A stretch of DNA of 64,000 nt from the NCBI RefSeq assembly GCF_018141525.1, contig NZ_CP064655.1, positions 2,016,501-2,080,500 on the forward strand, read 5' to 3'. The translations under genes were made by a program, and so were the position numbers. The notes beneath the pieces were generated by a model. That model searched no databases and was not told the DNA's origin. It saw only the letters and a list, made by a program, of their open reading frames with translations. This DNA is from Miltoncostaea marina (GTDB lineage Bacteria; Actinomycetota; Thermoleophilia; Miltoncostaeales; Miltoncostaeaceae). Position 1 is the stretch's first letter. Each line of letters begins with the position of its first letter. Below are positions 1 to 64,000 of this stretch, piece after piece.

Positions 1-597
1 CATCTCGGCGTCGATCGTGAGGCGGCCGGCGGTGTCGACGATGACCAGGTCGCGGCCGGCGCGGCGCGCGGCCTCCACGCCGTTGCGCGCGATCGCGACC
101 GCGTCCCCGCCGTCCTCGCGGTGCACGGGCACGTCGATCTGCTGACCCAGCACGGCGAGCTGCTCGGCCGCCGCCGGGCGGTGCACGTCGCAGGCCACGA
201 GCATCGGCGCGCGGCCCTGCTGGCGGAAGTGGCGGGCCAGCTTCGCCGCGCAGGTGGTCTTGCCGGAGCCCTGCAGGCCGGCCATCAGCACGATGGTCGG
301 GGGCTTCGATGCGAGCGGCAGCGCGACGTTCGACTCGCCCATCAGCGCGGTGAGCTCGTCGCTGACGATCTTCACGACCTGCTGGTCGGGGGTCAGCGAC
401 TCCATCACCTCGGCGCCCTTGGCGCGGGCGGCGATCGCCGTGGTGAGCTGCTTGACGACGGGCAGGCTGACGTCGGCCTCGAGCAGGGACAGGCGGATGG
501 CCCGCATCGCCTGGTCGATGTCGGACTCGGTCAGCTTCCCGCGGCCCTTCAGGCCCGAGAAGATCCCCTGCAGCTTGTCGGTCAGCGCGTCGAACAT
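1..597 (-). CDS. ffh: Signal recognition particle GTPase Ffh, 3' part missing
   Basis: Protein part of the signal recognition particle: it binds signal peptides and 4.5S RNA in the cytosol and docks on FtsY. The gene runs off the left edge, so only the first 199 codons are present. It starts with ATG at 597 (MFDALTDKL). The helical N domain fills about residues 1-95 and the G domain follows, with P-loop GLQGSGKTT at 107-115 and DTAGR near residue 190. The methionine-rich M domain lies outside the window. It is last in the smc-ftsY-ffh run, 47 bp after the ftsY stop. A TAGAGT -10 box 12 nt before the ATG suggests it can also be transcribed on its own. Confidence 0.96.
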   Translation of the reverse strand, partial: MFDALTDKLQGIFSGLKGRGKLTESDIDQAMRAIRLSLLEADVSLPVVKQLTTAIAARAKGAEVMESLTPDQQVVKIVSDELTALMGESNVALPLASKPPTIVLMAGLQGSGKTTCAAKLARHFRQQGRAPMLVACDVHRPAAAEQLAVLGQQIDVPVHREDGGDAVAIARNGVEAARRAGRDLVIVDTAGRLTIDAEM

Positions 598-609
598 CGC
601 CAGCCGATC

Positions 610-615
610 ACTCTA
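610..615 (-). promoter_or_regulatory. -10 box for ffh
   Basis: TAGAGT on the minus strand matches the actinobacterial -10 pattern TAnnnT and lies 12 nt before the ffh ATG, predicting a leader of about 6 nt. It sits in the 47-bp ftsY-ffh gap. No clear -35 is visible. Inference only. Confidence 0.35.
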
Positions 616-644
616 GACGACGCGTCACCCCTCGGGTGGCGCGA

Positions 645-1649
645 TCAGCCGTCCGGCGCGAAGACCGCGCGGGCGAAGGCCTGGGCGTCGAACGGCTGCA
701 GGTCCTCCAGCTTCTCGCCGGAGCCCACGATCTTCACCGGGATGCCGAGCTCGCGGCGGATCGCCAGCGCGATGCCGCCCCGCGCCGTGCCGTCGACCTT
801 CGTCAGCACGACGCCGGTGAGGTCGACCGCCTCGTCGAACAGCCGCGCCTGGCTGAGGCCGTTCTGGCCGGTGGTCGCGTCGAGCACCAGGAGCACCTCG
901 TGCGGCGCGTCGGGGTCGACCTTGCGCACCACCGCCGCAACCTTGCGGAGCTCCTCCATCAGGTTGCGCTGGGTCTGCAGCCGCCCGGCGGTGTCGATGA
1001 GGGCCACGTCGGCGCCGCGGGCGCGGGCCGACGCCACGGCGTCGTAGGCCACCGCCCCCGGGTCGGCGCCCTGACGCTGGCGCACGAGCTGGGCGCCGGC
1101 GCGGTCCGCCCACACGGCGAGCTGGTCGATGGCCGCGGCGCGGTACGTGTCGGCGGCGCCGATCACCACGCTCTTGCCGAGCTCGCCCAGCCGGTAGGCC
1201 AGCTTGCCGACGGTGGTGGTCTTGCCGCTGCCGTTGACCCCCACGATCAGGATGACCGTGGGCGACCCGTCGAGCGGGATGCGGGCCGGCTCTGGGGCCA
1301 TGTGCGCCGCCATCGTGCGCCACAGCACCTTCGAGACGTCGTCGCCGCTCACGATGCGGCCCTGAGCCGCCTCCTCGCGCAGCTCCTCGACGAGCGCCAG
1401 CGAGGCGTCCATGCCGCAGTCGGCCCCGATGAGGGCCTCCTCGAGCTCGTCCCACGTCGACTCGGTGACGAGCTTGCCGGCGTAGATGCCGGCGAGCTGC
1501 GGCGAGATCGTCTGCCGCGGGCGGCTGAGGTTCTCGCGCAGGCGCGCCATGAGGCCGCGCCGGCGCGGGGCCGCCTCCTCCGCGGGCGGCGGGGCGATCC
1601 CGAGCAGCTCCGCCCAGGCCTCGCGGTCGCCCTCCCCCGCCCCGCTCAC
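645..1649 (-). CDS. ftsY: Signal recognition particle receptor FtsY
   Basis: Membrane-associated GTPase that receives SRP-ribosome complexes and hands them to the Sec translocon. It has 334 residues: a short basic N-terminal stretch (about 28-46, RRRG...RPRQ) instead of the long acidic A domain of E. coli, then the N domain and the G domain with P-loop GVNGSGKTTT (137-146), DTAGR near 220 and TKVDG near the end. The GTG start overlaps the smc stop by 4 bp (GTGA), so translation is probably coupled. The neighbour ffh encodes its direct partner. Confidence 0.96.
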   Translation of the reverse strand: MSGAGEGDREAWAELLGIAPPPAEEAAPRRRGLMARLRENLSRPRQTISPQLAGIYAGKLVTESTWDELEEALIGADCGMDASLALVEELREEAAQGRIVSGDDVSKVLWRTMAAHMAPEPARIPLDGSPTVILIVGVNGSGKTTTVGKLAYRLGELGKSVVIGAADTYRAAAIDQLAVWADRAGAQLVRQRQGADPGAVAYDAVASARARGADVALIDTAGRLQTQRNLMEELRKVAAVVRKVDPDAPHEVLLVLDATTGQNGLSQARLFDEAVDLTGVVLTKVDGTARGGIALAIRRELGIPVKIVGSGEKLEDLQPFDAQAFARAVFAPDG

Positions 1650-4600
1650 CCGGCCGCGCCGCCGGGGATCGCGTGGAGCGCCCGGCGCACGTAGGGACGG
1701 GCGGGGCCCTCGACGTCGCGCGTCAGGCGGCGCGCGACGATCTGGGAGACGCCCTCGGAGCCCATGGTCACGCCGAAGATCGTATCGGCGATCTCGACGG
1801 TCGGCTGCTGGTGGGTGATCAGCAGGAACTGGGTCCGCTCGGCGAGGCGCTTCACCACCGCCAGGAAGCGGCGCAGGTTGACGTCGTCGAGGGCGGCCTC
1901 GACCTCGTCCAGCAGGTAGAACGGCGCGGGGCGGGCCATCGCCAGGGCGAGGCAGAAGGCGAGCGCCACGAGCGACCGCTCGCCGCCCGAGAGCAGCGCC
2001 AGCGGGCGCGGCCGCTTGCCCGCCGGGACGACCTCGACCTCGATGCCGGCCTCGCCCTCCTCGTCCTCGACCGCCCGCAGGCGGCCCTCGCCGCCCGGGA
2101 AGAGCAGCCCGCAGACCTCCGTGAACCGCTCGCGGAAGGCGCCGAACAGCGACTGGAAGCCCTCGGCCACCGCGGTGTCCAGCTCGGAGAGGTGCTCGCG
2201 CAGCGACGCCGCGGCCCGTTCGAGGTCGTCGATCTGCTCGGCCATCTCGGTCTCGCGCTCCGTCAGCTCCTCGCGCTCGGCGGCGGCGAGGGGGTTGACG
2301 GCGCCGATGGCGGCCCGGCGGCGCTCGAGCTCGGCCAGCCGCGCGACGGCCGCCTCCTCGTCGGGGGGCTCCTCGTCGCCCTCCGTGTCGGCGGGCGGCG
2401 GCGGGCCGGCCTCCGCGGCGCGCTCGGCCGCGACGGCCTCGGCCACCTCGGCCGCGTGGGCGGCGCCGCCGCTGGCGGTCGTCGCCCGCTCAGCCTGCTC
2501 CACCGCGCGGTCGGCCGCCGCCACGCCGGCGTCGAGGTCGCGCGCCGCGGACGCCGCCTCGGCGGCGAGCGCCGCCGCCCGGCCGGCCGCCGGGCCGAGG
2601 GCGGCGGCCGCGGCCTCCAGCGCCCGGGCGGCGACCCGCGCCGGCTCGAGGTCGTGCTCGCGCTCGGGCGCGCCCGCGGCGGAGCGGGTGGACTCGAGCC
2701 GCGCGGCCGCCTCCGCCGCGTGGGCCCGCGCCGCGGCCAGCTCCGCCCGCGCGTCGGCGGCCGCCGCGCCGGCCGCGCGGTGGGCGGCGGCGGCGCGGTC
2801 GGCGACGTCCCGCGCCGCCGCGGCGGCCTGCGTGGCGGCGCCGGCCGCGGCGCGGGCAGCCTCGGCGCGGGGGCCGGCCGCGGCCGACGGGCCCGTCGCC
2901 GCCGCGGCGGCGGCCTCCAGGCGCTCGACCTCCGCGGCCGCCTCCGCGGTACCGGCGGCGAGCCGCCCGGCGCGGGCGCGCAGGGCGGCGAGCGCCTGGC
3001 CCGCCCGGGCGGCGGCGCGGTCGGCGGCCCGGCGCCGCCGGCGCACCCGCTCGAGCGCGGCGGCCGCGGCGCGCGCTTCGCCGGCGGTCGCCTCGGCGGC
3101 GGACGCGGCGGCGCGCTCGGCCTCGACGGCGCGCTCGTGCAGGGCCCGGCGCGCCCACGAGCCCGCCGAGCGCAGCACCACCCCGTCGGCGGGGCGCAGG
3201 GCGAGCCCGTCGGCCGTGACGGCGACGCCCGGCGTGCCCGGCGGCACCGCGGCGAGGTCGTCGACCAGCCAGGCGTCGGCCAGCAGGCGCTCGACGTGGG
3301 GCCGCACGCCCGGCGGGCACTCGACGACCAGCTCGAGCAGCGGCCGGCCGCCGGGCGGCGGCGCCGCGGCCGCCCGGCCCGGCGCCGGGACGACGGCCGC
3401 GGGGGCGCCGTCGTCGAGCGCGCGGCGGGCCTCGTCCACCGATCCGGCCGGCACCGCCTCGGCCAGCGCGCCCAGGGCGGCGGCGACCGCGTGCTCGGCG
3501 CCCGGGGCCACCCGCAGCCCGTCGCCGAGCGCGGGCGGCGCCCCGTCGCGGGCGCGCTCGGCCGGCGCCAGCGCGCGGGCCGCGCCGCGGGCCTCGCGCG
3601 CGCGGGCCTCGGCGCCCGCGCGGGCGGCGTCGGCGTCGGCGGCAGCGCGCTCCGCGTCGGCCTGGCGCTCGGCCCAGCGGGCCACCCGGCCGGAGGCGAC
3701 CTCGTCGCGCCGCTCGGCGCGGGCCAGGTCGGCGGGGTCGACGCCGTCCGCCCGCAGCGCGGCCACGCGGGCGCGCGCCGCGGCCAGGGCGGCCGTCGCC
3801 TCCTCGGCGCGGCGCGCGGCGGCGCGGCCCTCGCGCTCGGCGGCCAGCAGCTCGGCGGCGGCGCCCGCCGCCGCGTCCTCCAGGCGCCGGTGCTCCGCGC
3901 GGGCCGCCGCGTCGGCGCGCTCGGCGGCGGCCGCCTGCTCGTCGGCGCGCCCGGCGGCGGCCTCGGCCGACGTCACCGCCTCCGCCGCCGACCGCGCCGC
4001 GGCCTCGAGGGCGCCCAGCCGCTCCGCGGCGGCGCGGCGGCGATCGCGCCGCTCGGCGGCCTCGCGCTCGGCCGTCGCCACCCGCTCCCACGCCAGCTCC
4101 GCGCGGCCCGCGGTGCGGTCGGCCGCGGTGCGCACGGCGGCGGCGAGCTCCCCGGCCCGCCCCGCCTCGGCGCCGGCCGCCTCGCGCGCCGCCGCGGCGG
4201 CCGAGCGCCGGGCGCGGGCCGCCTCGAGCGCCCGGGCGTCGGCGGCGGCGGCCGCGCGCAGCCGCTCGTGCTCGGCGCGCGCGACGGCCAGGGCGGCGGC
4301 GGCGGCCCGCGCCCGCGCGGCGCCCACCGCCCGGCGGGCGGCGGCCATCTCGGCCTCGAGCGCTCCGGCCCGCTCGGCGGCGCGCGCCTGGCGCTCGAGC
4401 GCCCGCGCCCGCGAGCGCACCTCGCCGGCGAGGTCGCGGGCCCGCTCCAGGCGGTCGCCCACCCGGGCCAGCTTCTGCTCCGCCCGGCGGCGACGGCGCT
4501 TGGCGACCGCCACCCCGGCGGCGGCGTCGACCATCGCGCGCCGCTCCACGGGCGTGCTGGTGCACAGGGCCTCCACCTGGCCCTGGCGGATGACCGCCAG

Positions 4601-5005
4601 CGCGTCGGGGCCGAGGCCGCGCCGGGCGAGCGCCTCCTGCACGTCGAGCAGGCGGCAGCCCTGGCCGTTGAGGCGGTAGTCGGCGTCGCCCGCGCGGGTG
4701 AGCCGCCGGCTGGCGGCCACCTCGGCCGGCCCCGCCCCGTCGGCCTCCGCGGCCGAGAGGACGAGCGCCACCTCGGCGAACTGGGCCGGCGGCCGCCGCT
4801 CGCCCCCCGAGTAGAGCACGTCGGCCATGCCGCCGGCGCGCAGACGGCCCGCCCGCTGCTCGCCGAGCGCCCAGACGACCGCCTCGGCGAGGTTGCTCTT
4901 GCCGGAGCCGTTCGGGCCCACCACGACGTTGACACCCGGCCCGAGCTCGAGCGCCGTCGGGTCGGCGAACGACTTGAAGCCGCGCACGGTGAGGCGGCTC
5001 AGCAC
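1646..5005 (-). CDS. smc: Chromosome segregation ATPase SMC
   Basis: Core of the SMC-ScpAB condensin, which organises and separates replicated chromosomes. It has 1119 residues, normal for the family. Walker A GPNGSGKS is at 30-37, followed by very long Ala/Arg/Glu-rich coiled coils around a central hinge. The ABC signature LSGGERS and Walker B (FYLLDEVEAALDD) are near the C terminus. The frame stays open upstream, but GTG at 5005 gives the family N terminus ([13 protein letters not shown]) and overlaps the rnc stop by 7 bp, so I chose it. Its partners scpA and scpB are at 43-44.4 kb. Actinobacteria such as M. tuberculosis have a DNA glycosylase gene between rnc and smc; none is present here. 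Confidence 0.96.
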   Translation of the reverse strand: MLSRLTVRGFKSFADPTALELGPGVNVVVGPNGSGKSNLAEAVVWALGEQRAGRLRAGGMADVLYSGGERRPPAQFAEVALVLSAAEADGAGPAEVAASRRLTRAGDADYRLNGQGCRLLDVQEALARRGLGPDALAVIRQGQVEALCTSTPVERRAMVDAAAGVAVAKRRRRRAEQKLARVGDRLERARDLAGEVRSRARALERQARAAERAGALEAEMAAARRAVGAARARAAAAALAVARAEHERLRAAAAADARALEAARARRSAAAAAREAAGAEAGRAGELAAAVRTAADRTAGRAELAWERVATAEREAAERRDRRRAAAERLGALEAAARSAAEAVTSAEAAAGRADEQAAAAERADAAARAEHRRLEDAAAGAAAELLAAEREGRAAARRAEEATAALAAARARVAALRADGVDPADLARAERRDEVASGRVARWAERQADAERAAADADAARAGAEARAREARGAARALAPAERARDGAPPALGDGLRVAPGAEHAVAAALGALAEAVPAGSVDEARRALDDGAPAAVVPAPGRAAAAPPPGGRPLLELVVECPPGVRPHVERLLADAWLVDDLAAVPPGTPGVAVTADGLALRPADGVVLRSAGSWARRALHERAVEAERAAASAAEATAGEARAAAAALERVRRRRRAADRAAARAGQALAALRARAGRLAAGTAEAAAEVERLEAAAAAATGPSAAAGPRAEAARAAAGAATQAAAAARDVADRAAAAHRAAGAAAADARAELAAARAHAAEAAARLESTRSAAGAPEREHDLEPARVAARALEAAAAALGPAAGRAAALAAEAASAARDLDAGVAAADRAVEQAERATTASGGAAHAAEVAEAVAAERAAEAGPPPPADTEGDEEPPDEEAAVARLAELERRRAAIGAVNPLAAAEREELTERETEMAEQIDDLERAAASLREHLSELDTAVAEGFQSLFGAFRERFTEVCGLLFPGGEGRLRAVEDEEGEAGIEVEVVPAGKRPRPLALLSGGERSLVALAFCLALAMARPAPFYLLDEVEAALDDVNLRRFLAVVKRLAERTQFLLITHQQPTVEIADTIFGVTMGSEGVSQIVARRLTRDVEGPARPYVRRALHAIPGGAAG

Positions 5006-5697
5006 GGCGCGCCCTCCGACAGCGCCGCCAGCGCGCGCGCCGCGGCGCGCTGCTCGGAGGCCTGCTTCGACGGCCCGCTGCCCTCGCCCATCGGCCGGCC
5101 GCCGACGAGCACCCGGCTGGTGAAGCGGCGGTCCTGGGGCGGGCCCTCCGCCCCGACCAGCTCGTAGGCCACCTCGCGGCGGTCGCGGGCGGCGAGCTCC
5201 TGGAGCGTCGTCTTGGGGTCGCGCACCCCGGGCACCGCATCGTCGAGGGCCGGGGCGAACGCCTCCAGCACGGCCGCGCGGGTGGCCTCTGCGCCCAGGT
5301 CGAGCCAGGCCGCGCCGATCGTCGCCTCGGCGAGCGCGGCACGGACGCTGGGACGGCCGGACAGCTCCGCGGCCGCCGCGCGCCGGGGCGCGGGCGCGGC
5401 CTCCGCGAAGGCCTCGGGCAGCCCCGCGGCCGCCGCGGCGGCCGCGCAGGACTCGCGCGCGACCACCGACTGGCGCATCCACGACAGCTCGCCCTCGTCG
5501 ACCGAGGGGAAGCGGCGCATCAGCTCCTCGCTGACGATCAGGTCGAGCACGCTGTCACCGAGGAACTCGAGGCGCTCGTACGACGCCTCCCTGCGGGGCG
5601 CCCAGGAGCTGTGGGTGAAGACCTGGCGCCGCCGCCGCGGCTCGAGCGACCCGAGCAGCCGGGCCAGCCCCGGCGCGGCGGCGCCGACCCCGCTCAG
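4999..5697 (-). CDS. rnc: Ribonuclease III, probable CTG start
   Basis: Double-strand-specific endoribonuclease that processes rRNA precursors and structured mRNAs. The catalytic signature ERLEFLGDS, the later acidic pair in [11 protein letters not shown], and a C-terminal dsRNA-binding domain (from about DPKTTLQEL to the end) are all visible. The first ATG/GTG/TTG in frame is at 5550, inside the catalytic motif, and would destroy the enzyme. The frame is open upstream, where CTG at 5697 overlaps the acpP stop (CTGA) and gives a 232-residue protein of normal length. I take CTG as the likely start; a sequence error is the alternative. The 3' end overlaps smc. Confidence 0.9.
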
Positions 5698-5936
5698 GCC
5701 TGGTTGGCCATCACGTAGTCGACGGCCTGACCGACCGTCGCGATCTTCTCCGCCTCCTCGTCCGGGATCTTGATCTTGAACCGGTCCTCCATCTCCATGA
5801 TGAGCTCGACCAGGTCCAGCGAGTCAGCGTTGAGGTCCTCCTGGAAGGACGATTCCACGGTGACCTCCGCCGGATCGACCCCGAGCTGCTCCACCAGGAT
5901 GGCGCGGACCTCTTCCACAGCCTTCTCTCGGTCCAA
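5694..5936 (-). CDS. acpP: Acyl carrier protein AcpP
   Basis: Carries growing acyl chains on a 4'-phosphopantetheine arm for type II fatty acid synthesis. It has 80 acidic residues. The arm attaches to Ser in [11 protein letters not shown] at 5936 is preceded by the strong ribosome-binding site GAGGGGG at 5-nt spacing and gives the usual ACP length; GTG at 5960 would add eight residues ahead of it and lacks such a site. Upstream is plsX, which consumes acyl-ACP, and downstream is rnc, an order seen widely in bacteria. Confidence 0.93.
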
Positions 5937-5989
5937 AACGTCCCCCTCTTGTCTCTCCACGCCAGGTGGCCGCTCGGCTCTGGCTGGGC

Positions 5990-5995
5990 AAACTA
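5990..5995 (-). promoter_or_regulatory. Possible -10 box for acpP
   Basis: TAGTTT on the minus strand in the 105-bp plsX-acpP gap fits TAnnnT and predicts a leader of about 47 nt before the TTG start. This gap is unusually long for this otherwise overlapping gene chain, which supports an internal promoter for acpP-rnc-smc. No good -35 is seen. Confidence 0.35.
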
Positions 5996-6041
5996 CACAC
6001 GGTCTCGGACGAACCGCCGACGTGGCGCCGGCGGGGGGATC

Positions 6042-7049
6042 CTACGCGGCCGGCGACCCTTCGGACGCCTCGAGCGCCAGCGCGGCCTCGAACTGCTGCA
6101 CCAGCCGACCGCGCGTGCCGCGCGCCGCCACCCGGACGGCCTGGGCGATCGCGTGGCCGCTCGCGTTGCCGTGGCCGATCACCGACAGGCCGCGCACGCC
6201 GAGCAGCACCGCGCCGCCGTACTCCTCGGGATCGATGCGGTCGCGCATGCGCCGCAGTGGCGGCCGGGCCAGCAGGCCGCCGACCCGCCCGAGGAGCGTC
6301 GAGCGCATGGCGTCGCGCACCTCGCGCAGCAGGAAGGCGGCGACCCCCTCCATCGTCTTGAGGACGACGTTGCCGGTGAACCCGTCGGTGACCACCACGT
6401 CCACGACCGCGGCCGAGATGTCGCGCCCCTCGACGTTGCCGCTGAAGCCGGGCGTGTCGCGCAGCAGGGCGTGCGCGGAGACGACGAGCTCGCTGCCCTT
6501 CACGTCCTCCTCGCCGATCGACAGCAGGCCGACGCGGGGCTCGGGCACGCCGAGCACGTCGCGCGAGAACAGCCGCCCCATCAGCGCGAACTGGCGCAGG
6601 TGCTCGGCGCGGGCCTCCGCGCTGCCGCCGGCGTCGAGCAGCAGCACCGGCCGGCCGCCCGCGCCGGGGAGCACGACCGCGATCGCGGGCCGGATGACGC
6701 CCGGCACCCGGCGCATGTGGAGCGTCGACGCGGCGAGCATGGCGCCCGTGTTGCCGGCCGAGACCGCCGCGCCGGCCTCGCCGGCCCCCACGAGCCGGCA
6801 GGCCACGGCGACCGACGAGTCGGGCTTGGCGCGCACGGCGCGGGCCCCGACCTCGGACGAGGCCACCACCTCGGACGCGTGCACGACGCGGATGCCCGGG
6901 TGCTCCGACGCCCCCTGGCGCGCCATCTCCTGGCGCAGTGCCCCCTCGTCGCCGACGAGGAGGATCGGGATCCCGTCCCCTGCTGCCTCGATCGCCCCCC
7001 GGACCGGCGCGGCCGGCGCGTCGTCGCCGCCCATGCCGTCGAGAGCGAC
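6042..7049 (-). CDS. plsX: Phosphate acyltransferase PlsX, start unclear
   Basis: Makes acyl-phosphate from acyl-ACP, the first step of phospholipid synthesis in bacteria without PlsB. The family N terminus (usually I-A-V-D-A-MGGD) reads VALDGMGGDDAP here, and the body keeps PlsX features such as SAGNTGAML and TDGFTGNVVLK. The valine of VALDG is GTC (7049), not a start codon. The first in-frame ATG (7034) is inside MGGD and would remove the first strand; the only upstream start, GTG 7256, lies before rpmF and would add a 69-residue shadow of that gene. I give 7049 as the likely protein end and leave the start codon open (ACG at 7064 is another near-cognate option). The acyltransferase plsC is at 29.4 kb. 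Confidence 0.88.
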   Translation of the reverse strand, partial: VALDGMGGDDAPAAPVRGAIEAAGDGIPILLVGDEGALRQEMARQGASEHPGIRVVHASEVVASSEVGARAVRAKPDSSVAVACRLVGAGEAGAAVSAGNTGAMLAASTLHMRRVPGVIRPAIAVVLPGAGGRPVLLLDAGGSAEARAEHLRQFALMGRLFSRDVLGVPEPRVGLLSIGEEDVKGSELVVSAHALLRDTPGFSGNVEGRDISAAVVDVVVTDGFTGNVVLKTMEGVAAFLLREVRDAMRSTLLGRVGGLLARPPLRRMRDRIDPEEYGGAVLLGVRGLSVIGHGNASGHAIAQAVRVAARGTRGRLVQQFEAALALEASEGSPAA

Positions 7050-7065
7050 CGCCGAGTCGGCCGTG

Positions 7066-7245
7066 CTACCCCTCGATCTCGACGACCGGCCGGCCCCGGT
7101 AGTACCCGCAGACGCCGCAGACGTGGTGCGGGCGCTTGGGGCTGCCGCACCTCGCGCACGCGCCGAGGCGGCTCGCCTCGATGGCGTGCTGCGCGCGCCG
7201 CGTGTCGCGACGCTGCTTCGATGTCTTTCGCTTCGGGACGGCCAC
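7066..7245 (-). CDS. rpmF: 50S ribosomal protein L32
   Basis: Small ribosomal protein of 59 residues, VAVPKRKTSKQRRD at the start and a zinc ribbon with two Cys pairs (CARCG and CGVCG). This is the zinc-binding (C+) paralogue type. GTG at 7245 has GGAGAG just upstream. A longer open frame runs upstream but carries no L32 sequence. It lies between DUF177 and plsX, the standard actinobacterial and firmicute arrangement. Confidence 0.94.
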   Translation of the reverse strand: MAVPKRKTSKQRRDTRRAQHAIEASRLGACARCGSPKRPHHVCGVCGYYRGRPVVEIEG

Positions 7246-7301
7246 GGACTCTCCACCGGTCGGAGGACTCGCGGAAGGGTAGCGATCGCCGCCCCGCGCT
7301 T

Positions 7302-7847
7302 CTAGTCCTCGCGGCCGAGCCGCTCCGCGAGGCCCCGCAGGGCGTCCCACCGCGGGTCCGGGGCGGGCGGCCCGCAGCCGCACGGGCCGGCGTTGAGGTC
7401 GGCGCCGCAGGTGGCGCAGAGCCCGGCGCAGTCCTCGCGGCAGAGGATGGTGGGCGGCACGGCCTCCGCGATGGCGTCGCGCGCCCACGTCTCGAGGTCG
7501 AGCGCGCCGTCCTCGACGTAGGCCGAGTCGAGGTCCTCGTCGAAGGGCGCGTCGTCGGGCCGCCCCTCGGCCACGAACTCGCTCGCGTCGATGCGCAGCG
7601 GCACGCGGGCGTCGCCGAGGCAGCGGAAGCAGGGCCCGGTGAGCGTGACCTCGGACCGCAGGCGCAGGTGGAGCCCCGAGAGCGACCGGGCGACCTCGAG
7701 GCCGACCTCCGGCGCCGCCGGCTCGGTGGCGTACTCCTGTCCCCCGAGGCGCAGGGCGACCGGGGGCACGCGCAGCTCCAGGCGCCGTGCGGCCCCCGGC
7801 GCGATGTCGAGCGACCGGAGGTCGAGGATCGCGACCTCCCTCGGCAC
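7302..7847 (-). CDS. yceD: DUF177 (YceD-like) protein
   Basis: Member of the DUF177/YceD family, which sits beside rpmF in most bacteria and is linked to 23S rRNA maturation. It has 181 residues. A Cys pair in CFRCLGDA mid-protein and CREDCAGLCATCG near the C terminus are the family's metal-binding-like signature. The GTG start is preceded by AGGAGGAG, which overlaps the stop of the upstream gene. The exact function is not known; this is a family assignment. Confidence 0.9.
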   Translation of the reverse strand: MPREVAILDLRSLDIAPGAARRLELRVPPVALRLGGQEYATEPAAPEVGLEVARSLSGLHLRLRSEVTLTGPCFRCLGDARVPLRIDASEFVAEGRPDDAPFDEDLDSAYVEDGALDLETWARDAIAEAVPPTILCREDCAGLCATCGADLNAGPCGCGPPAPDPRWDALRGLAERLGRED

Positions 7848-7855
7848 GGCTCCTC

Positions 7856-8350
7856 CTACAGGGGCGGCTCGGGGGCCATCCCGTCGCCGTCCACGTGGTC
7901 GTCGGTCGAGCGGCCCTGCAGGCGCTCGCGGCCGCGCTGGACCGCCTGGAGGAACTTGCCGAGGTTGACCTCCAGCGTGCCGAGCACCTCGTCGGCGTAG
8001 TCCTCGGCGCCCAGGCGCACCTCGCGCTCGCGCTGGCGGGCCTCCTCGAGGATCTCGGCCGCCTCGCGCTCCGCCCGCTTGACGACCTCCTGCTGGGAGG
8101 CCTCGTGCGCGGCGCGCTCGCGCGCGTCAGCCACGAGGCGCTCGGCCTCGCGCTTGGCCTCGGCCAGCATCTCCTGGCGCTCCTTGACGATCCAGCGCGC
8201 CTGCTTGACCTCCTCGGGGATCGTGGAGCGCATCTGGTCGAGCAGGTCGTAGATGGCCTCGCGGTCGATCCGGACCTGATCGGTCAGCGGGACCGCCCGC
8301 GCGTTGTGGATCAGGTCGTCCAGCTTGTCGATCAGTTCCAGAACGTCCAA
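7856..8350 (-). CDS. DivIVA/SepIVA-like coiled-coil division protein
   Basis: 164 residues, almost wholly charged coiled coil (heptads from about 40 to 145, for example EMLAEAKREAERLVADARERA), with an N-terminal LDVLELIDKLDDLI segment. In mycobacteria the protein next to DUF177 is SepIVA, a septum and cell-envelope factor. Its position and build make this the likely counterpart. TTG at 8350 has an excellent ribosome-binding site (GGAGGG, about 5 nt away) and starts the conserved segment; an upstream in-frame start overlaps coaD and adds unrelated sequence. It could also be read as an ATP-synthase-b-like coiled coil, but there is no membrane segment. Confidence 0.75.
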   Translation of the reverse strand: MDVLELIDKLDDLIHNARAVPLTDQVRIDREAIYDLLDQMRSTIPEEVKQARWIVKERQEMLAEAKREAERLVADARERAAHEASQQEVVKRAEREAAEILEEARQREREVRLGAEDYADEVLGTLEVNLGKFLQAVQRGRERLQGRSTDDHVDGDGMAPEPPL

Positions 8351-8360
8351 AGAACCCTCC

Positions 8361-8873
8361 TCAGGGGACCGAGCCGACGCCGCGACGACGCCGGGCCCGA
8401 AGTGCCTCGGCGACGACCGGTGGGACCCAGTCGTCGACCGAGCCGCCCCACGCCGCCACCTCGCGCACACCGCTCGAGCTGACGAAGCTGTACTGGGGCG
8501 ACGCCGGCAGGTACACGGTTTCGATCTCCGCGGCGAGATGCCTGTTGAGCTGCGCCATCTGGAACTCGTAGTCGAAATCCGAGATCGCCCGGAGTCCTTT
8601 TACCATGACGCTCGCGCCCACGTTCCGGGCGTGCTCGGTGATGAGGCTGTCGAAACCCTCCACCCGGACGTTGCCCAGGTGCTCGACGCTCGCCGTCACC
8701 AGCGCGATGCGCTCCTCGGCGCTGAAGAGGGGCGTCTTCTTGAACGAGCCGGTCGTCACGGAGACGATCACCTCGTCGAACAGCCCCGCCGCGCGGGCGA
8801 TGATGTCCACGTGCCCGTTGGTGACCGGATCGTAGGTCCCCGGGCAGACGGCGGTCCGGACGCGCCCGCTCAC
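8361..8873 (-). CDS. coaD: Phosphopantetheine adenylyltransferase CoaD
   Basis: Joins 4'-phosphopantetheine and ATP to give dephospho-CoA, the next-to-last step of coenzyme A synthesis. It has 170 residues. The nucleotidyl-transferase motif GTYDPVTNGH is at about 12-21 and the C-terminal SSSGVRE matches the ISSTxxR motif. The GTG start overlaps the rsmD stop (GTGA). The rsmD-coaD pair is conserved across actinobacteria. Its product ultimately supplies the arm on AcpP, two kilobases downstream. Confidence 0.96.
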   Translation of the reverse strand: MSGRVRTAVCPGTYDPVTNGHVDIIARAAGLFDEVIVSVTTGSFKKTPLFSAEERIALVTASVEHLGNVRVEGFDSLITEHARNVGASVMVKGLRAISDFDYEFQMAQLNRHLAAEIETVYLPASPQYSFVSSSGVREVAAWGGSVDDWVPPVVAEALRARRRRGVGSVP

Positions 8874-9427
8874 GGGCGCCCCAGCCGCAGCACGGCGACG
8901 GCGGTGTCGCCGTAGCTCCGATCGATACGCGTGGCGATCTCCAGTCCGGTGGGCTCCGGTGGCGAGAGCGCGGCCGGGTGCTCGATCACCACGGTTCCGG
9001 ATGCCGCCATCACGGGCGCGAGCGCCGGGCCGATCCCCGCCACGACACGGTCGGTGAGGCTATATGGCGGGTCACAGAGGCACAAGCCGTAGCGCCGGCC
9101 CGCCGCGCGCTCGGCCGCCAGCGCGGCGCGCCAGTCGCGGCCGACGACCCGCGCGCGGTCGCCGACGCCGAGCGTCTCCACGTTGCGCCGGATGCACGCC
9201 AGCGCGGCCCGGCCGCTGTCGACGAACGTCGCCGAGGCCGCGCCGCGCGAGAGCGCCTCGAGGCCGAGGGCGCCCGAGCCGGCGAACAGGTCGAGCACGT
9301 CGAGCCCGTCCACCGGGCCCACGATCGAGAAGACGGCCTCCCGCACCCGGTCGGCGGTCGGACGGGTGACGGCGCCGCGGGGCGCGACGATGCGGCGGCC
9401 GCGGTGGGCACCCGCCACGATCCTCAC
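8870..9427 (-). CDS. rsmD: 16S rRNA (guanine966-N2)-methyltransferase RsmD
   Basis: SAM-dependent methyltransferase acting on assembled 30S particles. It has 185 residues. N-terminal MRIVAGAHRGRRI, SAM-binding DLFAGSGALGLEALSRGA and catalytic DPPY (in LCLCDPPYSL) are present. It begins 10 bp after the recG stop and overlaps coaD at its 3' end. Confidence 0.95.
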   Translation of the reverse strand: MRIVAGAHRGRRIVAPRGAVTRPTADRVREAVFSIVGPVDGLDVLDLFAGSGALGLEALSRGAASATFVDSGRAALACIRRNVETLGVGDRARVVGRDWRAALAAERAAGRRYGLCLCDPPYSLTDRVVAGIGPALAPVMAASGTVVIEHPAALSPPEPTGLEIATRIDRSYGDTAVAVLRLGRP

Positions 9428-9437
9428 CCGCGCCCCC

Positions 9438-11627
9438 TCATGCGTCGAGCAGCCGCGGGAAGTGGTCGAACCGCTGCAGCACGGCGTCGCGCAGCAGGCG
9501 GTGCTCGGGCCGCTCCAGGTGCGGGTCGTCGCGCAGCGCCCGGCGCGCCAGCCAGCGGGCCTCGGCCAGCTCGCGACGGTCGCGCGAGAGGCGCGCGAAG
9601 CGCAGGTCGGTGGGGCCGGCCTGGCGCAGGCCCAGGATGCTGCCCTCGCCGCGGATCTCCAGGTCCAGCTCGGCCAGCCGGAAGCCGTCGGACGTCTGGG
9701 TGACGGCCTCCAGGCGGCGGGCGCCGTCCTCGGTCGGCGGCTCGCCGAACAGGATGCAGGTGCCCGCGTGCTCGCCCCGGCCCACCCGGCCGCGCAGCTG
9801 GTGGAGCTGGGCCAGGCCGAAGCGGTCGGCGTCCTCGATGAGGATGGTGGTGGCGTTGGGGACGTCGATGCCGACCTCGACCACGGTGGTCGCCACGAGC
9901 AGGTCGATGCGCCCCTCGGCGAAGTCGACCATCGCGGCCCGCTTGGCGTCGGCCGACAGCGCCCCGTGCAGCAGGCCCACGCGGAAGTCGGCGAACGGGC
10001 CCTCGCGCAGCCGCTCGGCCTCCGTCGTGGCGGCCCGCGCCTCGGCCGCGGCGCCCTCCTCGACGAGCGGGCAGATGACGTAGGCCTGGCGGCCGGCGCG
10101 CAGCTGGGCCCGCACCAGCTCGTAGGCCTCGTCGCGGTCGGCCTCGCGCACCCAGCGGGTCTCCACCGGCGAGCGGCCGGGCGGCCGGCTGCGGATGGTC
10201 GAGACGGTCAGGTCGCCGTACGCGGTGAGGGCGAGCGTGCGCGGGATGGGCGTGGCGGTCATGTAGAGCAGGTGGGCCGCCCCACCCCCGCCGGCCGCGG
10301 CGCGCTCGGCGAGCGCCTGACGCTGCTCGACGCCGAAGCGGTGCTGCTCGTCGACCACCACCAGGCCGAGCCGGTGGAACGCGACCCCCTCGGACAGCAG
10401 CGCCTGGGTGCCCACGGCGATCGGCGCCGTCCCGCTGCGCAGCGCCAGCAGCCGGCGCTCGCGCTCGGCGCCGGTCACCCGGCCGGTCAGCAGCACCGGC
10501 GCCAGGCCGGCCGGCGCCAGCACGGCGTCGAGCGTGCGCAGGTGCTGCTCGGCCAGCGTCTCCGTCGGCACGAGCACCGCCGCCTGGGCACCCGCCTCGA
10601 CCGCCTGGCAGATCGCCAGCACGGCCACGAGCGTCTTGCCGGAGCCCACCTCGCCCTGCAGCAGGCGGCGCATGGGGACCGGGCGGGCGAGGTCGCGGCC
10701 CACCTCGCGGGCGGCCCGCCGCTGCGGCGCGGTGAGGCGGAAGGGCAGCGCCGCCAGCAGCGGCCCCGAGCGCTCGCCGGTGGCCTCCAGGGGCGGCGCG
10801 GCGCGCGTGCCCGACTGCGCCCGGCGCACGGCCAGCAGGCCGAGCTGCAGCACGACGAGCTCCTCGACCACCATGCGGCGGCGCCCGAGCCGCGCCTCGG
10901 CCCGCGAGCGCGGGAAGTGGACGCCCACCAGGGCGTCGGCCGCGCCGGGCAGGCCCAGCCGGTGGCGCACCCGGGCCGGCAGCCGCTCCGGCGCCGCCCG
11001 GGCGAGGGGCCGGGCGAGATCGATCAGCTCGCGGATGCGCCGCACCGGCATCGCCTCGGTGGCCGGGTACACCGGGACCAGGCCGGTGGTGTGCAGGCCC
11101 TCCGACCCCGGCCCGCCGAGCACCTCGTGGCTGCGCACCGCGATCTCCCGGCGCCCGCCGGTGCCCACCCTGCCGCGCAGCAGCAGCTCGTCGCCCGGCT
11201 GCAGGACGCGGGCCAGGTGCTGCTGGTTGAACCAGGTGGCGCCCATGCGGCCGGTCGCGTCGTGCACCCGCGCGGACACGATCCGCAGCCCCCGCCGGCG
11301 CGTCGGCCGCACCGCGATCGAGTCGAGCACCACCCGCACGGTGGCCTCCTCCCCCGCCCGCAGCGCCGACACGGGGCGCGCGCCGGCGTCGAACGACTCG
11401 TAGCGGGCGGGCAGGTGCTCGAGCAGCTGACCGACCTGCTCGACGCCCAGCGAGCGCAGCCGCCTCGCCAGCGTCGGGCCCACGCCGGGCAGCGCGGTGA
11501 CGGGGTCGCTCCAACGCCCCGGGCCCGGGGGGCGCGGCCGCATCGGCGCCCGCGGGTCGCCCCGCCGTGACCCCAGCGGGGGCAGCGGCGAGGCGGGCGG
11601 GTGCGCGGAGGTTGCGCTCACGGCCAT
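9438..11627 (-). CDS. recG: ATP-dependent DNA helicase RecG
   Basis: Branch-migration helicase that regresses stalled replication forks. It has 729 residues: helix-hairpin-helix start [12 protein letters not shown] (about 45-57), an OB-fold wedge domain, then helicase domains with Walker [13 protein letters not shown] box, TATPIPRTL and QLRGRVGRG. The ATG at 11627 adds about 40 residues before the wedge compared with usual RecG, but a TATGCT -10 box 6 nt upstream supports it as a leaderless start; ATG at residue 29 is the alternative. It heads the long minus-strand chain down to ffh. Confidence 0.95.
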
Positions 11628-11633
11628 CTGACG

Positions 11634-11639
11634 AGCATA
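11634..11639 (-). promoter_or_regulatory. -10 box for recG, leaderless layout
   Basis: TATGCT (TAnnnT) on the minus strand, 6 nt before the recG ATG, so transcription should begin at or next to the start codon. On the plus strand the overlapping CATAAT (11636-11641) is a possible -10 for rpmB, giving a shared divergent promoter. Confidence 0.5.
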
Positions 11640-11704
11640 ATCCGGGGCCGCTCGGACGCCTCGCGCGTCCCTGTCAACCCTGCGACGGAAGCGAGACGGC
11701 GGTC

Positions 11705-11896
11705 ATGGCGAAGGTCTGCAGTGTCTGCGGGAAGGCACCCGCGTTCGGCAACAACCGCAGCCACTCGATGCGCGCGACCCCGCGGCGCTTCAACGTCAAC
11801 GTGCAGAAGGTGCGCATCATGAAGGGCTCGACGCCCGTGCGGGCCTACGTGTGCACGCGCTGCCTCAAGGCCGGAAAGGTCCTGAAGGCCGCCTGA
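11705..11896 (+). CDS. rpmB: 50S ribosomal protein L28
   Basis: 63-residue ribosomal protein, [12 protein letters not shown] at the start, with two Cys pairs (CSVC and CTRC) that form a zinc ribbon, plus the L28 core [15 protein letters not shown]. Stand-alone gene, divergent from recG as in many actinobacteria. Only a weak purine-rich stretch precedes the ATG. A strong hairpin follows the stop. Confidence 0.96.
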
Positions 11897-11901
11897 TCCG
11901 C

Positions 11902-11936
11902 CGCCCGGGGGCCGGCGCGCGGCCGGCCCCCGGGCG
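11902..11936. terminator. Perfect GC hairpin between convergent genes
   Basis: An inverted repeat with 14 perfect base pairs (11902-11915 with 11923-11936) that extends to 15 with a 5-nt loop. It lies between the rpmB stop (plus) and the end of the exported-protein gene (minus), so it can serve both strands. There is no T tract on either side, as is usual in such GC-rich genomes. Confidence 0.7.
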
Positions 11937-11942
11937 AGGCGC

Positions 11943-12665
11943 CTAGCGGCGCCGCAGGACCTGCGACACCCGGATCGTCGCGCGGATGCGCGGCGTCGCC
12001 CGCGGCGAGAACCTCCGGTTGTGGTCGAACTGGACCGTCCAGAGGCCCCGCGCGGGCGCGCGCACGGGGATCTGCTTGCGGCGCGTGGTGAGGATGCCGC
12101 ACGGGTTGCCGGCCCGTCCGACGGCGACGTCGGCCCGCGTCCGTCCCCTGAAGCGGTAGTGGGCGTACACGACGCGGTCGGGCTCGAAGCCCGAGAGCTT
12201 GAACGTGGTGCGCGCCGACGGGTTCGCGCGCCGGGGGCTGGCCGAGAAGGACAGCGACGCGGCCTTCAGGCGGATCTCGTTGCTGACGCCCAGGCCGGCC
12301 TGGTCGGTGGCGACGACGCCGAACGGGGTGGCGCGGGGCGCCCGGGTGGCGGTCAGCAGGTCGAGCACCGAGAGCTGCGCCGTGAAGGCGCCCGAGGCGT
12401 CGGCGACGCCCCCGAACGTCCGCGTGCCGCGGCGCAGCTCGACGGGCGCGCCGGGCGTGAAGCCCGATCCGGTGATCGTGAGCGGCGGCGCCGTCAGCCG
12501 CCCGCTGGCCGGGTCCTGCACGGGGCGCACGCAGACCGCGTCGGCGGCGATCGCGGGGGCGGCGGCGGCGATCGCCGGCGCGGCGAGCGCGGCGGGCGCG
12601 GCGACGGCGGCCGCGAGGGCGACGCGCCGGCGCACGCGCCCCTGGGCTCGGGTGGTCCTGGTCAA
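11943..12665 (-). CDS. Exported protein of unknown function
   Basis: 240 residues. An N-terminal basic stretch followed by a long Ala/Val-rich hydrophobic segment looks like a signal peptide. The rest is predicted beta-rich: one part (LTITGSGFTPGAPVELRRG) resembles IPT/TIG or Ig-like folds that often occur in surface proteins of this group. Two single Cys residues could form a disulfide. TTG at 12665 has AGGAG at 5-nt spacing; GTG at 12689 is an alternative. It is transcribed alone after ribH. No enzymatic motif is visible. Confidence 0.7.
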   Translation of the reverse strand: MTRTTRAQGRVRRRVALAAAVAAPAALAAPAIAAAAPAIAADAVCVRPVQDPASGRLTAPPLTITGSGFTPGAPVELRRGTRTFGGVADASGAFTAQLSVLDLLTATRAPRATPFGVVATDQAGLGVSNEIRLKAASLSFSASPRRANPSARTTFKLSGFEPDRVVYAHYRFRGRTRADVAVGRAGNPCGILTTRRKQIPVRAPARGLWTVQFDHNRRFSPRATPRIRATIRVSQVLRRR

Positions 12666-12698
12666 GGGTGCTCCTGGGGTCGTGGGCACGGCGCGCCC

Positions 12699-12704
12699 AC
12701 GCTA
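12699..12704 (-). promoter_or_regulatory. -10 box for the exported-protein gene
   Basis: TAGCGT on the minus strand fits TAnnnT; predicted leader about 27 nt before the TTG, with AGGAG in between. The ribH-to-exported-gene gap (12666-12797) also has a weak ccgcca/tggcgg stem that might end ribH transcription. Confidence 0.35.
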
Positions 12705-12797
12705 CCCCCGTCGAGGGACGCCGGGCGGCCGCCATCACCGAATCCGCACGTTTTCGTGGCGGTCGCGCCCACGGGCCGCCGGCCGCGCGGACGGGCG

Positions 12798-13277
12798 CTA
12801 GCGGCCCTCGGCGAGCAGGTTGGCCATCACCACGGCCGCGTCGGCCGCGTCGGACCCCGCGTTGCCCTTGTCGCCCCCGGAGCGCGCCTCGGCCTGGGCG
12901 CGGTCCTCGGTCGTGAGCACGCCGAACGCGCACGGCACCCCGGTCTCGAGGCCGACCGCCATCAGGCCCGTGGACGCCGCGTGGCAGATGTGGTCGAAGT
13001 GGGCGGTCTCGCCCCGGATGACGACGCCGAGCGCCACGATGCCCGCGTAGCGGCGGCGCAGGGCCAGCGAGCGGGCCGCGAGCGGCAGCTCGAACGCGCC
13101 GGGCACCCAGTGGTCCTCGAGGTGCCCCTCGGGCAGCCCCGCCTCGGCCAGCCGGGCGCGGGCGCCCTCCAGCAGCCGCTCGGCCAGGTCGCGGTGGAAG
13201 CCCGCCACCACCGCCGCCATGCGGACCCCCGGGTGCTCCAGCCGGGGGGCCGGCGGCGGCGGCCCGGTGCGGGCCAT
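12798..13277 (-). CDS. ribH: 6,7-dimethyl-8-ribityllumazine synthase
   Basis: Condenses 5-amino-6-ribitylamino-uracil with 3,4-dihydroxy-2-butanone 4-phosphate, the step before riboflavin. It has 159 residues. VPGAFELPLAAR, GVVIRGETAHFDHICH (catalytic His) and PCAFGVLTTED are all present. The ATG overlaps the ribBA stop by 1 bp (TGATG). The tail from DRAQAEARSGGDKGNAG is typical. It is the last gene of the rib operon and is followed by its own gap. Confidence 0.97.
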   Translation of the reverse strand: MARTGPPPPAPRLEHPGVRMAAVVAGFHRDLAERLLEGARARLAEAGLPEGHLEDHWVPGAFELPLAARSLALRRRYAGIVALGVVIRGETAHFDHICHAASTGLMAVGLETGVPCAFGVLTTEDRAQAEARSGGDKGNAGSDAADAAVVMANLLAEGR

Positions 13278-14527
13278 CAGCCGCCCTCGCCCTCGTCGAA
13301 GCGCAGGTCCTGGTGGTGCAGCATGTGCCCCATCTTGTCGCGCTTCGTGCGCAGGTAGTCGAGGTTGTCGCCGACCGGGGGCATCTCGATCGGCACCCGG
13401 TCCACCACCGAGAGCCCGTAGCCCTCGAGGCCCACGATCTTCTTGGGGTTGTTCGTGAGCAGGCGGATGGAGGACAGCCCCAGGTCCACCAGGATCTGGG
13501 CGCCGATGCCGTAGTCGCGCAGGTCGGGCGGGAAGCCGAGCTCGACGTTCGCCTCGACCGTGTCCATGCCGCGGTCCTGCAGCTCGTAGGCGCGCAGCTT
13601 GTTGAGCAGCCCGATGCCGCGGCCCTCCTGGGCGATGTAGAGCAGCACGCCGCGCCCCTCGTCGGCGATGCGCTTCATCGCCGCCTGGAGCTGCTGGCCG
13701 CAGTCGCAGCGCTGGGAGCCGAACACGTCGCCGGTGAGGCACTCGGAGTGCACGCGCACCAGCACCTCCTCCGCGCCGTCGACCTCGCCCTTGACCATCG
13801 CGAGGTGATGCTTGCCGTCGAGGATCGACCGGTAGCCGACCGCGGTCCACTCGCCGTGCTCGGTGGGCAGGCGCGCGGCCGTGCCGCGCTCGATGAGCCG
13901 CTCCGTGCGACGGCGGTGCTCGATCAGCTGGGCGATCGTGATGATCTTCAGGTTGTGCTCCGCGGCGTAGGGCACGAGGTCGGGCAGCCGCGCCATCGTG
14001 CCGTCGGGGTTGCTGATCTCGCAGATCACGCCGGCCGGGATGAGGCCCGCCAGCCGCGCCAGGTCGACCGCCGCCTCCGTGTGGCCGGCGCGCTCCAGCA
14101 CGCCGCCCGGCTTGGCCCGCAGGGGGAAGACGTGGCCGGGCTTGACGATGTCCTCGGGGCCGCTGTCGGGGTCGATCGCCACCATGATCGTGCGCGAGCG
14201 GTCGGGCGCCGAGATGCCGGTCGTGATGCCGTGCTTGGCCTCGATCGGCTCCGTGAAGCCGGTCGAGTACGCGCTCTCGTTCTGACGCACGACCGGCTTG
14301 AGGCCGAGCTGCTCGCAGCGGGCGTCCGTGAGCGAGAGGCAGATGAGCCCGCGCCCGTGGGTGGCCATGAAGTTGATGGCCTCGGGGGTGGCGAACTGCG
14401 CCGCCATGACGAGGTCGCCCTCGTTCTCCCGGTCCTCTGAGTCGAGGATGACGACCATCCGCCCGGCGCGGATCTCCTCGATCGCCTCCTCGACGGTGGC
14501 GAACTCCGTCGTCCTGCTCGTGCTCAT
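13277..14527 (-). CDS. ribBA: Bifunctional DHBP synthase / GTP cyclohydrolase II
   Basis: Makes both precursors of the riboflavin pathway: residues about 1-205 form 3,4-dihydroxy-2-butanone-4-phosphate synthase ([25 protein letters not shown]), and about 206-416 form GTP cyclohydrolase II with zinc ligands in [14 protein letters not shown] and the loop [17 protein letters not shown]. The ATG overlaps the ribE stop (ATGA). Its 416-residue length is normal. Confidence 0.97.
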
Positions 14528-15138
14528 GGGACCTCCCCTGCCGGCGGCGCATAGGGGGCCGCCAGTGACTCCACGTATTTTGCCACCACGTCCACCTCGA
14601 GGTTGACGGCCCGCCCGAGGGCCTGCGGGCCGAGCGTCGTGACGGACATCGTGTGCGGGATGAGGGCCACGGTGAAGGCGTCCGCCAGGCGGCCCGCCAC
14701 GGTCAGCGAGACGCCGTCGACGGCGATGCTGCCCTTCTCGACCACGTAGCGCAGCAGCTCGGGCGGGGCGGCGACCTCCAGGACGGCGCTCTCCCCCTCC
14801 GGCCGCACGGCGCGCACCGTGCCGACGCCGTCGACGTGCCCCTGCACGAGGTGGCCGTCGAGGCGGTCGCCGAGGCGCATCGGCCGCTCGAGGTTGACCC
14901 GGTCGCCGGGCGCCAGCGCCCCGAGCGCCGTGCGGCGCAGGGTCTCGGCCACCGCATCCACGGCGAACCCGCCGGCGCCGACCTCCACGGCCGTCAGGCA
15001 GGCGCCGTTCACGGCGACGGAGTCGCCGACCTCCAGGCCCTCGAGCACGGTCCGCGCCGCGATCTCGAGGCGCGCGCCCCGCTCGCCGGGCGCCACGGCG
15101 GCCACCCGGCCGCCCTCCTCCACGAGCCCCGTGAACAT
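14524..15138 (-). CDS. ribE: Riboflavin synthase alpha chain
   Basis: Dismutates two 6,7-dimethyl-8-ribityllumazine molecules to riboflavin. It has 204 residues in two repeated lumazine-binding halves; [10 protein letters not shown] opens the first, with VNGACLT and later VDGVSLT as the paired motifs, and [10 protein letters not shown] between them. The ATG overlaps the ribD stop by 1 bp. It is encoded between ribD and ribBA in the operon. Confidence 0.97.
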
Positions 15139-16292
15139 CAGCCCTCCCCGGTCCGGTCCAGGCCGGGCAGCGGGGTGAGCCGCCCGGTCACGAGCACGTC
15201 GGCGCCCACCCGCCCCGAGACCACGCCGGCCAGGCGCGGGGCGGCGGCCAGCGTGGGCGCGCCCGGGCCCGCGAGCGCCGCGGGCGCGCCGTCGCCGCCG
15301 ATCAGCATGGGCGCCAGGAACCAGGCCACGCGGTCGACCGCCCCGGCCTCGAGCAGCCCGCCGGCCAGCCGCGCGCCGCCCTCGACCAGCACCGACTGCA
15401 CGTTGCGCTCGGCCAGGGCGCGCAGGCCGGCGGCGACGCGCTCGCGCGGGCCGCCCGGGCTCGTGACCACGTCGACCCCGGCGCGGGCCAGCGCGTCGAG
15501 GCGCTCGGCCGGCGCGTCCTCGCCGGCGAGCACGACCACCGGGCCCTCCCCCGCGTCGCGCACGAGCGCCGAGTCGAGCGGCAGGCGCGCGAGCGAGTCG
15601 AACACCACCCGGGCCGGCTGGCGCACGGGGCCCTCCACGTCGCGGGCGGTCAGCAGCGGGTCGTCGGCGAGCGCGGTGCCGACGCCCACCGCGACGGCGT
15701 CGACGTCGGCCCGCCAGCGGTGCACCAGCGCGCGGGAGTCGGGTCCCGAGATCCAGCGGCTCTCGCCGGTCGCCGTCGCGATGCGCCCGTCGAGCGAGGT
15801 CGCGAGCTTCAGCAGCACCTCGGGCCGCCCCAGCGTGGCGGCCGTGAGGAACGCCGAGTTGAGCTCCGCGCAGGCCGCCCGCTCCTGCGCGTCGGCCACC
15901 GCCACCTCCACGCCGGCCGCGCGCAGCACGTCGCGCCCCCCGGCGCGGCCCCGCTCCAGCGGGTCGGGCAGGCCCACGACCACGCGGGCCACGCCGGCCC
16001 GGATCAGCGCGTCGGCGCAGGGCGGCGTGCGGCCGTGGTGTGAGCACGGCTCGAGGGTGCAGACCACGGTCGCGCCGCGGGCCCGCCCGCCGGCCCTCTC
16101 GAGCGCCATCGCCTCGGCGTGCGGCAGCCCGGGGCCCTCGTGCCAGCCCTCGGCGACCGCCTCGCCGTCGCGCAGCACCACCGCGCCGACCAGGGGGTTG
16201 GGGCTCACGCGGCCGCGACCGCGCGTCGCCAGCTCGCGGGCCCGGGCCAGCGCCGCCCGCTCGACCGGCGAGACCGGCGCCGCCCCGGTCAC
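15138..16292 (-). CDS. ribD: Riboflavin biosynthesis deaminase/reductase RibD
   Basis: Two-step enzyme: deaminase (about 1-150) with zinc motif HAEAMAL and PCSHHGRTPPC, then NADPH-dependent reductase (about 155-384) with LKLATSLDGRIAT and VEGGARLAGGLL. Together they convert the GTP cyclohydrolase II product to 5-amino-6-ribitylamino-uracil phosphate. The GTG start overlaps the rpe stop (GTGA). It is 384 residues, normal length. Confidence 0.96.
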   Translation of the reverse strand: MTGAAPVSPVERAALARARELATRGRGRVSPNPLVGAVVLRDGEAVAEGWHEGPGLPHAEAMALERAGGRARGATVVCTLEPCSHHGRTPPCADALIRAGVARVVVGLPDPLERGRAGGRDVLRAAGVEVAVADAQERAACAELNSAFLTAATLGRPEVLLKLATSLDGRIATATGESRWISGPDSRALVHRWRADVDAVAVGVGTALADDPLLTARDVEGPVRQPARVVFDSLARLPLDSALVRDAGEGPVVVLAGEDAPAERLDALARAGVDVVTSPGGPRERVAAGLRALAERNVQSVLVEGGARLAGGLLEAGAVDRVAWFLAPMLIGGDGAPAALAGPGAPTLAAAPRLAGVVSGRVGADVLVTGRLTPLPGLDRTGEG

Positions 16293-16966
16293 GCCGCCCG
16301 CGCCAGCGCGTCCAGCTCGCGGAAGGCGCCCACCGGGTCGGGCGCCCCGAAGATCGACGACGCCGAGACGAACATCGTCGCGCCCGCGTCGCGGGCGGCG
16401 GGCATCGTCGCCATCCCGATGCCGCCGTCCACCTCGATCGGCAGCCCGTCCGGCAGCAGGGCGCGCAGGCGGGCGATGCGGGCGGGGGTCGTCGCGATGA
16501 ACGACTGCCCGGCGAAGCCCGGGTTGACGGCCAGCACGTTGACGTAGTCCAGCTCGCCCGCGAGCTCGGCGACGTGCTCCACCGGCGTGCCCGGGTTGAG
16601 CGCGAGGCCCGCGGCGCAGCCCGCGTCGCGGATCAGGCCGAGCAGGCGGTGCGGGTGCGGGTCGGCCTCCACGTGCACGGTGATCGCGTCGGCGTGCGGG
16701 GCGAACAGCGGCACCATCTCGGCAGGCCGGCTGACCATGAGGTGTACGTCCACGAGCCCGCCGGCCGCGCGCACCGGGCCGGCCGCGGCGCGGGCGAAGT
16801 CCGGCCCCACCGTCAGGTTGGGCACGAAGTGGCCGTCCATCACGTCGACGTGGATCGCGCCGGCGCCCGCCGCGATGAGCGCGTCGAGCTGGGCGCCGAG
16901 GGCCAGCATGTCGGCCGACATCACCGACGGCAGCACGAGCGGCTCGCGTGGCACGCGGGCGCTCAC
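16289..16966 (-). CDS. rpe: Ribulose-phosphate 3-epimerase
   Basis: Interconverts ribulose 5-phosphate and xylulose 5-phosphate. Ribulose 5-phosphate is also the substrate of the DHBP synthase made two genes on, which makes the grouping with rib genes sensible. It has 225 residues. PSVMSADMLALG, IHVDVMDGHFVPN, the metal-site HLMV and VDGGIG mark the TIM barrel. The GTG at 16966 overlaps the rsmB stop (GTGA); the frame remains open upstream but carries no family sequence. Confidence 0.96.
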   Translation of the reverse strand: MSARVPREPLVLPSVMSADMLALGAQLDALIAAGAGAIHVDVMDGHFVPNLTVGPDFARAAAGPVRAAGGLVDVHLMVSRPAEMVPLFAPHADAITVHVEADPHPHRLLGLIRDAGCAAGLALNPGTPVEHVAELAGELDYVNVLAVNPGFAGQSFIATTPARIARLRALLPDGLPIEVDGGIGMATMPAARDAGATMFVSASSIFGAPDPVGAFRELDALARAA

Positions 16967-18315
16967 GGGCGGCGCAGCCTGGCCACGAAGAACCCGTCCG
17001 TGCCGTCGCGGTGCGGCAGGGTCAGGAGCGCGCCGGGCAGGCGCGGGTGGGCGAGGCGCGGGTGCGACGCGGTCAGGTCGTCGATGGGCGCGCCGGCCGC
17101 GCGCACCACGTCCTCGTTCTCCTCGGCGATGAGCGTGCAGGTGGAGTAGACCACCCGCCCGCCGGGGCGCACGAGCGCCAGCGCCCGCCGCAGCAGCGCC
17201 CGCTGCAGGTCGGCGAGCGGCCCGAGGGCCTCCTCGCGGCGGCGCCAGCGGGCGTCGGGGCGCGAGGAGAGCACGCCGAGGCCGGTGCAGGGCGGGTCGA
17301 GCAGGACGGCGTCGAAGCCCTCGCCCGGGTCGACCTCGAGCGCGTCGCCCTCGATCACGTCCACCACGGCGCCCATGCGCCGGGCGAGCGCCCGCAGCGC
17401 GTCGGCGCGGCGGGGGCGCAGCTCGATCGCCGTGATGCGCGCGCCGCCGCGCGCGAGGGCCGCCATGTGGGTGGTCTTGGCACCGGGCGCGGCGCACATG
17501 TCGAGCACGCGCTCGCCCGGGCGCGGGTCGACCGCGCGGGCCACGAGCTGGGAGGCGCGGCTCTGCCCCATCGCCAGGCCGCGCGCCCACGCGGCGGAGT
17601 CCTCGAGGGCGAACGGGGCGCTCAGCACGTAGGCCTCGGGCGCCATGGCGTCGTCACGGCGCCAGCCGGCCGGCAGCTCGCGCTCGAGGTCGATCCGCGG
17701 GCCGCGCAGCGGGTTCCAGCGCAGCGCCGACTCGGCCGGGCGGGCCGCCGCCTCCATCACGCCGACCGCGTCGGCGTGCCCCAGCGAGGCCACGAGCCGC
17801 TCGACGATCCAGTCCGGCATGGAGTGCCGCAGTGCGAGCGCCTCCGGCCCCTCGCCCTCGAGCGCCCGCAGCCGCGGGCCGGCGTCGGCGGCGATGCGCC
17901 GCATCACGGCGTTCACCACGCCCGCCCGGGCCGAGGCGCGCGCCTTGGGCCCGCGCAGCGCGCGCGCCTGGCGCACCGCCTGGTCGACCGCCGCGTGGGC
18001 GGGCACCCCGTCGGAGAAGGCGAGCTCGTACGCGCCGAGGCGCAGGATGTCCCGGACGGCCGGCTCGAGCGCCGCCGGCCGGTCGAGCGCGCCGTCGATC
18101 AGCCAGTCGAGCGTGCGGCGGCGCTGCACCGCGCCGTACGCCAGGCGGGTGGCCTGCGCGCGGGCGCGCGGGTCGAGCTCGGCCCGGCGCGCCTCGGCGG
18201 CGAGGGCCCGGTCGGCGTAGGCCCCCTCCTCCACCCGGCGCAGCACGCGCAGGGCCACGCTGCGCTCGCGCGCCACGCCCTCGCCCCCGTCGGTCGTCCC
18301 CGCGCCGCCGCTCAC
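16963..18315 (-). CDS. rsmB: 16S rRNA (cytosine967-C5)-methyltransferase RsmB
   Basis: Methylates 16S rRNA. It has 450 residues: an N-terminal NusB-like RNA-binding domain (about 15-150), then a SAM methyltransferase fold with DMCAAPGAKTTHMA, the DPPCTGLGV motif and the catalytic Cys in YSTCTL. The GTG start overlaps the fmt stop (GTGA), which picks it from several upstream options. fmt-rsmB (fmt-sun) is a common bacterial pair. Confidence 0.95.
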   Translation of the reverse strand: MSGGAGTTDGGEGVARERSVALRVLRRVEEGAYADRALAAEARRAELDPRARAQATRLAYGAVQRRRTLDWLIDGALDRPAALEPAVRDILRLGAYELAFSDGVPAHAAVDQAVRQARALRGPKARASARAGVVNAVMRRIAADAGPRLRALEGEGPEALALRHSMPDWIVERLVASLGHADAVGVMEAAARPAESALRWNPLRGPRIDLERELPAGWRRDDAMAPEAYVLSAPFALEDSAAWARGLAMGQSRASQLVARAVDPRPGERVLDMCAAPGAKTTHMAALARGGARITAIELRPRRADALRALARRMGAVVDVIEGDALEVDPGEGFDAVLLDPPCTGLGVLSSRPDARWRRREEALGPLADLQRALLRRALALVRPGGRVVYSTCTLIAEENEDVVRAAGAPIDDLTASHPRLAHPRLPGALLTLPHRDGTDGFFVARLRRP

Positions 18316-19223
18316 GCCGTCCCCCACGCGAGCGCACCGCGCCAGCCGCGCAGGAACGCCGACGCCTCCATCCGCCCCCGGCCGGGCGGCTGCAGCTCGA
18401 TGATCTCGAGCGAGCCCTCCGCGCAGCCGGCCACCAGGCGGCCGTCGCGCCGCGACAGGCCCGCGGGGGCCGCGTCCGCGCTGGCCCGGGCCCGCCAGAC
18501 CTTGAACGGCTCGCCGTCGATGCGGCAGACGGCTCCGATGTGGGGCGACAGCGCGCGCACCCGGCGGGCGAGCGCCTCCGCGGGCTCGGCGAGGTCGAGC
18601 ACGCGGTCCTCGGCGGTGATCTTCGGGGCCAGCGAGACGCCCTCCTCGGGCTGCGGGCGGGGGCGGGCGGTGCCGTCGGCCAGCGCGGTGAGCGCGTCGG
18701 CGAGCATGGGTCCGCCCAGCGCGGAGAGGCGCTCGAGCACCGCGCCGGCGTCGTCGTCCTCCGCCACCGGCACGGATCGCGTCGCGAGGATCGGGCCGGT
18801 GTCGAGGCCCGCGTCCATCAGCATGATCGTCACGCCGGTCTCGCGGACGCCGTCGAGCAGCGCGCGCTCGACCGGGGCCGCGCCGCGGTAGGCCGGCAGC
18901 AGCGAGAAGTGCACGTTGACGCACGGCCAGCGCCCCAGGACCCCCTCGCGAAGGATCTGGCCGAAGGCCACCACGGCGAGCGCCTCGGCGCCGGTCGCGG
19001 CGATCTGCTCCAGCACGTCGGGGTCGTTGATCGTGCGGGGGCGCAGCACGGGGATGCCGAGCTCCTGCGCCGCGGCCGCGACGGGCGTGGGCGTGGGCGT
19101 GCGCCCGCGGCCACGCACCCGGTCGGGCTGGGACACGACGACGGTGACCTCATGGCCGGAGCCCGCGAGCGCGCGGAGCGGCGGGACCGCCGCCTCGGGG
19201 CTGCCCGCGAAGGCGACGCGCAT
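18312..19223 (-). CDS. fmt: Methionyl-tRNA formyltransferase
   Basis: Adds the formyl group to initiator Met-tRNA, which Def later removes. It has 303 residues. MRVAFAGSPEAAVPPL at the start, catalytic NVHFSLLPAYRGAAPVERAL and a C-terminal tRNA-binding domain are present. It begins 6 bp after the def stop. The Phe after His in NVHFSLLP replaces the usual Gly/Ala and is probably neutral. Confidence 0.96.
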   Translation of the reverse strand: MRVAFAGSPEAAVPPLRALAGSGHEVTVVVSQPDRVRGRGRTPTPTPVAAAAQELGIPVLRPRTINDPDVLEQIAATGAEALAVVAFGQILREGVLGRWPCVNVHFSLLPAYRGAAPVERALLDGVRETGVTIMLMDAGLDTGPILATRSVPVAEDDDAGAVLERLSALGGPMLADALTALADGTARPRPQPEEGVSLAPKITAEDRVLDLAEPAEALARRVRALSPHIGAVCRIDGEPFKVWRARASADAAPAGLSRRDGRLVAGCAEGSLEIIELQPPGRGRMEASAFLRGWRGALAWGTA

Positions 19224-19229
19224 CGCGCG

Positions 19230-19769
19230 TCACCCCCCGTTTCGCAGGGCCCGGAGGGCTTCGCGGCGCTGCTCGGGCGCCGTGCGGTCGAGGATCAGGA
19301 CGCCGTCGAGGTGGTCGAGCTCGTGCTGCACCACGCGGGCGGCGAAGCCCTCGGGCTCCAGCTCGACGGGGCGCCCGTGCACGTCCTGCGCGCGCAGCCG
19401 CACGGCCACCGCGCGGGGCACCTCGACGCTGATCTCGCCGATCGACAGGCAGCCCTCGTAGTCGTCCTCCTCCTCCTCGGAGCGCCAGACGATCTCGGGG
19501 TTGCAGAGGACGGTCGGCTCCTCGTCCTCGCCCAGCATGGCCACGACCAGGCGGCGCAGCGAGCCCACCTGGGGAGCCGCCAGGCCCACCCCGCGGGCGT
19601 CGTGCATGATCGCGACCATCCGCTCCGCCTCGTCGCGCAGCGCCTCGTCGAACGCGCTCACCGGCAGCGCCGGGGCGCGCAGCACGGGGTCGCCGAGCTG
19701 GCGGATCTGCGCGAGCGCGGCGAGACGCCGGCGCTCGAGGACGGGGTCGTCGAGGGCGCGCGAGGACAC
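19230..19769 (-). CDS. def: Peptide deformylase
   Basis: Iron or zinc enzyme that removes the N-formyl group from new proteins. It has 179 residues with all three motifs: GVGLAAPQ, EGCLSI and QHELDHLDG. The GTG at 19769 has TAGAGT 6 nt upstream, a leaderless promoter pattern, so it is both the likely start and the head of the eight-gene operon ending at ribH. A repeat array lies 53 bp upstream of its -10 box. Confidence 0.96.
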   Translation of the reverse strand: MSSRALDDPVLERRRLAALAQIRQLGDPVLRAPALPVSAFDEALRDEAERMVAIMHDARGVGLAAPQVGSLRRLVVAMLGEDEEPTVLCNPEIVWRSEEEEDDYEGCLSIGEISVEVPRAVAVRLRAQDVHGRPVELEPEGFAARVVQHELDHLDGVLILDRTAPEQRREALRALRNGG

Positions 19770-19775
19770 GCCACG

Positions 19776-19781
19776 ACTCTA
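19776..19781 (-). promoter_or_regulatory. -10 box for the def-rib operon, leaderless layout
   Basis: TAGAGT (TAnnnT) 6 nt before the def GTG on the minus strand. The first gene of eight overlapping genes starts here, so it is probably the main promoter for deformylase, formyltransferase and riboflavin genes. No -35 is obvious; the upstream DNA becomes repeat array A. Confidence 0.5.
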
Positions 19782-19833
19782 GCACCGGGCCACTGCGGGC
19801 CCCCGGCCGCCTCCTTGGGCGCCCCGTCCGGCG

Positions 19834-20318
19834 TGCTCACTCGGGCGCGGGCGCGCCGCTCACTTGGGCGACCGGCCGGCCGCCCGGCCCAGGTCGCTTC
19901 CCGGCCATGCTCACTTGGGCGCGAGCGCGCCGCTCACTCGGGCGATCAACGGCCGGGCGCCGGGGTCGTCCCCGGCGCGCTCACTCGGGAGCGAGCGCCG
20001 CTCAGTTGGGCGACCGGCCGCCCGACCCAGGTCGCTGCCCAGCCATGCTCACTTGGGCGCGAGCGCGCCGCTCACTTGGGCGATCCCCCGCGCGGCCGGC
20101 TCGGACGATTCGGTCGCACGACCTCGGCGGCGTCCGCGGCCATGCCCACTCGGGCGCGAACGCGCCGCCCATTCGCGCGATCGGCCGCCGGCCCGGGTCG
20201 CTTCCCGGCCATGCCCACTCGGGCGCGAACGCGCCGCCCATTCGCGCGATCGCCCCGCTCGGGGCGCCGCTCCCCGAACCTGCCCACTCACGCGCGGGGA
20301 CGCCGCTCGCGCGAGCGA
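19834..20318. repeat. Repeat array A: seven units of paired 12-bp dyads
   Basis: Fills most of the 589-bp gap between the kinase stop and def. Seven units start at 19835, 19909, 19979, 20047, 20144, 20213 and 20282, that is 74, 70, 68, 97, 69 and 69 bp apart. Each holds two 12-bp dyads close to GCYC-N4-GRGC (best form GCTCACTTGGGC) whose starts are 23 bp apart in six units and 21 in unit three. The 11-bp link is GCGARCGCGCC in most units. A third segment (about GGTCGCTTCCCGGCCAT) completes a 69-bp unit, equal to three times 23. Units 5-7 drift to GCCCACTCGGGC and GCCCATTCGCGC. It is not coding (unit lengths break every frame) and not a CRISPR array. Confidence 0.85.
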
Positions 20319-20358
20319 CCCGCCGCCGAGCCCGCCCGGGTGCGCCGCGCGCGCCGGG

Positions 20359-21774
20359 TCAGGCGGGGGGCGCCTGGGCCTCGCGGCCCGGGGCCGTCGC
20401 CAGCCGCGCGGCCAGCTCGGGCACCGCCGCGCCGGACCCCCGCACGACGACGGCGCGACGCCCGCGGGCGTCGGCGACGGCGAGCAGGGCCCAGCGCTCG
20501 CCGACGCCCGCCAGGTCGGTGGTCAGGGTGGCGACGAGGCCAGCGGGACGGCCGGCGGCGAGGAGCGGCTCCACCCGGTGGCCGGCCGCCTCCAGCAGCC
20601 GGCGGGTGGCGGCGAGCTCGGCCCAGCCGCCGGAGGTGGCGGCCACGTCGGCGGCGCCGATCCGCGCCACGCCGGCGCCCTCGGCCGGCGCGATGCCGGG
20701 CAGGTCGGTCGCGTCCGCGCGGCGGCCGGTCACCTCGCCGTCCGGGCCCGGCACGGTCGGCGCCACGGCCGCGGCCACCATCACCGGCGCCGGGGGCGGC
20801 GGCGGGGCGGCGCCGGAGGTGAGCGCGATCGTGAGGCCCGCGGCCGCGCCGCCGGCCGCCAGGGCGCCGGCGGCCACGAGCGCCGCGGGCACGAGCCGGG
20901 CGGCCCGGCGGCGGCGCCGGCCGCGCGGGGTGAGGCGGGTCACCGCGCCGGCGCCGTGCCCGAAGGCGGCCGCGAGTCCCTCCACGAGCCCGATCGCGCT
21001 GCGCGGCCGCCCGGCGGGGTCCTTGGCCAGCCCGGCGGCGAGCGCGGCGTCGAGCGCGCGCGGCAGGCCGGGGCGGACGGCCGACGCCCGCGGCGGGCGG
21101 CGGGCGACGTGGGCCGCCAACAGGCCGCTCAGGTCGTCGGCGGCGAAGGGCCGCTCGCCGGTCAGGACCTCGAACGCGGTCACGGCCAGGGCGTAGCGGT
21201 CGGAGGCCGGCGTCGCGCGCCCGCCGGCGATGACCTCCGGGGCGAGGTAGGCGGCCGTGCCGATGAGCTGCCCCTCGCCGGTGAGGGCCGTGGCGTCGAG
21301 GCGCCGGGCGATGCCGAAGTCGGCGAGCCAGGGGCCGTCCGGGTCGAGCAGGACGTTGGCCGGGGTGACGTCCCGGTGCAGCAGGCCGGCCGCGTGGGCC
21401 GCGTCGAGCGCGCCCGCCACGGCCCGCAGCGTGGCGAGGGCCTCCGCCGCGGGCGGCGGCCCCGCGGCGAGCCGGCCGGCGAGGCTGCCGCCGCGGGCGA
21501 GCGGCATCACCAGGTATCCGCGGCCGTCGTCCTCCCCCGCGTCGAGCAGGGGCACGACGTGGGGGTGACGCAGCGCGGCCAGCGCGTGGCGCTCGCGCCG
21601 GAAGCGCGCACGGAAGGCGTCGTCGGCCCACACCGCACGCCCGAACAGCTTCACGGCCGCGGGGCTGCCGTCGGCGACGCGCCGGGCGCGGAGGACCGTC
21701 GCCTGGCCGCCGCCCCCGATGCGCTCGCCGAGCTCCCACGCCCCGGCGAGCGACGCCGGGGCGACCGCGGTCAT
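20359..21774 (-). CDS. Membrane serine/threonine protein kinase
   Basis: PknB-type kinase of 471 residues. The kinase domain (about 12-270) has the Gly-rich loop GERIGGGGQA, Lys in AAVKLF, HRDVTPANVLL (catalytic Asp), DFG and APE. One transmembrane segment follows at about 293-317, then an Ala/Pro-rich linker and an external domain of about 130 residues without PASTA repeats; I do not recognise it. The gene begins 4 bp after the stop of the preceding gene, so the two are probably co-transcribed. The target and signal are unknown. Confidence 0.88.
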   Translation of the reverse strand: MTAVAPASLAGAWELGERIGGGGQATVLRARRVADGSPAAVKLFGRAVWADDAFRARFRRERHALAALRHPHVVPLLDAGEDDGRGYLVMPLARGGSLAGRLAAGPPPAAEALATLRAVAGALDAAHAAGLLHRDVTPANVLLDPDGPWLADFGIARRLDATALTGEGQLIGTAAYLAPEVIAGGRATPASDRYALAVTAFEVLTGERPFAADDLSGLLAAHVARRPPRASAVRPGLPRALDAALAAGLAKDPAGRPRSAIGLVEGLAAAFGHGAGAVTRLTPRGRRRRRAARLVPAALVAAGALAAGGAAAGLTIALTSGAAPPPPPAPVMVAAAVAPTVPGPDGEVTGRRADATDLPGIAPAEGAGVARIGAADVAATSGGWAELAATRRLLEAAGHRVEPLLAAGRPAGLVATLTTDLAGVGERWALLAVADARGRRAVVVRGSGAAVPELAARLATAPGREAQAPPA

Positions 21775-21778
21775 GCGC

Positions 21779-22645
21779 TCACCGCCGCGGCGGCAGCAGC
21801 GACCGCGCCACCGCGTGGCTCCACGCGCGGGCGGCCAGGTAGTCGTCGGCCGAGCGCACGTCGAGGCGCCGGCGCCCCTCGCCGGCGTCGGCGAAGCCCG
21901 GGCCGCCGTCGCCCCCGGCCAGGGTCAGGCTCAGGCCCGCGTCGCCCACCGCGATCTCCGCCTGGGGGTCGCCCGTGCGGGGGAAGGCCACGCGCGCGGC
22001 GCCGGCCTCGTTGGTGATCCGCGGCGCGGGGGCCAGGTCGTTGAGGTCGAAGAACATGCCCGCCAGGCTCGGCCGCAGCGGCTGCTCGACCATGGGCATG
22101 AGGCCCTCGAGCCGGTAGAGCTCCGCGACGCGCGGGGTGAAGAAGTACTCGGCCTCACGCAGCAGGAGCAGGTCGGTGCCCTGCGCCCGGCCGCGCTCGG
22201 GGCGCTCCTGGACCCAGTCGCGCACCCGCAGCCAGCTGCGGTGGTGGATGTTGCGGCGGCCGCCGTCGGCGGCGGCCTGCACCGACGCGGGCGGCTTGCG
22301 GTCCGGCGTCACGGCCACCACCAGCGCGCGGTCGTAGGCGCCCTCGGTGAGCGCGTCGTACGTCGCCGCCAGCCGCTCGGCGTCGTCGGCGTCGAAGGCG
22401 AGCGTCGCGTGCACCGCGAAGGTCCAGCCCGCTCCGCGGGCCACGATGTCCGCCGTCAGGCCGTCCGCCAGCGGGCGCTGCTCGCGCACGAGCAGGGCGT
22501 CCGCGTCGGGGAGCGCCTCGCCGGTGATCTCCTCCACGAGCGCGGTCCGGGTCTCCGGGCCACCCAGCCCGAGCAGCGTGGCGAGGACGTGGACCCACTG
22601 CTCGCGGGGGTCGCTGGACGCCTCGAAAAGGCGGGGAACCGGCAT
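21779..22645 (-). CDS. Uncharacterised protein, possible degenerate PD-(D/E)XK fold
   Basis: 288 residues, no firm family. Residues about 60-120 (DGLTADIVARGAGWTFAVHA, then a helix and YDRALVVAVTP) follow the strand-helix pattern of PD-(D/E)XK nucleases, but where the acidic residue and Lys should be it reads VHAT, so nuclease activity is doubtful. ATG at 22645 has AAGGAGCG about 10 nt upstream and a -10 box TACGCT at 22683-22688. It is encoded directly upstream of the kinase and may be its substrate or regulator; that is inference. Confidence 0.6.
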   Translation of the reverse strand: MPVPRLFEASSDPREQWVHVLATLLGLGGPETRTALVEEITGEALPDADALLVREQRPLADGLTADIVARGAGWTFAVHATLAFDADDAERLAATYDALTEGAYDRALVVAVTPDRKPPASVQAAADGGRRNIHHRSWLRVRDWVQERPERGRAQGTDLLLLREAEYFFTPRVAELYRLEGLMPMVEQPLRPSLAGMFFDLNDLAPAPRITNEAGAARVAFPRTGDPQAEIAVGDAGLSLTLAGGDGGPGFADAGEGRRRLDVRSADDYLAARAWSHAVARSLLPPRR

Positions 22646-22682
22646 GGACGAGCGCTCCTTGGCTTGGGACGGACCGCCGGGG

Positions 22683-22688
22683 AGCGTA
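22683..22688 (-). promoter_or_regulatory. -10 box for the nuclease-like gene and kinase
   Basis: TACGCT (TAnnnT) on the minus strand; predicted leader about 30 nt with AAGGAG before the ATG at 22645. Confidence 0.4.
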
Positions 22689-24977
22689 GCGGACACCGCC
22701 CGTGCGGACCCCCGCGTCTCACGCGGCGAGATCCGCCCGGCGGCCGCCGCTCAGCCGTCCTGCGGGTCGACGTCGACCACGGCGCGGACGCCCGCGCGCC
22801 GCATCGCCGCGGCGCCCGCGTCGAGCACGGCGCGCAGCGGCGCCGTCGCCTGCGAGGCGCGGTCGGCGCGCAGCGTCAGGGCCCGGCGGGTGCGCCCCCG
22901 CAACCGGTGGAGCGGCGCCGGCCCGAGCACGCCCACGTCCGGGGCCGACCCGCGCACGCCCGCGGCGAGGTCGTCGGCCGCGCGCGCCACCGCGGCCGGG
23001 TCGTCGCCCTCCACCACCACGCGCACCAGGTGACCGAACGGCGGCAGGCGGTGGGCCCGCCGGCGCTCCACCTCCCCCTCGAGGAACTCCTCGACGGCGT
23101 GCGCGGCGCCGAGCCGCACCGCGCGCGCCTGCGGCTCGTAGGCCTGCACGATCACCCGGGCCGGCTCGCCGCGCCGGCCGGCCCGGCCGGCGAGCTGCAC
23201 GATCAGCGACAGGGCGCGCTCCTCGGATCGGAAGCCGGCGAACTGCAGCGGCGCGTCGGCGTCGACCGCCCCCGCGACCGTGACGTCGGGCAGGTCGTGG
23301 CCCTTCGCCACCATCTGGGTGCCGAGCAGGATCGCCGCGCCGGGCCGCGCGAACTCGTCCAGCAGCCGGGCGACCGCGCCGCGCCCGGCCGCGCTCGAGC
23401 CGTCCATACGCACGATGCGGGCCATCGGCACCAGGCGGCGCAGCGCCGCCTCGACCCCCTGGGAGCCGGCCCCCTGGCGGGCCACGTCGGCGCCCGCGCA
23501 CGACGGGCACACGCCGGGTACGGGCGCCTCGTGGCCGCAGTGATGGCACGCCAGCCGGCGCGGGCCCTCGTGCTGCACCAGCGCGACGTCGCAGTGCGGG
23601 CAGCGGGCGATCCAGCCGCACGCGCGGCAGAGCGCCATGAGCGAGAACCCGCGGCGGCTCGCCAGCACGATCGCCTTCTCGCCGCGCAGCGCCGCGGCGT
23701 GGAGCGCTGACGCCAGCGGGCGCGACACCGGCCCGGGGCCCTGCATGCGCATGTCGACGACCTCCACCCGCGGCAGCGTGGAGCCGTCCGCGCGCGCGGG
23801 GAGTGTGCGGCGCGGCAGCGCGTGCCACGCCTCGGGGCGCGGCGTGGCGCTGCCGTAGACGACCGCCGCCCCGGCGTCGCGCGCACGCCGCGCGGCGACC
23901 TGGCGCGCGTCGTAGCGCGGCGAGGAGTCCTGCTTGTACGAGGGGTCGTGCTCTTCGTCGACGACGATCAGGCCGAGCCGGGCGACCGGGGCGAAGACGG
24001 CCGAGCGGGCGCCGAGCACCACGTCGGCCTCGCCCTCGCGCACCCGGCGGTGCTCGTGGGCGCGCTCGGCCGGCGAGAGCGCCGAGTGCCACACGGCCAC
24101 GCCGGGCCCGAGGCGCGCGCGCAGCCGGCCGAGCAGCTGGGGGGTGAGCGCGATCTCGGGCACGAGCACGAGGCTGCCGAGGCCGCGCCCACGGGCGGCC
24201 TCGATCGCGCGCAGGTAGACCTCCGTCTTGCCGGAGCCGGTCACGCCGTGCAGCAGCATCGCCCCGCCGCCGCCCGCGACCAGGCCCTCGATCGCCTCGG
24301 CCGCCCCGCGCTGGGCCGGGGTGAGCGCGGGCGGCGCGTCGCGGGCCGGCGCGGGGCCGCCCGCGGAGCCGAGCGGGTCGGGCACGTCGCGCTCGGCCGC
24401 GAGCGCGATGAGGCCGTCGGCGGCCATGCGACGCAGCGTGGGCAGCGTGGTGCCGGCGCGTCGCACGAGCTCGGCGGCCGCCAGCGCGCCGCCCGCCTCG
24501 CGCAGCGCCGCCGCCACGACCCGGCGGCGGTCCGTGCCCGGCGCGCCGGCGTCGTCGGCCAGGCGCGCGACCAGCCGCTCGCGGGGCCGGCCGGGCGGTG
24601 GTTCGAGCACCCACTCGCCGCCGGCCGCGCGCCGCAGGCGCCCGCCGCCCCCCGGCGGCAGCACCAGGCGCAGGCACGCGGCGAGCGGCGCGAGGTAGTA
24701 GCGGGCGACCCAGCCGGCCAGGTCGAGCAGCGCGGCCGGCACGGGCGGCCCGTCGACCGCCCCGGCGAGCGGCTGCAGGCGCCCCTCGTGGGTCGGCGCG
24801 CCGCGCCCCACCACGACGCCGAGGATGCGGCGCGGCCCGAGCGGGCACACCACGAGCGCGCCCGGCACCGCCGCGCCGTCGAGGTGCGGCGGCACGGCGT
24901 AGTCGAGGACCCGGTCGAGCGCGCGCGCCTCGACCAGGGGCAGGACCTGGGCGGCGGCCGTCCCGGCCGCGTCGGGC

Positions 24978-26171
<1,194 letters not shown>

Positions 26172-26206
26172 CGACTGGCGTCTCCTTCAGGTGGCAGGCG
26201 GCGGGC

Positions 26207-26212
26207 AGCATA
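26207..26212 (-). promoter_or_regulatory. -10 box for metK-priA
   Basis: TATGCT (TAnnnT), minus strand, about 36 nt before the metK ATG with the ribosome-binding site AAGGAG between. The expected -35 region is G-rich and shows no match. Confidence 0.45.
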
Positions 26213-26242
26213 CCAAGGGCCCCTGTCGCCCCCCTCGGCCGC

Positions 26243-26277
26243 GCGGGCCCCGCGCCGGCGCGCGGCGCGGGGCCCGC
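26243..26277 (-). terminator. Perfect 14-bp GC hairpin after the lipoprotein gene
   Basis: 26243-26256 pairs perfectly with 26264-26277 around a 7-nt loop, 6 bp beyond the lipoprotein stop and upstream of metK. There is no T tract. Its place just before the metK promoter suggests it shields that promoter from read-through. Confidence 0.75.
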
Positions 26278-26283
26278 CGGGCG

Positions 26284-27936
26284 TCAGCCGGTGATGCGGA
26301 CGAACACCTCGAAGGTCGGCGTCTCGCCGCCGGTCGTCCACGCGGAGACGCTCTTCAGCGGCCGCAGGTTGGCCAGGTCCTTCCGCGACGCGTCGCGGAA
26401 GGCGCCGGCGCGCTCCGCGGCGGCGACGGCCTGCTCGACGTCCAGCCACGCCAGCGAGGTGACCTCGCCCGGCATGCCGTCGGTCGCCGCGCGGAAGTCG
26501 GCCGCATCGGCCAGCGGGGCGGTCGGGCGCTGGACGGCCGTCACGGCGCGCGGGGTGGTGCCCACGATCGCCAGGTCGCCGTCCACGCCGTACACGACGC
26601 CCGCCTGCGGCGACAGCGGCAGGCGCCAGCCCTGCACCCCGGCCGCGAGGTCGACCCGCTGCCACTGCGGCACGCGCGTCTGCGGGCTGAAGCTGCGCAG
26701 CAGCTGCGGCACGCCGGTGCGCAGCGCGTCGAGCGTGCGCGTGGCCGCGGCGCCGTCCTCCACCTGCAGCGCCAGGGCGACGTCCGCGCCGCGGCGGCCG
26801 GCGCCGGTCACGACCAGCGCGTGCTCGCCGGAGGTCAGCGCGGAGAGGTCCTCGAGCGAGACGCCGAGCAGCTGCGGAAGCTGGCCGGTGAGCGCCTCGA
26901 GCTGCTGGTTGGCCTCCGCGCTGCCGCTGGCCATGGCGCGGCGCACGACGTCCGCCACGTTGCTCGAGAGGTCGCTGAAGCCGAGGTACGCGATCGCGTC
27001 GGCGGGCACCTTGCTCGTCAGGCCCGGCGAGAACGCCTCGGCCGCCTGCTCGGGCGCGCCCATCAGGACGCCCTTGACGCGGGCGCCCTCCGCCTCGGCC
27101 ACGAGCGAGGCGGCGAGGACCGCGTCGTCGTAGTCGGCCAGGCCGAGCTGCTGGGCCTGCGGGTTGCCCGCCGCGGCGCTCTGCAGGAACGCGCCGAGGT
27201 CGATGTAGGCGTGGCCGAACGAGTCCTCCGGCAGCTTGCCGAGCGCGTCGGTGAAGCGGTCGGTGCCGCCGAGGGTGCGGTCGCCGCCCGCCTCGTGGGC
27301 GTCGAGCGCCGCGAACAGGTGCTCCTCGGCGTCGGACAGCACCAGCACGCCGTCGGCGACGGCGGTGACCGTGCCGTCGTCGTCGCGGTACCACTCGGCG
27401 CCGGCGTGCTCGCCACCGCGCGTCATGCCCTGATCCTGGAGGAAGGCGCGCACGGCGTCCTCCTTGCCGTCCGTCAGCTCGACCACCCCGACGAACTGCT
27501 GGTCGCCGGCGGCGTCGGCGGCCGCGCCCGCCGCGGCGCCCGGCGCGGTCAGCGCGCGGTCCACCCGGGGCGCCTCCGGCACGCCGAGCGAGGCCACCGC
27601 CGCGCGGTCACCGAGCAGCGGCGCGACGTCGCGCTCGAAGTCGACGTCGTCACCGCGCAGGTCCTCCTGCAGCGAGCGCTTCATCTCCGGATAGGCCGGG
27701 AAGAGCTTGGCGAGCGCGTCCACCTGGGTCCACTGCGGCCCGTCGAAGTCGGTCGACGCCTCGAGGTACATCGGGCTGCCGGCCGGCACGTAGGACGCGA
27801 TCTCACCCGCCGCGGCGCCCCCCTCGGAGTCGCCGCCGCCGCACCCGGCGAGGCCGATCGCGACGCCGGCCAGGGCCGTCGACACGAGCGCGACGCCCGT
27901 GCGTCGCCGCAGTCTCTCGATCATCTGGACGGCCAT
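26284..27936 (-). CDS. DUF3352 lipoprotein
   Basis: 550 residues. A basic N terminus, a hydrophobic segment and the lipobox LAGC (Cys near residue 32) mark an exported lipid-anchored protein. The body matches the DUF3352 family, common in this group: PAGSPMYLEASTDFDGPQW at the start, repeated alpha/beta segments such as ADAIAYLGFSDLSSNVADV, and a C-terminal SVSAWTTGGETPTFEVFVRI. ATG at 27936 has GGAGGT 8 nt upstream, which decides it over the longer frame. The function is unknown. It stands alone, with its own promoter and terminator. Confidence 0.8.
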   Translation of the reverse strand: MAVQMIERLRRRTGVALVSTALAGVAIGLAGCGGGDSEGGAAAGEIASYVPAGSPMYLEASTDFDGPQWTQVDALAKLFPAYPEMKRSLQEDLRGDDVDFERDVAPLLGDRAAVASLGVPEAPRVDRALTAPGAAAGAAADAAGDQQFVGVVELTDGKEDAVRAFLQDQGMTRGGEHAGAEWYRDDDGTVTAVADGVLVLSDAEEHLFAALDAHEAGGDRTLGGTDRFTDALGKLPEDSFGHAYIDLGAFLQSAAAGNPQAQQLGLADYDDAVLAASLVAEAEGARVKGVLMGAPEQAAEAFSPGLTSKVPADAIAYLGFSDLSSNVADVVRRAMASGSAEANQQLEALTGQLPQLLGVSLEDLSALTSGEHALVVTGAGRRGADVALALQVEDGAAATRTLDALRTGVPQLLRSFSPQTRVPQWQRVDLAAGVQGWRLPLSPQAGVVYGVDGDLAIVGTTPRAVTAVQRPTAPLADAADFRAATDGMPGEVTSLAWLDVEQAVAAAERAGAFRDASRKDLANLRPLKSVSAWTTGGETPTFEVFVRITG

Positions 27937-27976
27937 CCGGCGGTACCTCCGAGGTCGGGTCGGGTGCGGCGGATCC

Positions 27977-27982
27977 ACGGTA
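27977..27982 (-). promoter_or_regulatory. -10 box for the DUF3352 lipoprotein gene
   Basis: TACCGT (TAnnnT) on the minus strand, leader about 34 nt, followed by a consensus ribosome-binding site GGAGGT at 27945-27950. Confidence 0.45.
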
Positions 27983-28056
27983 GCAACGGCCTTCGCGGAC
28001 CCCAGTAAAGGAACGGTTCACGGTCGCGGGGCGGCACGGGCCCGCGCCCGCGGCCC

Positions 28057-29445
28057 CTACCGGCGGCTGCGGACCTCGAGGATGAGCGGGACGCCGTCGA
28101 GGTCGAAGCGCTGGCGCAGCCGGTTCTCGAGCCAGAACCCGTAGTCGCGGGTCATCAGCGAGCGGTCGTTGACGTCCAGCCGGAAGGTCGGCGGCCGCTC
28201 GCCGGTCTGCACGAGGTAGCGCAGCGACAGGCGGCGGTTGCCGCTGCGCGGCCCGGGGCGCTCGACGGCGAGCTCGCGCAGCGCCTCGTTGAGCTCGCGT
28301 GTCGAGATGCGGGCGCCCGAGCGCTCCTCGAGGCGCAGCGCGGCCGGCAGCAGGCGGTGGAGGCCCTCGCCGCTCGCCGCGGAGCACACCTCGATGGGCG
28401 GCCGCTGACGCGACTTCGAGCGCAGCCGGCCGCGGATGTGGTCGAGGTCCGGCTGGGCGAGGTCCCACTTGTTGATCACGAGCAGGGTCGCGCAGTGCGC
28501 CCGGGCCGCGCGGTCGACCACGGCGAGGTCCGAGTCGGTCAGCCCCTCCCTCGCGTCGGCCACGACCAGCGCCACGTCGCTGCGCTCGGCCGCCTGCAGG
28601 GCGCGCACCTGCGCGTAGTGCTCGACGTCCTCGGCCATCTGCCCCTTGCGCCGGATGCCGGCGGTGTCGATCAGCACCACCCGGCGGCCCTCCACCTCGA
28701 TGAGCGTGTCGATCGGGTCGCGGGTCGTGCCCGGCCGGTCGTGGACGACCACGCGGTCCTCGCCGAGCAGGGCGTTCAGGATCGAGCTCTTGCCCACGTT
28801 GGGCCGGCCGATGATGCACAGCGCGGGCACGCGGTCGCGCGCCTCGGGCGCCTCGGGCGCCTCGGGCAGGCGCTCCACCAGCGCGTCGAGCAGGTCGCCC
28901 ACGCCGCGGCCGTGCTGGGCGGAGACCGGGTGGACGTCCCCGAGACCCATCGCGCGCAGGTTCTCGGCGGCGGCCTCGTGGGCGGCCGAGTCGACCTTGT
29001 TCGCCACCAGCATCAGCGGCCGGCCGGAGCGGCGCAGCCGGTCGGCCACCTCCAGGTCGCCGGCGGTCGGCGCCACCGTCACGTCGACCACGAACAGCAC
29101 GAGGTCGGCCTCGTCGATGCCCCGGATCGCCTGGGCGGCGATCTGCTTGCCCACGTCCGAGGGGTCCGCCTCGTCGATGCCGCCGGTGTCGATGAGCTGG
29201 AAGGCGCGCCCGTTCCACTCCGCGCCGGTCTGCCGGCGGTCGCGCGTGACGCCGGGCGTGCTGTCGACCACCGCCTCGCGACGGCCCGCCAGGCGGTTGA
29301 AGAGCGTCGACTTGCCCACGTTGGGGTAGCCGACGATCGCGACCGTCGGCTGGTCCTGCGCCAGCGTGGCGCCCGCCGCCACCCGGCGCGGGCGCCAGCG
29401 CGCGCGCTCGGCCGCGCGGGGGCGGGGCTCGTCAGGCGTCGCCAT
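28057..29445 (-). CDS. der: Ribosome-assembly GTPase Der (EngA)
   Basis: Tandem-GTPase factor for 50S subunit assembly. It has 462 residues. The first G domain starts with GYPNVGKSTLFNRL (about 39-52), the second with GRPNVGKSSILNALLG (about 213-228), each with DTGG/DTAG and NKVD/NKWD motifs, and a KH-like C-terminal domain follows. It overlaps plsC by 14 bp. In actinobacteria der usually follows cmk directly; here plsC is inserted between them. Confidence 0.96.
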   Translation of the reverse strand: MATPDEPRPRAAERARWRPRRVAAGATLAQDQPTVAIVGYPNVGKSTLFNRLAGRREAVVDSTPGVTRDRRQTGAEWNGRAFQLIDTGGIDEADPSDVGKQIAAQAIRGIDEADLVLFVVDVTVAPTAGDLEVADRLRRSGRPLMLVANKVDSAAHEAAAENLRAMGLGDVHPVSAQHGRGVGDLLDALVERLPEAPEAPEARDRVPALCIIGRPNVGKSSILNALLGEDRVVVHDRPGTTRDPIDTLIEVEGRRVVLIDTAGIRRKGQMAEDVEHYAQVRALQAAERSDVALVVADAREGLTDSDLAVVDRAARAHCATLLVINKWDLAQPDLDHIRGRLRSKSRQRPPIEVCSAASGEGLHRLLPAALRLEERSGARISTRELNEALRELAVERPGPRSGNRRLSLRYLVQTGERPPTFRLDVNDRSLMTRDYGFWLENRLRQRFDLDGVPLILEVRSRR

Positions 29446-30097
29446 CGAGGTGCCCCGGGGCGATCGTGGGCGGGCCGCCGGCCGCCGGGATGAGCGCCGC
29501 GATGGCGGCCATCATGCGGTCCGTCGCCTCGCGGGCCCGCCGGCTGCGCGGCCCGGGCGGCACGTCGGAGAGGTCGATCGGGGCGCCGAAGGCCACGGTC
29601 ACCCTCCGCAGGAAGCGGTGGCTGCCCCAGATGGCGGCCGGCAGGACGGTCACCCCCGGCTCGAGCCCCAGCGAGCCGGCGCCCGGCATCCCGGGGCGCA
29701 GCCGGCCGTCCGTGTAGCGCGTGCCCTCGGGGAACATGAGCAGCATGTCGCCGCGGCGCAGGATCTCGCGCGCCAGGCGCAGCGCCCGTCGGTCGGCGCC
29801 GCCGCGCTCGACGGGGAACGCGCCCATGCCGTGGATCAGCCGCCGCACGAGGGGGATCCTGAACAACTCGGCCTTCGCCATGTAGTGGGTGCGCCGCGGC
29901 CGGGCGGCGATGCCGAGCACCAGCGGGTCGACCTGCGAGATGTGGTTGCTCACGATCAGCACGGGGCCATCGGAGGGGATGTTCCCGTGACCGACGGTGC
30001 GCACTCGGTGCAGCCACTTGATGGAGGGCACCAGCACGATGTGGCCGGCCAGCCACCACCCGTCGGTGATGACGGGTGGCGAGTCGTAGTCGCTCAC
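29432..30097 (-). CDS. plsC: 1-acyl-glycerol-3-phosphate acyltransferase
   Basis: Adds the second acyl chain in phosphatidic acid synthesis, downstream of PlsX. It has 221 residues. The catalytic NHISQVD (HX4D) and FPEGTR motifs are present, with one hydrophobic N-terminal segment that would hold it on the membrane. The GTG at 30097 overlaps the cmk stop (GTGA), which fixes the start. Placement with cmk and der is common. The acyl donor is not readable from sequence. Confidence 0.88.
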   Translation of the reverse strand: MSDYDSPPVITDGWWLAGHIVLVPSIKWLHRVRTVGHGNIPSDGPVLIVSNHISQVDPLVLGIAARPRRTHYMAKAELFRIPLVRRLIHGMGAFPVERGGADRRALRLAREILRRGDMLLMFPEGTRYTDGRLRPGMPGAGSLGLEPGVTVLPAAIWGSHRFLRRVTVAFGAPIDLSDVPPGPRSRRAREATDRMMAAIAALIPAAGGPPTIAPGHLDGDA

Positions 30098-30771
30098 GGC
30101 GCCCCGGACGCCGCGCGGACGTCCTCGACCAGGCGCACCACGAGGTCGGCGACCTCGGCCGCGTCCATCTCCGACGAGTCCACCACCACGGCGCCGCGCG
30201 CCACGCGCAGCGGGCTCACCGCGCGGGTGCTGTCGAGCCGGTCGCGGCGGCGGACGTCCTCCAGCACCCGCTCGGCGTCCATCTCGACGCCCCGCGCCCG
30301 GAGGTCCGCACGGCGGCGGCGGGCGCGCTCCTCGAGCGACGCGGTCAGGAAGACCTTCAGGTCGGCGTGCGGGCACACCACGCTGCCCACGTCGCGCCCG
30401 TCGGAGACCCACGACCCGCTGGCCAGCAGGGCCCGCTGGGCGGCGACCACCTGCTCGCGCACGCCGGGGTGGGCCGACACCTCCGAGACCTCGGCCGCCA
30501 CCTCGGGCATCCGGATGTCCGCCGTCACGTCGCGGCCGGCGATGCGGACGCGGTCGCCCTCCTCGGTCGGCTCGATCTCGATCGGGTTGTCGCGGGCCAG
30601 CGCGGCGAGCGCCTCGCCGTCCCCGACGGGCACGCCGTCGCGCAGCGCCAGCCAGGTCACCGCCCGGTACATCGCCCCGGTGTCGAGGTAGGCGACGCCC
30701 AGCCGGCGCGCGACCTCGCGCGCGACCGTGCTCTTGCCCGCCCCCGCCGGCCCGTCGATGGCGACGATCAC
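30094..30771 (-). CDS. cmk: Cytidylate kinase
   Basis: Phosphorylates CMP and dCMP. It has 225 residues. P-loop GPAGAGKST (7-15), YLDTGAMYRAV and SDGRDVGSVVCPHADLKVFL are typical. It overlaps aroA (ATGA) upstream and plsC downstream, so aroA-cmk-plsC-der is one translation-coupled run. aroA next to cmk is frequent in bacteria. Confidence 0.95.
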   Translation of the reverse strand: MIVAIDGPAGAGKSTVAREVARRLGVAYLDTGAMYRAVTWLALRDGVPVGDGEALAALARDNPIEIEPTEEGDRVRIAGRDVTADIRMPEVAAEVSEVSAHPGVREQVVAAQRALLASGSWVSDGRDVGSVVCPHADLKVFLTASLEERARRRRADLRARGVEMDAERVLEDVRRRDRLDSTRAVSPLRVARGAVVVDSSEMDAAEVADLVVRLVEDVRAASGAP

Positions 30772-32072
30772 GCGGGCACGCCCCCGAGCGCCGCCAGGTC
30801 GCGCGCGAAGCGCGGGTACGAGACGGCCACCGCGTCGAACCCGCCCACGGCGACGCCCCCCTCGCTGACCAGCCCGGCCACGGCGCCCAGCATCGCCAGC
30901 CGGTGGTCGCCGAGCGAGTCCACGGCCCCGCCGGCCAGGCGGCCGGTGCCCGTCACCTCGAAGCCGTCCTCCAGCTCGCGCGCGTCGGCGCCGAGCGCGC
31001 GCAGCGCGCCCACCACGGCGGTGATCCGGTCGCTCTCCTTCACCCGCAGCTCGGCGGCCCCGCGCACGGCCGTCGTGCCGCTCGCCATGGCGCCGAGCAG
31101 GGCCACGAGCGGGAGCTCGTCGACCATCGCCGGCACCTCCTCGGGCGCCACCTCGGTGCCGCGCAGGGCGCCCGCCCGGCGCACCACGAGCGTGCCGCAG
31201 GGCTCGCCGGCCACCGGCTCGGCGGGCTCCTCCGCGATCTCGGCGCCCATCCGCCGCATCACCGCCAGCAGCCCGGTGCGGCCGGGGTTGAGGTTGACCC
31301 GCTCGAGGCGCACCTCCGGGTCGCCGAGCAGCGCGCCCGCCACCAGCAGGGCGGCGGCCGACGAGAAGTCGCCCGGCACCTCCACGTCGGGCAGGTCGAT
31401 CGACGCCACCGGGCCCGCGACCCCCACCGCGCCGCCCTCGCGCAGCAGCGGCACGCCGGCGGCCTCGAGCATCCGCTCGGTGTGGTCGCGCGAGGGGGCC
31501 GGCTCGGCCACCCAGGTCGTGCCGTCCGCGAACAGGCCGGCGAGCAGGACGCAGCTCTTCACCTGGGCGCTCGCCACCTCGAGGCGGTGCTCGATCCCGC
31601 GCAGCGGCAGGCCGCCGCTCACGGCGAGCGGCGGCGTGCCGCCCGGCGCGGTGGCGACCGTCGCGCCCATGGCGCGCAGCGGCTTCGCGATGCGGGTCAT
31701 CGGGCGCCCGCGCAGCGACTCGTCGCCGTCCAGCACCACGCGGTCGCAGCGCTGGCCCACGAGCAGGCCGGTGAACAGCCGCATCAGCGTGCCCGCGTTG
31801 GCGCAGTCGATGGCGGGCGGCGGGCGCAGGCCGCGCAGCCCCCGGCCGGTCACCACCACCGCCTCGCCGAGGCGCCCCTCCGCGACGGCGCCGCAGGCCT
31901 CCACGGCGCCGAGCGTGGCGGCGGTGTCGGCCGAGTCGAGCGGGTTCTCGATCCGCACCGCGCGGTCGGAGACCCCGGCGAGCATCAGGGCGCGATGGGT
32001 CAGCGACTTGTCCGGCGGCACCTGGACGGTGCCGCGGAGCAGATCGACGGGTGCAACGCGGACGACCGTCAT
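30768..32072 (-). CDS. aroA: 3-phosphoshikimate 1-carboxyvinyltransferase (EPSP synthase)
   Basis: Sixth step of the shikimate pathway: joins shikimate 3-phosphate and PEP. It has 434 residues. VPPDKSLTHRALML (PEP and phosphate binding), DCANAGTLMRL and RVKESDRITAV are conserved. It starts 12 bp after the upstream uncharacterised gene. The rest of the aromatic genes in the window (tyrA, aroF, hisC, aroH) are 2-10 kb away. Confidence 0.96.
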   Translation of the reverse strand: MTVVRVAPVDLLRGTVQVPPDKSLTHRALMLAGVSDRAVRIENPLDSADTAATLGAVEACGAVAEGRLGEAVVVTGRGLRGLRPPPAIDCANAGTLMRLFTGLLVGQRCDRVVLDGDESLRGRPMTRIAKPLRAMGATVATAPGGTPPLAVSGGLPLRGIEHRLEVASAQVKSCVLLAGLFADGTTWVAEPAPSRDHTERMLEAAGVPLLREGGAVGVAGPVASIDLPDVEVPGDFSSAAALLVAGALLGDPEVRLERVNLNPGRTGLLAVMRRMGAEIAEEPAEPVAGEPCGTLVVRRAGALRGTEVAPEEVPAMVDELPLVALLGAMASGTTAVRGAAELRVKESDRITAVVGALRALGADARELEDGFEVTGTGRLAGGAVDSLGDHRLAMLGAVAGLVSEGGVAVGGFDAVAVSYPRFARDLAALGGVPA

Positions 32073-32084
32073 GCGACGGGCAGC

Positions 32085-33044
32085 CTAACGGTCGGCGGCG
32101 GACGGGCGCGGCGGCGGCACCACCGACCGCGCGGCTCGCAGCGCGGTCGCCTCGGCGTCGGGCACGCCGCGCAGCTGTAGGCCGAAGGCCCGCTCGGGGG
32201 TCTCCCAGACCAGCGTCACGATGCCCCGCGGGCGCAGCACGCCGGGCGCGCCGCGCACGTCGACCGCGCGCGCCCCGCGGCCCCCGGCGTCGGGGCTGGC
32301 GAGCGGCGCCGGCGCCTGGCGCAGCAGCATGCGCGCGCCCTCAGGGCTCGCCCAGGCGGTCACGATGGCCGGCGGCGCGGCCGGGTAGGCGACGTCCGGC
32401 TCGACGCGCAGGCGACCCCGCTCGAGGCCGGGCGGCGTCCAGCCGGGCAGCCACGGCTCGTAGCCGGCCTCGAACGCGGCGTCCTCCTCGCCCGCCGCCC
32501 AGCGCCCCCCGCCGAACCCGGCGGCCATGCCGTGGGTGGCGCCCATCCGCCCGCCCAGCGACGAGCCGTCGAAGCGCAGCTCCGAGACGCCCGGCCGCGC
32601 GAGCCGGCCGATCGGCTCGCCGGAGGCGTCGAGGGCGTCGACCGCGAGGACGGCCGCCTCCGCGGGCAGGCGCGCCAGCACGAGGCCCTCCGCGCCGACC
32701 GGCACGGTGCCGGCCGGCTCGTCGCCGGCCAGCACCGGCCGGGCCGCGGCCGCCTCCCCGGCGGCCCGGCCCACCAGCACGCGGTCGGTCACGCCCCCGG
32801 GCAGCTCGACCTCGATGACGGCGGCCACGACCGGCCGCCAGCGGCTCGGCCGGCCCGGCGGGCAGGCGATGCGCGCGAGCGCGTCGCCGCCCGCGCCGAT
32901 CCAGGCGACCCGGGCCCGCGGCGGGTCGCCGGCGACCGAGGCGGCCACCAGGGGCAGCCCGCCCCGCGCGGGCAGCGCGTGGGGCACCGGGTGCCCGAGC
33001 GCCGCCTCGGCCGCTGCGCGGGCGGCGCTGAGGGCGTCGTCCAT
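32085..33044 (-). CDS. Uncharacterised protein
   Basis: 319 residues, no signal peptide or membrane segment, rich in Ala, Gly and Arg. The C-terminal part (GIVTLVWETPERAFGLQLRG, then an Ala-rich helix) resembles the ends of DUF4367-like domains, but this is weak. The middle is predicted beta-rich and contains an unusual Gly-rich stretch (GATHGMAAGFGGGRW). ATG at 33044 lies 45 bp from the divergent zinc-ribbon gene. It precedes aroA by 12 bp and may lead that operon. The role is unknown. Confidence 0.7.
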   Translation of the reverse strand: MDDALSAARAAAEAALGHPVPHALPARGGLPLVAASVAGDPPRARVAWIGAGGDALARIACPPGRPSRWRPVVAAVIEVELPGGVTDRVLVGRAAGEAAAARPVLAGDEPAGTVPVGAEGLVLARLPAEAAVLAVDALDASGEPIGRLARPGVSELRFDGSSLGGRMGATHGMAAGFGGGRWAAGEEDAAFEAGYEPWLPGWTPPGLERGRLRVEPDVAYPAAPPAIVTAWASPEGARMLLRQAPAPLASPDAGGRGARAVDVRGAPGVLRPRGIVTLVWETPERAFGLQLRGVPDAEATALRAARSVVPPPRPSAADR

Positions 33045-33089
33045 CGCCCCATCACACCATCCGTCCGGCGCCCCCGTCATCCTCACACC

Positions 33090-33236
33090 ATGACCGGACA
33101 CCGCTGCCACGAGTGCGGCGAGCCCATCCGCGAGGGCGCGGAGACCTGGCTGGCGCCGCACGACATGCTCCCCGACGAGACCGCCGGCGAGCCGTACTGC
33201 CCGGGCTGCGCCGCGCCGCTCGGCATCGCGGCCTGA
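33090..33236 (+). CDS. Small zinc-ribbon protein
   Basis: 48 residues with two Cys pairs (CHEC at 6-9 and CPGC near 37-40) and one added His, a compact zinc ribbon. It starts at ATG 33090 in the short divergent gap and ends with TGA exactly where the next gene would begin (CTGA). It is too small for a catalytic domain; such ribbons often bind nucleic acid or partner proteins. The conserved Cys spacing and good gene fit support it being real, but the function is not known. Confidence 0.65.
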   Translation: MTGHRCHECGEPIREGAETWLAPHDMLPDETAGEPYCPGCAAPLGIAA

Positions 33237-34099
33237 GCCCGCCGCCCGCACCCCGCGCCTTCGAGGTCGCCCGGGACGGCGTCACGCTGCGCGGCGAGGA
33301 GGCCGGCGAGGGCCCGGCCGTGCTGCTGCTGCACGGCCTCACCGCCACCCGGCGCTACGTGGTGCACGGCTCGCGCGCCCTCGAGCGCGCCGGCCACCGG
33401 GTCGTGCAGTACGACGCGCGCGGGCACGGCGAGTCGTCGGGCGCCCCCGACCCCGGGGCGTACACCTACGCGCACCTGGCGGCCGACGCCGTGGCGGTGC
33501 TCGACGCGCTCGGCATCGAGCGGGCGGCCCTCGTCGGCCAGTCGATGGGCGCCGCCACCGCCGTCGCCGTGGCGCTCGGCCACCCCGGCCGGGTGGCCGC
33601 GCTGGGCATCGTGACGCCGGCCCACCTGGGGCGGCCGAGCGACGACCTCGACGCGTGGGACCGCCGCGCCGCGGGGCTCGAGCGCGGCGGCCCGGAGGGC
33701 TTCCTCGAGGCGCTCGGCCCGCTGTCGGTGGGCGAGCGCTGGCGCGACACGGTGCGGACGGTGATCCTGCAGCGGCTCGGCCGCCACGCCGACCCGCACG
33801 CCCTGGCGGACGCCCTGCGGGCGACGCCCCGCTCGGCCGCCTTCGACGGCATGGAGAGCCTGGAGCGCATCGCCGCGCCGACGCTCGTGGTGGGCAGCCG
33901 CGACGAGGTCGACCCCGACCACCCGCTCGCGGTCGCCGAGGAGTACGCCCGCCGCATCCCGGGTGCCCGGCTCGTGGTCGAGGCGCCCGGCGAGTCGCCG
34001 CTGGCCTGGCGCGGAGGAGCCCTCTCGAAGGAGCTCCTGCCGCTGCTCGCCGGCGCCGGCTACGACCCGGGCACGCCTCCGCCGGCCGCCGCGCGGTAG
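33233..34099 (+). CDS. Alpha/beta hydrolase, probable CTG start, no clear catalytic His
   Basis: 288 residues, alpha/beta-hydrolase fold: oxyanion LLLHGLTATRR, nucleophile elbow GQSMG, and acid in VVGSRDEVDP. Where the catalytic His is expected near the end the protein reads APGESPLAW, so the triad seems incomplete. No ATG, GTG or TTG lies between 33113 and the fold; CTG at 33233 overlaps the zinc-ribbon stop (CTGA) and gives FEVARDGVTL at the right place. The 3' end overlaps tyrA on the other strand by 40 bp. The substrate is unknown. Confidence 0.82.
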   Translation: MSPPPAPRAFEVARDGVTLRGEEAGEGPAVLLLHGLTATRRYVVHGSRALERAGHRVVQYDARGHGESSGAPDPGAYTYAHLAADAVAVLDALGIERAALVGQSMGAATAVAVALGHPGRVAALGIVTPAHLGRPSDDLDAWDRRAAGLERGGPEGFLEALGPLSVGERWRDTVRTVILQRLGRHADPHALADALRATPRSAAFDGMESLERIAAPTLVVGSRDEVDPDHPLAVAEEYARRIPGARLVVEAPGESPLAWRGGALSKELLPLLAGAGYDPGTPPPAAAR

Positions 34100-35154
34100 C
34101 CGCGCTCGGCGATCAGCCGCACCGCGCGCAGCGCCGCCTCCGGGCCGTCGACCGTCAGCACCAGCTCGCCCTCGCCGTCGGGCGGGCCCGGCCGCAGCGA
34201 CAGGTCCTCGATGTTGATGTGGGCGTGGCCGAGGGCGGTCGCGATCTCCGAGATCGCCCCCGGGCGGTTGGGCACCGCCACCAGCACCCGGGCCGGCTCG
34301 GCGGGGCCGTCGGGCTCGGCCTCCAGCAGCCGCTCGCGTCCCCGCGCCGCCTCGCCGACGAACCCGAGCAGCCACTCGCGGTCGCCGCGCGTGATCGCGT
34401 CCTCGACGTCGGCGAGGCGGCGCCCGTAGGCGCGCAGCTCGGCCACCACGGCGTCGCCGTTGGCCAGCAGGATGTCCGCCCACAGCGGGGGGTTCGATCC
34501 CGCCACGCGCGTCAGGTCGTGGAACGAGGGCCCCGCGGAGCGCAGCGCCTCGCGCCCGGCCGGCGCGGTGGCCGCCGCCTGGTTGACGAGCGCCGACGCC
34601 AGCACGTGCGGCACGTGCGAGACGAGCGCCATGAGCCGGTCGTGCACCGCGGCGTCGATGGCCACCGGGCGGGCGCCCACCGAGGCCACCAGCGCGTGCA
34701 GCCGCTCGAACAGGTCGGGGCGCGCCTCGGCGCCCGGCGTGAGGAACCAGGTCGCGCCCCGGAACAGCTCCGCGCGGGCGAACGCAACGCCGGTGCGCTC
34801 GGCGCCGCAGACCGGGTGGCCGCCGATGAAGCGCTCGCGGTCGCCCGGCGAGAGGGCCGCGAGCACGGCCGACTTCGCCGAGCCGAGGTCCGTGACGAGG
34901 CAGTCGTCGGCGGTCGCGGCCAGCGCACGGCGGGCCAGCCCCGCGAGCACCGACACCGGCGCGCCGAGCACGACCGCGCAGGCGCCCTCGCAGGCGGCCT
35001 CGAGCGACGGCGCGGCGGCGCCGATGGCGCCCAGCTCGACCGCCGCGCGCAGCGCGTCGCGGTCCGGGTCCCAGCCCGTGACCGTCGTGCCCGGGAGGGC
35101 CCCCAGCGCCAGGCCGAGGGACCCCCCCATCAGCCCGACGCCGACGAGGGCGAC
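34060..35154 (-). CDS. tyrA: Prephenate dehydrogenase, start unclear
   Basis: Oxidises prephenate to 4-hydroxyphenylpyruvate for tyrosine synthesis. An NAD-binding VALVGVGLMGGSLG, the catalytic-site segment GGHPVCGAERTG, and a C-terminal ACT domain (ARVLVAVPNRPGAISEIATAL) for end-product control are visible. The only in-frame ATG (35130) cuts through the GxGxxG motif, and no GTG or TTG lies upstream before the frame closes. The protein must begin near 35154, where the codon is GTC, just after the aroF stop. plsX shows the same GTC-Ala-CTC context. The codon used is unresolved; a sequence error is possible. Confidence 0.88.
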   Translation of the reverse strand, partial: VALVGVGLMGGSLGLALGALPGTTVTGWDPDRDALRAAVELGAIGAAAPSLEAACEGACAVVLGAPVSVLAGLARRALAATADDCLVTDLGSAKSAVLAALSPGDRERFIGGHPVCGAERTGVAFARAELFRGATWFLTPGAEARPDLFERLHALVASVGARPVAIDAAVHDRLMALVSHVPHVLASALVNQAAATAPAGREALRSAGPSFHDLTRVAGSNPPLWADILLANGDAVVAELRAYGRRLADVEDAITRGDREWLLGFVGEAARGRERLLEAEPDGPAEPARVLVAVPNRPGAISEIATALGHAHINIEDLSLRPGPPDGEGELVLTVDGPEAALRAVRLIAERGYRAAAGGGVPGS

Positions 35155-35173
35155 CGGGCCGGGACCTGCGCCG

Positions 35174-36223
35174 TCAGGCGCCGACGGCCACCGGCGCGTC
35201 GCCCGAGGCGAGCACCTTCCCCATGAGGTCGATGCAGCGCTGGACGTCAGCGACCCAGGCGCTGAACGTATCGGCGTGCAGGGCCTGCGGGCCGTCGCAC
35301 AGCGCGTGCTCCGGCGCCGGGTGCACCTCGACGATCAGGCCGTCGGCGCCGGCCACAACCGCGGCGCGGGCCATCGGCAGGATCAGGTCGCGCTTGCCGG
35401 CGGCGTGCGAGGGGTCGACGATCACCGGCAGGCAGGACTGCTGCTTGGCGACCGGGACGGCCGAGATGTCGAGCGTCGAGCGGGTCGCCGTCTCGAAGGT
35501 GCGGATGCCCCGCTCGCAGAGCACGATCGCGCTGTTGCCCTCGCGGGCGATGTACTCGGCCGACAGCAGCCACTCCTCGACGGTGGCCGCCATGCCGCGC
35601 TTCAGCAGCACCGGCGTGCTCGTGCGGCCCACCTCGCGCAGCAGGTCGAAGTTCTGCATGTTGCGCGCGCCGAGCTGGATCATGTCGGCGACCTCGAGGA
35701 CGTCCTCGAGCTGGCGCACGTCCATCAGCTCGGTCACGACCGGCAGGCCGGTCTCCTCGCGGGCCTCGGCGAGGATCTCGAGACCGGCCTTGCCGAGCCC
35801 CGAGAACGCGTACGGCGACGTCCGCGGCTTGTAGGCCCCGCCGCGCAGGAAGTTGGCGCCCGCGGCCTTGCAGGCGCGCGCCGACGCGAAGGTCTGCTCG
35901 CGCGACTCCACCGCGCACGGGCCGGCGATGAGGGCGAAGTGCCCGCCGCCGATCGGCCGGCCGGCCACCTCCACGACCTGGTCGCGACCGCGGAAGTCGC
36001 TCGACACCAGCTTGTACGGCTTCAGGATCGGGACGACCTTCTCCACCCCGGGCTCGCCCTCGAGCTGGAGGGAGGCGACGATCTCCCGGTCGTCGCCGAT
36101 GGCGCCGATGACCGTCACGAACTCGCCGCGCGAGGGGTGGGCGCGCGCGCCCGCCTGCTCGATGCGCTCGACGACGTGGCGCACCTGCTCGTCGGTCGCG
36201 CCCTCCTGCATCACGATCATCAT
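35174..36223 (-). CDS. aroF: 3-deoxy-7-phosphoheptulonate synthase (type I beta)
   Basis: First step of the shikimate pathway: condenses PEP and erythrose 4-phosphate. It has 349 residues: an N-terminal ferredoxin-like regulatory domain (about 1-70, MMIVMQEGATDEQVRHVVE), then a TIM barrel with IAGPCAVES, FLRGGAYKPRTSPYAF, LKRGMAAT and VDPSHAAGKRDL. The added domain is the one that senses aromatic end products in this subgroup. It lies 24 bp after hisC and 19 bp before the tyrA coding region. Confidence 0.96.
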   Translation of the reverse strand: MMIVMQEGATDEQVRHVVERIEQAGARAHPSRGEFVTVIGAIGDDREIVASLQLEGEPGVEKVVPILKPYKLVSSDFRGRDQVVEVAGRPIGGGHFALIAGPCAVESREQTFASARACKAAGANFLRGGAYKPRTSPYAFSGLGKAGLEILAEAREETGLPVVTELMDVRQLEDVLEVADMIQLGARNMQNFDLLREVGRTSTPVLLKRGMAATVEEWLLSAEYIAREGNSAIVLCERGIRTFETATRSTLDISAVPVAKQQSCLPVIVDPSHAAGKRDLILPMARAAVVAGADGLIVEVHPAPEHALCDGPQALHADTFSAWVADVQRCIDLMGKVLASGDAPVAVGA

Positions 36224-36247
36224 GGTGGGGTCCGTCCTGGTTGGGGC

Positions 36248-37363
36248 TCAGCTGTGGATCGCGCGGGCGACCTCCGCCCGCGCCGCGAGGAACGCCGTGT
36301 TCTCGTCCGGGGTCCCGACCGAGACGCGGAGGCACCCCGGGCACCCCAGCGCGGCACCATCGCGGACGATGACCCCCAGGCGCAGGAGCTGCTCGTGGAT
36401 GCCGGCCGATCCGGCGACCGGATCGGAATCCGGCCGGACCAGGATAAAGTTGCCCTGGCTGGCGGTAAAGCCCCAACCGGTCAGGACCAGCTCGCGCTGC
36501 ATGCGGTCGCGCTCCGCCATCACCGAGCGGACGCGGCGGTGCAGCTCCTCCGGGTGGCGAAGGCTCTCCAGCGCGGCCGCCTGGCCCAGCGCGTTGGTGT
36601 TGAACGGCTGGCGCACCCGGTCGAGCGCGCCGACCCAGCCCGCCCCGCCGACGCCGTAGCCCACGCGCAGCCCGCACAGGCCGTGCGCCTTGCTGAAGGT
36701 GCGGGTGACGAGCAGGTTGGGGCGCTCGCGGGCCATGGACATCGTGCGCCCGGCGTCGGGCCGGTCGACGAAGTCGAAGTACGCCTCGTCGATCAGGATC
36801 GCCAGGTCCTCGGGCAGCGCGTCGACGAACGCCTCGATCTCGTCGGCCGAGCGGTACACGCCCGTGGGGTTGTTGGGGTTGCAGACGATCACCAGGCGGG
36901 TGCGCTCGTCGACCGCCGCGGCCATCGCGTCGAGGTCGTGACCGAGGTCGTCGGCGAGCGGCACGGCGATCGCCTCGGCGCCCGCGGCGGCGGCCAGGTG
37001 CGGGTAGAGCGCGAACGAGGGCTCGGCGTGCACGACGGTCGTGCCCGGGTCGAGCAGCGCCTGGCCGGCCAGCAGGATCAGCTCGCACGAGCCGTTGCCG
37101 ACCACCACCCCCTCGGGGCCCACGCCGTGACGCTCGGCCAGGGCGCGCCGCAGCGCGCGGGCCGCCCCGTCGGGGTAGCGGTTGAGCGCCGCGGCGCCCT
37201 CGGCGACGACCTCCGCCACCCCCGGCATGGGGCCGAACGGGCTCTCGTTGGAGGCGAGCTTGACGGCGCGCTCGATGCCGTAGCGGGCGAGCACCTCGGC
37301 CGTGGTGAGGCCGGGCTCGTATCGCGGGATGGCGTCGAGGCGCGGAGAGGTCCTGATCGACAC
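36248..37363 (-). CDS. hisC: Histidinol-phosphate / aromatic aminotransferase
   Basis: PLP-dependent class I/II aminotransferase of 371 residues. NPNNPTG, the Lys-PLP site in SKAHGLCGLRVGYG and KLASNESPFGP at the N terminus are HisC features. With aroF and tyrA downstream it may mainly transaminate phenylpyruvate or 4-hydroxyphenylpyruvate rather than histidinol phosphate; the sequence does not decide. GTG at 37363 follows a TACACT -10 box by 7 nt (leaderless). The longer frame upstream crosses the nadB promoter region and carries no family sequence. Confidence 0.9.
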   Translation of the reverse strand: MSIRTSPRLDAIPRYEPGLTTAEVLARYGIERAVKLASNESPFGPMPGVAEVVAEGAAALNRYPDGAARALRRALAERHGVGPEGVVVGNGSCELILLAGQALLDPGTTVVHAEPSFALYPHLAAAAGAEAIAVPLADDLGHDLDAMAAAVDERTRLVIVCNPNNPTGVYRSADEIEAFVDALPEDLAILIDEAYFDFVDRPDAGRTMSMARERPNLLVTRTFSKAHGLCGLRVGYGVGGAGWVGALDRVRQPFNTNALGQAAALESLRHPEELHRRVRSVMAERDRMQRELVLTGWGFTASQGNFILVRPDSDPVAGSAGIHEQLLRLGVIVRDGAALGCPGCLRVSVGTPDENTAFLAARAEVARAIHS

Positions 37364-37370
37364 GGCCGAC

Positions 37371-37376
37371 AGTGTA
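37371..37376 (-). promoter_or_regulatory. -10 box for hisC-aroF-tyrA, leaderless layout
   Basis: TACACT (TAnnnT) on the minus strand, 7 nt before the hisC GTG, so the transcript should begin at the start codon. It decides the start over upstream in-frame codons. Confidence 0.55.
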
Positions 37377-37410
37377 GGCCGCCCGGCCCGGGGCCGACGC
37401 CGCGCGGGGG

Positions 37411-37461
37411 TTGCCGCGCCCGCACGTCGCGCTATTGTCACGGCGACGCCAATTCGGCGTC
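37411..37461 (+). promoter_or_regulatory. Promoter and 17-bp dyad upstream of nadBAC
   Basis: TTGCCG (37411-37416), a 16-bp spacer and TATTGT (37433-37438) form a good promoter with a start site near 37445. Exactly there begins a perfect dyad, GACGCC-AATTC-GGCGTC (37445-37461), which could be an operator for an NAD-responsive repressor or a 5' mRNA hairpin. An AT-richer stretch (37461-37469) and AGAGGA before the nadB ATG follow. Confidence 0.5.
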
Positions 37462-37486
37462 ATATTTACGTCAGAGGAACATGAAT

Positions 37487-39085
37487 ATGACGCGAGCGCG
37501 CGAGCGGGACCCCGTCGTGGTGGTGGGGAGCGGCATCGCCGGCTGCCTGGCGGCCCTGGCGGTCGCTGAGTCCGGACCGGTCGTGCTCGTGACGAAGGAC
37601 GTCCTCGGCGAGGGCAGCACCCGGCGGGCGCAGGGCGGCATCGCCGCCGCCATCGACCCGGCCGACTCGGTCGAGGCCCACCTGGCCGACACGCTGGCCG
37701 CGGGCGCGGGCCTCTGCGACCGCGACGCGGCGGAGGTGATCTGCCGCGAGGGGCCGGCGCGCGTCGTGGAGCTGCTGGCGCGTGGCGTGCGCTTCGACAC
37801 CGAGCAGGGCCGCCTGGCGCTCGGTCTGGAGGGCGCGCACTCGGCGCCCCGCGTCGTGCACGCGGGCGGCGACGCCACCGGCGCGCACATCGTCGCGGCC
37901 CTCACCGCCGCGCTGCGCGCCGGGCCGCGCGTGGAGATCGCCGAGCGCGAGCTCGCCCTGGAGGTGGTCGTGCGCGACGGGCGCGCGGCGGGCCTGCGCG
38001 TGCGCGGCGCGGACGGCGCCGAGCGGGTGCGCGCCGCGCGGGCGGTCGTGCTGGCGACCGGCGGCTCCGGCCAGCTCTACAGCCGCACCACCAACCCGCC
38101 CGGCGCCACGGCCGACGGCCCCGCGCTCGCCGCGCGGGCGGGCGCCGCGCTGGCCGACCTCGAGCTCGTCCAGTTCCACCCCACCGCGCTCGCCCTCGGC
38201 GACGGGCCGCTGGCGCTGGTCAGCGAGGCCGTGCGCGGCGAGGGCGCCTGGCTGCGCGACGCGCGCGGGCGCCGTTTCATGCCCGACGAGCACCCCATGG
38301 CCGAGCTCGGCCCGCGCGACGTCGTGGCCCGGGCGATCGCCCGGCACGCCGCCGAGCTGGGCGCCGACGTGACCATCGACCTGCGCCACCTCGACCCCGG
38401 CGAGGTGCACCGCCGCTTCCCCACCGTGGCCGCCCTGTGCGCGGAGCACGGCCTCGACCTGGCGCGCGACCTCGTCCCCGTCACGCCCGCGGCGCACTAC
38501 GGCGTGGGGGGCGTGCTCGCCGACATGGCGGGCCGCACCACGCTCCCCGGCCTGTTCGCGATCGGCGAGTGCGCCGCGACGGGCGCGCACGGCGCCAACC
38601 GGCTCGCCTCCAACGGCCTGCTCGAGGGCGCGGTGCTGGCCGCCGGCGCCGCCCGGGCGCTCGCCGACGGCGCCGACGCCTGGCCCGACGCCCCGCTGGG
38701 GCCGATCGCGCCCGTCGCGCCGCCCGCGCCGCGCGGCGACGACGCCGGCGGCGGCGGACGGGCCCGCCGCGCGCTGCAGGAGGCGATGTGGCGCGGCGTG
38801 GGCGTCGAGCGCGACGCCGACGGCCTGGCCGCCGCGCGCGCGGCGCTCGCGGCGGTGCCCGATGGCACCGACCCCGAGACCGACAACCTGCTGCTGGTCG
38901 CGCGCCTCTCCGCCGCGGCCGCCGCCCTGCGCACCGAGAGCCGGGGCGCCCACTTCCGGCGCGACCACCCGTACGCCGACCCCCGGCAGGCGCGCCGCAT
39001 CGCCTGGGTCGGCGGGCTCCCCGTCGTCCCCTCCCCGACCGTCCCCGCCCGGCCCCGCCGGGCCCTCGCACTGGAGGCCGCATGA
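37487..39085 (+). CDS. nadB: L-aspartate oxidase
   Basis: FAD enzyme that oxidises aspartate to iminoaspartate with oxygen or fumarate, first step of de novo NAD synthesis. It has 532 residues. FAD-binding GSGIAGCLAAL, RRAQGGIAAA, HAGGDATG, SRTTNPPGATADG, HYGVGGV and GANRLASNGLLEG are conserved. ATG 37487 has AGAGGA at 8 nt; ATG 37481 is two codons upstream but only 2 nt from that site. nadA overlaps its stop (ATGA). Confidence 0.96.
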   Translation: MTRARERDPVVVVGSGIAGCLAALAVAESGPVVLVTKDVLGEGSTRRAQGGIAAAIDPADSVEAHLADTLAAGAGLCDRDAAEVICREGPARVVELLARGVRFDTEQGRLALGLEGAHSAPRVVHAGGDATGAHIVAALTAALRAGPRVEIAERELALEVVVRDGRAAGLRVRGADGAERVRAARAVVLATGGSGQLYSRTTNPPGATADGPALAARAGAALADLELVQFHPTALALGDGPLALVSEAVRGEGAWLRDARGRRFMPDEHPMAELGPRDVVARAIARHAAELGADVTIDLRHLDPGEVHRRFPTVAALCAEHGLDLARDLVPVTPAAHYGVGGVLADMAGRTTLPGLFAIGECAATGAHGANRLASNGLLEGAVLAAGAARALADGADAWPDAPLGPIAPVAPPAPRGDDAGGGGRARRALQEAMWRGVGVERDADGLAAARAALAAVPDGTDPETDNLLLVARLSAAAAALRTESRGAHFRRDHPYADPRQARRIAWVGGLPVVPSPTVPARPRRALALEAA

Positions 39086-40191
39086 CCACGACCGCGATCG
39101 CCCCGGCCTGCGCCATGCCCGCGTCCGCCACGGCGGAGGGCCAGGAGCAGCTCTGGGAGCGCGCCTGGGCCGCCCGGCGGGAGCTCGGCCCGCGCGCCGT
39201 CGTCCTGGGCCACCACTACCAGCGCGACGAGGTGATCGCGTTCGCGGACGTGACCGGCGACTCGTTCCTGCTGGCCCGCCGCGGCGCGGCCGCCACCGAG
39301 GCCGAGCTCGTCGTGTTCCTCGGCGTCTACTTCATGGCCGAGGCCGCCGACGTGCTGCGCGCGCCGCACCAGACCGTGGTGCTGCCCGACCTCGGCGCCG
39401 GCTGCCACCTGGCCGAGTGCGCCGACATCTTCACGGTGCGCGACGCCTGGGCGCAGATGACCGCGGCGCTGCCCGGCAAGCGGGTGATCCCGCTCACCTA
39501 CATGAACTCCGGCGCCGACCTGAAGGCGTTCGTCGGCGAGCAGGGCGGCGCCGTGTGCACCTCCGGCAACGCCGAGAAGGCGTTCCGCTGGGCGCTCTCG
39601 GAGGGCGACGCGGTGTTCTTCTTCCCCGACGAGCACCTCGGCCGCAACACGGCCTGCCGCCTCGGCATGGCGCCGGGCGACCCGTTGGTGTGGAACCCGC
39701 GCCTGGCCGAGCTGGGCGGGCTGTCCGGCGACGCGCTGGCGCGGGCGCAGGTGATCCTCTGGAAGGGCTTCTGCAACGTGCACACCGGCTTCACCGTGCG
39801 CCAGATCGAGGAGGCGCGCGCGGCCGACCCGGACGTGCGCGTGATCGTGCACCCGGAGTGCCCGCGCCCGGTGGTCGAGGCCGCCGACGAGGACGGCAGC
39901 ACCGAGTACATCATCCGCCGCTGCGAGGAGCTCCCCGCCGGCGCATCGGCCGTCATCGGCACCGACTGGAACCTCGTCAACCGGCTGCGCCTGCGCCACC
40001 CGGACAAGCGGATCTCCTGCCTGCGCGAGGACATCTGCCCGTGCGTGACGATGAACCGGATCGACCTGCCGAAGCTCACCTGGTGCCTCGAGTCGCTCGC
40101 CGCCGGCGAGGTCGTCAACGTGGTGGCCGTGGACGAGGAGATGCGCCGCCTCGGGCGCCTGGCCCTCGACCGCATGCTGGCGCTCGCGTGA
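39082..40191 (+). CDS. nadA: Quinolinate synthase
   Basis: Iron-sulfur enzyme that condenses iminoaspartate with dihydroxyacetone phosphate to quinolinate. It has 369 residues, the long NadA type. The Cys residues expected to hold the [4Fe-4S] cluster appear in GAGCHLAEC, AVCTSGNAEKAF, HPECP and DICPC. The extra Cys in CHLAEC and CPC are alternatives for ligands. Overlaps with nadB and nadC on both sides point to one polycistronic mRNA. Confidence 0.95.
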   Translation: MTTTAIAPACAMPASATAEGQEQLWERAWAARRELGPRAVVLGHHYQRDEVIAFADVTGDSFLLARRGAAATEAELVVFLGVYFMAEAADVLRAPHQTVVLPDLGAGCHLAECADIFTVRDAWAQMTAALPGKRVIPLTYMNSGADLKAFVGEQGGAVCTSGNAEKAFRWALSEGDAVFFFPDEHLGRNTACRLGMAPGDPLVWNPRLAELGGLSGDALARAQVILWKGFCNVHTGFTVRQIEEARAADPDVRVIVHPECPRPVVEAADEDGSTEYIIRRCEELPAGASAVIGTDWNLVNRLRLRHPDKRISCLREDICPCVTMNRIDLPKLTWCLESLAAGEVVNVVAVDEEMRRLGRLALDRMLALA

Positions 40192-41003
40192 GCGCGCGCG
40201 AGGTCGTCGCCCGGGCGCTCGCCGAGGACCTCGGCGAGCGGGGCGACATCACCTCGGAGCTGCTCGTCCCTGCCGACGCCCGCGCGGTCGCCTGGGTGGT
40301 CGCCCGCCGGGCCGGCGTCCTGGCCGGCCGGGCGGCGGGCGAGGAGGTGCTCCGCCAGACCGGCGTCGACGGCGACTGGCGCCTGGACGACGGCGACCGC
40401 CTGGAGCCCGGCTCGGTCGTCGCCGAGGTCTCCGGCCCCGCCCGCGCGGTGCTCGCCGCCGAGCGGACGCTGCTCAACCTGCTGTGCCGCCTGTCCGGCA
40501 TCGCCACCCTCACCGCCGAGTACGTGGCCGCGTGCGGCGACGTCGCCGTGCTCGACACCCGCAAGACCACGCCCGGCCTGCGCGCCCTCGAGAAGGCCGC
40601 CGTGCGGGCCGGCGGCGGGGTCAACCACCGCATGGGCCTCCACGACCGGGTGCTCGTGAAGGACAACCACCTCGCCCTGGCCGGCGCGGGGCTCGCCGAC
40701 GCGGTCGCCCGCGCGCGCCGCGAGATGCCCGACGTCGTCGTCGAGGTGGAGGCCGACGACCTCGACGGCGTCCGCCACGCCATCGAGGCGGGCGCCGACT
40801 GGGTGCTGCTCGACAACATGACGCCCGGCGAGCTGCGCGCCGCGGTCGCCCTCGCCGCCGGCCGCGCGAAGCTCGAGGCCTCCGGCGGCATGACCCTCGA
40901 GGGCGCCCGCGCCGCCGCCGCCGCCGGGGTCGACGCGGTCTCGGTCGGCGCGCTCACCCACTCCGCCGCCGCCCTCGACCTGGGGCTCGACATCGAGGCC
41001 TGA
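40188..41003 (+). CDS. nadC: Nicotinate-nucleotide pyrophosphorylase (carboxylating)
   Basis: Converts quinolinate and PRPP to nicotinate mononucleotide, the last step of this operon. It has 271 residues. EDLGERGDITSELL, LLCRLSGIATLT, DTRKTTPGLRALEKAAVRAGGG-like phosphate region, KDNHL and LEASGGM mark the family. GTG at 40188 overlaps the nadA stop (GTGA). The minus-strand gene that follows faces it directly, with no clear hairpin between. Confidence 0.95.
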   Translation: MSAREVVARALAEDLGERGDITSELLVPADARAVAWVVARRAGVLAGRAAGEEVLRQTGVDGDWRLDDGDRLEPGSVVAEVSGPARAVLAAERTLLNLLCRLSGIATLTAEYVAACGDVAVLDTRKTTPGLRALEKAAVRAGGGVNHRMGLHDRVLVKDNHLALAGAGLADAVARARREMPDVVVEVEADDLDGVRHAIEAGADWVLLDNMTPGELRAAVALAAGRAKLEASGGMTLEGARAAAAAGVDAVSVGALTHSAAALDLGLDIEA

Positions 41004-41552
41004 GCGGGGGCCGCGCCCGGGCACGGGTCCGGGCCGCCGCGGCTGCCGCGGCGCCGGCGCCCCGCCCCCGTGCAGCCAGCGGCCCTCGCGGAACCAGCGC
41101 TCCATGGTCTGGCGGCTCGGGGCGCGGGCTTCGCCGGCGTCGGCCCGGCGCCGCAGCTCGGCGATCACCGCCCGGGGCGGCTCGCCGGCCGCGAAGCGCC
41201 GCTCGGCCTCGGCCCGGAGGGCGGGCCAGGCGTAGGAGCCGGGGCGCCGCCGGCCGGCGGCCGACCCCAGGCCGCGGAGGCGCGCGGCGTGGATGTCGAG
41301 CGCACGCCCCCGCGCGCCGCTCATGCAGCCGGCCGCCTGCCAGACGGCCATCAGCGATGCCACCAGATCGCGGCCGACCCGGCTGGCCTGGAACTCGGCC
41401 GAGCGGTGCTCGGCGCAGAGCCAGACGCTGACGCCACCCGGCAGATACAGCCGGGCCCGGTCGCCCCGGCCAGGCCCCATGCAGATCGCGCACGGCGGCC
41501 GGCCCCCGAGGCGCTCGCCCTTGTAGAAGCTCTTCGGCATGTCCCCGATCAT
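41004..41552 (-). CDS. Uncharacterised Cys-containing protein, 3' end not defined
   Basis: About 150 well-organised residues: MPKSFYKGERLGG, a Cys pair CAICMGPGRG, LYLPGGVSVWLCAEHRSAEF with a Cys-x2-His that could complete a zinc site, VASLMAVWQAAGCM, and a basic C-terminal helix-turn-helix-like end (TMERWFREGRWLHG, near 41070). After this the frame has no stop and runs antisense through nadC and nadA to 39498, so the true end is unclear; I stop at the nadC boundary. The start is ATG 41552 or 41540. It could be a small DNA-binding protein or a gene whose 3' end was lost. Repeat array B lies just upstream. Confidence 0.5.
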
Positions 41553-41620
41553 CGACGCCCGCGCGCGCCCCGGGGCGCGTCGTCGGTGACAGGGGCGCGC
41601 CGGGGCCGTGTCGGGTGATG

Positions 41621-41855
41621 ACGCGATCGGGCTGAAGGTCTCTGCCCAATCGGGCATGGCGTCCTCGGAGCCGGTGGAGCGGGATCGAGCCGGCGCGGGC
41701 GACGGCGGGGCCCGTCGCGAGCCGCGGCTCGGGCGAACTGCCCGATCGAGCGACGGGGCGCCGCTCAATCGGGCATATCGGCGCCCGAGGGGCCAGTGCG
41801 CGCGGACGGACGCGGCGGACGCCCGATCGAGCGGCCCCGTGAGGCCCGCTCCGGC
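41621..41855. repeat. Repeat array B: paired 12-bp dyads, 23-bp phase
   Basis: Occupies most of the 381-bp gap between the uncharacterised gene and aroH. Dyads GCCCAATCGGGC (41644), GCCCGATCGAGC (41740 and 41821), GCTCAATCGGGC (41763) and weaker ones at 41621, 41679 and 41844 follow GCYC-N4-GRGC. Pairs 41621/41644, 41740/41763 and 41821/41844 are each 23 bp apart; the first and last contain one weak member. The 11-bp links differ completely between pairs. This is the same grammar as array A but without its tandem linker sequence. Confidence 0.75.
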
Positions 41856-41896
41856 GATCACCGCGCGCCCGGCTGCCCGGCCTCGGGTGAGGGCAC

Positions 41897-41918
41897 CCCC
41901 GGCCGGCCGGCCGGGGGG
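41897..41918 (-). terminator. GC hairpin after aroH
   Basis: A fully self-complementary stretch of C, G and GGCC steps (five C, alternating GGCC, five G) about 16 bp past the aroH stop on the minus strand. It can fold into a stem of about nine pairs with a small loop. No T tract. Confidence 0.55.
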
Positions 41919-41933
41919 CGCCCGGGGCAGCCG

Positions 41934-42311
41934 CTACTGCGCGTCGCCCGCCAGGTCGGGGCGCAGGCGCCGCGCCTCGCGCAGGTAGACGTGCTCGATG
42001 ACGCGCTCGCGCGGGGCGTTGCAGTGCAGGAGGAGGCGGATGCACCTGCCGAGCGACCCCGGGACCGGGATCTCCCGGGCGCAGAGGAGCGGGATCATCG
42101 TGAGGCCGGCCTCGCGGGCGGCCACGGCGGGGAACTCGGAGCTGAGGTCCTCCGTGACCGTGAAGATGATCGAGATCAGGTCGTCCGGGCGGAGCGCGTT
42201 GCGCTCCAGCACCTCACCCAGCAGCTCGGCGGTGCTGGCGACGATCGCCTCGGGGACGTCCCCGTCCACGGAGGTCGCCCCCCGCACGGCTCGCACGACG
42301 GTGTCGCTCAC
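41934..42311 (-). CDS. aroH: Chorismate mutase, AroH (monofunctional) class
   Basis: Rearranges chorismate to prephenate, the substrate of TyrA and of phenylalanine synthesis. It has 125 residues. Active-site positions known from the Bacillus enzyme are all here: the N-terminal Arg in VRAVRGATSVD, Cys and Glu in LLCAREIPVPG, the Arg in GRCIRLLLH and Tyr in EHVYLREA. GTG at 42311 follows the pseudouridine synthase stop by 12 bp. This trimeric class is less common than the AroQ class. Confidence 0.93.
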   Translation of the reverse strand: MSDTVVRAVRGATSVDGDVPEAIVASTAELLGEVLERNALRPDDLISIIFTVTEDLSSEFPAVAAREAGLTMIPLLCAREIPVPGSLGRCIRLLLHCNAPRERVIEHVYLREARRLRPDLAGDAQ

Positions 42312-42323
42312 CCGCGCATCCTC

Positions 42324-43055
42324 TCAGCGCTCCAGGCCGACGGCGGCGCCGAGCTTGCGCCACTCCGCGCGGGTGAGCGGGCGCCATCGCCCGGGGGCGA
42401 GCCGGCTGACGCCGATGCCCGCGTACCGCGAGCGGTGGAGGCGCAGGACGGGGTGGCCGACCGCCTCGCCCATGCGGCGCACCTGCCGGTTGCGCCCCTC
42501 CGTGAGCTCGATGATGAGCCAGGTGCCGCCGGGCGCCTTGCGATCCATCGCCTCGACCCGGGCCGGGAGGGTCATGCCGTCGTCCAGCTCCACCCCGTTG
42601 CGGAGCCGCCGGACGGTCGCGGCGGACACCTGGCCGCGCAGCAGCACCTCGTAGGTCTTCGGCGCCTTCGAGCTGGGGTGCATGAGCCGGGCGGCGAGCT
42701 CGCCGTCGTTGGTGACGATCAACGCGCCGGTGGTGTCGATGTCCAGGCGCCCGACCGGGTAGAGGCGGACGTCGTCGGGCAGCTCGTCGAGCACCGTCGG
42801 CCGCCCCTGGGGGTCGTGGGCGGTCGACACGACGCCGCGCGGCTTGTGGAGCAGGTAGGCGCGCCGCGGCTCGGGCCCGCGCAGCGCCCTGCCGTCGACC
42901 GCGAGGGCGTCGTCCGGGCCGACGAGCTGCCCGACGGTCGCCGTGACGCCGTTGACGGTGACCCGTCCCTCGGCCACGAGCGCCTCGGCCCCCCTGCGGC
43001 TCGCGACCCCGGCCAGCGCGAGGGCCCGGTGGACGCGCATGCGCTCATCCGCCAT
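42324..43055 (-). CDS. rluB: Pseudouridine synthase, RluB/RsuA family
   Basis: Modifies rRNA, probably 23S. It has 243 residues: an S4 RNA-binding domain (about 6-55, VHRALALAGVASRRGAEAL) and a catalytic domain with GRLDIDTTGALIVTNDG, where the Asp is the nucleophile. The ATG overlaps the scpB stop by 11 bp; scpA-scpB-rluB is a conserved order. The exact uridine cannot be read from sequence. Confidence 0.93.
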   Translation of the reverse strand: MADERMRVHRALALAGVASRRGAEALVAEGRVTVNGVTATVGQLVGPDDALAVDGRALRGPEPRRAYLLHKPRGVVSTAHDPQGRPTVLDELPDDVRLYPVGRLDIDTTGALIVTNDGELAARLMHPSSKAPKTYEVLLRGQVSAATVRRLRNGVELDDGMTLPARVEAMDRKAPGGTWLIIELTEGRNRQVRRMGEAVGHPVLRLHRSRYAGIGVSRLAPGRWRPLTRAEWRKLGAAVGLER

Positions 43056-43629
43056 CCGGCTCCTCGCCGGGCAGGTGTCCCGCGCGCACCAGCCGCTCGC
43101 GCACGCGCTCGGCCTCGGGCCCGGAGAGCTCGAACCCCTCGAGCGCGGGCAGGTCGCCGGCGTGGCGCAGGCCGAAGCGCTCCTGGAAGACCCGGGTGGT
43201 GCGGTAGCGCATCGCGCCGCCCTCGGCCGACCGGCCGGCCTCCTCGATGAGGCCCCGGTCGAGCAGCGAGGCGACCGTCGAGTCGACCGCGACGCCGCGC
43301 AGCCGGCTGATCTGCGGGCGGCTGACCGGCTCCAGGTACGCGACCACGGCGAGCGTCTCGAGCGCCGCGGGGGTCAGGCGGTCCTCGGGCGGCCGGTCGC
43401 GAAGGCGGTCGCAGACCGCGGCCAGGTCCGCGCGCGTGCGCAGCGTGAAGCCGCCGGCCACCTCCGCCACCTCCAGCCCGCCCTCCGGCCCGTGCCGCCC
43501 GGCGACCTCGGCGAGCGCGCGCTGCACCGGGCCGGGCGCCTCGTCGGTCACCTCGCAGAGGGCGACGAGCGACAGCGGCTCCGGGGAGAGGAACAGGAGC
43601 GCCTCGACCTGCCGGGTGAGCTCGCTCAC
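43045..43629 (-). CDS. scpB: Condensin subunit ScpB
   Basis: Winged-helix partner that binds ScpA and bridges the SMC ring. It has 194 residues. VEALLFLSPEPLSL, a GGFTLRTRADLA strand, TPAALETLAVVAYLEPVSRPQI and LLDRGLIEEAG are family features. The GTG overlaps the scpA stop (GTGA). It acts with smc at 1.6-5.0 kb. Confidence 0.94.
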   Translation of the reverse strand: MSELTRQVEALLFLSPEPLSLVALCEVTDEAPGPVQRALAEVAGRHGPEGGLEVAEVAGGFTLRTRADLAAVCDRLRDRPPEDRLTPAALETLAVVAYLEPVSRPQISRLRGVAVDSTVASLLDRGLIEEAGRSAEGGAMRYRTTRVFQERFGLRHAGDLPALEGFELSGPEAERVRERLVRAGHLPGEEPDGG

Positions 43630-44354
43630 CGCGCGCGCCCCCCCGTGCCGGTGATCGCGATGTCGCCGAACGGCTCGGCCTGGGCCAGCGTCACCTCGCC
43701 GCGGCGGGCGAGCTCGAGCGCGGCCATGAGCGAGATCGCCTCCTCGAGCGGCTCCAGGCCCGCGGTGAAGGCGTCGAACGAGATCGACCGCGCGCGCGTC
43801 ATCGCGGCCTGCAGCCGCGCCAGCGCCGCCGGCATGCTGATGCGCCGGCTCGTGAGGTGGGTGAGCGACGGCGCCGGCGGCGCCTTCAGCAGCGGCAGCA
43901 TCGCCTCGCGCAGGCGGGCCGCGTCCTCGTGCGGCGGGGGCGCCGGCGGCGCGCCCGCCAGCGGCACGCGGCGGTAGCGCGGGCCCGCGCACTCCGTCGC
44001 CCGGGCGGCCAGCCAGCCCGCGGCCCGCTGGAACGGCGCGTAGGCCACGATGCGGGCGGCGAGCGCCTCGCGCGCCTCGAGCGTGTCCGGGTCGGGCTCC
44101 TCCTCGCCGGGCTCGCCGAGCAGGCGCCGCGCCTTGAGCTCGGCCATCGCGGCGAGCAGCACGATGAGCTCGCCGGCCGTGTCGGTGTCCCAGCGCTCGC
44201 TCGCGCCGTCGCCGAGCGCCGCGGTGACCACCTCGACGAGCGGCACCTCGAGCAGGTCCACCTCGTCGCGTAGGACGAGGGTCAGGAGCAGGTCGAACGG
44301 GCCCTCGAAGAGGTCGAGCTCGATCGGTTGCTGGAGGGCGTCGGGCGGCGGCAT
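43626..44354 (-). CDS. scpA: Condensin kleisin subunit ScpA
   Basis: Kleisin that closes the SMC ring. It has 242 residues, with the N-terminal FEGPFDLLLTLVLRDEVDLLEVPL helix bundle that binds SMC and a C-terminal winged helix (SFDAFTAGLEPLEEAISLMAALELARRG). ATG 44354 follows a TATGCT -10 box with about 7 nt of leader; ATG 44372 would add six residues. Divergent from trpS across a 55-bp promoter region. Confidence 0.93.
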   Translation of the reverse strand: MPPPDALQQPIELDLFEGPFDLLLTLVLRDEVDLLEVPLVEVVTAALGDGASERWDTDTAGELIVLLAAMAELKARRLLGEPGEEEPDPDTLEAREALAARIVAYAPFQRAAGWLAARATECAGPRYRRVPLAGAPPAPPPHEDAARLREAMLPLLKAPPAPSLTHLTSRRISMPAALARLQAAMTRARSISFDAFTAGLEPLEEAISLMAALELARRGEVTLAQAEPFGDIAITGTGGRAR

Positions 44355-44367
44355 CCGGGTCGGGGCC

Positions 44368-44373
44368 AGCATA
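44368..44373 (-). promoter_or_regulatory. -10 box for scpA-scpB-rluB-aroH
   Basis: TATGCT (TAnnnT) on the minus strand, 13 nt before ATG 44354, giving a nearly leaderless transcript. It overlaps the alternative ATG at 44372, which would then not be transcribed as a start. Confidence 0.4.
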
Positions 44374-44396
44374 GCCGCGCCCCCGGGCGACCCGGG

Positions 44397-44402
44397 TACA
44401 GT
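44397..44402 (+). promoter_or_regulatory. -10 box for trpS, leaderless layout
   Basis: TACAGT (TAnnnT) with 7 nt to the trpS GTG. Transcription should start at the first codon. Confidence 0.55.
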
Positions 44403-44409
44403 TCCGCCC

Positions 44410-45429
44410 GTGACCTCATCAGCCCGCCGCGTCTCGCTGACCGGCATCAAGCCCACCGGCATCCCGCACCTCGGCAACTACATCGGCGCCATCCGCCCGG
44501 CGATCGAGCTGGCCGAGACCTACGACGCCTGCTACTTCATCGCCGACTACCACGCGCTCACCACGGTGCGCGATCGCGCGGAGCTCGACGCCTACACCCG
44601 CTCGGTGGCCGCCTCGTGGCTCGCCTGCGGCCTCGACCCCGAGCGCGTCACGCTCTACCGCCAGTCGGACGTCCCGGAGACGTTCGAGCTGCAGTGGGTG
44701 CTGTCGTGCCTCACGGCGAAGGGCCTCATGAACCGCGCCCACGCCTACAAGGCGGCCCGCGACCGCAACCGCGAGGCGGGCGTCGAGGACCTCGACGCGG
44801 GCGTCAGCATGGGGCTGTTCGAGTACCCGCTGCTCATGGCGGCGGACATCCTCGTGATGGAGGCCGACGTGGTCCCGGTGGGGCGGGACCAGGTGCAGCA
44901 CGTCGAGTACACCCGCGACATCGCCGAGCGGTTCAACCTCGCCTACGGCGACCGCTTCGCGTTCACGCTCCCCGAGCACGTGACCGCCCAGGACGAGGGC
45001 GAGCACACCATGCCGGGCCTCGACGGGCGCAAGATGAGCAAGTCCTACGACAACACGATCCCGCTCTTCGCCGACGCCAAGCGGATGCGCAAGCTCGTAC
45101 GCCGGATGAAGACCGACAGCACGCCGGTGGAGGAGCCGAAGGACCCGGACTCGTCGCACCTGTTCGCGGTCTACCGGCAGTTCGCGGGCGAGGCCGACCG
45201 GGAGGCCGTCCGCGCGCGGCTGCTGGCGGGCGGCATGGGGTGGGGCGAGATGAAGGACCTGCTCGCCGACCGGCTGGAGGAGGTGCTCGGCGGGCCGCGC
45301 GGCCGGTACGAGGAGCTCATGGACGACCGGGCGCAGCTCGACGCGATCCTCGCGGGGGGCGCCGAGCGGGCCCGCGAGCGCGCCGGCCGCCTGCTGGCCA
45401 AGGTGCGCGCCGCGATCGGCATCGGCTGA
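44410..45429 (+). CDS. trpS: Tryptophanyl-tRNA synthetase
   Basis: Charges tRNA-Trp. It has 339 residues, class I fold: HIGH-type PTGIPHLGNY near the N terminus, YPLLMAADIL, DQVQHVEYTRDIA and the KMSKS loop DGRKMSKSYDN. GTG 44410 is set by the -10 box 7 nt upstream. The CPBP protease gene follows after 43 bp with its own leaderless promoter. Confidence 0.96.
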   Translation: MTSSARRVSLTGIKPTGIPHLGNYIGAIRPAIELAETYDACYFIADYHALTTVRDRAELDAYTRSVAASWLACGLDPERVTLYRQSDVPETFELQWVLSCLTAKGLMNRAHAYKAARDRNREAGVEDLDAGVSMGLFEYPLLMAADILVMEADVVPVGRDQVQHVEYTRDIAERFNLAYGDRFAFTLPEHVTAQDEGEHTMPGLDGRKMSKSYDNTIPLFADAKRMRKLVRRMKTDSTPVEEPKDPDSSHLFAVYRQFAGEADREAVRARLLAGGMGWGEMKDLLADRLEEVLGGPRGRYEELMDDRAQLDAILAGGAERARERAGRLLAKVRAAIGIG

Positions 45430-45459
45430 CCGGCGCGCCGGCCGCCGAGCGCAGGTCCG

Positions 45460-45465
45460 TAGACT
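45460..45465 (+). promoter_or_regulatory. -10 box for the CPBP protease gene, leaderless layout
   Basis: TAGACT (TAnnnT) with 7 nt to GTG 45473, the same layout as trpS and hisC. Confidence 0.55.
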
Positions 45466-45472
45466 GGCCCCG

Positions 45473-46228
45473 GTGAGCACGCTCGACGCGCCGTCCCCCC
45501 CGCCCCCGCCGGCCCCGCCGCCGGGGCCGGGACGGCCGGACGCCCCCGGACCCGCGTTCGGGTGGCGGGTCGCCGCCCCGCTGCTCGCGGTCGTGGCCGC
45601 CTTCGCCATCGCCATCGTGGCGGCCGGCGTCCTCACCGCCACGCCGATGTCGGACGACTCGCTGGGCGCGGTGGTCACCGTCGCGACCTCCGCCCTGCTG
45701 CTGGCCTTCGGGTGGCTGCTGTGGCGGCGCCTGCCGGCGGGCGAGCGGCGGGCCGCCGTGGGCGGGCCGGGCGGCGTGGCACCGGTCGGCCTCGGCGTCG
45801 CGGTGGGGCTCGCGCTGCTCGTGGGCGCCGCGATCGTCGTGGCGACCGGGGCGGCGATCGACCCCACCGTGGAGCGGCGCCTCGAGGACCTCGAGATCGT
45901 CGGCTCCGAGCCGTGGCACCTCGCGCTGCTGGTGGTGTCGCTGGTGGTGCTCGCCCCGCTCGGCGAGGAGCTGCTGTTCCGCGGCCTGCTGCTGCGCGGG
46001 CTGCTCGCGCGGCTGCGCTTCTGGCCCGCCGCGCTGCTGACCTCTCTGGCCTTCGGCGCCGCCCACTTCGACGCGTACTACATCTGGCCGCGCGCGATCT
46101 CGCTCGTGGCCACGGGGCTCGTGCTGGCGCTCGTCTACCGCCGCTGGGGCTACCGCTCGGCGGTGGCGGCGCACGCCACGGTCAACGCCGTGGCCGCCGT
46201 CGCGCTGGTGGTGGAGAAGACCGCGTGA
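45473..46228 (+). CDS. CPBP-family intramembrane metalloprotease
   Basis: 251 residues with a Pro-rich cytoplasmic start and about seven hydrophobic segments. The CPBP (Abi/CAAX-protease-like) signature is complete: EELLFRG (EExxxR), FGAAHFD (FxxxH) and HATVNA (HxxxN). Family members process prenylated or membrane substrates; the target here is unknown. Its stop overlaps the Crp-like regulator (GTGA), so the two are expressed together. Confidence 0.85.
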   Translation: MSTLDAPSPPPPPAPPPGPGRPDAPGPAFGWRVAAPLLAVVAAFAIAIVAAGVLTATPMSDDSLGAVVTVATSALLLAFGWLLWRRLPAGERRAAVGGPGGVAPVGLGVAVGLALLVGAAIVVATGAAIDPTVERRLEDLEIVGSEPWHLALLVVSLVVLAPLGEELLFRGLLLRGLLARLRFWPAALLTSLAFGAAHFDAYYIWPRAISLVATGLVLALVYRRWGYRSAVAAHATVNAVAAVALVVEKTA

Positions 46229-46917
46229 GCGCGCCGCCCGCCCTGCGCGCGATCGAGCTCTTCGCCGGGCTCGGCGACGACGCGGTGGCGGCCGCCGTCG
46301 ACGAGGCGGCGACCCTCCGGCTGGCCGCGGGCGAGGAGGTGGCGGTCAACGCCACCGACGCCGTCTGCGCGCTGGTCGGCGCCGGGCGGCTCGCCCTGGT
46401 GGTGCTGACCGGCGACGGCCGCTCGCGCACCATCGGGATGCTGGAGGACGGCGACGTGCTCGTGCGGCCCTCCGACCCCTGGGCCGCGGGCGCCCGGGTG
46501 CGGGCGTTCGCGATCGAGGACTCGCTGCTCTACCTGGTCGACCGCGCCCGGCTGGACGCGTGGCTGCGCGACCCCACCCTGGCGCGCAACCTCGTCCGCG
46601 TGCTGACCGCGGAGATCGCCGACCGCGAGCTCGCGGTGGCCATCGCGCTCGAGCCGCGGGTCGAGCGGCGCCTCGCCCTCAAGCTGCGCCAGCTCGCCGA
46701 CCGGTGGGGGCGGGTGACGCCCGACGGCATCCGCCTGGACCTGCGCCTGACCCACCAGGAGCTGGCGGGGATGGTCGGCGCGGTGCGCGAGTCGGTCACG
46801 ATCGCGCTGCGCCGCCTGAGCGAGGCCGGCGAGGTCGAGGTGCGCAACCGCACGCTCATCATCCGCCGCACCAGGGACGGCGACGGCCCGGACGACGCGC
46901 CGGGCGGGGGCGCCTAG
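46225..46917 (+). CDS. Crp/Fnr-family transcriptional regulator
   Basis: 230 residues. The N-terminal cyclic-nucleotide-like beta domain (about 10-125) has LFAGLGDDAVAAAVDEA but lacks the phosphate-binding GELALL...RAAT cassette; it reads DGDVLVRPSDPWAAGARVRAF instead. A C-terminal winged helix-turn-helix (LTHQELAGMVGAVRESV, then IALRRLSEAGEVEV) binds DNA. It is probably not a cAMP sensor, but may sense another ligand or none. It shares the stop tetramer CTAG with the gene on the other strand. Confidence 0.85.
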   Translation: MSAPPALRAIELFAGLGDDAVAAAVDEAATLRLAAGEEVAVNATDAVCALVGAGRLALVVLTGDGRSRTIGMLEDGDVLVRPSDPWAAGARVRAFAIEDSLLYLVDRARLDAWLRDPTLARNLVRVLTAEIADRELAVAIALEPRVERRLALKLRQLADRWGRVTPDGIRLDLRLTHQELAGMVGAVRESVTIALRRLSEAGEVEVRNRTLIIRRTRDGDGPDDAPGGGA

Positions 46918-47582
46918 CCGCTCGGGCGGGACGCGCCCCCGATGCCCGGGGGCAGGCGCGGCGTGCGCACGCCCACGGGGTGCCGCGACGCCCCGTTGGC
47001 GGGCTCCAGCTCGATGGCGGCCCCGCGCGGCGGGGCCGGCGGGCGGTGCGCCGTCCAGGGCGCGGGCCCGCTGCGGCGCGGTCCGTGGGCCGGCAGGAGC
47101 GGCTCGAGGTGCAACGAGCGCCGGCCCAGGGGGAGGCCGGCGCCGGGCTCGCGCAGCAGCCGTCGCCCCAGCGCGCGCTCGGCGCGCCGCACCCGCGCGG
47201 CGCCGAGGAGCACGGCCAGCCCGGCGCCGGCGAGGGCGCCCGCGGCGGCGGCGGGCGCGCCGGGCGCGCGGTCGCGCAGCAGGTGGCCGGCCACGGCGGC
47301 GCCGGCCGTCGCGGGCGCGGCGTGCGCCAGCGCCACCCGGGCCAGCGTGGCCCGCGCCGGCTCGAGCTCCCACGCCGGCAGCACCGGCAGGGCGAGCCGC
47401 GTCGCCCGCCGCAGCGCCGCCGCGCCGCGCAGGGCGATCACCGCGACGGCGGCGCACAGGCCGAGGCCGGCCGCCCGCGCGCCGCCCGCCCAGACCGGTC
47501 CCGCGCCGAGCGCCGCGGCGGCCGCCAGCAGCGCGGCCCCGGCCGCGCGGAGCTCGAACGCGGCGGGCGACAGCGGGCGCAT
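46914..47582 (-). CDS. Membrane protein of unknown function
   Basis: 222 residues. Two close hydrophobic segments at about 10-32 and 36-54 and another pair in the middle (AAAAGALAGAGLAVLLGAA) predict an integral membrane protein, with a Pro/Arg-rich C terminus in the cytosol or outside. A central segment with ELEPARATLARVALAH has no recognised family. ATG 47582 follows GGGGCGGC; ATG 47651 is an alternative. Convergent with the Crp-like gene. Confidence 0.55.
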   Translation of the reverse strand: MRPLSPAAFELRAAGAALLAAAAALGAGPVWAGGARAAGLGLCAAVAVIALRGAAALRRATRLALPVLPAWELEPARATLARVALAHAAPATAGAAVAGHLLRDRAPGAPAAAAGALAGAGLAVLLGAARVRRAERALGRRLLREPGAGLPLGRRSLHLEPLLPAHGPRRSGPAPWTAHRPPAPPRGAAIELEPANGASRHPVGVRTPRLPPGIGGASRPSG

Positions 47583-47687
47583 GCCGCCCCATCGGCACCG
47601 GCGGCCGCGGGCCTGATCGCGCACGTCGCGGGAGACCGGGCACGCATGCACCAGCAGCCGACGACTTGCGGATCCGCGACGATCGGG

Positions 47688-47693
47688 TAGCCT
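47688..47693 (+). promoter_or_regulatory. Possible -10 box for the VanW gene
   Basis: TAGCCT (TAnnnT); would give a leader of about 155 nt before GTG 47855. The space between holds no other gene that I can support. A longer open frame from 47666 exists but adds an Arg-rich stretch of low complexity. Confidence 0.3.
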
Positions 47694-47854
47694 TGCGCGC
47701 TCTTCGCGACGGATCGGGCGTCGCGCCGGGGCGCGAGGGCGCCGTCCGCCGGTCTCGGTCAGACTGCGGACGACCCGCCGCCCGGGGGGTGCGCGGCGAC
47801 CAGCCGGCGCGACGACGACGAGGTGCCCGCCGTCCCGCAGACGACCGCAACGAC

Positions 47855-49720
47855 GTGACCACGCGAGCGCGAAGGGGCCTCGTGCTGGCCGGGATCGCGC
47901 TGGCCGCGGCGGTGCTCGGCGTGGGCGTGGCGCTCGCGGGCGCCGGGGGCGACGGCGCGCCGGACGGCGTGCGCGTGGCGGGCGTGGACGTGGCCGGCCT
48001 CGGCCGCGACGAGATCGCTCGCGTCGTGCGGCGACGCGCCCGGGAGCTGATGAGCCGGCCCGTCGAGATCGTCCGCGCCGACGACGCGGACTACCGCCTG
48101 CGCGTCACGCCGCGGAGCCTCAGGGCACGCCCCCAGGTGCGCCGCGCCGTCGACCGCGCGCTCGACGGCCGCGGGCTCGGCGGCCGCCTGATGTCGCTGG
48201 TCGGGCTCGGCGAGACCCGCGACATCCCGATCGAGTTCACGCTCGACCGCGGGGCCGTCGGCGAGGTGGTGGGCGACGTCACCCGGGGGCTCAACACGCC
48301 GGCCCGCGCCGCCGCACTCGAGGTGACCGACGACGACATCGTCGTGCGCCGGTCGGCCGTGGGCTTCGGCGTCGACCCGCGGGCGCTGCGCGAGCGGATC
48401 GCCCGCCTGCCCGAGCGCATCGAGCTCGAGCTGGGGCCGCTGGCCCCGGCGGTCGGCGACGCGGCCGCCGAGGCGGCCCGCGAGCAGGCCCTCGCGATCG
48501 TCGCGCAGCCGGTCGAGGTGACCCTCCAGGGCAAGGGCGTCACCATCGAGCCGGAGGTGCTCCGCTCGGCGCTGCGCTTCCAGCCGCGCCCGCCCGAGCT
48601 GCGGGTGCTGCTCGACCCCGCCGTGCTGTACGAGGACATCGCGCCGGCCTTCGAGACCCGCGAGCGCGAGGCGCGCGACGCGACGTTCGTGGTCAGTGGC
48701 TCGTCGGTGCGGCTCGTGCCCTCGCGGATCGGCCGCTCGCTCGACATGCAGGCCATCGCCGCCGCCATCACCTCCCAGCCGGGGACGGCCGCCGTGCGCG
48801 CCCGCTTCAAGGTGACGAAGCCCGGGCGCACCACGGCCCAGGCGCGCGCCCTGCGCATCACCGAGCAGGTCGCCGAGTACACCACGCCCTACTCGTGCTG
48901 CGAGCCGCGGGTGCAGAACATCCAGCGCGCCGCGGAGCTGCTCGACGGCTACGTCATCCCCGCGGGCGGCCGCTTCTCGCTCAACGACGCGCTCGGCCGG
49001 CGGACGGAGGAGCGCGGCTTCGTCGCCGCGCCGCAGATCGCCGCGGGGCGCCTGGAGGACGCCGTCGGCGGCGGCGTCTCGCAGGTCGCCACGACCATGT
49101 TCAACGCCGCCTTCTTCGCCGGCCTCGCGATCGTCGACCACACCCCGCACCAGTTCTGGATCTCGCGCTACCCGCAGGGGCGCGAGGCGACGGTGTCCTT
49201 CGGCGGGCCCGAGCTGATCGTCGACAACGACTGGGACGCCGCGGTGCTGATCGACGCGACGGCCACCGACTCGGCGATCACGATCCGCCTCTTCTCCTCC
49301 CCGCTGGGACGGCGGGTGGAGACCGAGACGAGCGAGCAGACGAACATCGTGCAGCCCGAGATCCACGAGACGGTCGACGACGACCTCGAGCCCGGCGAGC
49401 GGGTGGTCGAGCAGGAGATGGGCGGCCCCGGGTTCACGGTCACCTACACGCGCACGGTGTGGGCCGGCTCGGAGCTGAAGCGCGACGAGACCTACACCTG
49501 GACCTACGACGCCCAGGACGCGTACGTGAGGGTGGGCCCCGACGCGCCGGAGCCCGAGCCCGACGAGCCGCGCCGGCAGGAGCCCCGGACGGACCGCGGC
49601 GGCACGACCCGCGAGCAGCCGGCGCCGACCGCTCCGCGGGCGCCCGCCCGGACGGACGGCGGCGGCGCCCCGCCGGCCACCTCCTCGGGCGGGCCCGCGC
49701 CGCCGCCCCCCGGCACGTAG
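47855..49720 (+). CDS. VanW-family protein with peptidoglycan-binding domains
   Basis: 621 residues. A membrane anchor (about 8-30), then two related 120-residue domains of the PG_binding_4 type, and the VanW domain (about 345-490, ending with GGGVSQVATTMFNAAFFAGL). A G5-like segment (DLEPGERVVEQEMGGPGFTV) and a Pro-rich tail follow. Family members are tied to cell-wall remodelling and vancomycin-resistance clusters, with unknown activity. Two adjacent Cys (YSCCEP) are unusual. It is located outside the membrane. Confidence 0.85.
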   Translation: MTTRARRGLVLAGIALAAAVLGVGVALAGAGGDGAPDGVRVAGVDVAGLGRDEIARVVRRRARELMSRPVEIVRADDADYRLRVTPRSLRARPQVRRAVDRALDGRGLGGRLMSLVGLGETRDIPIEFTLDRGAVGEVVGDVTRGLNTPARAAALEVTDDDIVVRRSAVGFGVDPRALRERIARLPERIELELGPLAPAVGDAAAEAAREQALAIVAQPVEVTLQGKGVTIEPEVLRSALRFQPRPPELRVLLDPAVLYEDIAPAFETREREARDATFVVSGSSVRLVPSRIGRSLDMQAIAAAITSQPGTAAVRARFKVTKPGRTTAQARALRITEQVAEYTTPYSCCEPRVQNIQRAAELLDGYVIPAGGRFSLNDALGRRTEERGFVAAPQIAAGRLEDAVGGGVSQVATTMFNAAFFAGLAIVDHTPHQFWISRYPQGREATVSFGGPELIVDNDWDAAVLIDATATDSAITIRLFSSPLGRRVETETSEQTNIVQPEIHETVDDDLEPGERVVEQEMGGPGFTVTYTRTVWAGSELKRDETYTWTYDAQDAYVRVGPDAPEPEPDEPRRQEPRTDRGGTTREQPAPTAPRAPARTDGGGAPPATSSGGPAPPPPGT

Positions 49721-49742
49721 CCCTCGCCCGGGGCCCGGCGCC

Positions 49743-51287
49743 TCAGCGGCCGAGCAGCCTCGGGACGGTCACCTCGACGGGCGGCAGGCCGAGCGCCGGC
49801 GCCGCCTCGAGCCGCACGGAGGCGGTCGATCCGCCGCCCACGGTGACACCGGCCCGGACCTCCACCGGCGCGACCGGGGTGGCGACGGTCGCCTCGGCCC
49901 CCACGGCGACGCCCGAGTCGGGCGTCACCGACACCTGCGCGTCGGCCGTCACCGGGGCGACCGGCAGCGGCACGGAGAGGCTCGCGCCGACCTCGGCGCC
50001 GCCGCCCGGCGGCGAGCCGACGGTCACCGAGACGGGCGGGGGCGCGGCGGCGGTGTCGCGGGTGGCCTCGGCCGCGCGGACGGCGGGCCCGCCGTCCGGC
50101 GCCGCGTCGCCGCCGCCGGACGGGGCCGGGGCCGGCGGGTCGGCGGGCGGGCCGGAGGCGTCGCCGGGCTCGGGGTCGCCGACGGGCGCCGGCGCGGGCT
50201 CCGGGCCGCCGGCCGCCGACGGCTCCACGCTGCCCGCCCGGGCGGGCGCCGTCCCGCGCGCCCCGGCGGGGCCGGCCGCGGGGGCCGCGGCGGAGGCCGC
50301 CGCCCCGGCCATCGAGGTGGTCGAGGCGCCCCCCGCCCCCTGCGACGGCGCGGCGTCGGCCGCGTCGGGACCGCCGCCGGCGGGCAGGGTCGGCAGCAGC
50401 GCCCCACCCGAGACGACGAGCGCGCCCGCGGCCACCCAGGCGACCATCGCCTTCGCGCCGAGGCCGGCGCCCGAGCCCGCCGCGAGCGCCCCCGGCCCGC
50501 CGCCGCCGAACGCGGCCAGCACCTCGGCGAGGGTGCGCTGCGCCGCGACCGCGGGGAGCGCCGGGAAGAGCGCGGCGAGCTGGCGCGGCCGGCGGCCGAT
50601 CGCCTCGCGGAACTCGCGGCACGCGTCGCAGCCGCGCAGGTGCGAGCGCACGGAGCGGGCGCGCAGCACGCGGCCGTCGCCGTCGGAGATCCGCCGGCGC
50701 ACGTCGCCGCACGCCAGCGAGCGGCCCGCCGCGAACTCGCCGAGCGAGGTGCGGCCCTCGTGGATGAGGTGCTTGGCGGCGTCCGAGGTCGTGCCGAGCG
50801 CCTGGCCGATCTGGGCGTGCGAGAGGCCGCTCATCTCCCGCAGCACCAGCGCGGCGCGCTGCTGGTCGGGCAACGCGAGCAGGTCGCGGCGCAGCTGCGC
50901 GAGCTCCTCGCGCGTCTCGGCGAGCTCGGCGGGCGAGCCCGGCGCCCGCTCCTCCCCGCTCAGCCCGGCGTGGTCGCGGCGCGCGCCGGCCAGGCGCATG
51001 CACTCGTTGTGGGCGATGCGGAACAGCCACGGGCGCACGGCGAGCGCCTCGGCCCCGCGCCGCAGCGCCCGGTAGGCGCGGATCATCGTCGCCTGGAACG
51101 CGTCCTCGGCGTCCTGCTCGTGCCGCAGCACCGCCCGGCAGTAGCGGTGGATCGGGTCGCGGTAGCGGTCGAAGAGCGCCTCGAACGCCGCCTCGTCGCC
51201 CCTGCCGATCCTGCGCACGAGCGCCGCCTCGCCGTCTGCGGCGATGAGCCCGGCGGGCGCCGCGCGACGCGGCCGCATGGTGATCAT
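49743..51287 (-). CDS. ECF sigma factor fused to an anti-sigma-like membrane domain
   Basis: 514 residues. Region 2 (LVRRIGRGDEAAFEALFDRY, DAEDAFQATMIRAYRAL) and region 4 (LRRDLLALPDQQRAALVLRE, LSHAQIGQALGTT) of an ECF sigma factor fill about 20-185. Then a zinc-type anti-sigma motif HLRGCDACREF, a single membrane segment (about 285-305, AMVAWVAAGALVVSGGALL) and about 200 Ala/Pro/Gly-rich residues outside. Having both sigma and its likely membrane restraint in one chain suggests release by cleavage or a conformational signal. It starts at ATG 51287; a GGAAGC-N16-CGTC promoter precedes it. Confidence 0.85.
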   Translation of the reverse strand: MITMRPRRAAPAGLIAADGEAALVRRIGRGDEAAFEALFDRYRDPIHRYCRAVLRHEQDAEDAFQATMIRAYRALRRGAEALAVRPWLFRIAHNECMRLAGARRDHAGLSGEERAPGSPAELAETREELAQLRRDLLALPDQQRAALVLREMSGLSHAQIGQALGTTSDAAKHLIHEGRTSLGEFAAGRSLACGDVRRRISDGDGRVLRARSVRSHLRGCDACREFREAIGRRPRQLAALFPALPAVAAQRTLAEVLAAFGGGGPGALAAGSGAGLGAKAMVAWVAAGALVVSGGALLPTLPAGGGPDAADAAPSQGAGGASTTSMAGAAASAAAPAAGPAGARGTAPARAGSVEPSAAGGPEPAPAPVGDPEPGDASGPPADPPAPAPSGGGDAAPDGGPAVRAAEATRDTAAAPPPVSVTVGSPPGGGAEVGASLSVPLPVAPVTADAQVSVTPDSGVAVGAEATVATPVAPVEVRAGVTVGGGSTASVRLEAAPALGLPPVEVTVPRLLGR

Positions 51288-51305
51288 CGGCGGGGGGACC
51301 TCACG

Positions 51306-51331
51306 GACGCTCCGTCATCGCTTTCGCTTCC
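51306..51331 (-). promoter_or_regulatory. Candidate ECF-type promoter for the sigma-fusion gene
   Basis: On the minus strand GGAAGC (51326-51331), a 16-bp spacer and CGTC (51306-51309) follow the GGAAC/CGTC pattern of ECF sigma factors. The start site would be near 51300, 13 nt before the ATG. It supports self-activation, a common trait of ECF genes. Confidence 0.45.
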
Positions 51332-51379
51332 GTGGCTGAACATAAGCGACAGAGCCCCGTCCGACGACTCGCCGAACGT

Positions 51380-52267
51380 TCAGTCCGCGCCCACGGGGGC
51401 GAAGAACGCCAGAAGCTCCGAGAGCGTCTCCCGCGGTGCCTCCTCGGGACAGAAGTGGCCGCCGGGGACGGGCCGCCCGCGCACGTCGTCCGCAACCTCG
51501 CGCCAGGCCGCGAGCACGTCGTACAGGGCGTGCATCCGCCCCTGCTCGCCCCACAGGACCAGCAGCGGGCAGCGCACCCGCGCGCCGGCGTCCGCCGCGT
51601 CGTGCTCCAGGTCGATGGAGGCCGCCGCGCGGTAGTCCTCGCACGAGGCGTGGATCGCCGCCGGATCGCTGAAGGCCCGCACGTACCCGGCGATCGCGGA
51701 CTCGTCGAGCGGCTCCGCCGTCCCCGACCAGCGGCGCAGGGTCTCGCGCAGGAACCACTCGGGGTCGCGCCCGATCATCGTCTCCGGCAGCCCGTCGGGC
51801 TGGATGAGGAAGAACCAGTGGTAGTAGGCGGTCGCGAACGCCTGGTCGGTGCGGGCGAACAGCGTCCGGGTGGGCACGATGTCGAGCACCGCCGCCCGGG
51901 TGACGACGTCCGGGTGGTCGAGCGCCATGCGGTGCGCGACCCGCCCGCCGCGGTCGTGCCCGGCGACCGCGAACCGCTCGTGGCCCAGCGCCCGCATCGC
52001 GCCGACCAGGTCGCCGGCCATCGCCCGCTTCGAGTAGCGCTCGTGGGCCGGGTCGCCCGGCGGTTTGGCGCTGTCCCCGTAGCCGCGCAGGTCGGCGGCC
52101 ACCACCGTGAACCGCTCCGCCAGGCCGGGCGCCACCTTGTGCCAGCAGGCCCGCGTCTGCGGGTAGCCGTGCAGCAGCAGCAGCGGCGGGCCCTCGCCGC
52201 CGGCCGACAGCGCGACGGCCGAGCCGCCGACGTCGACGACCTGCGGGGCGAGGCCGGGGAGGGGCAT
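51380..52267 (-). CDS. Haloacetate-dehalogenase-like alpha/beta hydrolase
   Basis: 295 residues. The nucleophile is Asp in AGHDRGGRVAHRMALDHP, the signature of fluoroacetate dehalogenases and epoxide hydrolases, with AYYHWFFLIQP and GGHFCPEEAPRET (catalytic His) as in that subgroup. LLLHGYPQTRACWHKVAP forms the oxyanion loop. ATG 52267 has AGGA about 8 nt upstream; ATG 52276 is an alternative. Divergent from the LuxR gene. The substrate is inferred from family only. Confidence 0.85.
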   Translation of the reverse strand: MPLPGLAPQVVDVGGSAVALSAGGEGPPLLLLHGYPQTRACWHKVAPGLAERFTVVAADLRGYGDSAKPPGDPAHERYSKRAMAGDLVGAMRALGHERFAVAGHDRGGRVAHRMALDHPDVVTRAAVLDIVPTRTLFARTDQAFATAYYHWFFLIQPDGLPETMIGRDPEWFLRETLRRWSGTAEPLDESAIAGYVRAFSDPAAIHASCEDYRAAASIDLEHDAADAGARVRCPLLVLWGEQGRMHALYDVLAAWREVADDVRGRPVPGGHFCPEEAPRETLSELLAFFAPVGAD

Positions 52268-52346
52268 GGCGCGCATCCTGCCAGCCGCGACGGCCGGAGG
52301 GGGCGCGCCTGGCCGGACGGGTGATGCCGCGCGGGCGTTCCCGCCA

Positions 52347-52352
52347 TAGCAT
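52347..52352 (+). promoter_or_regulatory. -10 box for the large LuxR gene, leaderless layout
   Basis: TAGCAT (TAnnnT) with 6 nt to GTG 52359. No ribosome-binding site precedes that GTG, which agrees with a leaderless mRNA. Confidence 0.5.
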
Positions 52353-52358
52353 CCGGCG

Positions 52359-55046
52359 GTGGCCGGGACGCCCTCGGAATACCTCGCCGCGCCGCCGCCC
52401 CTGGTCGGCCGCGACGACGCCCTGCGCCGGCTGATGGCCGCGGCCGGCGAGCGCCCCGGCGTCGTCGTGATCGCCGGCGAGCCGGGCGCGGGCGCCACCC
52501 GGATGGCCCGCGAGCTGGCCCAGCGCCTGGCGCTGGACGGCGCCGCGGTGGTCTCGGCCGACGCGCCGGGCCCCGGCCTGGCGGCCCTGCGGGACGCCCT
52601 CCTCGCCGCGGGCCACACGCGCGATCCCACGTGGGCGGCGCGCATCCGGCCGATCGTGATCCTGCTCGGCGACCGCCCGGGCCAGCGCGACCTGCCGCGC
52701 GAGCTTGCGCGCCGGCTCGGCGGCTCGCGGGCGCTCGCCGTGATCACCGCGCGCGAGGTGGCCGGCGAGGTGCCGACGCTGGTGCTCGAGCGCCTGCCGG
52801 AGGACGCGGCCGCCCGGCTCGCCGCGAGCGTCGCCCCATCGCTCGACGACGCCGCCGCGCGGGCGGTGGCGCGCCTCGGCGACGGGCTCCCGGGGCGGAT
52901 CGTGCCGCTCGCCCACGCGGCCCGCCACTGGCCCGGCGGCGACGCGCCCCTGCCGGTGCCGCCGGCGCTGCGCGCCTGGGCGCTCGCGCGGCTGGAGCCG
53001 CTCGACCCCGTGACCGTGGACGTCGCGGGGTGGGTGGCGGTCGCGGGGGAGCCCACGACGCCGGCCGTGCTGGCGCGCATCTGCGGCCAGCCCGCGGCGC
53101 ACCTCGAGCGCCGGCTCGACGCGCTGACGGGCGCCGGGGTGCTCGAGGAGCTCCCGGGCCCGCCGCGGGCCCGGTGGCGCTTCGGCGACCGCGTGGTGCG
53201 CGAGGTGCTGCGCCAGGAGCTCGGGGGCGCCGAGCTGCGACGCCGCCACGCGGCGGCCCTCGTGGCGGCGCGCGCCGCCGGCGACGAGCCGGAGGAGCTG
53301 CTGCGCCACGCGATCGGCGCGTCCGACCAGGCCGGCGTCGTCGCCTACGGCACCCGGGCGGCCCGCCGGGCCCGGGAGGCGGGCGACCCGGAGGGCGCCC
53401 TGCGCCACGCCGCCCGCGCCCTGGCCTGGTGGGACGATGCGCTCGGCGAGGCCGCGCGCCTCGACGCGCTGCACGAGCGGGGACTCGCCCTGCTCGACCT
53501 GTCGGCGTGGCTCGAGGCCGCGGCGTCGCTGGAGGAGGCCGCCGACGGCCGCTGGGCCGCCGGCGAGCGCGAGGCGGCGCTGGCGAGCGCCACCGCGGCC
53601 TCGAGCGCGCGCTGGGCGGCCGGCCAGCACGACGCCGCGCTGCGCAACCTGCAGGCGCACCTGGCCACCAGCCGCGACGCCGGCGGGGCGCCGTCGGCCG
53701 AGCGCGCCGAGGCCCTGACGCAGGCGGCCGGCATGGCGGTGATGACCTCGCGCTTCGGCGAGGCCATGGCGCTGGCGGGCGAGGCGCGGGGCGAGGCGGG
53801 CGACGCCGGCGCCGGCGAGGTGGCCACGCGCGCGCTGATCTTCATGGGCATGGCCGAGAGCGGGCGCGGGGCGCCGGGCGGGCTGCTGCACCTGGGCGGC
53901 GCGCGGCGCGAGGGCGCCCGGGCGGCCGGCGCGGCCCGCCGCAACGCCACGCTGGCGATGATCTACGAGAGCCACGTGCTGCTCGCGCTGGGCCGCCCCG
54001 ACGACGCCGCCGCGCGCGCCCGCGAGGGCGTGGCGATGGCGCGCGAGCTCGGCATCGTGGAGCACGAGCTGGTGCTGTCGGGCAACCTGGGCGAGGCGCT
54101 GGCGGCGGCCGGCGAGCTGCCCGACGCGCGGCGCGAGCTGGAACGCGCCGCGGGCGGCTGGGCGCAGCTCGGCGTGGAGCCCCCCTCCCCCGCCGAGCCG
54201 GGCACGGCCTGGCTGTTGCTGGCGGAGGGGCGCATCGAGGACGCCCTGGGCCGCTACCGGGCGCTCACCGCGAGCCCCGAGGGCGCGCCGCACCTGTTCG
54301 AGCAGATCGCCCCGGCCGCCACGGGGCACGCGCTGGCGGCCCACGCCGCGGGCGACGACGCGGAGGGCGCCGCCGCGGTGCGCCGGGCCCTCGAGGCCTG
54401 GAGCGGGACCGACGACCGGCTGCTGTCGGTGCTGCTGCTGGCGGCCGGCGCCGAGGTGCTGCCCCGGCCGGACGCGGAGGGCTGCACGGGCGCCCTGGCC
54501 GAGATCGCCGGCGGCGGGGCGCCCCTCGCGGCGGCGGCGCTCGCGTACGCCGAGGGCGGCCTGGCGGGCGGGCGGCGCGGCGCGTCGCGCCTGCGCCAGG
54601 CCTCCGCGGCGTTCGAGGGCCTCGGGCTGCGCTGGTGGGCGGCCCGCGCCCGCTTCGCCGCCGGGCTGACGGAGCCGGGCACCGACCGGGCCGCCGACGA
54701 CCTCCTCGCGGCCCGCGGCGACTTCGCGGCGATGGGCGCCGACGGCTGGCGGCGGCGCGCGGAGGCGCGGCTGCGCGCCATCGGCCGCCGCATCCCCACG
54801 CGGGCGCGCGCGGCGGTGGCCCCGGGCGCCGGCCTGTCGCCGCGCGAGCTGGAGGTGCTGGAGCTGCTCGCGCTCGGCCTGCGCAACCGCGAGATCGGCG
54901 AGCGCCTGTTCATCAGCGAGCGCACCGTGGCGCGTCACCTGGTCGGCATCAACGCGAAGCTGGGCGTCTCGAACCGCACCGCCGCGGTCCACGCCGCGCG
55001 CGAGCTGGGCGTGCTGCCCGCCCCCGGCGCGCGGCGCGCGTACTGA
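52359..55046 (+). CDS. Large LuxR-family (MalT/LAL-type) ATPase regulator
   Basis: 895 residues: an AAA-type NTPase domain (about 15-250), a long TPR-like helical array (about 290-790, Ala-rich) and a C-terminal LuxR helix-turn-helix (LSPRELEVLELLALGLRNREIGERL and the following recognition helix). The Walker A reads GEPGAGATR: the Lys that binds phosphate is Ala, so ATP binding may be weak or lost. The leaderless GTG sets the start. It lies directly upstream of the acyl-activating enzyme/FeeM genes and could control them from the dyad at 55111. Confidence 0.88.
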   Translation: MAGTPSEYLAAPPPLVGRDDALRRLMAAAGERPGVVVIAGEPGAGATRMARELAQRLALDGAAVVSADAPGPGLAALRDALLAAGHTRDPTWAARIRPIVILLGDRPGQRDLPRELARRLGGSRALAVITAREVAGEVPTLVLERLPEDAAARLAASVAPSLDDAAARAVARLGDGLPGRIVPLAHAARHWPGGDAPLPVPPALRAWALARLEPLDPVTVDVAGWVAVAGEPTTPAVLARICGQPAAHLERRLDALTGAGVLEELPGPPRARWRFGDRVVREVLRQELGGAELRRRHAAALVAARAAGDEPEELLRHAIGASDQAGVVAYGTRAARRAREAGDPEGALRHAARALAWWDDALGEAARLDALHERGLALLDLSAWLEAAASLEEAADGRWAAGEREAALASATAASSARWAAGQHDAALRNLQAHLATSRDAGGAPSAERAEALTQAAGMAVMTSRFGEAMALAGEARGEAGDAGAGEVATRALIFMGMAESGRGAPGGLLHLGGARREGARAAGAARRNATLAMIYESHVLLALGRPDDAAARAREGVAMARELGIVEHELVLSGNLGEALAAAGELPDARRELERAAGGWAQLGVEPPSPAEPGTAWLLLAEGRIEDALGRYRALTASPEGAPHLFEQIAPAATGHALAAHAAGDDAEGAAAVRRALEAWSGTDDRLLSVLLLAAGAEVLPRPDAEGCTGALAEIAGGGAPLAAAALAYAEGGLAGGRRGASRLRQASAAFEGLGLRWWAARARFAAGLTEPGTDRAADDLLAARGDFAAMGADGWRRRAEARLRAIGRRIPTRARAAVAPGAGLSPRELEVLELLALGLRNREIGERLFISERTVARHLVGINAKLGVSNRTAAVHAARELGVLPAPGARRAY

Positions 55047-55110
55047 GCGATCACCGTGCCCGCCGTTCGGCGATTCCGTCGGTCCTGGGACGCCCACCGG
55101 TCGCGGAACG

Positions 55111-55128
55111 ATGGTCAATTCTGACCAT
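55111..55128. promoter_or_regulatory. Perfect 18-bp dyad, candidate LuxR-type operator
   Basis: ATGGTCA-ATTC-TGACCAT, 7-bp half-sites around 4 bp. Its centre (55119.5) lies 42.5 bp upstream of the start site predicted from TAGCGT, the usual place of a lux box. A second related dyad, TGACC-C-GGTCA (55139-55149), reuses the GGTCA half-site and abuts the -10 box. Confidence 0.6.
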
Positions 55129-55149
55129 GATCGGCGGGTGACCCGGTCA

Positions 55150-55155
55150 TAGCGT
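55150..55155 (+). promoter_or_regulatory. -10 box for the acyl-activating enzyme/FeeM genes
   Basis: TAGCGT (TAnnnT); the predicted start site is near 55162. The -35 region is poor, consistent with a promoter that needs an activator. Confidence 0.45.
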
Positions 55156-55221
55156 GACCCCCGAACGGATCGCGTACTCGGAGGGGTGACGGTGCAGAGA
55201 TCGACCGCGGAGGAGCGTCGC

Positions 55222-56577
55222 ATGAACGGCGCGGAGACTCCGCTCACGGCGGGCGAGCGGGCCGCGCTCCGGACGTTCCGGCGCGCCGCGCTCACCTCGC
55301 GTGGCTACCGCGCCCATCTCGAGCGGCTCGGGGTGGACCACCGGCTGGTGACGCGCCTCTCCCAGGTGCCCTACACGGACAAGCGCTCCGTCTTCGGCGA
55401 CCACATCGAGTTCTGGCTCGACGGCGGCCGCGTCTCGGACGCGGCCGAGCTGCTCACGTCGAGCGGCGCGACGGGACTCTTCTCGGTCGGGGTCACGTCG
55501 CGCTCCGAGCGGCGGGCGCAGGAGCGCACGTTCGACCTCCTGCTCCGCTCGCTCGGCGGATCCGAGGACAGCCCGACGCTGATCCTCAACTGCCTGCCGA
55601 TGGGCATCGCCATCCCGACCCGGCTCGCCACCGTGGCGACCCCGTCCGTGCACCTCGAGATGGCCCTCGAGCTGCTCGGCCGGGCCGGGGCCGGCTTCGA
55701 CCGGGTCGTCATCGCGGCCGAGCCGCTGTTCCTGAAGGAGCTGGGCGAGCGCGCGCTGCGCGAGCGGGGCCCCGGCTTCGCCGACGGCGTGGCCGCCTGC
55801 TTCGTGGGCGGCGAGTGGGTGGCCGAGAGCTGGCGGCGCCACGTGTCGCAGCTCTTCGGCTTCACCGACGGCTCCCCGGCTCGCACGGGGGTCCTCGTGT
55901 CGATGGGCGCCGCGGAGGTCGGGCTGCACGTGCTGCACGAGACCCCCGCCCTGCGCGCCGCCCGGCAGGCCCTCGACGGGCCGCTCGCCCGGCGGGCGCT
56001 GCTCGGCGACGACCCGGGGTACACGCCCTCCCTGCTCGCCTGGGACCCCAACCGGCTCTACGTGGAGGAGCGCCCGCGCGAGGACGGCACCTCGAGCCTC
56101 GTGCTCACCGCGCTGACCCGCCGCCTGCTGCCGCTCGTGCGCTACGACCTCGAGGACGAGGCCCAGATCCTCTCCGCCGACGCCGTCAACGCGGCGCTGG
56201 CAGAGACCGGCGCGGAGGTCCGGCTCGACCGCCCGGTGGTCGCCCTCTGGGGCCGGCACGGCTCCGCGGTGACCTGCGACGGCTGGAGCCTGCGGCCGGA
56301 GCTCGTGAAGGAGGGCCTGTTCGCCAACGCCGCCCACGCCGGCGCGCTGACGGGGCGGTTCCGGATCGCGGCCGAGGAGGGGCTGCCGGCGCTCCACGTG
56401 CAGCTGCGCGAGGGGGCGCAGCCCGGGCCGGGCATGGAGCCCGCGCTGCGCCACATGGCCTCGGCCGCCGCCGGCGCGCCCGCGCGGGTCGGGGTGCACG
56501 GCTACCGCGAGTACCCGTTCCACGAGGCGGGGGACTTCCAGCACAAGCCGGCGTACGTCGGCAGGAGGACGTCATGA
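55222..56577 (+). CDS. Acyl-activating (adenylate-forming) enzyme, PaaK/LuxE-like
   Basis: 451 residues. The adenylation-core Ser/Gly/Thr loop reads LLTSSGATGLFSVG, and a later RYDLEDEAQIL matches the region near RYxxGD in phenylacetate-CoA-ligase-like enzymes. The end (AGDFQHKPAYVGRR) may hold the usual catalytic Lys. It probably activates a carboxylic or fatty acid as acyl-AMP. ATG 55222 has GGAGGAG at good distance; GTG 55192 with GGAGGGG is also possible. Its stop overlaps the next gene (ATGA), so the acid it activates is likely passed to the FeeM-like enzyme; inference. Confidence 0.7.
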   Translation: MNGAETPLTAGERAALRTFRRAALTSRGYRAHLERLGVDHRLVTRLSQVPYTDKRSVFGDHIEFWLDGGRVSDAAELLTSSGATGLFSVGVTSRSERRAQERTFDLLLRSLGGSEDSPTLILNCLPMGIAIPTRLATVATPSVHLEMALELLGRAGAGFDRVVIAAEPLFLKELGERALRERGPGFADGVAACFVGGEWVAESWRRHVSQLFGFTDGSPARTGVLVSMGAAEVGLHVLHETPALRAARQALDGPLARRALLGDDPGYTPSLLAWDPNRLYVEERPREDGTSSLVLTALTRRLLPLVRYDLEDEAQILSADAVNAALAETGAEVRLDRPVVALWGRHGSAVTCDGWSLRPELVKEGLFANAAHAGALTGRFRIAAEEGLPALHVQLREGAQPGPGMEPALRHMASAAAGAPARVGVHGYREYPFHEAGDFQHKPAYVGRRTS

Positions 56578-57413
56578 GCCCCACGAGCGCGATGCCGCTC
56601 GCGCCCGCCGCGCCCGCCGCAGCCCCGGACGAGCTCCTCGAGATCGACGTGGTGCTCACCGACCGCGCCGAGGACGTGGACGAGGCGCTGGAGGTGATCC
56701 ACGACGGCTTCGTCGAGGCCGGCTACATGGCGCCCCGCCGGTCGGGCCGCCGCATGCACGCCTCGTACCTCAACCCCGGGACGGCCTTCGTGCTGGCCCG
56801 CATGGACGGCCGCGCCGTGGGCGCCTGCGCCCTCATCGCCGACGGGCCCTTCGGCCTGCCCTCGGACCGGGCCTTCGCGGAGGAGAACGACGCGCTGCGC
56901 GCCCGGGCGGGGCGCCTCTTCGAGGGCGGCTCGCTCTCGGTGCGCGGCGACGCCCGGCGGCACACCCGCCGCATCATGATGCGGCTCGCCGCCGCGATCT
57001 CGCGGCTCACGATCGTCACCGACCCCACGGCGCACGTGGTGATCGCGGTCACGCCCGAGAGCGCCCGCTTCTACGGGGCGATGCTCGGCACCTGCGAGAT
57101 CTCCGGGGTCCGCCCGCTGTACGAGGCGCCGGCGGTGCTGCTGCGCACGTCCGGGACGGAGATCCTCGAGCACACCGCGCAGCGGGCGACGTCGCTCCAG
57201 CGCACCATGGACGCGCTCGTCACGGAGACCCAGCCGTCGTGGCTGCGCGACCGCCGCTCGCACCGGCCCTACCCCGCGCCGTGGCTGGGCGAGCTGCTCG
57301 ACGAGGGGCCGGTGGTCGACACCCTGGCCGCCCAGGTCGAGCTGCTCGCGCTGCGCCACCCGGACGTCCTCGCGCGCATCCTCGGTCGCGCCGGGACGCG
57401 CGCCGCGGCCTGA
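56574..57413 (+). CDS. FeeM-like N-acyl amino acid synthase (GNAT fold)
   Basis: 279 residues. The GNAT-type features of the FeeM family are clear: VIHDGFVEAGYM, DGPFGLPSDRAFAEENDALR, RLFEGGSLSV and the C-terminal FYGAMLGTCEISGVRPLYEAP followed by AVLLR. FeeM enzymes join an acyl group from acyl-ACP to an amino acid such as tyrosine. An extra C-terminal helical region of about 75 residues follows the core. The ATG has GGAGG and overlaps the upstream stop. Product and acyl length are unknown. Confidence 0.75.
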   Translation: MSPTSAMPLAPAAPAAAPDELLEIDVVLTDRAEDVDEALEVIHDGFVEAGYMAPRRSGRRMHASYLNPGTAFVLARMDGRAVGACALIADGPFGLPSDRAFAEENDALRARAGRLFEGGSLSVRGDARRHTRRIMMRLAAAISRLTIVTDPTAHVVIAVTPESARFYGAMLGTCEISGVRPLYEAPAVLLRTSGTEILEHTAQRATSLQRTMDALVTETQPSWLRDRRSHRPYPAPWLGELLDEGPVVDTLAAQVELLALRHPDVLARILGRAGTRAAA

Positions 57414-57467
57414 TCGGGGCCCGCGCGGCGCGTCGTCCGCTGGCGCGGTCCTCAGGCGGAGCGCCCC

Positions 57468-57484
57468 GGCTGCCGATGGCAGCC
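57468..57484 (+). promoter_or_regulatory. Hairpin directly before the EAL gene start
   Basis: GGCTGCC-GAT-GGCAGCC, a perfect 7-bp stem with a 3-nt loop ending 2 nt before GTG 57487. It covers the place of a ribosome-binding site, so it could hold down translation; it may instead end transcription of the FeeM gene. There is no T tract. Confidence 0.4.
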
Positions 57485-57486
57485 CT

Positions 57487-59727
57487 GTGAACGCTCCGCC
57501 CCGAAGCGCTCCGCCCGTCTCCGCCGAGGATCGGAGGACCCTGGGCGCGCTCGCTGCGGGCCTCGCGGTGGTCGGCACGATCGTCGCGCTCGCGCAGGCC
57601 GGCGCCATGCCGGTGCGCCTCACGGCCGCCATCGGGGTGATGCTGCCGAGCCTGCTGGCCGCCATCGGGGTGGTCGCGGCGCGCCGCGCCGCGGGCCGCA
57701 CGGCCGGCGTCGAGGCGATCGTCTGGCGGCTGTTCGGCCACGGGCTGCTCGCCTGGGCCCTCGGCTGCCTGCCCTACGTCGCGTTCCTCGCCACGGGCGG
57801 CGACATCGCCAGCCCGGCGGCCTGGTCGCAGATCGGCTTCCTCGCCGCCTACCCCTTCTGGTACCGGGCGCTGTGGCTCCTGCGCCAGCCGGCCCTCGCC
57901 GAGACGCGGCGCGAGCGGCTCGACGGCTGGGCGATCGAGCTCTCGATCCTCGGCCTGATGGCGGTGATCGTGGTCGGCACGCTGTGGGAGGGCTCCCTGC
58001 CCGCGGCGCAGAACGTCGCGCTGCTGATCCCGGTCGCGCTCGACCTGCTGCTGATCGCGGCGCTCTACAACGCGATGCGCCGCTCGTCCTTCACGCGCCG
58101 GTCGGCCCTCGTGTGGTTCTCCATGTCGTTCTCGGCCCTCGCCCTGACCGACGCCGCCGTCACCTACCTGGTCACCCGCGGCTTCAGCATCGCGATCGCC
58201 GGCTCCGCCTACGGCGGCTACCTGCTCGCCATGGCCCTCATGGCCCTGGCGGCCCGCCGGCCGATCCGCGTCACCGAGGCGCGGGCGGTGATGGGCCCGA
58301 CCAAGACCCTGCTGGCGGCGATCGGCCTCGCCCTGTCCGGCCCGGCCGGCGTGCTGATCGTCCCCGCCGCGCGCCCGGTCATCTGGGCGCTCGCCGTCCT
58401 CCTGCTGTGGCGCCTGCGTGTGCTGCTGCGCGAGCACGACAGCAGCGAGACGGACCCGCTCTCCGGCTTCCTCGAGCACAAGGCGTTCACCCGCCACGTG
58501 GGCGGCGTGGTCCAGGCCGCCGACAGCGGCCGGCGCGCCCTGCTGGTGGCGGTCGACCTCGACGGCTTCGCCCGGTGGAACGCGCAGCACGGCTACGGCG
58601 CCGGCGACGGGCTGCTCGCGGACCTCGCGGGCCGGCTGGAGGCCTCCGAGCTGACCGGCGGCGTCTGGGGCCGCCTGGGCGCCGACCGCTTCGCCTGGAT
58701 CGGCATCGGCCACGACGCCGAGAGCGGCCGCCGCCTGGCCGAGATGGTGCAGGCGATCGCGGCCGGCAACAGCGGCGGCCTGACCGCCCGGGCGACCTTC
58801 GTCGTGCTCCCCGACGACGCCGAGAACGCGGTCAACGCGATGGCCGCCGCCGAGGAGGGCCTCGGCGCCGCCAAGGCGGGCCGCCGCCGGGTCGTGGCCT
58901 TCGACCGCGGTCACCTCGACGGGGTGGACTTCGCCGCCGGCTACACGGCCTCCCTCGCCCAGCGCCGCGACTCGATCATCGAGCTGCTCGCCGCGCCCGA
59001 GACGATCACGACGGTCTTCCAGCCGATCGTGGCCCTCGACGACGGCCGCACGGTCGGCTTCGAGTCGCTCTCGCGCTTCCGCGCCGAGCCCCAGCGGCCG
59101 CCCGACCGGTGGATCGCCGAGGCCCACGCCGTCGGCCTGGGCCTGGAGATCGAGGTGGAGTGCGTCCGGCGCGCCATGCGCCTGCGCGGCACGATCCCCG
59201 CGGGGGCCTACCTGTCGGTCAACATGAGCCCGGACGCGATCCTCGCCCCCGAGATGGACGCCGCGCTGGGCGACGGCGACCTCGACGGGGTCGTGATCGA
59301 GATCACCGAGCACGAGGCGGTCGGCGACTACGCGCGGCTCTCCTCCCGGCTCGCCGACTACCGGGGCCGCGGCGCGCTGGTGGCGATCGACGACGCGGGC
59401 GCCGGGCACGCCTCCATGCGCCACGTGACCCAGCTCGCGCCGGACTACATCAAGATCGACCGCTCGCTGATCCACGACATCCACATGGACCACGCCAAGC
59501 GGGCGCTCGTGCGCTCGATGGTCACCCTCGAGAAGGACCTCGGCGCGGAGATCGTGGCCGAGGGCATCGAGAGCGACGACGAGCTCGCGACGCTCCGCGA
59601 GCTGGGCGTGCCCTACGGGCAGGGCTTCCTCCTGGCCCGGCCGGCGGCCGAGGCCGTCCCCGCGGCCGGCGGTCCGGTCGCGGCGGCCGGCGAGCCGGTG
59701 GCCCCCGCGCCGGCCGTCGCCGGCTAG
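57487..59727 (+). CDS. Membrane c-di-GMP protein with degenerate GGDEF and EAL domain
   Basis: 746 residues. About eight membrane helices (20-300) form an unnamed sensor module, followed by a GGDEF domain (about 315-460) whose signature is GADRF, so it should not make c-di-GMP. The EAL domain (about 495-725) has FESLSRF at the EAL site, SVNMSP, VIEITEHE, AIDDAGAGHAS and YIKIDRSLI, which keeps the metal-binding residues, so phosphodiesterase activity is likely. It starts at GTG 57487, next to a hairpin. Its stop shares CTAG with the subtilase gene. Confidence 0.88.
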   Translation: MNAPPRSAPPVSAEDRRTLGALAAGLAVVGTIVALAQAGAMPVRLTAAIGVMLPSLLAAIGVVAARRAAGRTAGVEAIVWRLFGHGLLAWALGCLPYVAFLATGGDIASPAAWSQIGFLAAYPFWYRALWLLRQPALAETRRERLDGWAIELSILGLMAVIVVGTLWEGSLPAAQNVALLIPVALDLLLIAALYNAMRRSSFTRRSALVWFSMSFSALALTDAAVTYLVTRGFSIAIAGSAYGGYLLAMALMALAARRPIRVTEARAVMGPTKTLLAAIGLALSGPAGVLIVPAARPVIWALAVLLLWRLRVLLREHDSSETDPLSGFLEHKAFTRHVGGVVQAADSGRRALLVAVDLDGFARWNAQHGYGAGDGLLADLAGRLEASELTGGVWGRLGADRFAWIGIGHDAESGRRLAEMVQAIAAGNSGGLTARATFVVLPDDAENAVNAMAAAEEGLGAAKAGRRRVVAFDRGHLDGVDFAAGYTASLAQRRDSIIELLAAPETITTVFQPIVALDDGRTVGFESLSRFRAEPQRPPDRWIAEAHAVGLGLEIEVECVRRAMRLRGTIPAGAYLSVNMSPDAILAPEMDAALGDGDLDGVVIEITEHEAVGDYARLSSRLADYRGRGALVAIDDAGAGHASMRHVTQLAPDYIKIDRSLIHDIHMDHAKRALVRSMVTLEKDLGAEIVAEGIESDDELATLRELGVPYGQGFLLARPAAEAVPAAGGPVAAAGEPVAPAPAVAG

Positions 59728-61427
59728 CGCGCGCGCCGCGGCGTCGCGGCGACCTTCACCGCGAGCGAGCCGGACGGGCGCAGCCGCGCGTCGCCGCCGT
59801 AGGCGACCCGCACCCGCCAGTTGCCGAGGGTCGTCAGCCGGCGGGTGAAGCCGAAGCGGCCCCGGTTGTTGGTCGTCACCCGGCCGATGCGCACCCAGCC
59901 GCGGCGGGCCGCGAAGCGCTGGATCTCCAGGCGCGCCCTGCGCACCGCCGGCTGCGTGCGCCCCGTGCAGCGCAGCCGCTGCCCGCGCCTGGCGGGCGCG
60001 AAGCCCCGCCGGCCCGCGGCGACGCTCCTGGCGCCCACCGTGCAGGACCAGAAGAAGCGCGCCGCGGGCCGGCCGTCCGGCGGCGGGGGCGGCGGCGCCG
60101 GCCGCGTGAAGCCCTGGGCGGCGCGCAGCGCGCGGACGGCGTCGATGCGGCCGGCGCCGAACACGTTGTCCTTGCCCGGGGCGCCCAGGTCGGTGGCGCT
60201 CGCCTCGAGCAGGCCCTGCACCTCCGGCGCGGAGAGGTCCGGCCGCAGCTGCAGCATCAGCGCCGCCAGGCCGGCGACGATCGGCGTGGCCATCGACGTC
60301 CCCGAGAGGTTCGTGAACCCCACCCCGTGGGTCGGCGCCGTGACCGGCGGCGCGGCGTCCGGCGGGATCCGGATGTCCCAGGTGGAGAGGATGCCGTGGC
60401 CCGGCGCGGAGACGTCGACGAAGTCGCCGTTGGTGCTGAAGGGGGCGATGTTGTCGTCCGGCTGGGTGGCGCCCACGCCGATCACGCCGGGGAACGACGC
60501 CGGGTAGTTCGGCACGCCGGGGTTGGTCAGCTGGCCGTTGCCCGACGAGGCCACCAGCACCTTGCCGCGGCTCAACGCCAGGGCGACGGCGTCCTGCATC
60601 GGCTGGTGCAGGCGGTCGGTGCCGAGCGACATGCTGATGACGCGCACGTCGGTGCGCACCGCGGCGTCGCTCAGCGCCTCGGCGAAGTCGCGGACGAACT
60701 TCGACTCGCTCGCCTGGGGCGCCCCCACCGGCCCGCCGCGGAGGCTGATCTTGTACGGGATCACCACGCAGTCGAAGCAGGCGCCGGTCACCCCGTTGGC
60801 GTTGTCGCTGACCGCCGCCACCAGGCCCGCCACGTGGGAGCCGTGCAGGGTCGTCAGGTCGAGGTCGTTGGCGCGGACCGAGGTCGTGCCGTAGGCCGGC
60901 GTCCCCGAGTCGAAGTTGCGGCCCGTCAGGAGCTTCGACTTCAGCTCCAGGTGCTCCGTGTCGAACTCGCTGTCGATCACGAGCACCCGCGTGCCCCCGT
61001 CGCCCCGGGCGATGTCCCAGGCGGCCGGGAAGTTGGTGATCGTCCAGTGCCAGTTCCACGAGGCGGTGAGCTGGCCGGCGCCGACCGTGCCCGGCTGGGT
61101 GAAGATCGTGTCGCTCGGCGTGAGGTCGGGCCCGCCGCCGCCGCCGGGCGCCACCGGGTCGATGCGCCACACCGCAGGGTCCGCGCGCAGCGCCGCCTCC
61201 GCGGCCGCCACGTCGTCGTCGGCGACGTAGGCCGCCCAGCCGATCTCGGGGATCGTCCCGTCCAGCTCGAGACCGGTGCGCTCCGCGACCCCCTGCGCGC
61301 GCTCCTCGGAGAAGGGCGCCAGCTTCGCCATGACGGTCTCCGCCGCGCTCGCGGAGGGCGCGAGCGCGAGCGCCGCCGCGGCGGCGAGGGCGAGCGGGAG
61401 GCGGCGGCGGATGCGTGGACGCTGCAT
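59724..61427 (-). CDS. Secreted subtilisin-family serine protease (S8)
   Basis: 567 residues. Signal peptide (about 1-28, cut near ASAAE), an inhibitor-like propeptide (about 29-95), and the catalytic domain with Asp in VIDSEFDTEH, His in LHGSHVAGL and Ser in LSGTSMATP. Two Cys in GACFDCVV may pair. A C-terminal beta domain of about 100 residues (ARLEIQRFAARRGWVRIG) resembles Ig-like modules of surface proteins. The ATG has GAGG 7 nt upstream. It is exported; the substrate is unknown. Confidence 0.92.
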   Translation of the reverse strand: MQRPRIRRRLPLALAAAAALALAPSASAAETVMAKLAPFSEERAQGVAERTGLELDGTIPEIGWAAYVADDDVAAAEAALRADPAVWRIDPVAPGGGGGPDLTPSDTIFTQPGTVGAGQLTASWNWHWTITNFPAAWDIARGDGGTRVLVIDSEFDTEHLELKSKLLTGRNFDSGTPAYGTTSVRANDLDLTTLHGSHVAGLVAAVSDNANGVTGACFDCVVIPYKISLRGGPVGAPQASESKFVRDFAEALSDAAVRTDVRVISMSLGTDRLHQPMQDAVALALSRGKVLVASSGNGQLTNPGVPNYPASFPGVIGVGATQPDDNIAPFSTNGDFVDVSAPGHGILSTWDIRIPPDAAPPVTAPTHGVGFTNLSGTSMATPIVAGLAALMLQLRPDLSAPEVQGLLEASATDLGAPGKDNVFGAGRIDAVRALRAAQGFTRPAPPPPPPDGRPAARFFWSCTVGARSVAAGRRGFAPARRGQRLRCTGRTQPAVRRARLEIQRFAARRGWVRIGRVTTNNRGRFGFTRRLTTLGNWRVRVAYGGDARLRPSGSLAVKVAATPRRAR

Positions 61428-61485
61428 GGCGGGACCTCGTCTCGGGTGGCGCGACGAGCGTCACCCGGCGGGGGCCCCCGCGTCC

Positions 61486-61503
61486 ATACGCCGTTCGGCG
61501 TAT
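61486..61503. promoter_or_regulatory. Perfect 18-bp dyad upstream of the subtilase gene
   Basis: ATACGCCG-TT-CGGCGTAT, 8-bp half-sites around 2 bp, 59-76 bp before the protease ATG. It looks like an operator. The core CGCCGTTCGGCG occurs again at 55061-55072 after the large LuxR gene, where it may be a small terminator-like stem. Confidence 0.45.
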
Positions 61504-61566
61504 CCGGCGATTCCGGCGTCCTCGATCCGCCGGCGGAGCCGGGTGGACGCGGGCGGCGGTCGACAT

Positions 61567-61842
61567 GCCCGATCGGGCGCCCACCCTCCGCTCACTTGAG
61601 CAGGGCGGCCCGCGGCGGCCGGGATGCTCGAGTGGGCGGACCTCGATCGCCCACTCGAGCAGGGCGGCCCACGGCGCCCGAAGGCCGGCCGGATGGAGCG
61701 ACGAACGGCCACCCACCCGGGCCGATCCGCGGCCACGCCGCCGGGATGCCCGAGCGCTCATCGCCGCGGCCGCCCGCCCGGGCACGTCCCGCCACGCCGC
61801 CCCAGGGTGCCCGAGTGAGCGGGTCGCATCGCCCAAGTGAGC
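61567..61842. repeat. Repeat array C: paired 12-bp dyads, about 60-bp units
   Basis: Fills most of the 448-bp gap between the subtilase start and the second LuxR gene. Dyad pairs start at 61567/61590, 61626/61649, 61748/61772 and 61809/61831 (23, 23, 24 and 22 bp apart); units begin about 60 bp apart, with a worn copy near 61694. Cores include the perfect palindrome GCCCGATCGGGC and forms such as GCTCACTTGAGC, GCTCGAGTGGGC, GCCCACTCGAGC and GCCCAAGTGAGC. The last pair reads as the reverse complement of the array A core. A flank CCGGGATG before many first cores parallels CCGGCCATG in array A. Confidence 0.8.
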
Positions 61843-61875
61843 GGCGCGGCCCGCGGGCCGCGGGACCCCCGCCCC

Positions 61876-62982
61876 TCAGGACGGCCGGGCGCCCGCCAGG
61901 GTGGGGACGGCGACGGCGGTGGCGGCGGCGCGGGACCGGACGCCGAGCCGCTCGTAGACGTGCTCGAGGTGCTTCTGGACCGTGCGGGGGCTCAGGTGGA
62001 GGGCGGCCGCGACGGCGGCGTTGGTCCGCCCGTCGGCGACGAGGGCGAGCACCTGCGCCTGCCGAGGGCTCAGGCCGAGGGCGACGAGGCCGGCGACGGC
62101 GTCGCCGGCGCGGCGCTCCTCCAGCAGCACGACGTCGTGGCCGCCGGGCTCGGCTGCGGCCAGCAGCCGGGCGGCGAGGGTCCCCCCGGGGCCGGCGACC
62201 GCCAGGCCGCGGGCCGGGTCGAGGCCGCCGCGCGCGCGCTCGCGGCGCAGCCAGGCGGCGAGCGGCGCCGGCAGGCCGCCGGCGCCCCGTCCGGCGCGCG
62301 ACCCGGGGCCGGCCCCGGGCGGCAGGTACTCCGCCAGCAGCGCGAGCGCGCGGCCGCTCGCGAAGTCGATGACGCCGTCGCGGCCCACGGCCAGCGCCGC
62401 GCGGCCGCCGTCGCCGAGCACCCGCTCGACCACGGCGGTGACGAGCCGCTCGGCCTCGCGGGTGGCCGCGTCGCGGCGGAGGCGGTCGAGGTGGGGCCGC
62501 AGCAGCTCGAGCATCGCCCGGTCGCGCTCCCCGAAGTCCGGGCGGTCCCGGTTGAGGGCGATGCCCACCACCGCCCCCGGGGCGGCGGGCAGGGAGACGG
62601 CCATCTGGTACTCGACGCCCATCGGCCGGTAGACGGTCGCGTAGAGCTCAGTGCGCCGGAAGGTGCGCCGGTCCATCAGGTCGGAGATCTTCATGGGCCG
62701 CGGATCGCCGGTGCGGGCGTAGTGGCGGATGAGCGGGTTCTCGCCGGCGAGGCGCAGGAAGTCGCGCACCCGCTCGGGGGTCATCGCGTCCGGCGGGTCG
62801 AGCAGCAGGACCGGCTCGCCGCCGGGCGAGATGTCGTTGTAGGAGACCATCGACGCCGGGACGAGCCGGGGCAGCCCCTCCAGCACGTGGCGCCGGAACT
62901 GCGCCGAGTCGGCCGCGCCCGCCGCCTCCCCCACGAACGCGAGCGCGGCGGCGATGTCCGAGCGGCGGAGTGCGGCGTGCAT
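61876..62982 (-). CDS. LuxR-family transcriptional regulator
   Basis: 368 residues. An N-terminal region of about 290 residues (LPRLVPASMVSYNDISPGGE, then MKISDLMDRRTF and VEYQMAVSLPAAPGAVVGIA) resembles GAF-like sensor folds but I cannot name its ligand. A C-terminal LuxR helix-turn-helix (LSPRQAQVLALVADGRTNAAVAAAL with SPRTVQKHLEHVYERLGV) follows. ATG 62982 has the -10 box TACGCT 9 nt upstream. It is separated from the subtilase by array C. Confidence 0.85.
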   Translation of the reverse strand: MHAALRRSDIAAALAFVGEAAGAADSAQFRRHVLEGLPRLVPASMVSYNDISPGGEPVLLLDPPDAMTPERVRDFLRLAGENPLIRHYARTGDPRPMKISDLMDRRTFRRTELYATVYRPMGVEYQMAVSLPAAPGAVVGIALNRDRPDFGERDRAMLELLRPHLDRLRRDAATREAERLVTAVVERVLGDGGRAALAVGRDGVIDFASGRALALLAEYLPPGAGPGSRAGRGAGGLPAPLAAWLRRERARGGLDPARGLAVAGPGGTLAARLLAAAEPGGHDVVLLEERRAGDAVAGLVALGLSPRQAQVLALVADGRTNAAVAAALHLSPRTVQKHLEHVYERLGVRSRAAATAVAVPTLAGARPS

Positions 62983-62991
62983 GGCCGCACG

Positions 62992-62997
62992 AGCGTA
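62992..62997 (-). promoter_or_regulatory. -10 box for the second LuxR gene
   Basis: TACGCT (TAnnnT) on the minus strand, 9 nt before ATG 62982, a nearly leaderless layout. Confidence 0.45.
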
Positions 62998-63081
62998 TGC
63001 GCGGAGCGGGGCGCCGCGCACCACCCCGCCGGGGAGGCGGCGGCGCCCGCGCGGCGGGACCGGCGGGGCCGGCCTCGCCGC

Positions 63082-64000
63082 TCAGGCCGGCGGCGGCTGG
63101 CGCACGACGGGCGAGCGCGCGGCGCCCGCCTCGTCGAGCCGCCGCACGGGCGTGCCGTACGGCGCGTTGCGCGCGATCTCCGGGTCCTCGGCGGCCTCGC
63201 GCAGGATCTCGGCGACCGCGTCGGCGAAGGCCTCGAGCGTCTCGCGGGTCTCCGTCTCCGTGGGCTCCACGAGCAGCGCCTCCTCGACCAGGAGCGGGAA
63301 GTAGACGGTCGGCGGGTGGTAGCCGAAGTCGAGCAGCCGCTTGGCGAGGTCGGTGGTGCGGATGCCGAGCTCCCGCTTCATCGGCGCGCCCGAGAGCACG
63401 AACTCGTGCATGCAGCGCTCGCCGAACGCGGCGGGCAGGTGCGGCGCGATCTCCGGCCGGCGCATGAGCGCCATGAGGTAGTTGGCGTTCAGCACGGCGA
63501 TCTCCGACGCCTCGCGCAACCCGGCGGCGCCGAGCGAGCGGATGTACGCGTAGGAGCGCACGAACACGCCGAAGTTGCCCTGGAAGCCCCGCAGCCGGCC
63601 GATCGAGCGCTCACCCTCGTGGTCGAGGTCGAAGCGGACGCCGTCGCCGTCCTCGCGGCGCACGACGCGCGGGCGCATGAGGTACGGCTCGATGCGGTCG
63701 GACACCGCGATCGGGCCGGCCCCCGGCCCGCCGCCGCCGTGCGGCTGGGTGAACGACTTGTGCAGGTTGAAGTGCACGATGTCGAAGCCCATGTCGCCGG
63801 GCCGGCTGATGCCCATGACCGCGTTGAGGTTCGCGCCGTCGTAGTAGAGCGTCGCCCCCGCGTCGTGGACGATGCGCGCGATCTCCTCGATGTTGGGGTC
63901 GAAGAGGCCGAGCGTGTTGGGGTTGGTGAGCATGAGGCAGGCGACGCGCCCGTCGGCCTTGCGGCGCAGGTCCTCCACGTCCACGCCGCCGTCGGGCGCG
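63082..64000 (-). CDS. gcvPB: Glycine dehydrogenase (decarboxylating) subunit 2, 5' part missing
   Basis: P-protein of the glycine cleavage system, beta half of the two-subunit form. Only the last 305 or so residues lie in the window; the frame is open to the right edge. The PLP Lys is in [16 protein letters not shown], with [17 protein letters not shown] and YYDGANLNA before it and [22 protein letters not shown] after it. The partner gcvPA is expected upstream, outside the window. Confidence 0.95.

Follow-up and report, generated by a model that had tools for sequence, protein, structure and literature searches.

The window analysed here is a 64-kb stretch (positions 2,016,501–2,080,500) of the Miltoncostaea marina genome, a single contig of 3,370,274 bp (3.37 Mb) with a GC content of about 76% (75% is quoted at the dyads); the published value is 76.16% (PMC12563890). 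Array A, at 19835–20316 of the window, consists of seven doublets, each formed by two 12-bp dyads whose starts lie 23 bp apart in six cases and 21 bp apart in the third, exactly as the first-pass annotation had described it. The first doublet, GCTCACTCGGGC / GCTCACTTGGGC, occupies 19835–19869 (starts 19835 and 19858, 23 bp; all window features are unstranded), and the second occupies 19909–19943 (starts 19909 and 19932, 23 bp). The third, GCTCACTCGGGA / GCTCAGTTGGGC, is the 21-bp form at 19979–20011 (starts 19979 and 20000), followed by a 23-bp doublet at 20047–20081 (starts 20047 and 20070). The fifth, GCCCACTCGGGC / GCCCATTCGCGC, lies at 20144–20178 (starts 20144 and 20167, 23 bp); the sixth is its 69-bp copy at 20213–20247 (starts 20213 and 20236, 23 bp), and the seventh, GCCCACTCACGC / GCTCGCGCGAGC, is degenerate (20282–20316; starts 20282 and 20305, 23 bp). 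A mismatch is present in several dyads of units 3, 5, 6 and 7. The same pairing had been reported in two other spacers of the window, where it was indeed found. The convergent spacer at 41.6 kb holds one 23-bp doublet, GCCCGATCGAGC / GCTCAATCGGGC (41740–41774; starts 41740 and 41763), and two single dyads, GCCCAATCGGGC at 41644–41655 and GCCCGATCGAGC at 41821–41832. The spacer at 61.6 kb holds three doublets: GCCCGATCGGGC / GCTCACTTGAGC at 61567–61601 (23 bp), GCTCGAGTGGGC / GCCCACTCGAGC in inverted arrangement at 61626–61660 (23 bp), and GCCCGAGTGAGC / GCCCAAGTGAGC at 61809–61842 (22 bp). The distance within a doublet is fixed, while that between doublets takes values of 36, 46, 51, 68, 74, 100, 111 and 123 bp, and some arrays run 23-23-23. 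The basic unit is therefore the doublet and not the 69-bp unit initially proposed.

The preference for 23 bp extends over the whole genome. In a scan of all pairs of the class I dyad, GCYC-RNNY-GRGC, that permitted any distance of 12–42 bp between starts, 24 of 54 distinct pairs fell at 23 bp, four at 25 bp and at most three at any remaining distance. The 23-bp pairs form about nine intergenic loci, at 356.4, 937.1, 1995.7, 2036.3 (array A), 2058.2, 2078.1, 2172.1, 2455.2 and 2950.3 kb. Within 621 kb of M. marina DNA, a sample of about one fifth of the genome read base by base (about a tenth for the sister species G001), intergenic pairs at 22, 23, 24 and 25 bp numbered 1, 23, 2 and 3. Coding DNA (540 kb) contained 118–123 dyads, yet only 0–1 pairs at 23 bp, the ranges reflecting the counting of edge cases and the coding and intergenic labels being approximate because the genes were called by our own codon-usage analysis. 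Markov-1 shuffles of the spacers yielded a mean of 0.02 pairs at 23 bp, with a maximum of 1, and the dyad is essentially missing from spacers longer than 200 bp that lack an array. The coding-DNA and shuffle comparisons rule out chance pairing in GC-rich DNA. The original claim had been staked on an excess of 23-bp spacing over neighbouring distances and over shuffled sequence, and on both counts it stands.

The spacing persists where the word changes. Under the strict pattern, the GCYC..GRGC word is confined to M. marina among 61 relatives; a relaxed class I pattern gave 27 matches in this genome and 0–4 per genome elsewhere in the class, which equals the control level. Two strict matches in named genomes were chance coding or tandem repeats. 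A de novo lag analysis of G001 revealed 23-bp phased arrays of a second word, GTCC-RNNY-GGAC (class II). Class II doublets occur in all four genomes that represent the genus (11, 24, 6 and 5 doublets), and 36 of the 38 pairs listed for these genomes are spaced at exactly 23 bp; outside the genus, the class sample held 245 further genomes, of which 4 gave only single matches at chance level. The assertion that the phase is the signal is thus borne out both by the genome-wide peak and by the return of the phase across the genus with another dyad word. The form found in the genomes G002 and G003 was sought by a profile, a tail pattern with 3 mismatches being too noisy, and the profile matches all four genus genomes as well as the sister genus g7. 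The g7 word, GTGCAATTGCAC / GTCCAATTGCAC (GTGC/GTCC-AATTG-SAC), forms isolated doublets, 16 of 16 at exactly 20 bp. Since a sister word keeps 23 bp throughout the genus and the sister genus uses 20 bp, the conserved unit is a doublet of operator-like palindromes whose word and spacing are lineage-specific and which is sometimes tandemly amplified. The 20-bp spacing also overturns a separation of about two helical turns as a rule, while the accompanying proposal of a protein binding two sites remains the natural reading of the strict phase and the free linkers.

Seven doublets in G002/G003 (L166, L161, L163, L165, L167 and L164 are listed) share a directional 3' tail, CATCnCCCCGAAaCGCCTGCA. Both of their 12-mers are invariant, including the AATT centre, which lay outside the search pattern, and their linkers differ. 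The 20 bp after the tail may form a second hairpin with a varying stem. In genus g8 of the same family (G010), a perfect 33-bp inverted repeat with 21-bp spacing, TGCCATTTGGCACTCGCCGAGTGCCAAATGGCA, occurs at two loci (L271:3609-3641 and 11739-11771), too few to interpret; its CTCG..CGAG linker resembles the class II linkers of M. marina. Viral sequences contained no class I match. Of four class II matches in viral sequences, L199 and L202 proved to be coding repeats of collagen-like type, and L200 and L201 phage operators at 22 and 24 bp, so a phage origin was rejected. The latter two, GTCCGAACGGAC / GTCCGATYGGAC (L200:283-348 and L201:8697-8732), lie beside a small phrog_638 gene; they resemble the class II word and are probably the operators of a phage repressor. 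The plasmid collection gave no match to the G001 array, and a plasmid origin was rejected.

The anatomy of the doublet separates conserved from free positions. Linker identity between loci is 0.50, compared with 0.42 for shuffled linkers, which is close to random and agrees with the earlier statement that the linkers are free to change. Despite the 75% GC of the DNA, AT-rich sequence marks the dyad centre and the W positions that flank it. Conservation within the dyad is partly ascertainment, the doublets having been located by motif. In class II, linker positions 2 and 10 are likewise AT-rich, which suggests that the recognised site may be symmetric and approximately 16 bp long, with weaker symmetry beyond the 12-mer. 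M. marina carries both class I and class II words, for the most part not in the same doublet; within a doublet, all four half-sites are usually of one type (GC- or GT-) and switch together, with a few hybrids. Both direct and inverted arrangements are seen at the doublet centres.

The loci compared are not shared between species. The M. marina array at 1995.7 kb, which lies downstream of mqnE, is missing from the orthologous spacers of G001, G002 and G003, that of G003 being about 45 bp long and holding only a terminator-like hairpin. Conversely, neither M. marina nor G001 has the doublets that G002 carries beside clpC and at C97. Five orthologous-spacer comparisons between species were made, and units were lacking in each. 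Within the M. marina genome the loci are locally clustered, with 5 of 9 class I loci in 180 kb (p=0.003) and 5 of 11 class II loci in 60 kb (p=0.0002), the clusters of the two classes occupying different places. In G001, many class II doublets lie at about 2.55–2.88 Mb of C1, echoing the M. marina cluster at 2.60–2.64 Mb. Convergent spacers are over-represented (14/34 vs 36/201, p=0.005), and arrays also occur in divergent ones. No common functional theme was found among the flanking genes, and a regulon was rejected on this ground. Other repeats occur in the same genome. A 35-bp tandem repeat, GATGCCCGGACACGCGTCCCGCGCGAGGCTGCGGC, of about 3–4 copies (C1:1997058-1997229; L057:7059-7230) lies upstream of the mqnE-like gene and adjoins a doublet array. 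Immediately upstream of a TetR-family gene lies a perfect palindrome, CAGTTATTGAATAACGGTTCAATAACTG (C1:937050-937080), which is probably the operator of that gene, with no relation to the doublets. The genome also has a second family of dispersed non-coding repeats, longer and likewise unrelated, in spacers of 650–1080 bp (C1:21457-22107, L117; 1907186-1908264, L123; 2710768-2711622, L067); GGTCGGCTGGGGCCGATCC and CGGCAAATCGCCCCTGGCCGGGGCGATTTGC are among the blocks that its members share.

The family presents a defined unit with fixed spacing, a free linker, two or three word classes, an intergenic location, no positional conservation at the loci tested and local clustering. Our preferred reading, to which we assign a probability of about one half, is that these are extragenic palindromic doublets that behave like REPINs and spread within the genomes of this family, with a putative symmetric protein reading both halves. 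Such a protein would engage the unit as a pair of neighbouring dimers and would recognise it as double-stranded DNA; the protein, or an enzyme partner, may copy or maintain the units. The linker would drift while the word and the spacing stay, since under this proposal only intact doublets are recognised, and tandem duplication of some units would give rise to arrays such as array A. To judge from the sequence comparisons, the lack of arrays in the orthologous spacers at mqnE, clpC and C97 would favour spreading over a fixed function. The low copy number, tens per genome, counts against the spreading account. Among the roles first offered, a BIME-like repeat fits best in view of the unshared positions, the clustering and the convergent bias. 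A segregation array found no support: parS-like sites (TGTTTCACGTGAAACA-like 16-mer) are confined to 3,366.8 kb, a long way from every array, with none in the window, and the loci are not centred on the origin or terminus. An identity with parS/ParB was rejected for the same reasons.

The main rival shares most of this anatomy and is a serious one, although we regard it as possible rather than probable. It holds that the arrays are owned by the host, a dimeric HTH or nucleoid protein binding as a dimer of dimers to organise, insulate or silence intergenic DNA, with the species differences arising from co-evolution of protein and site. Double-stranded operators fit the strict phase, the free linker, the co-switching half-sites, the AT-rich centre and the indifference to direct or inverted arrangement. 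In addition, the very similar phage palindromes GTCCGAACGGAC and GTCCGATYGGAC adjoin a Cro/CI-type HTH gene in two viral contigs, which makes this kind of word plausible as an HTH operator. The principal argument against host ownership is that none of the loci compared across species of the genus proved to be conserved. Moreover, the flanking genes lack a theme, the loci are few and unevenly clustered, and one family contains two incompatible words and two spacings.

Hairpins in RNA or single-stranded DNA, such as bidirectional terminators or stabilisers of mRNA 3' ends, would have the dyads pair with each other and the linker serve as a loop. Linker self-complementarity exceeds chance in M. 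marina class II (63%) and in G002/G003 (72%), with p values of 0.0002 and below; some units are near-perfect inverted repeats of 35–47 bp, and the enrichment in convergent spacers points the same way. However, the linkers of class I and of G001 are at chance, and direct tandem arrays prevail there. Covariation within single dyads showed no compensation at position 3/10, weak compensation at 5/8 and a mixed pattern at 2/11, by which a single-dyad hairpin was rejected; the missing compensation at position 3/10 in class I also weighs against the broader hairpin account. Divergent spacers hold arrays too, the loci number only tens, and the window contains no Rfam match at the gathering threshold, so a known structured RNA family was rejected for it. 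Accordingly, the hairpin account is backed for only part of the doublet family (M. marina class II and G002/G003), and as a general explanation it is improbable. Neutral minisatellites, in which protein-free tandem duplication of GC-rich DNA would make the 23-bp period the length of a copied unit, are strongly disfavoured and the least probable explanation: units within an array are clearly tandem copies (an array of 11–12 units in G001, periods of 48 and 69 bp), but nine class I and many class II loci agree in dyad and spacing and not in linkers, the inter-doublet distance varies while the inner distance is constant, and the sister genus has isolated 20-bp doublets. A CRISPR array was rejected on repeat structure, the repeats being degenerate 12-bp dyads and the 11-bp linkers often being tandemly duplicated.

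Returning to the doublet with its putative symmetric reader, we tentatively extend it to a family-wide system. A protein of this kind may recognise palindrome pairs whose spacing is characteristic of the genus (23 or 20 bp), word and spacing co-evolving; the pairs may be mobile doublets that need no transposase, or else insulator arrays of the chromosome. To our knowledge, the known palindromic doublets of bacteria rely on a recognisable single-strand transposase. Here, an equally strict geometry occurs without such a transposase, and the spacing shifts between sister genera. This raises the sharp question of what protein gauges a spacing of 23 bp in the genus of M. marina and of 20 bp in the sister genus.

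Like parS, KOPS and matS sites, the doublets are short palindromes scattered along the chromosome, but their sequence differs and they show no arrangement around the origin or terminus. They share with the cooperative double operators of dimeric HTH proteins the symmetric half-site pairs, the fixed spacing, an AT-rich uncontacted centre and a free linker. Unlike HTH operator arrays, they form dozens of loci near unrelated genes at positions that are not conserved. The RAYT/Y1 transposase (PF01797, Pfam Y1_Tnp) was found in none of the four genus genomes, with positive controls; the known mobiliser is therefore missing, and a RAYT-driven REP was rejected. A constant GTAG/CGTC tag was also lacking in the flanks examined, CGTC being confined to the ends of linkers in some G002/G003 copies. 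Because both the transposase and a constant tag are missing, the doublets were not filed as REPs. The CGTC-tagged REP families are likewise palindromic, extragenic and often arranged as doublets, are reported to lack an associated transposase gene, and the CGTC at the end of some G002/G003 linkers recalls them (PMC3733652). Their stems of 8–9 bp starting with A/T pairs, loops of 4–5 nt and CCA tail were not seen in the present doublets (PMC3733652). In published REPINs, the distance between the two halves of the doublet is perfectly conserved and the spacer less so (PMC3116915). The present units differ from them in being 12-bp operator-like dyads without a long stem, spaced only at 23 or 20 bp, in occurring in both direct and inverted arrangements, and in linkers many of which are unable to fold into a hairpin; for class I and G001, linker self-complementarity at chance distinguishes them from published REPINs. 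Nevertheless, they resemble REPINs and BIMEs (PMC3116915, PMC8266576, PMC3733652) as extragenic palindromic doublets with a fixed distance and a less conserved spacer, and also in words specific to each lineage, tandem clusters on occasion, an excess in spacers between convergent genes and copy numbers of tens to hundreds. One feature of REPINs and REPs, an extragenic palindrome doublet at a preferred fixed distance, is found here at 23 bp, and at 20 bp in the sister genus.
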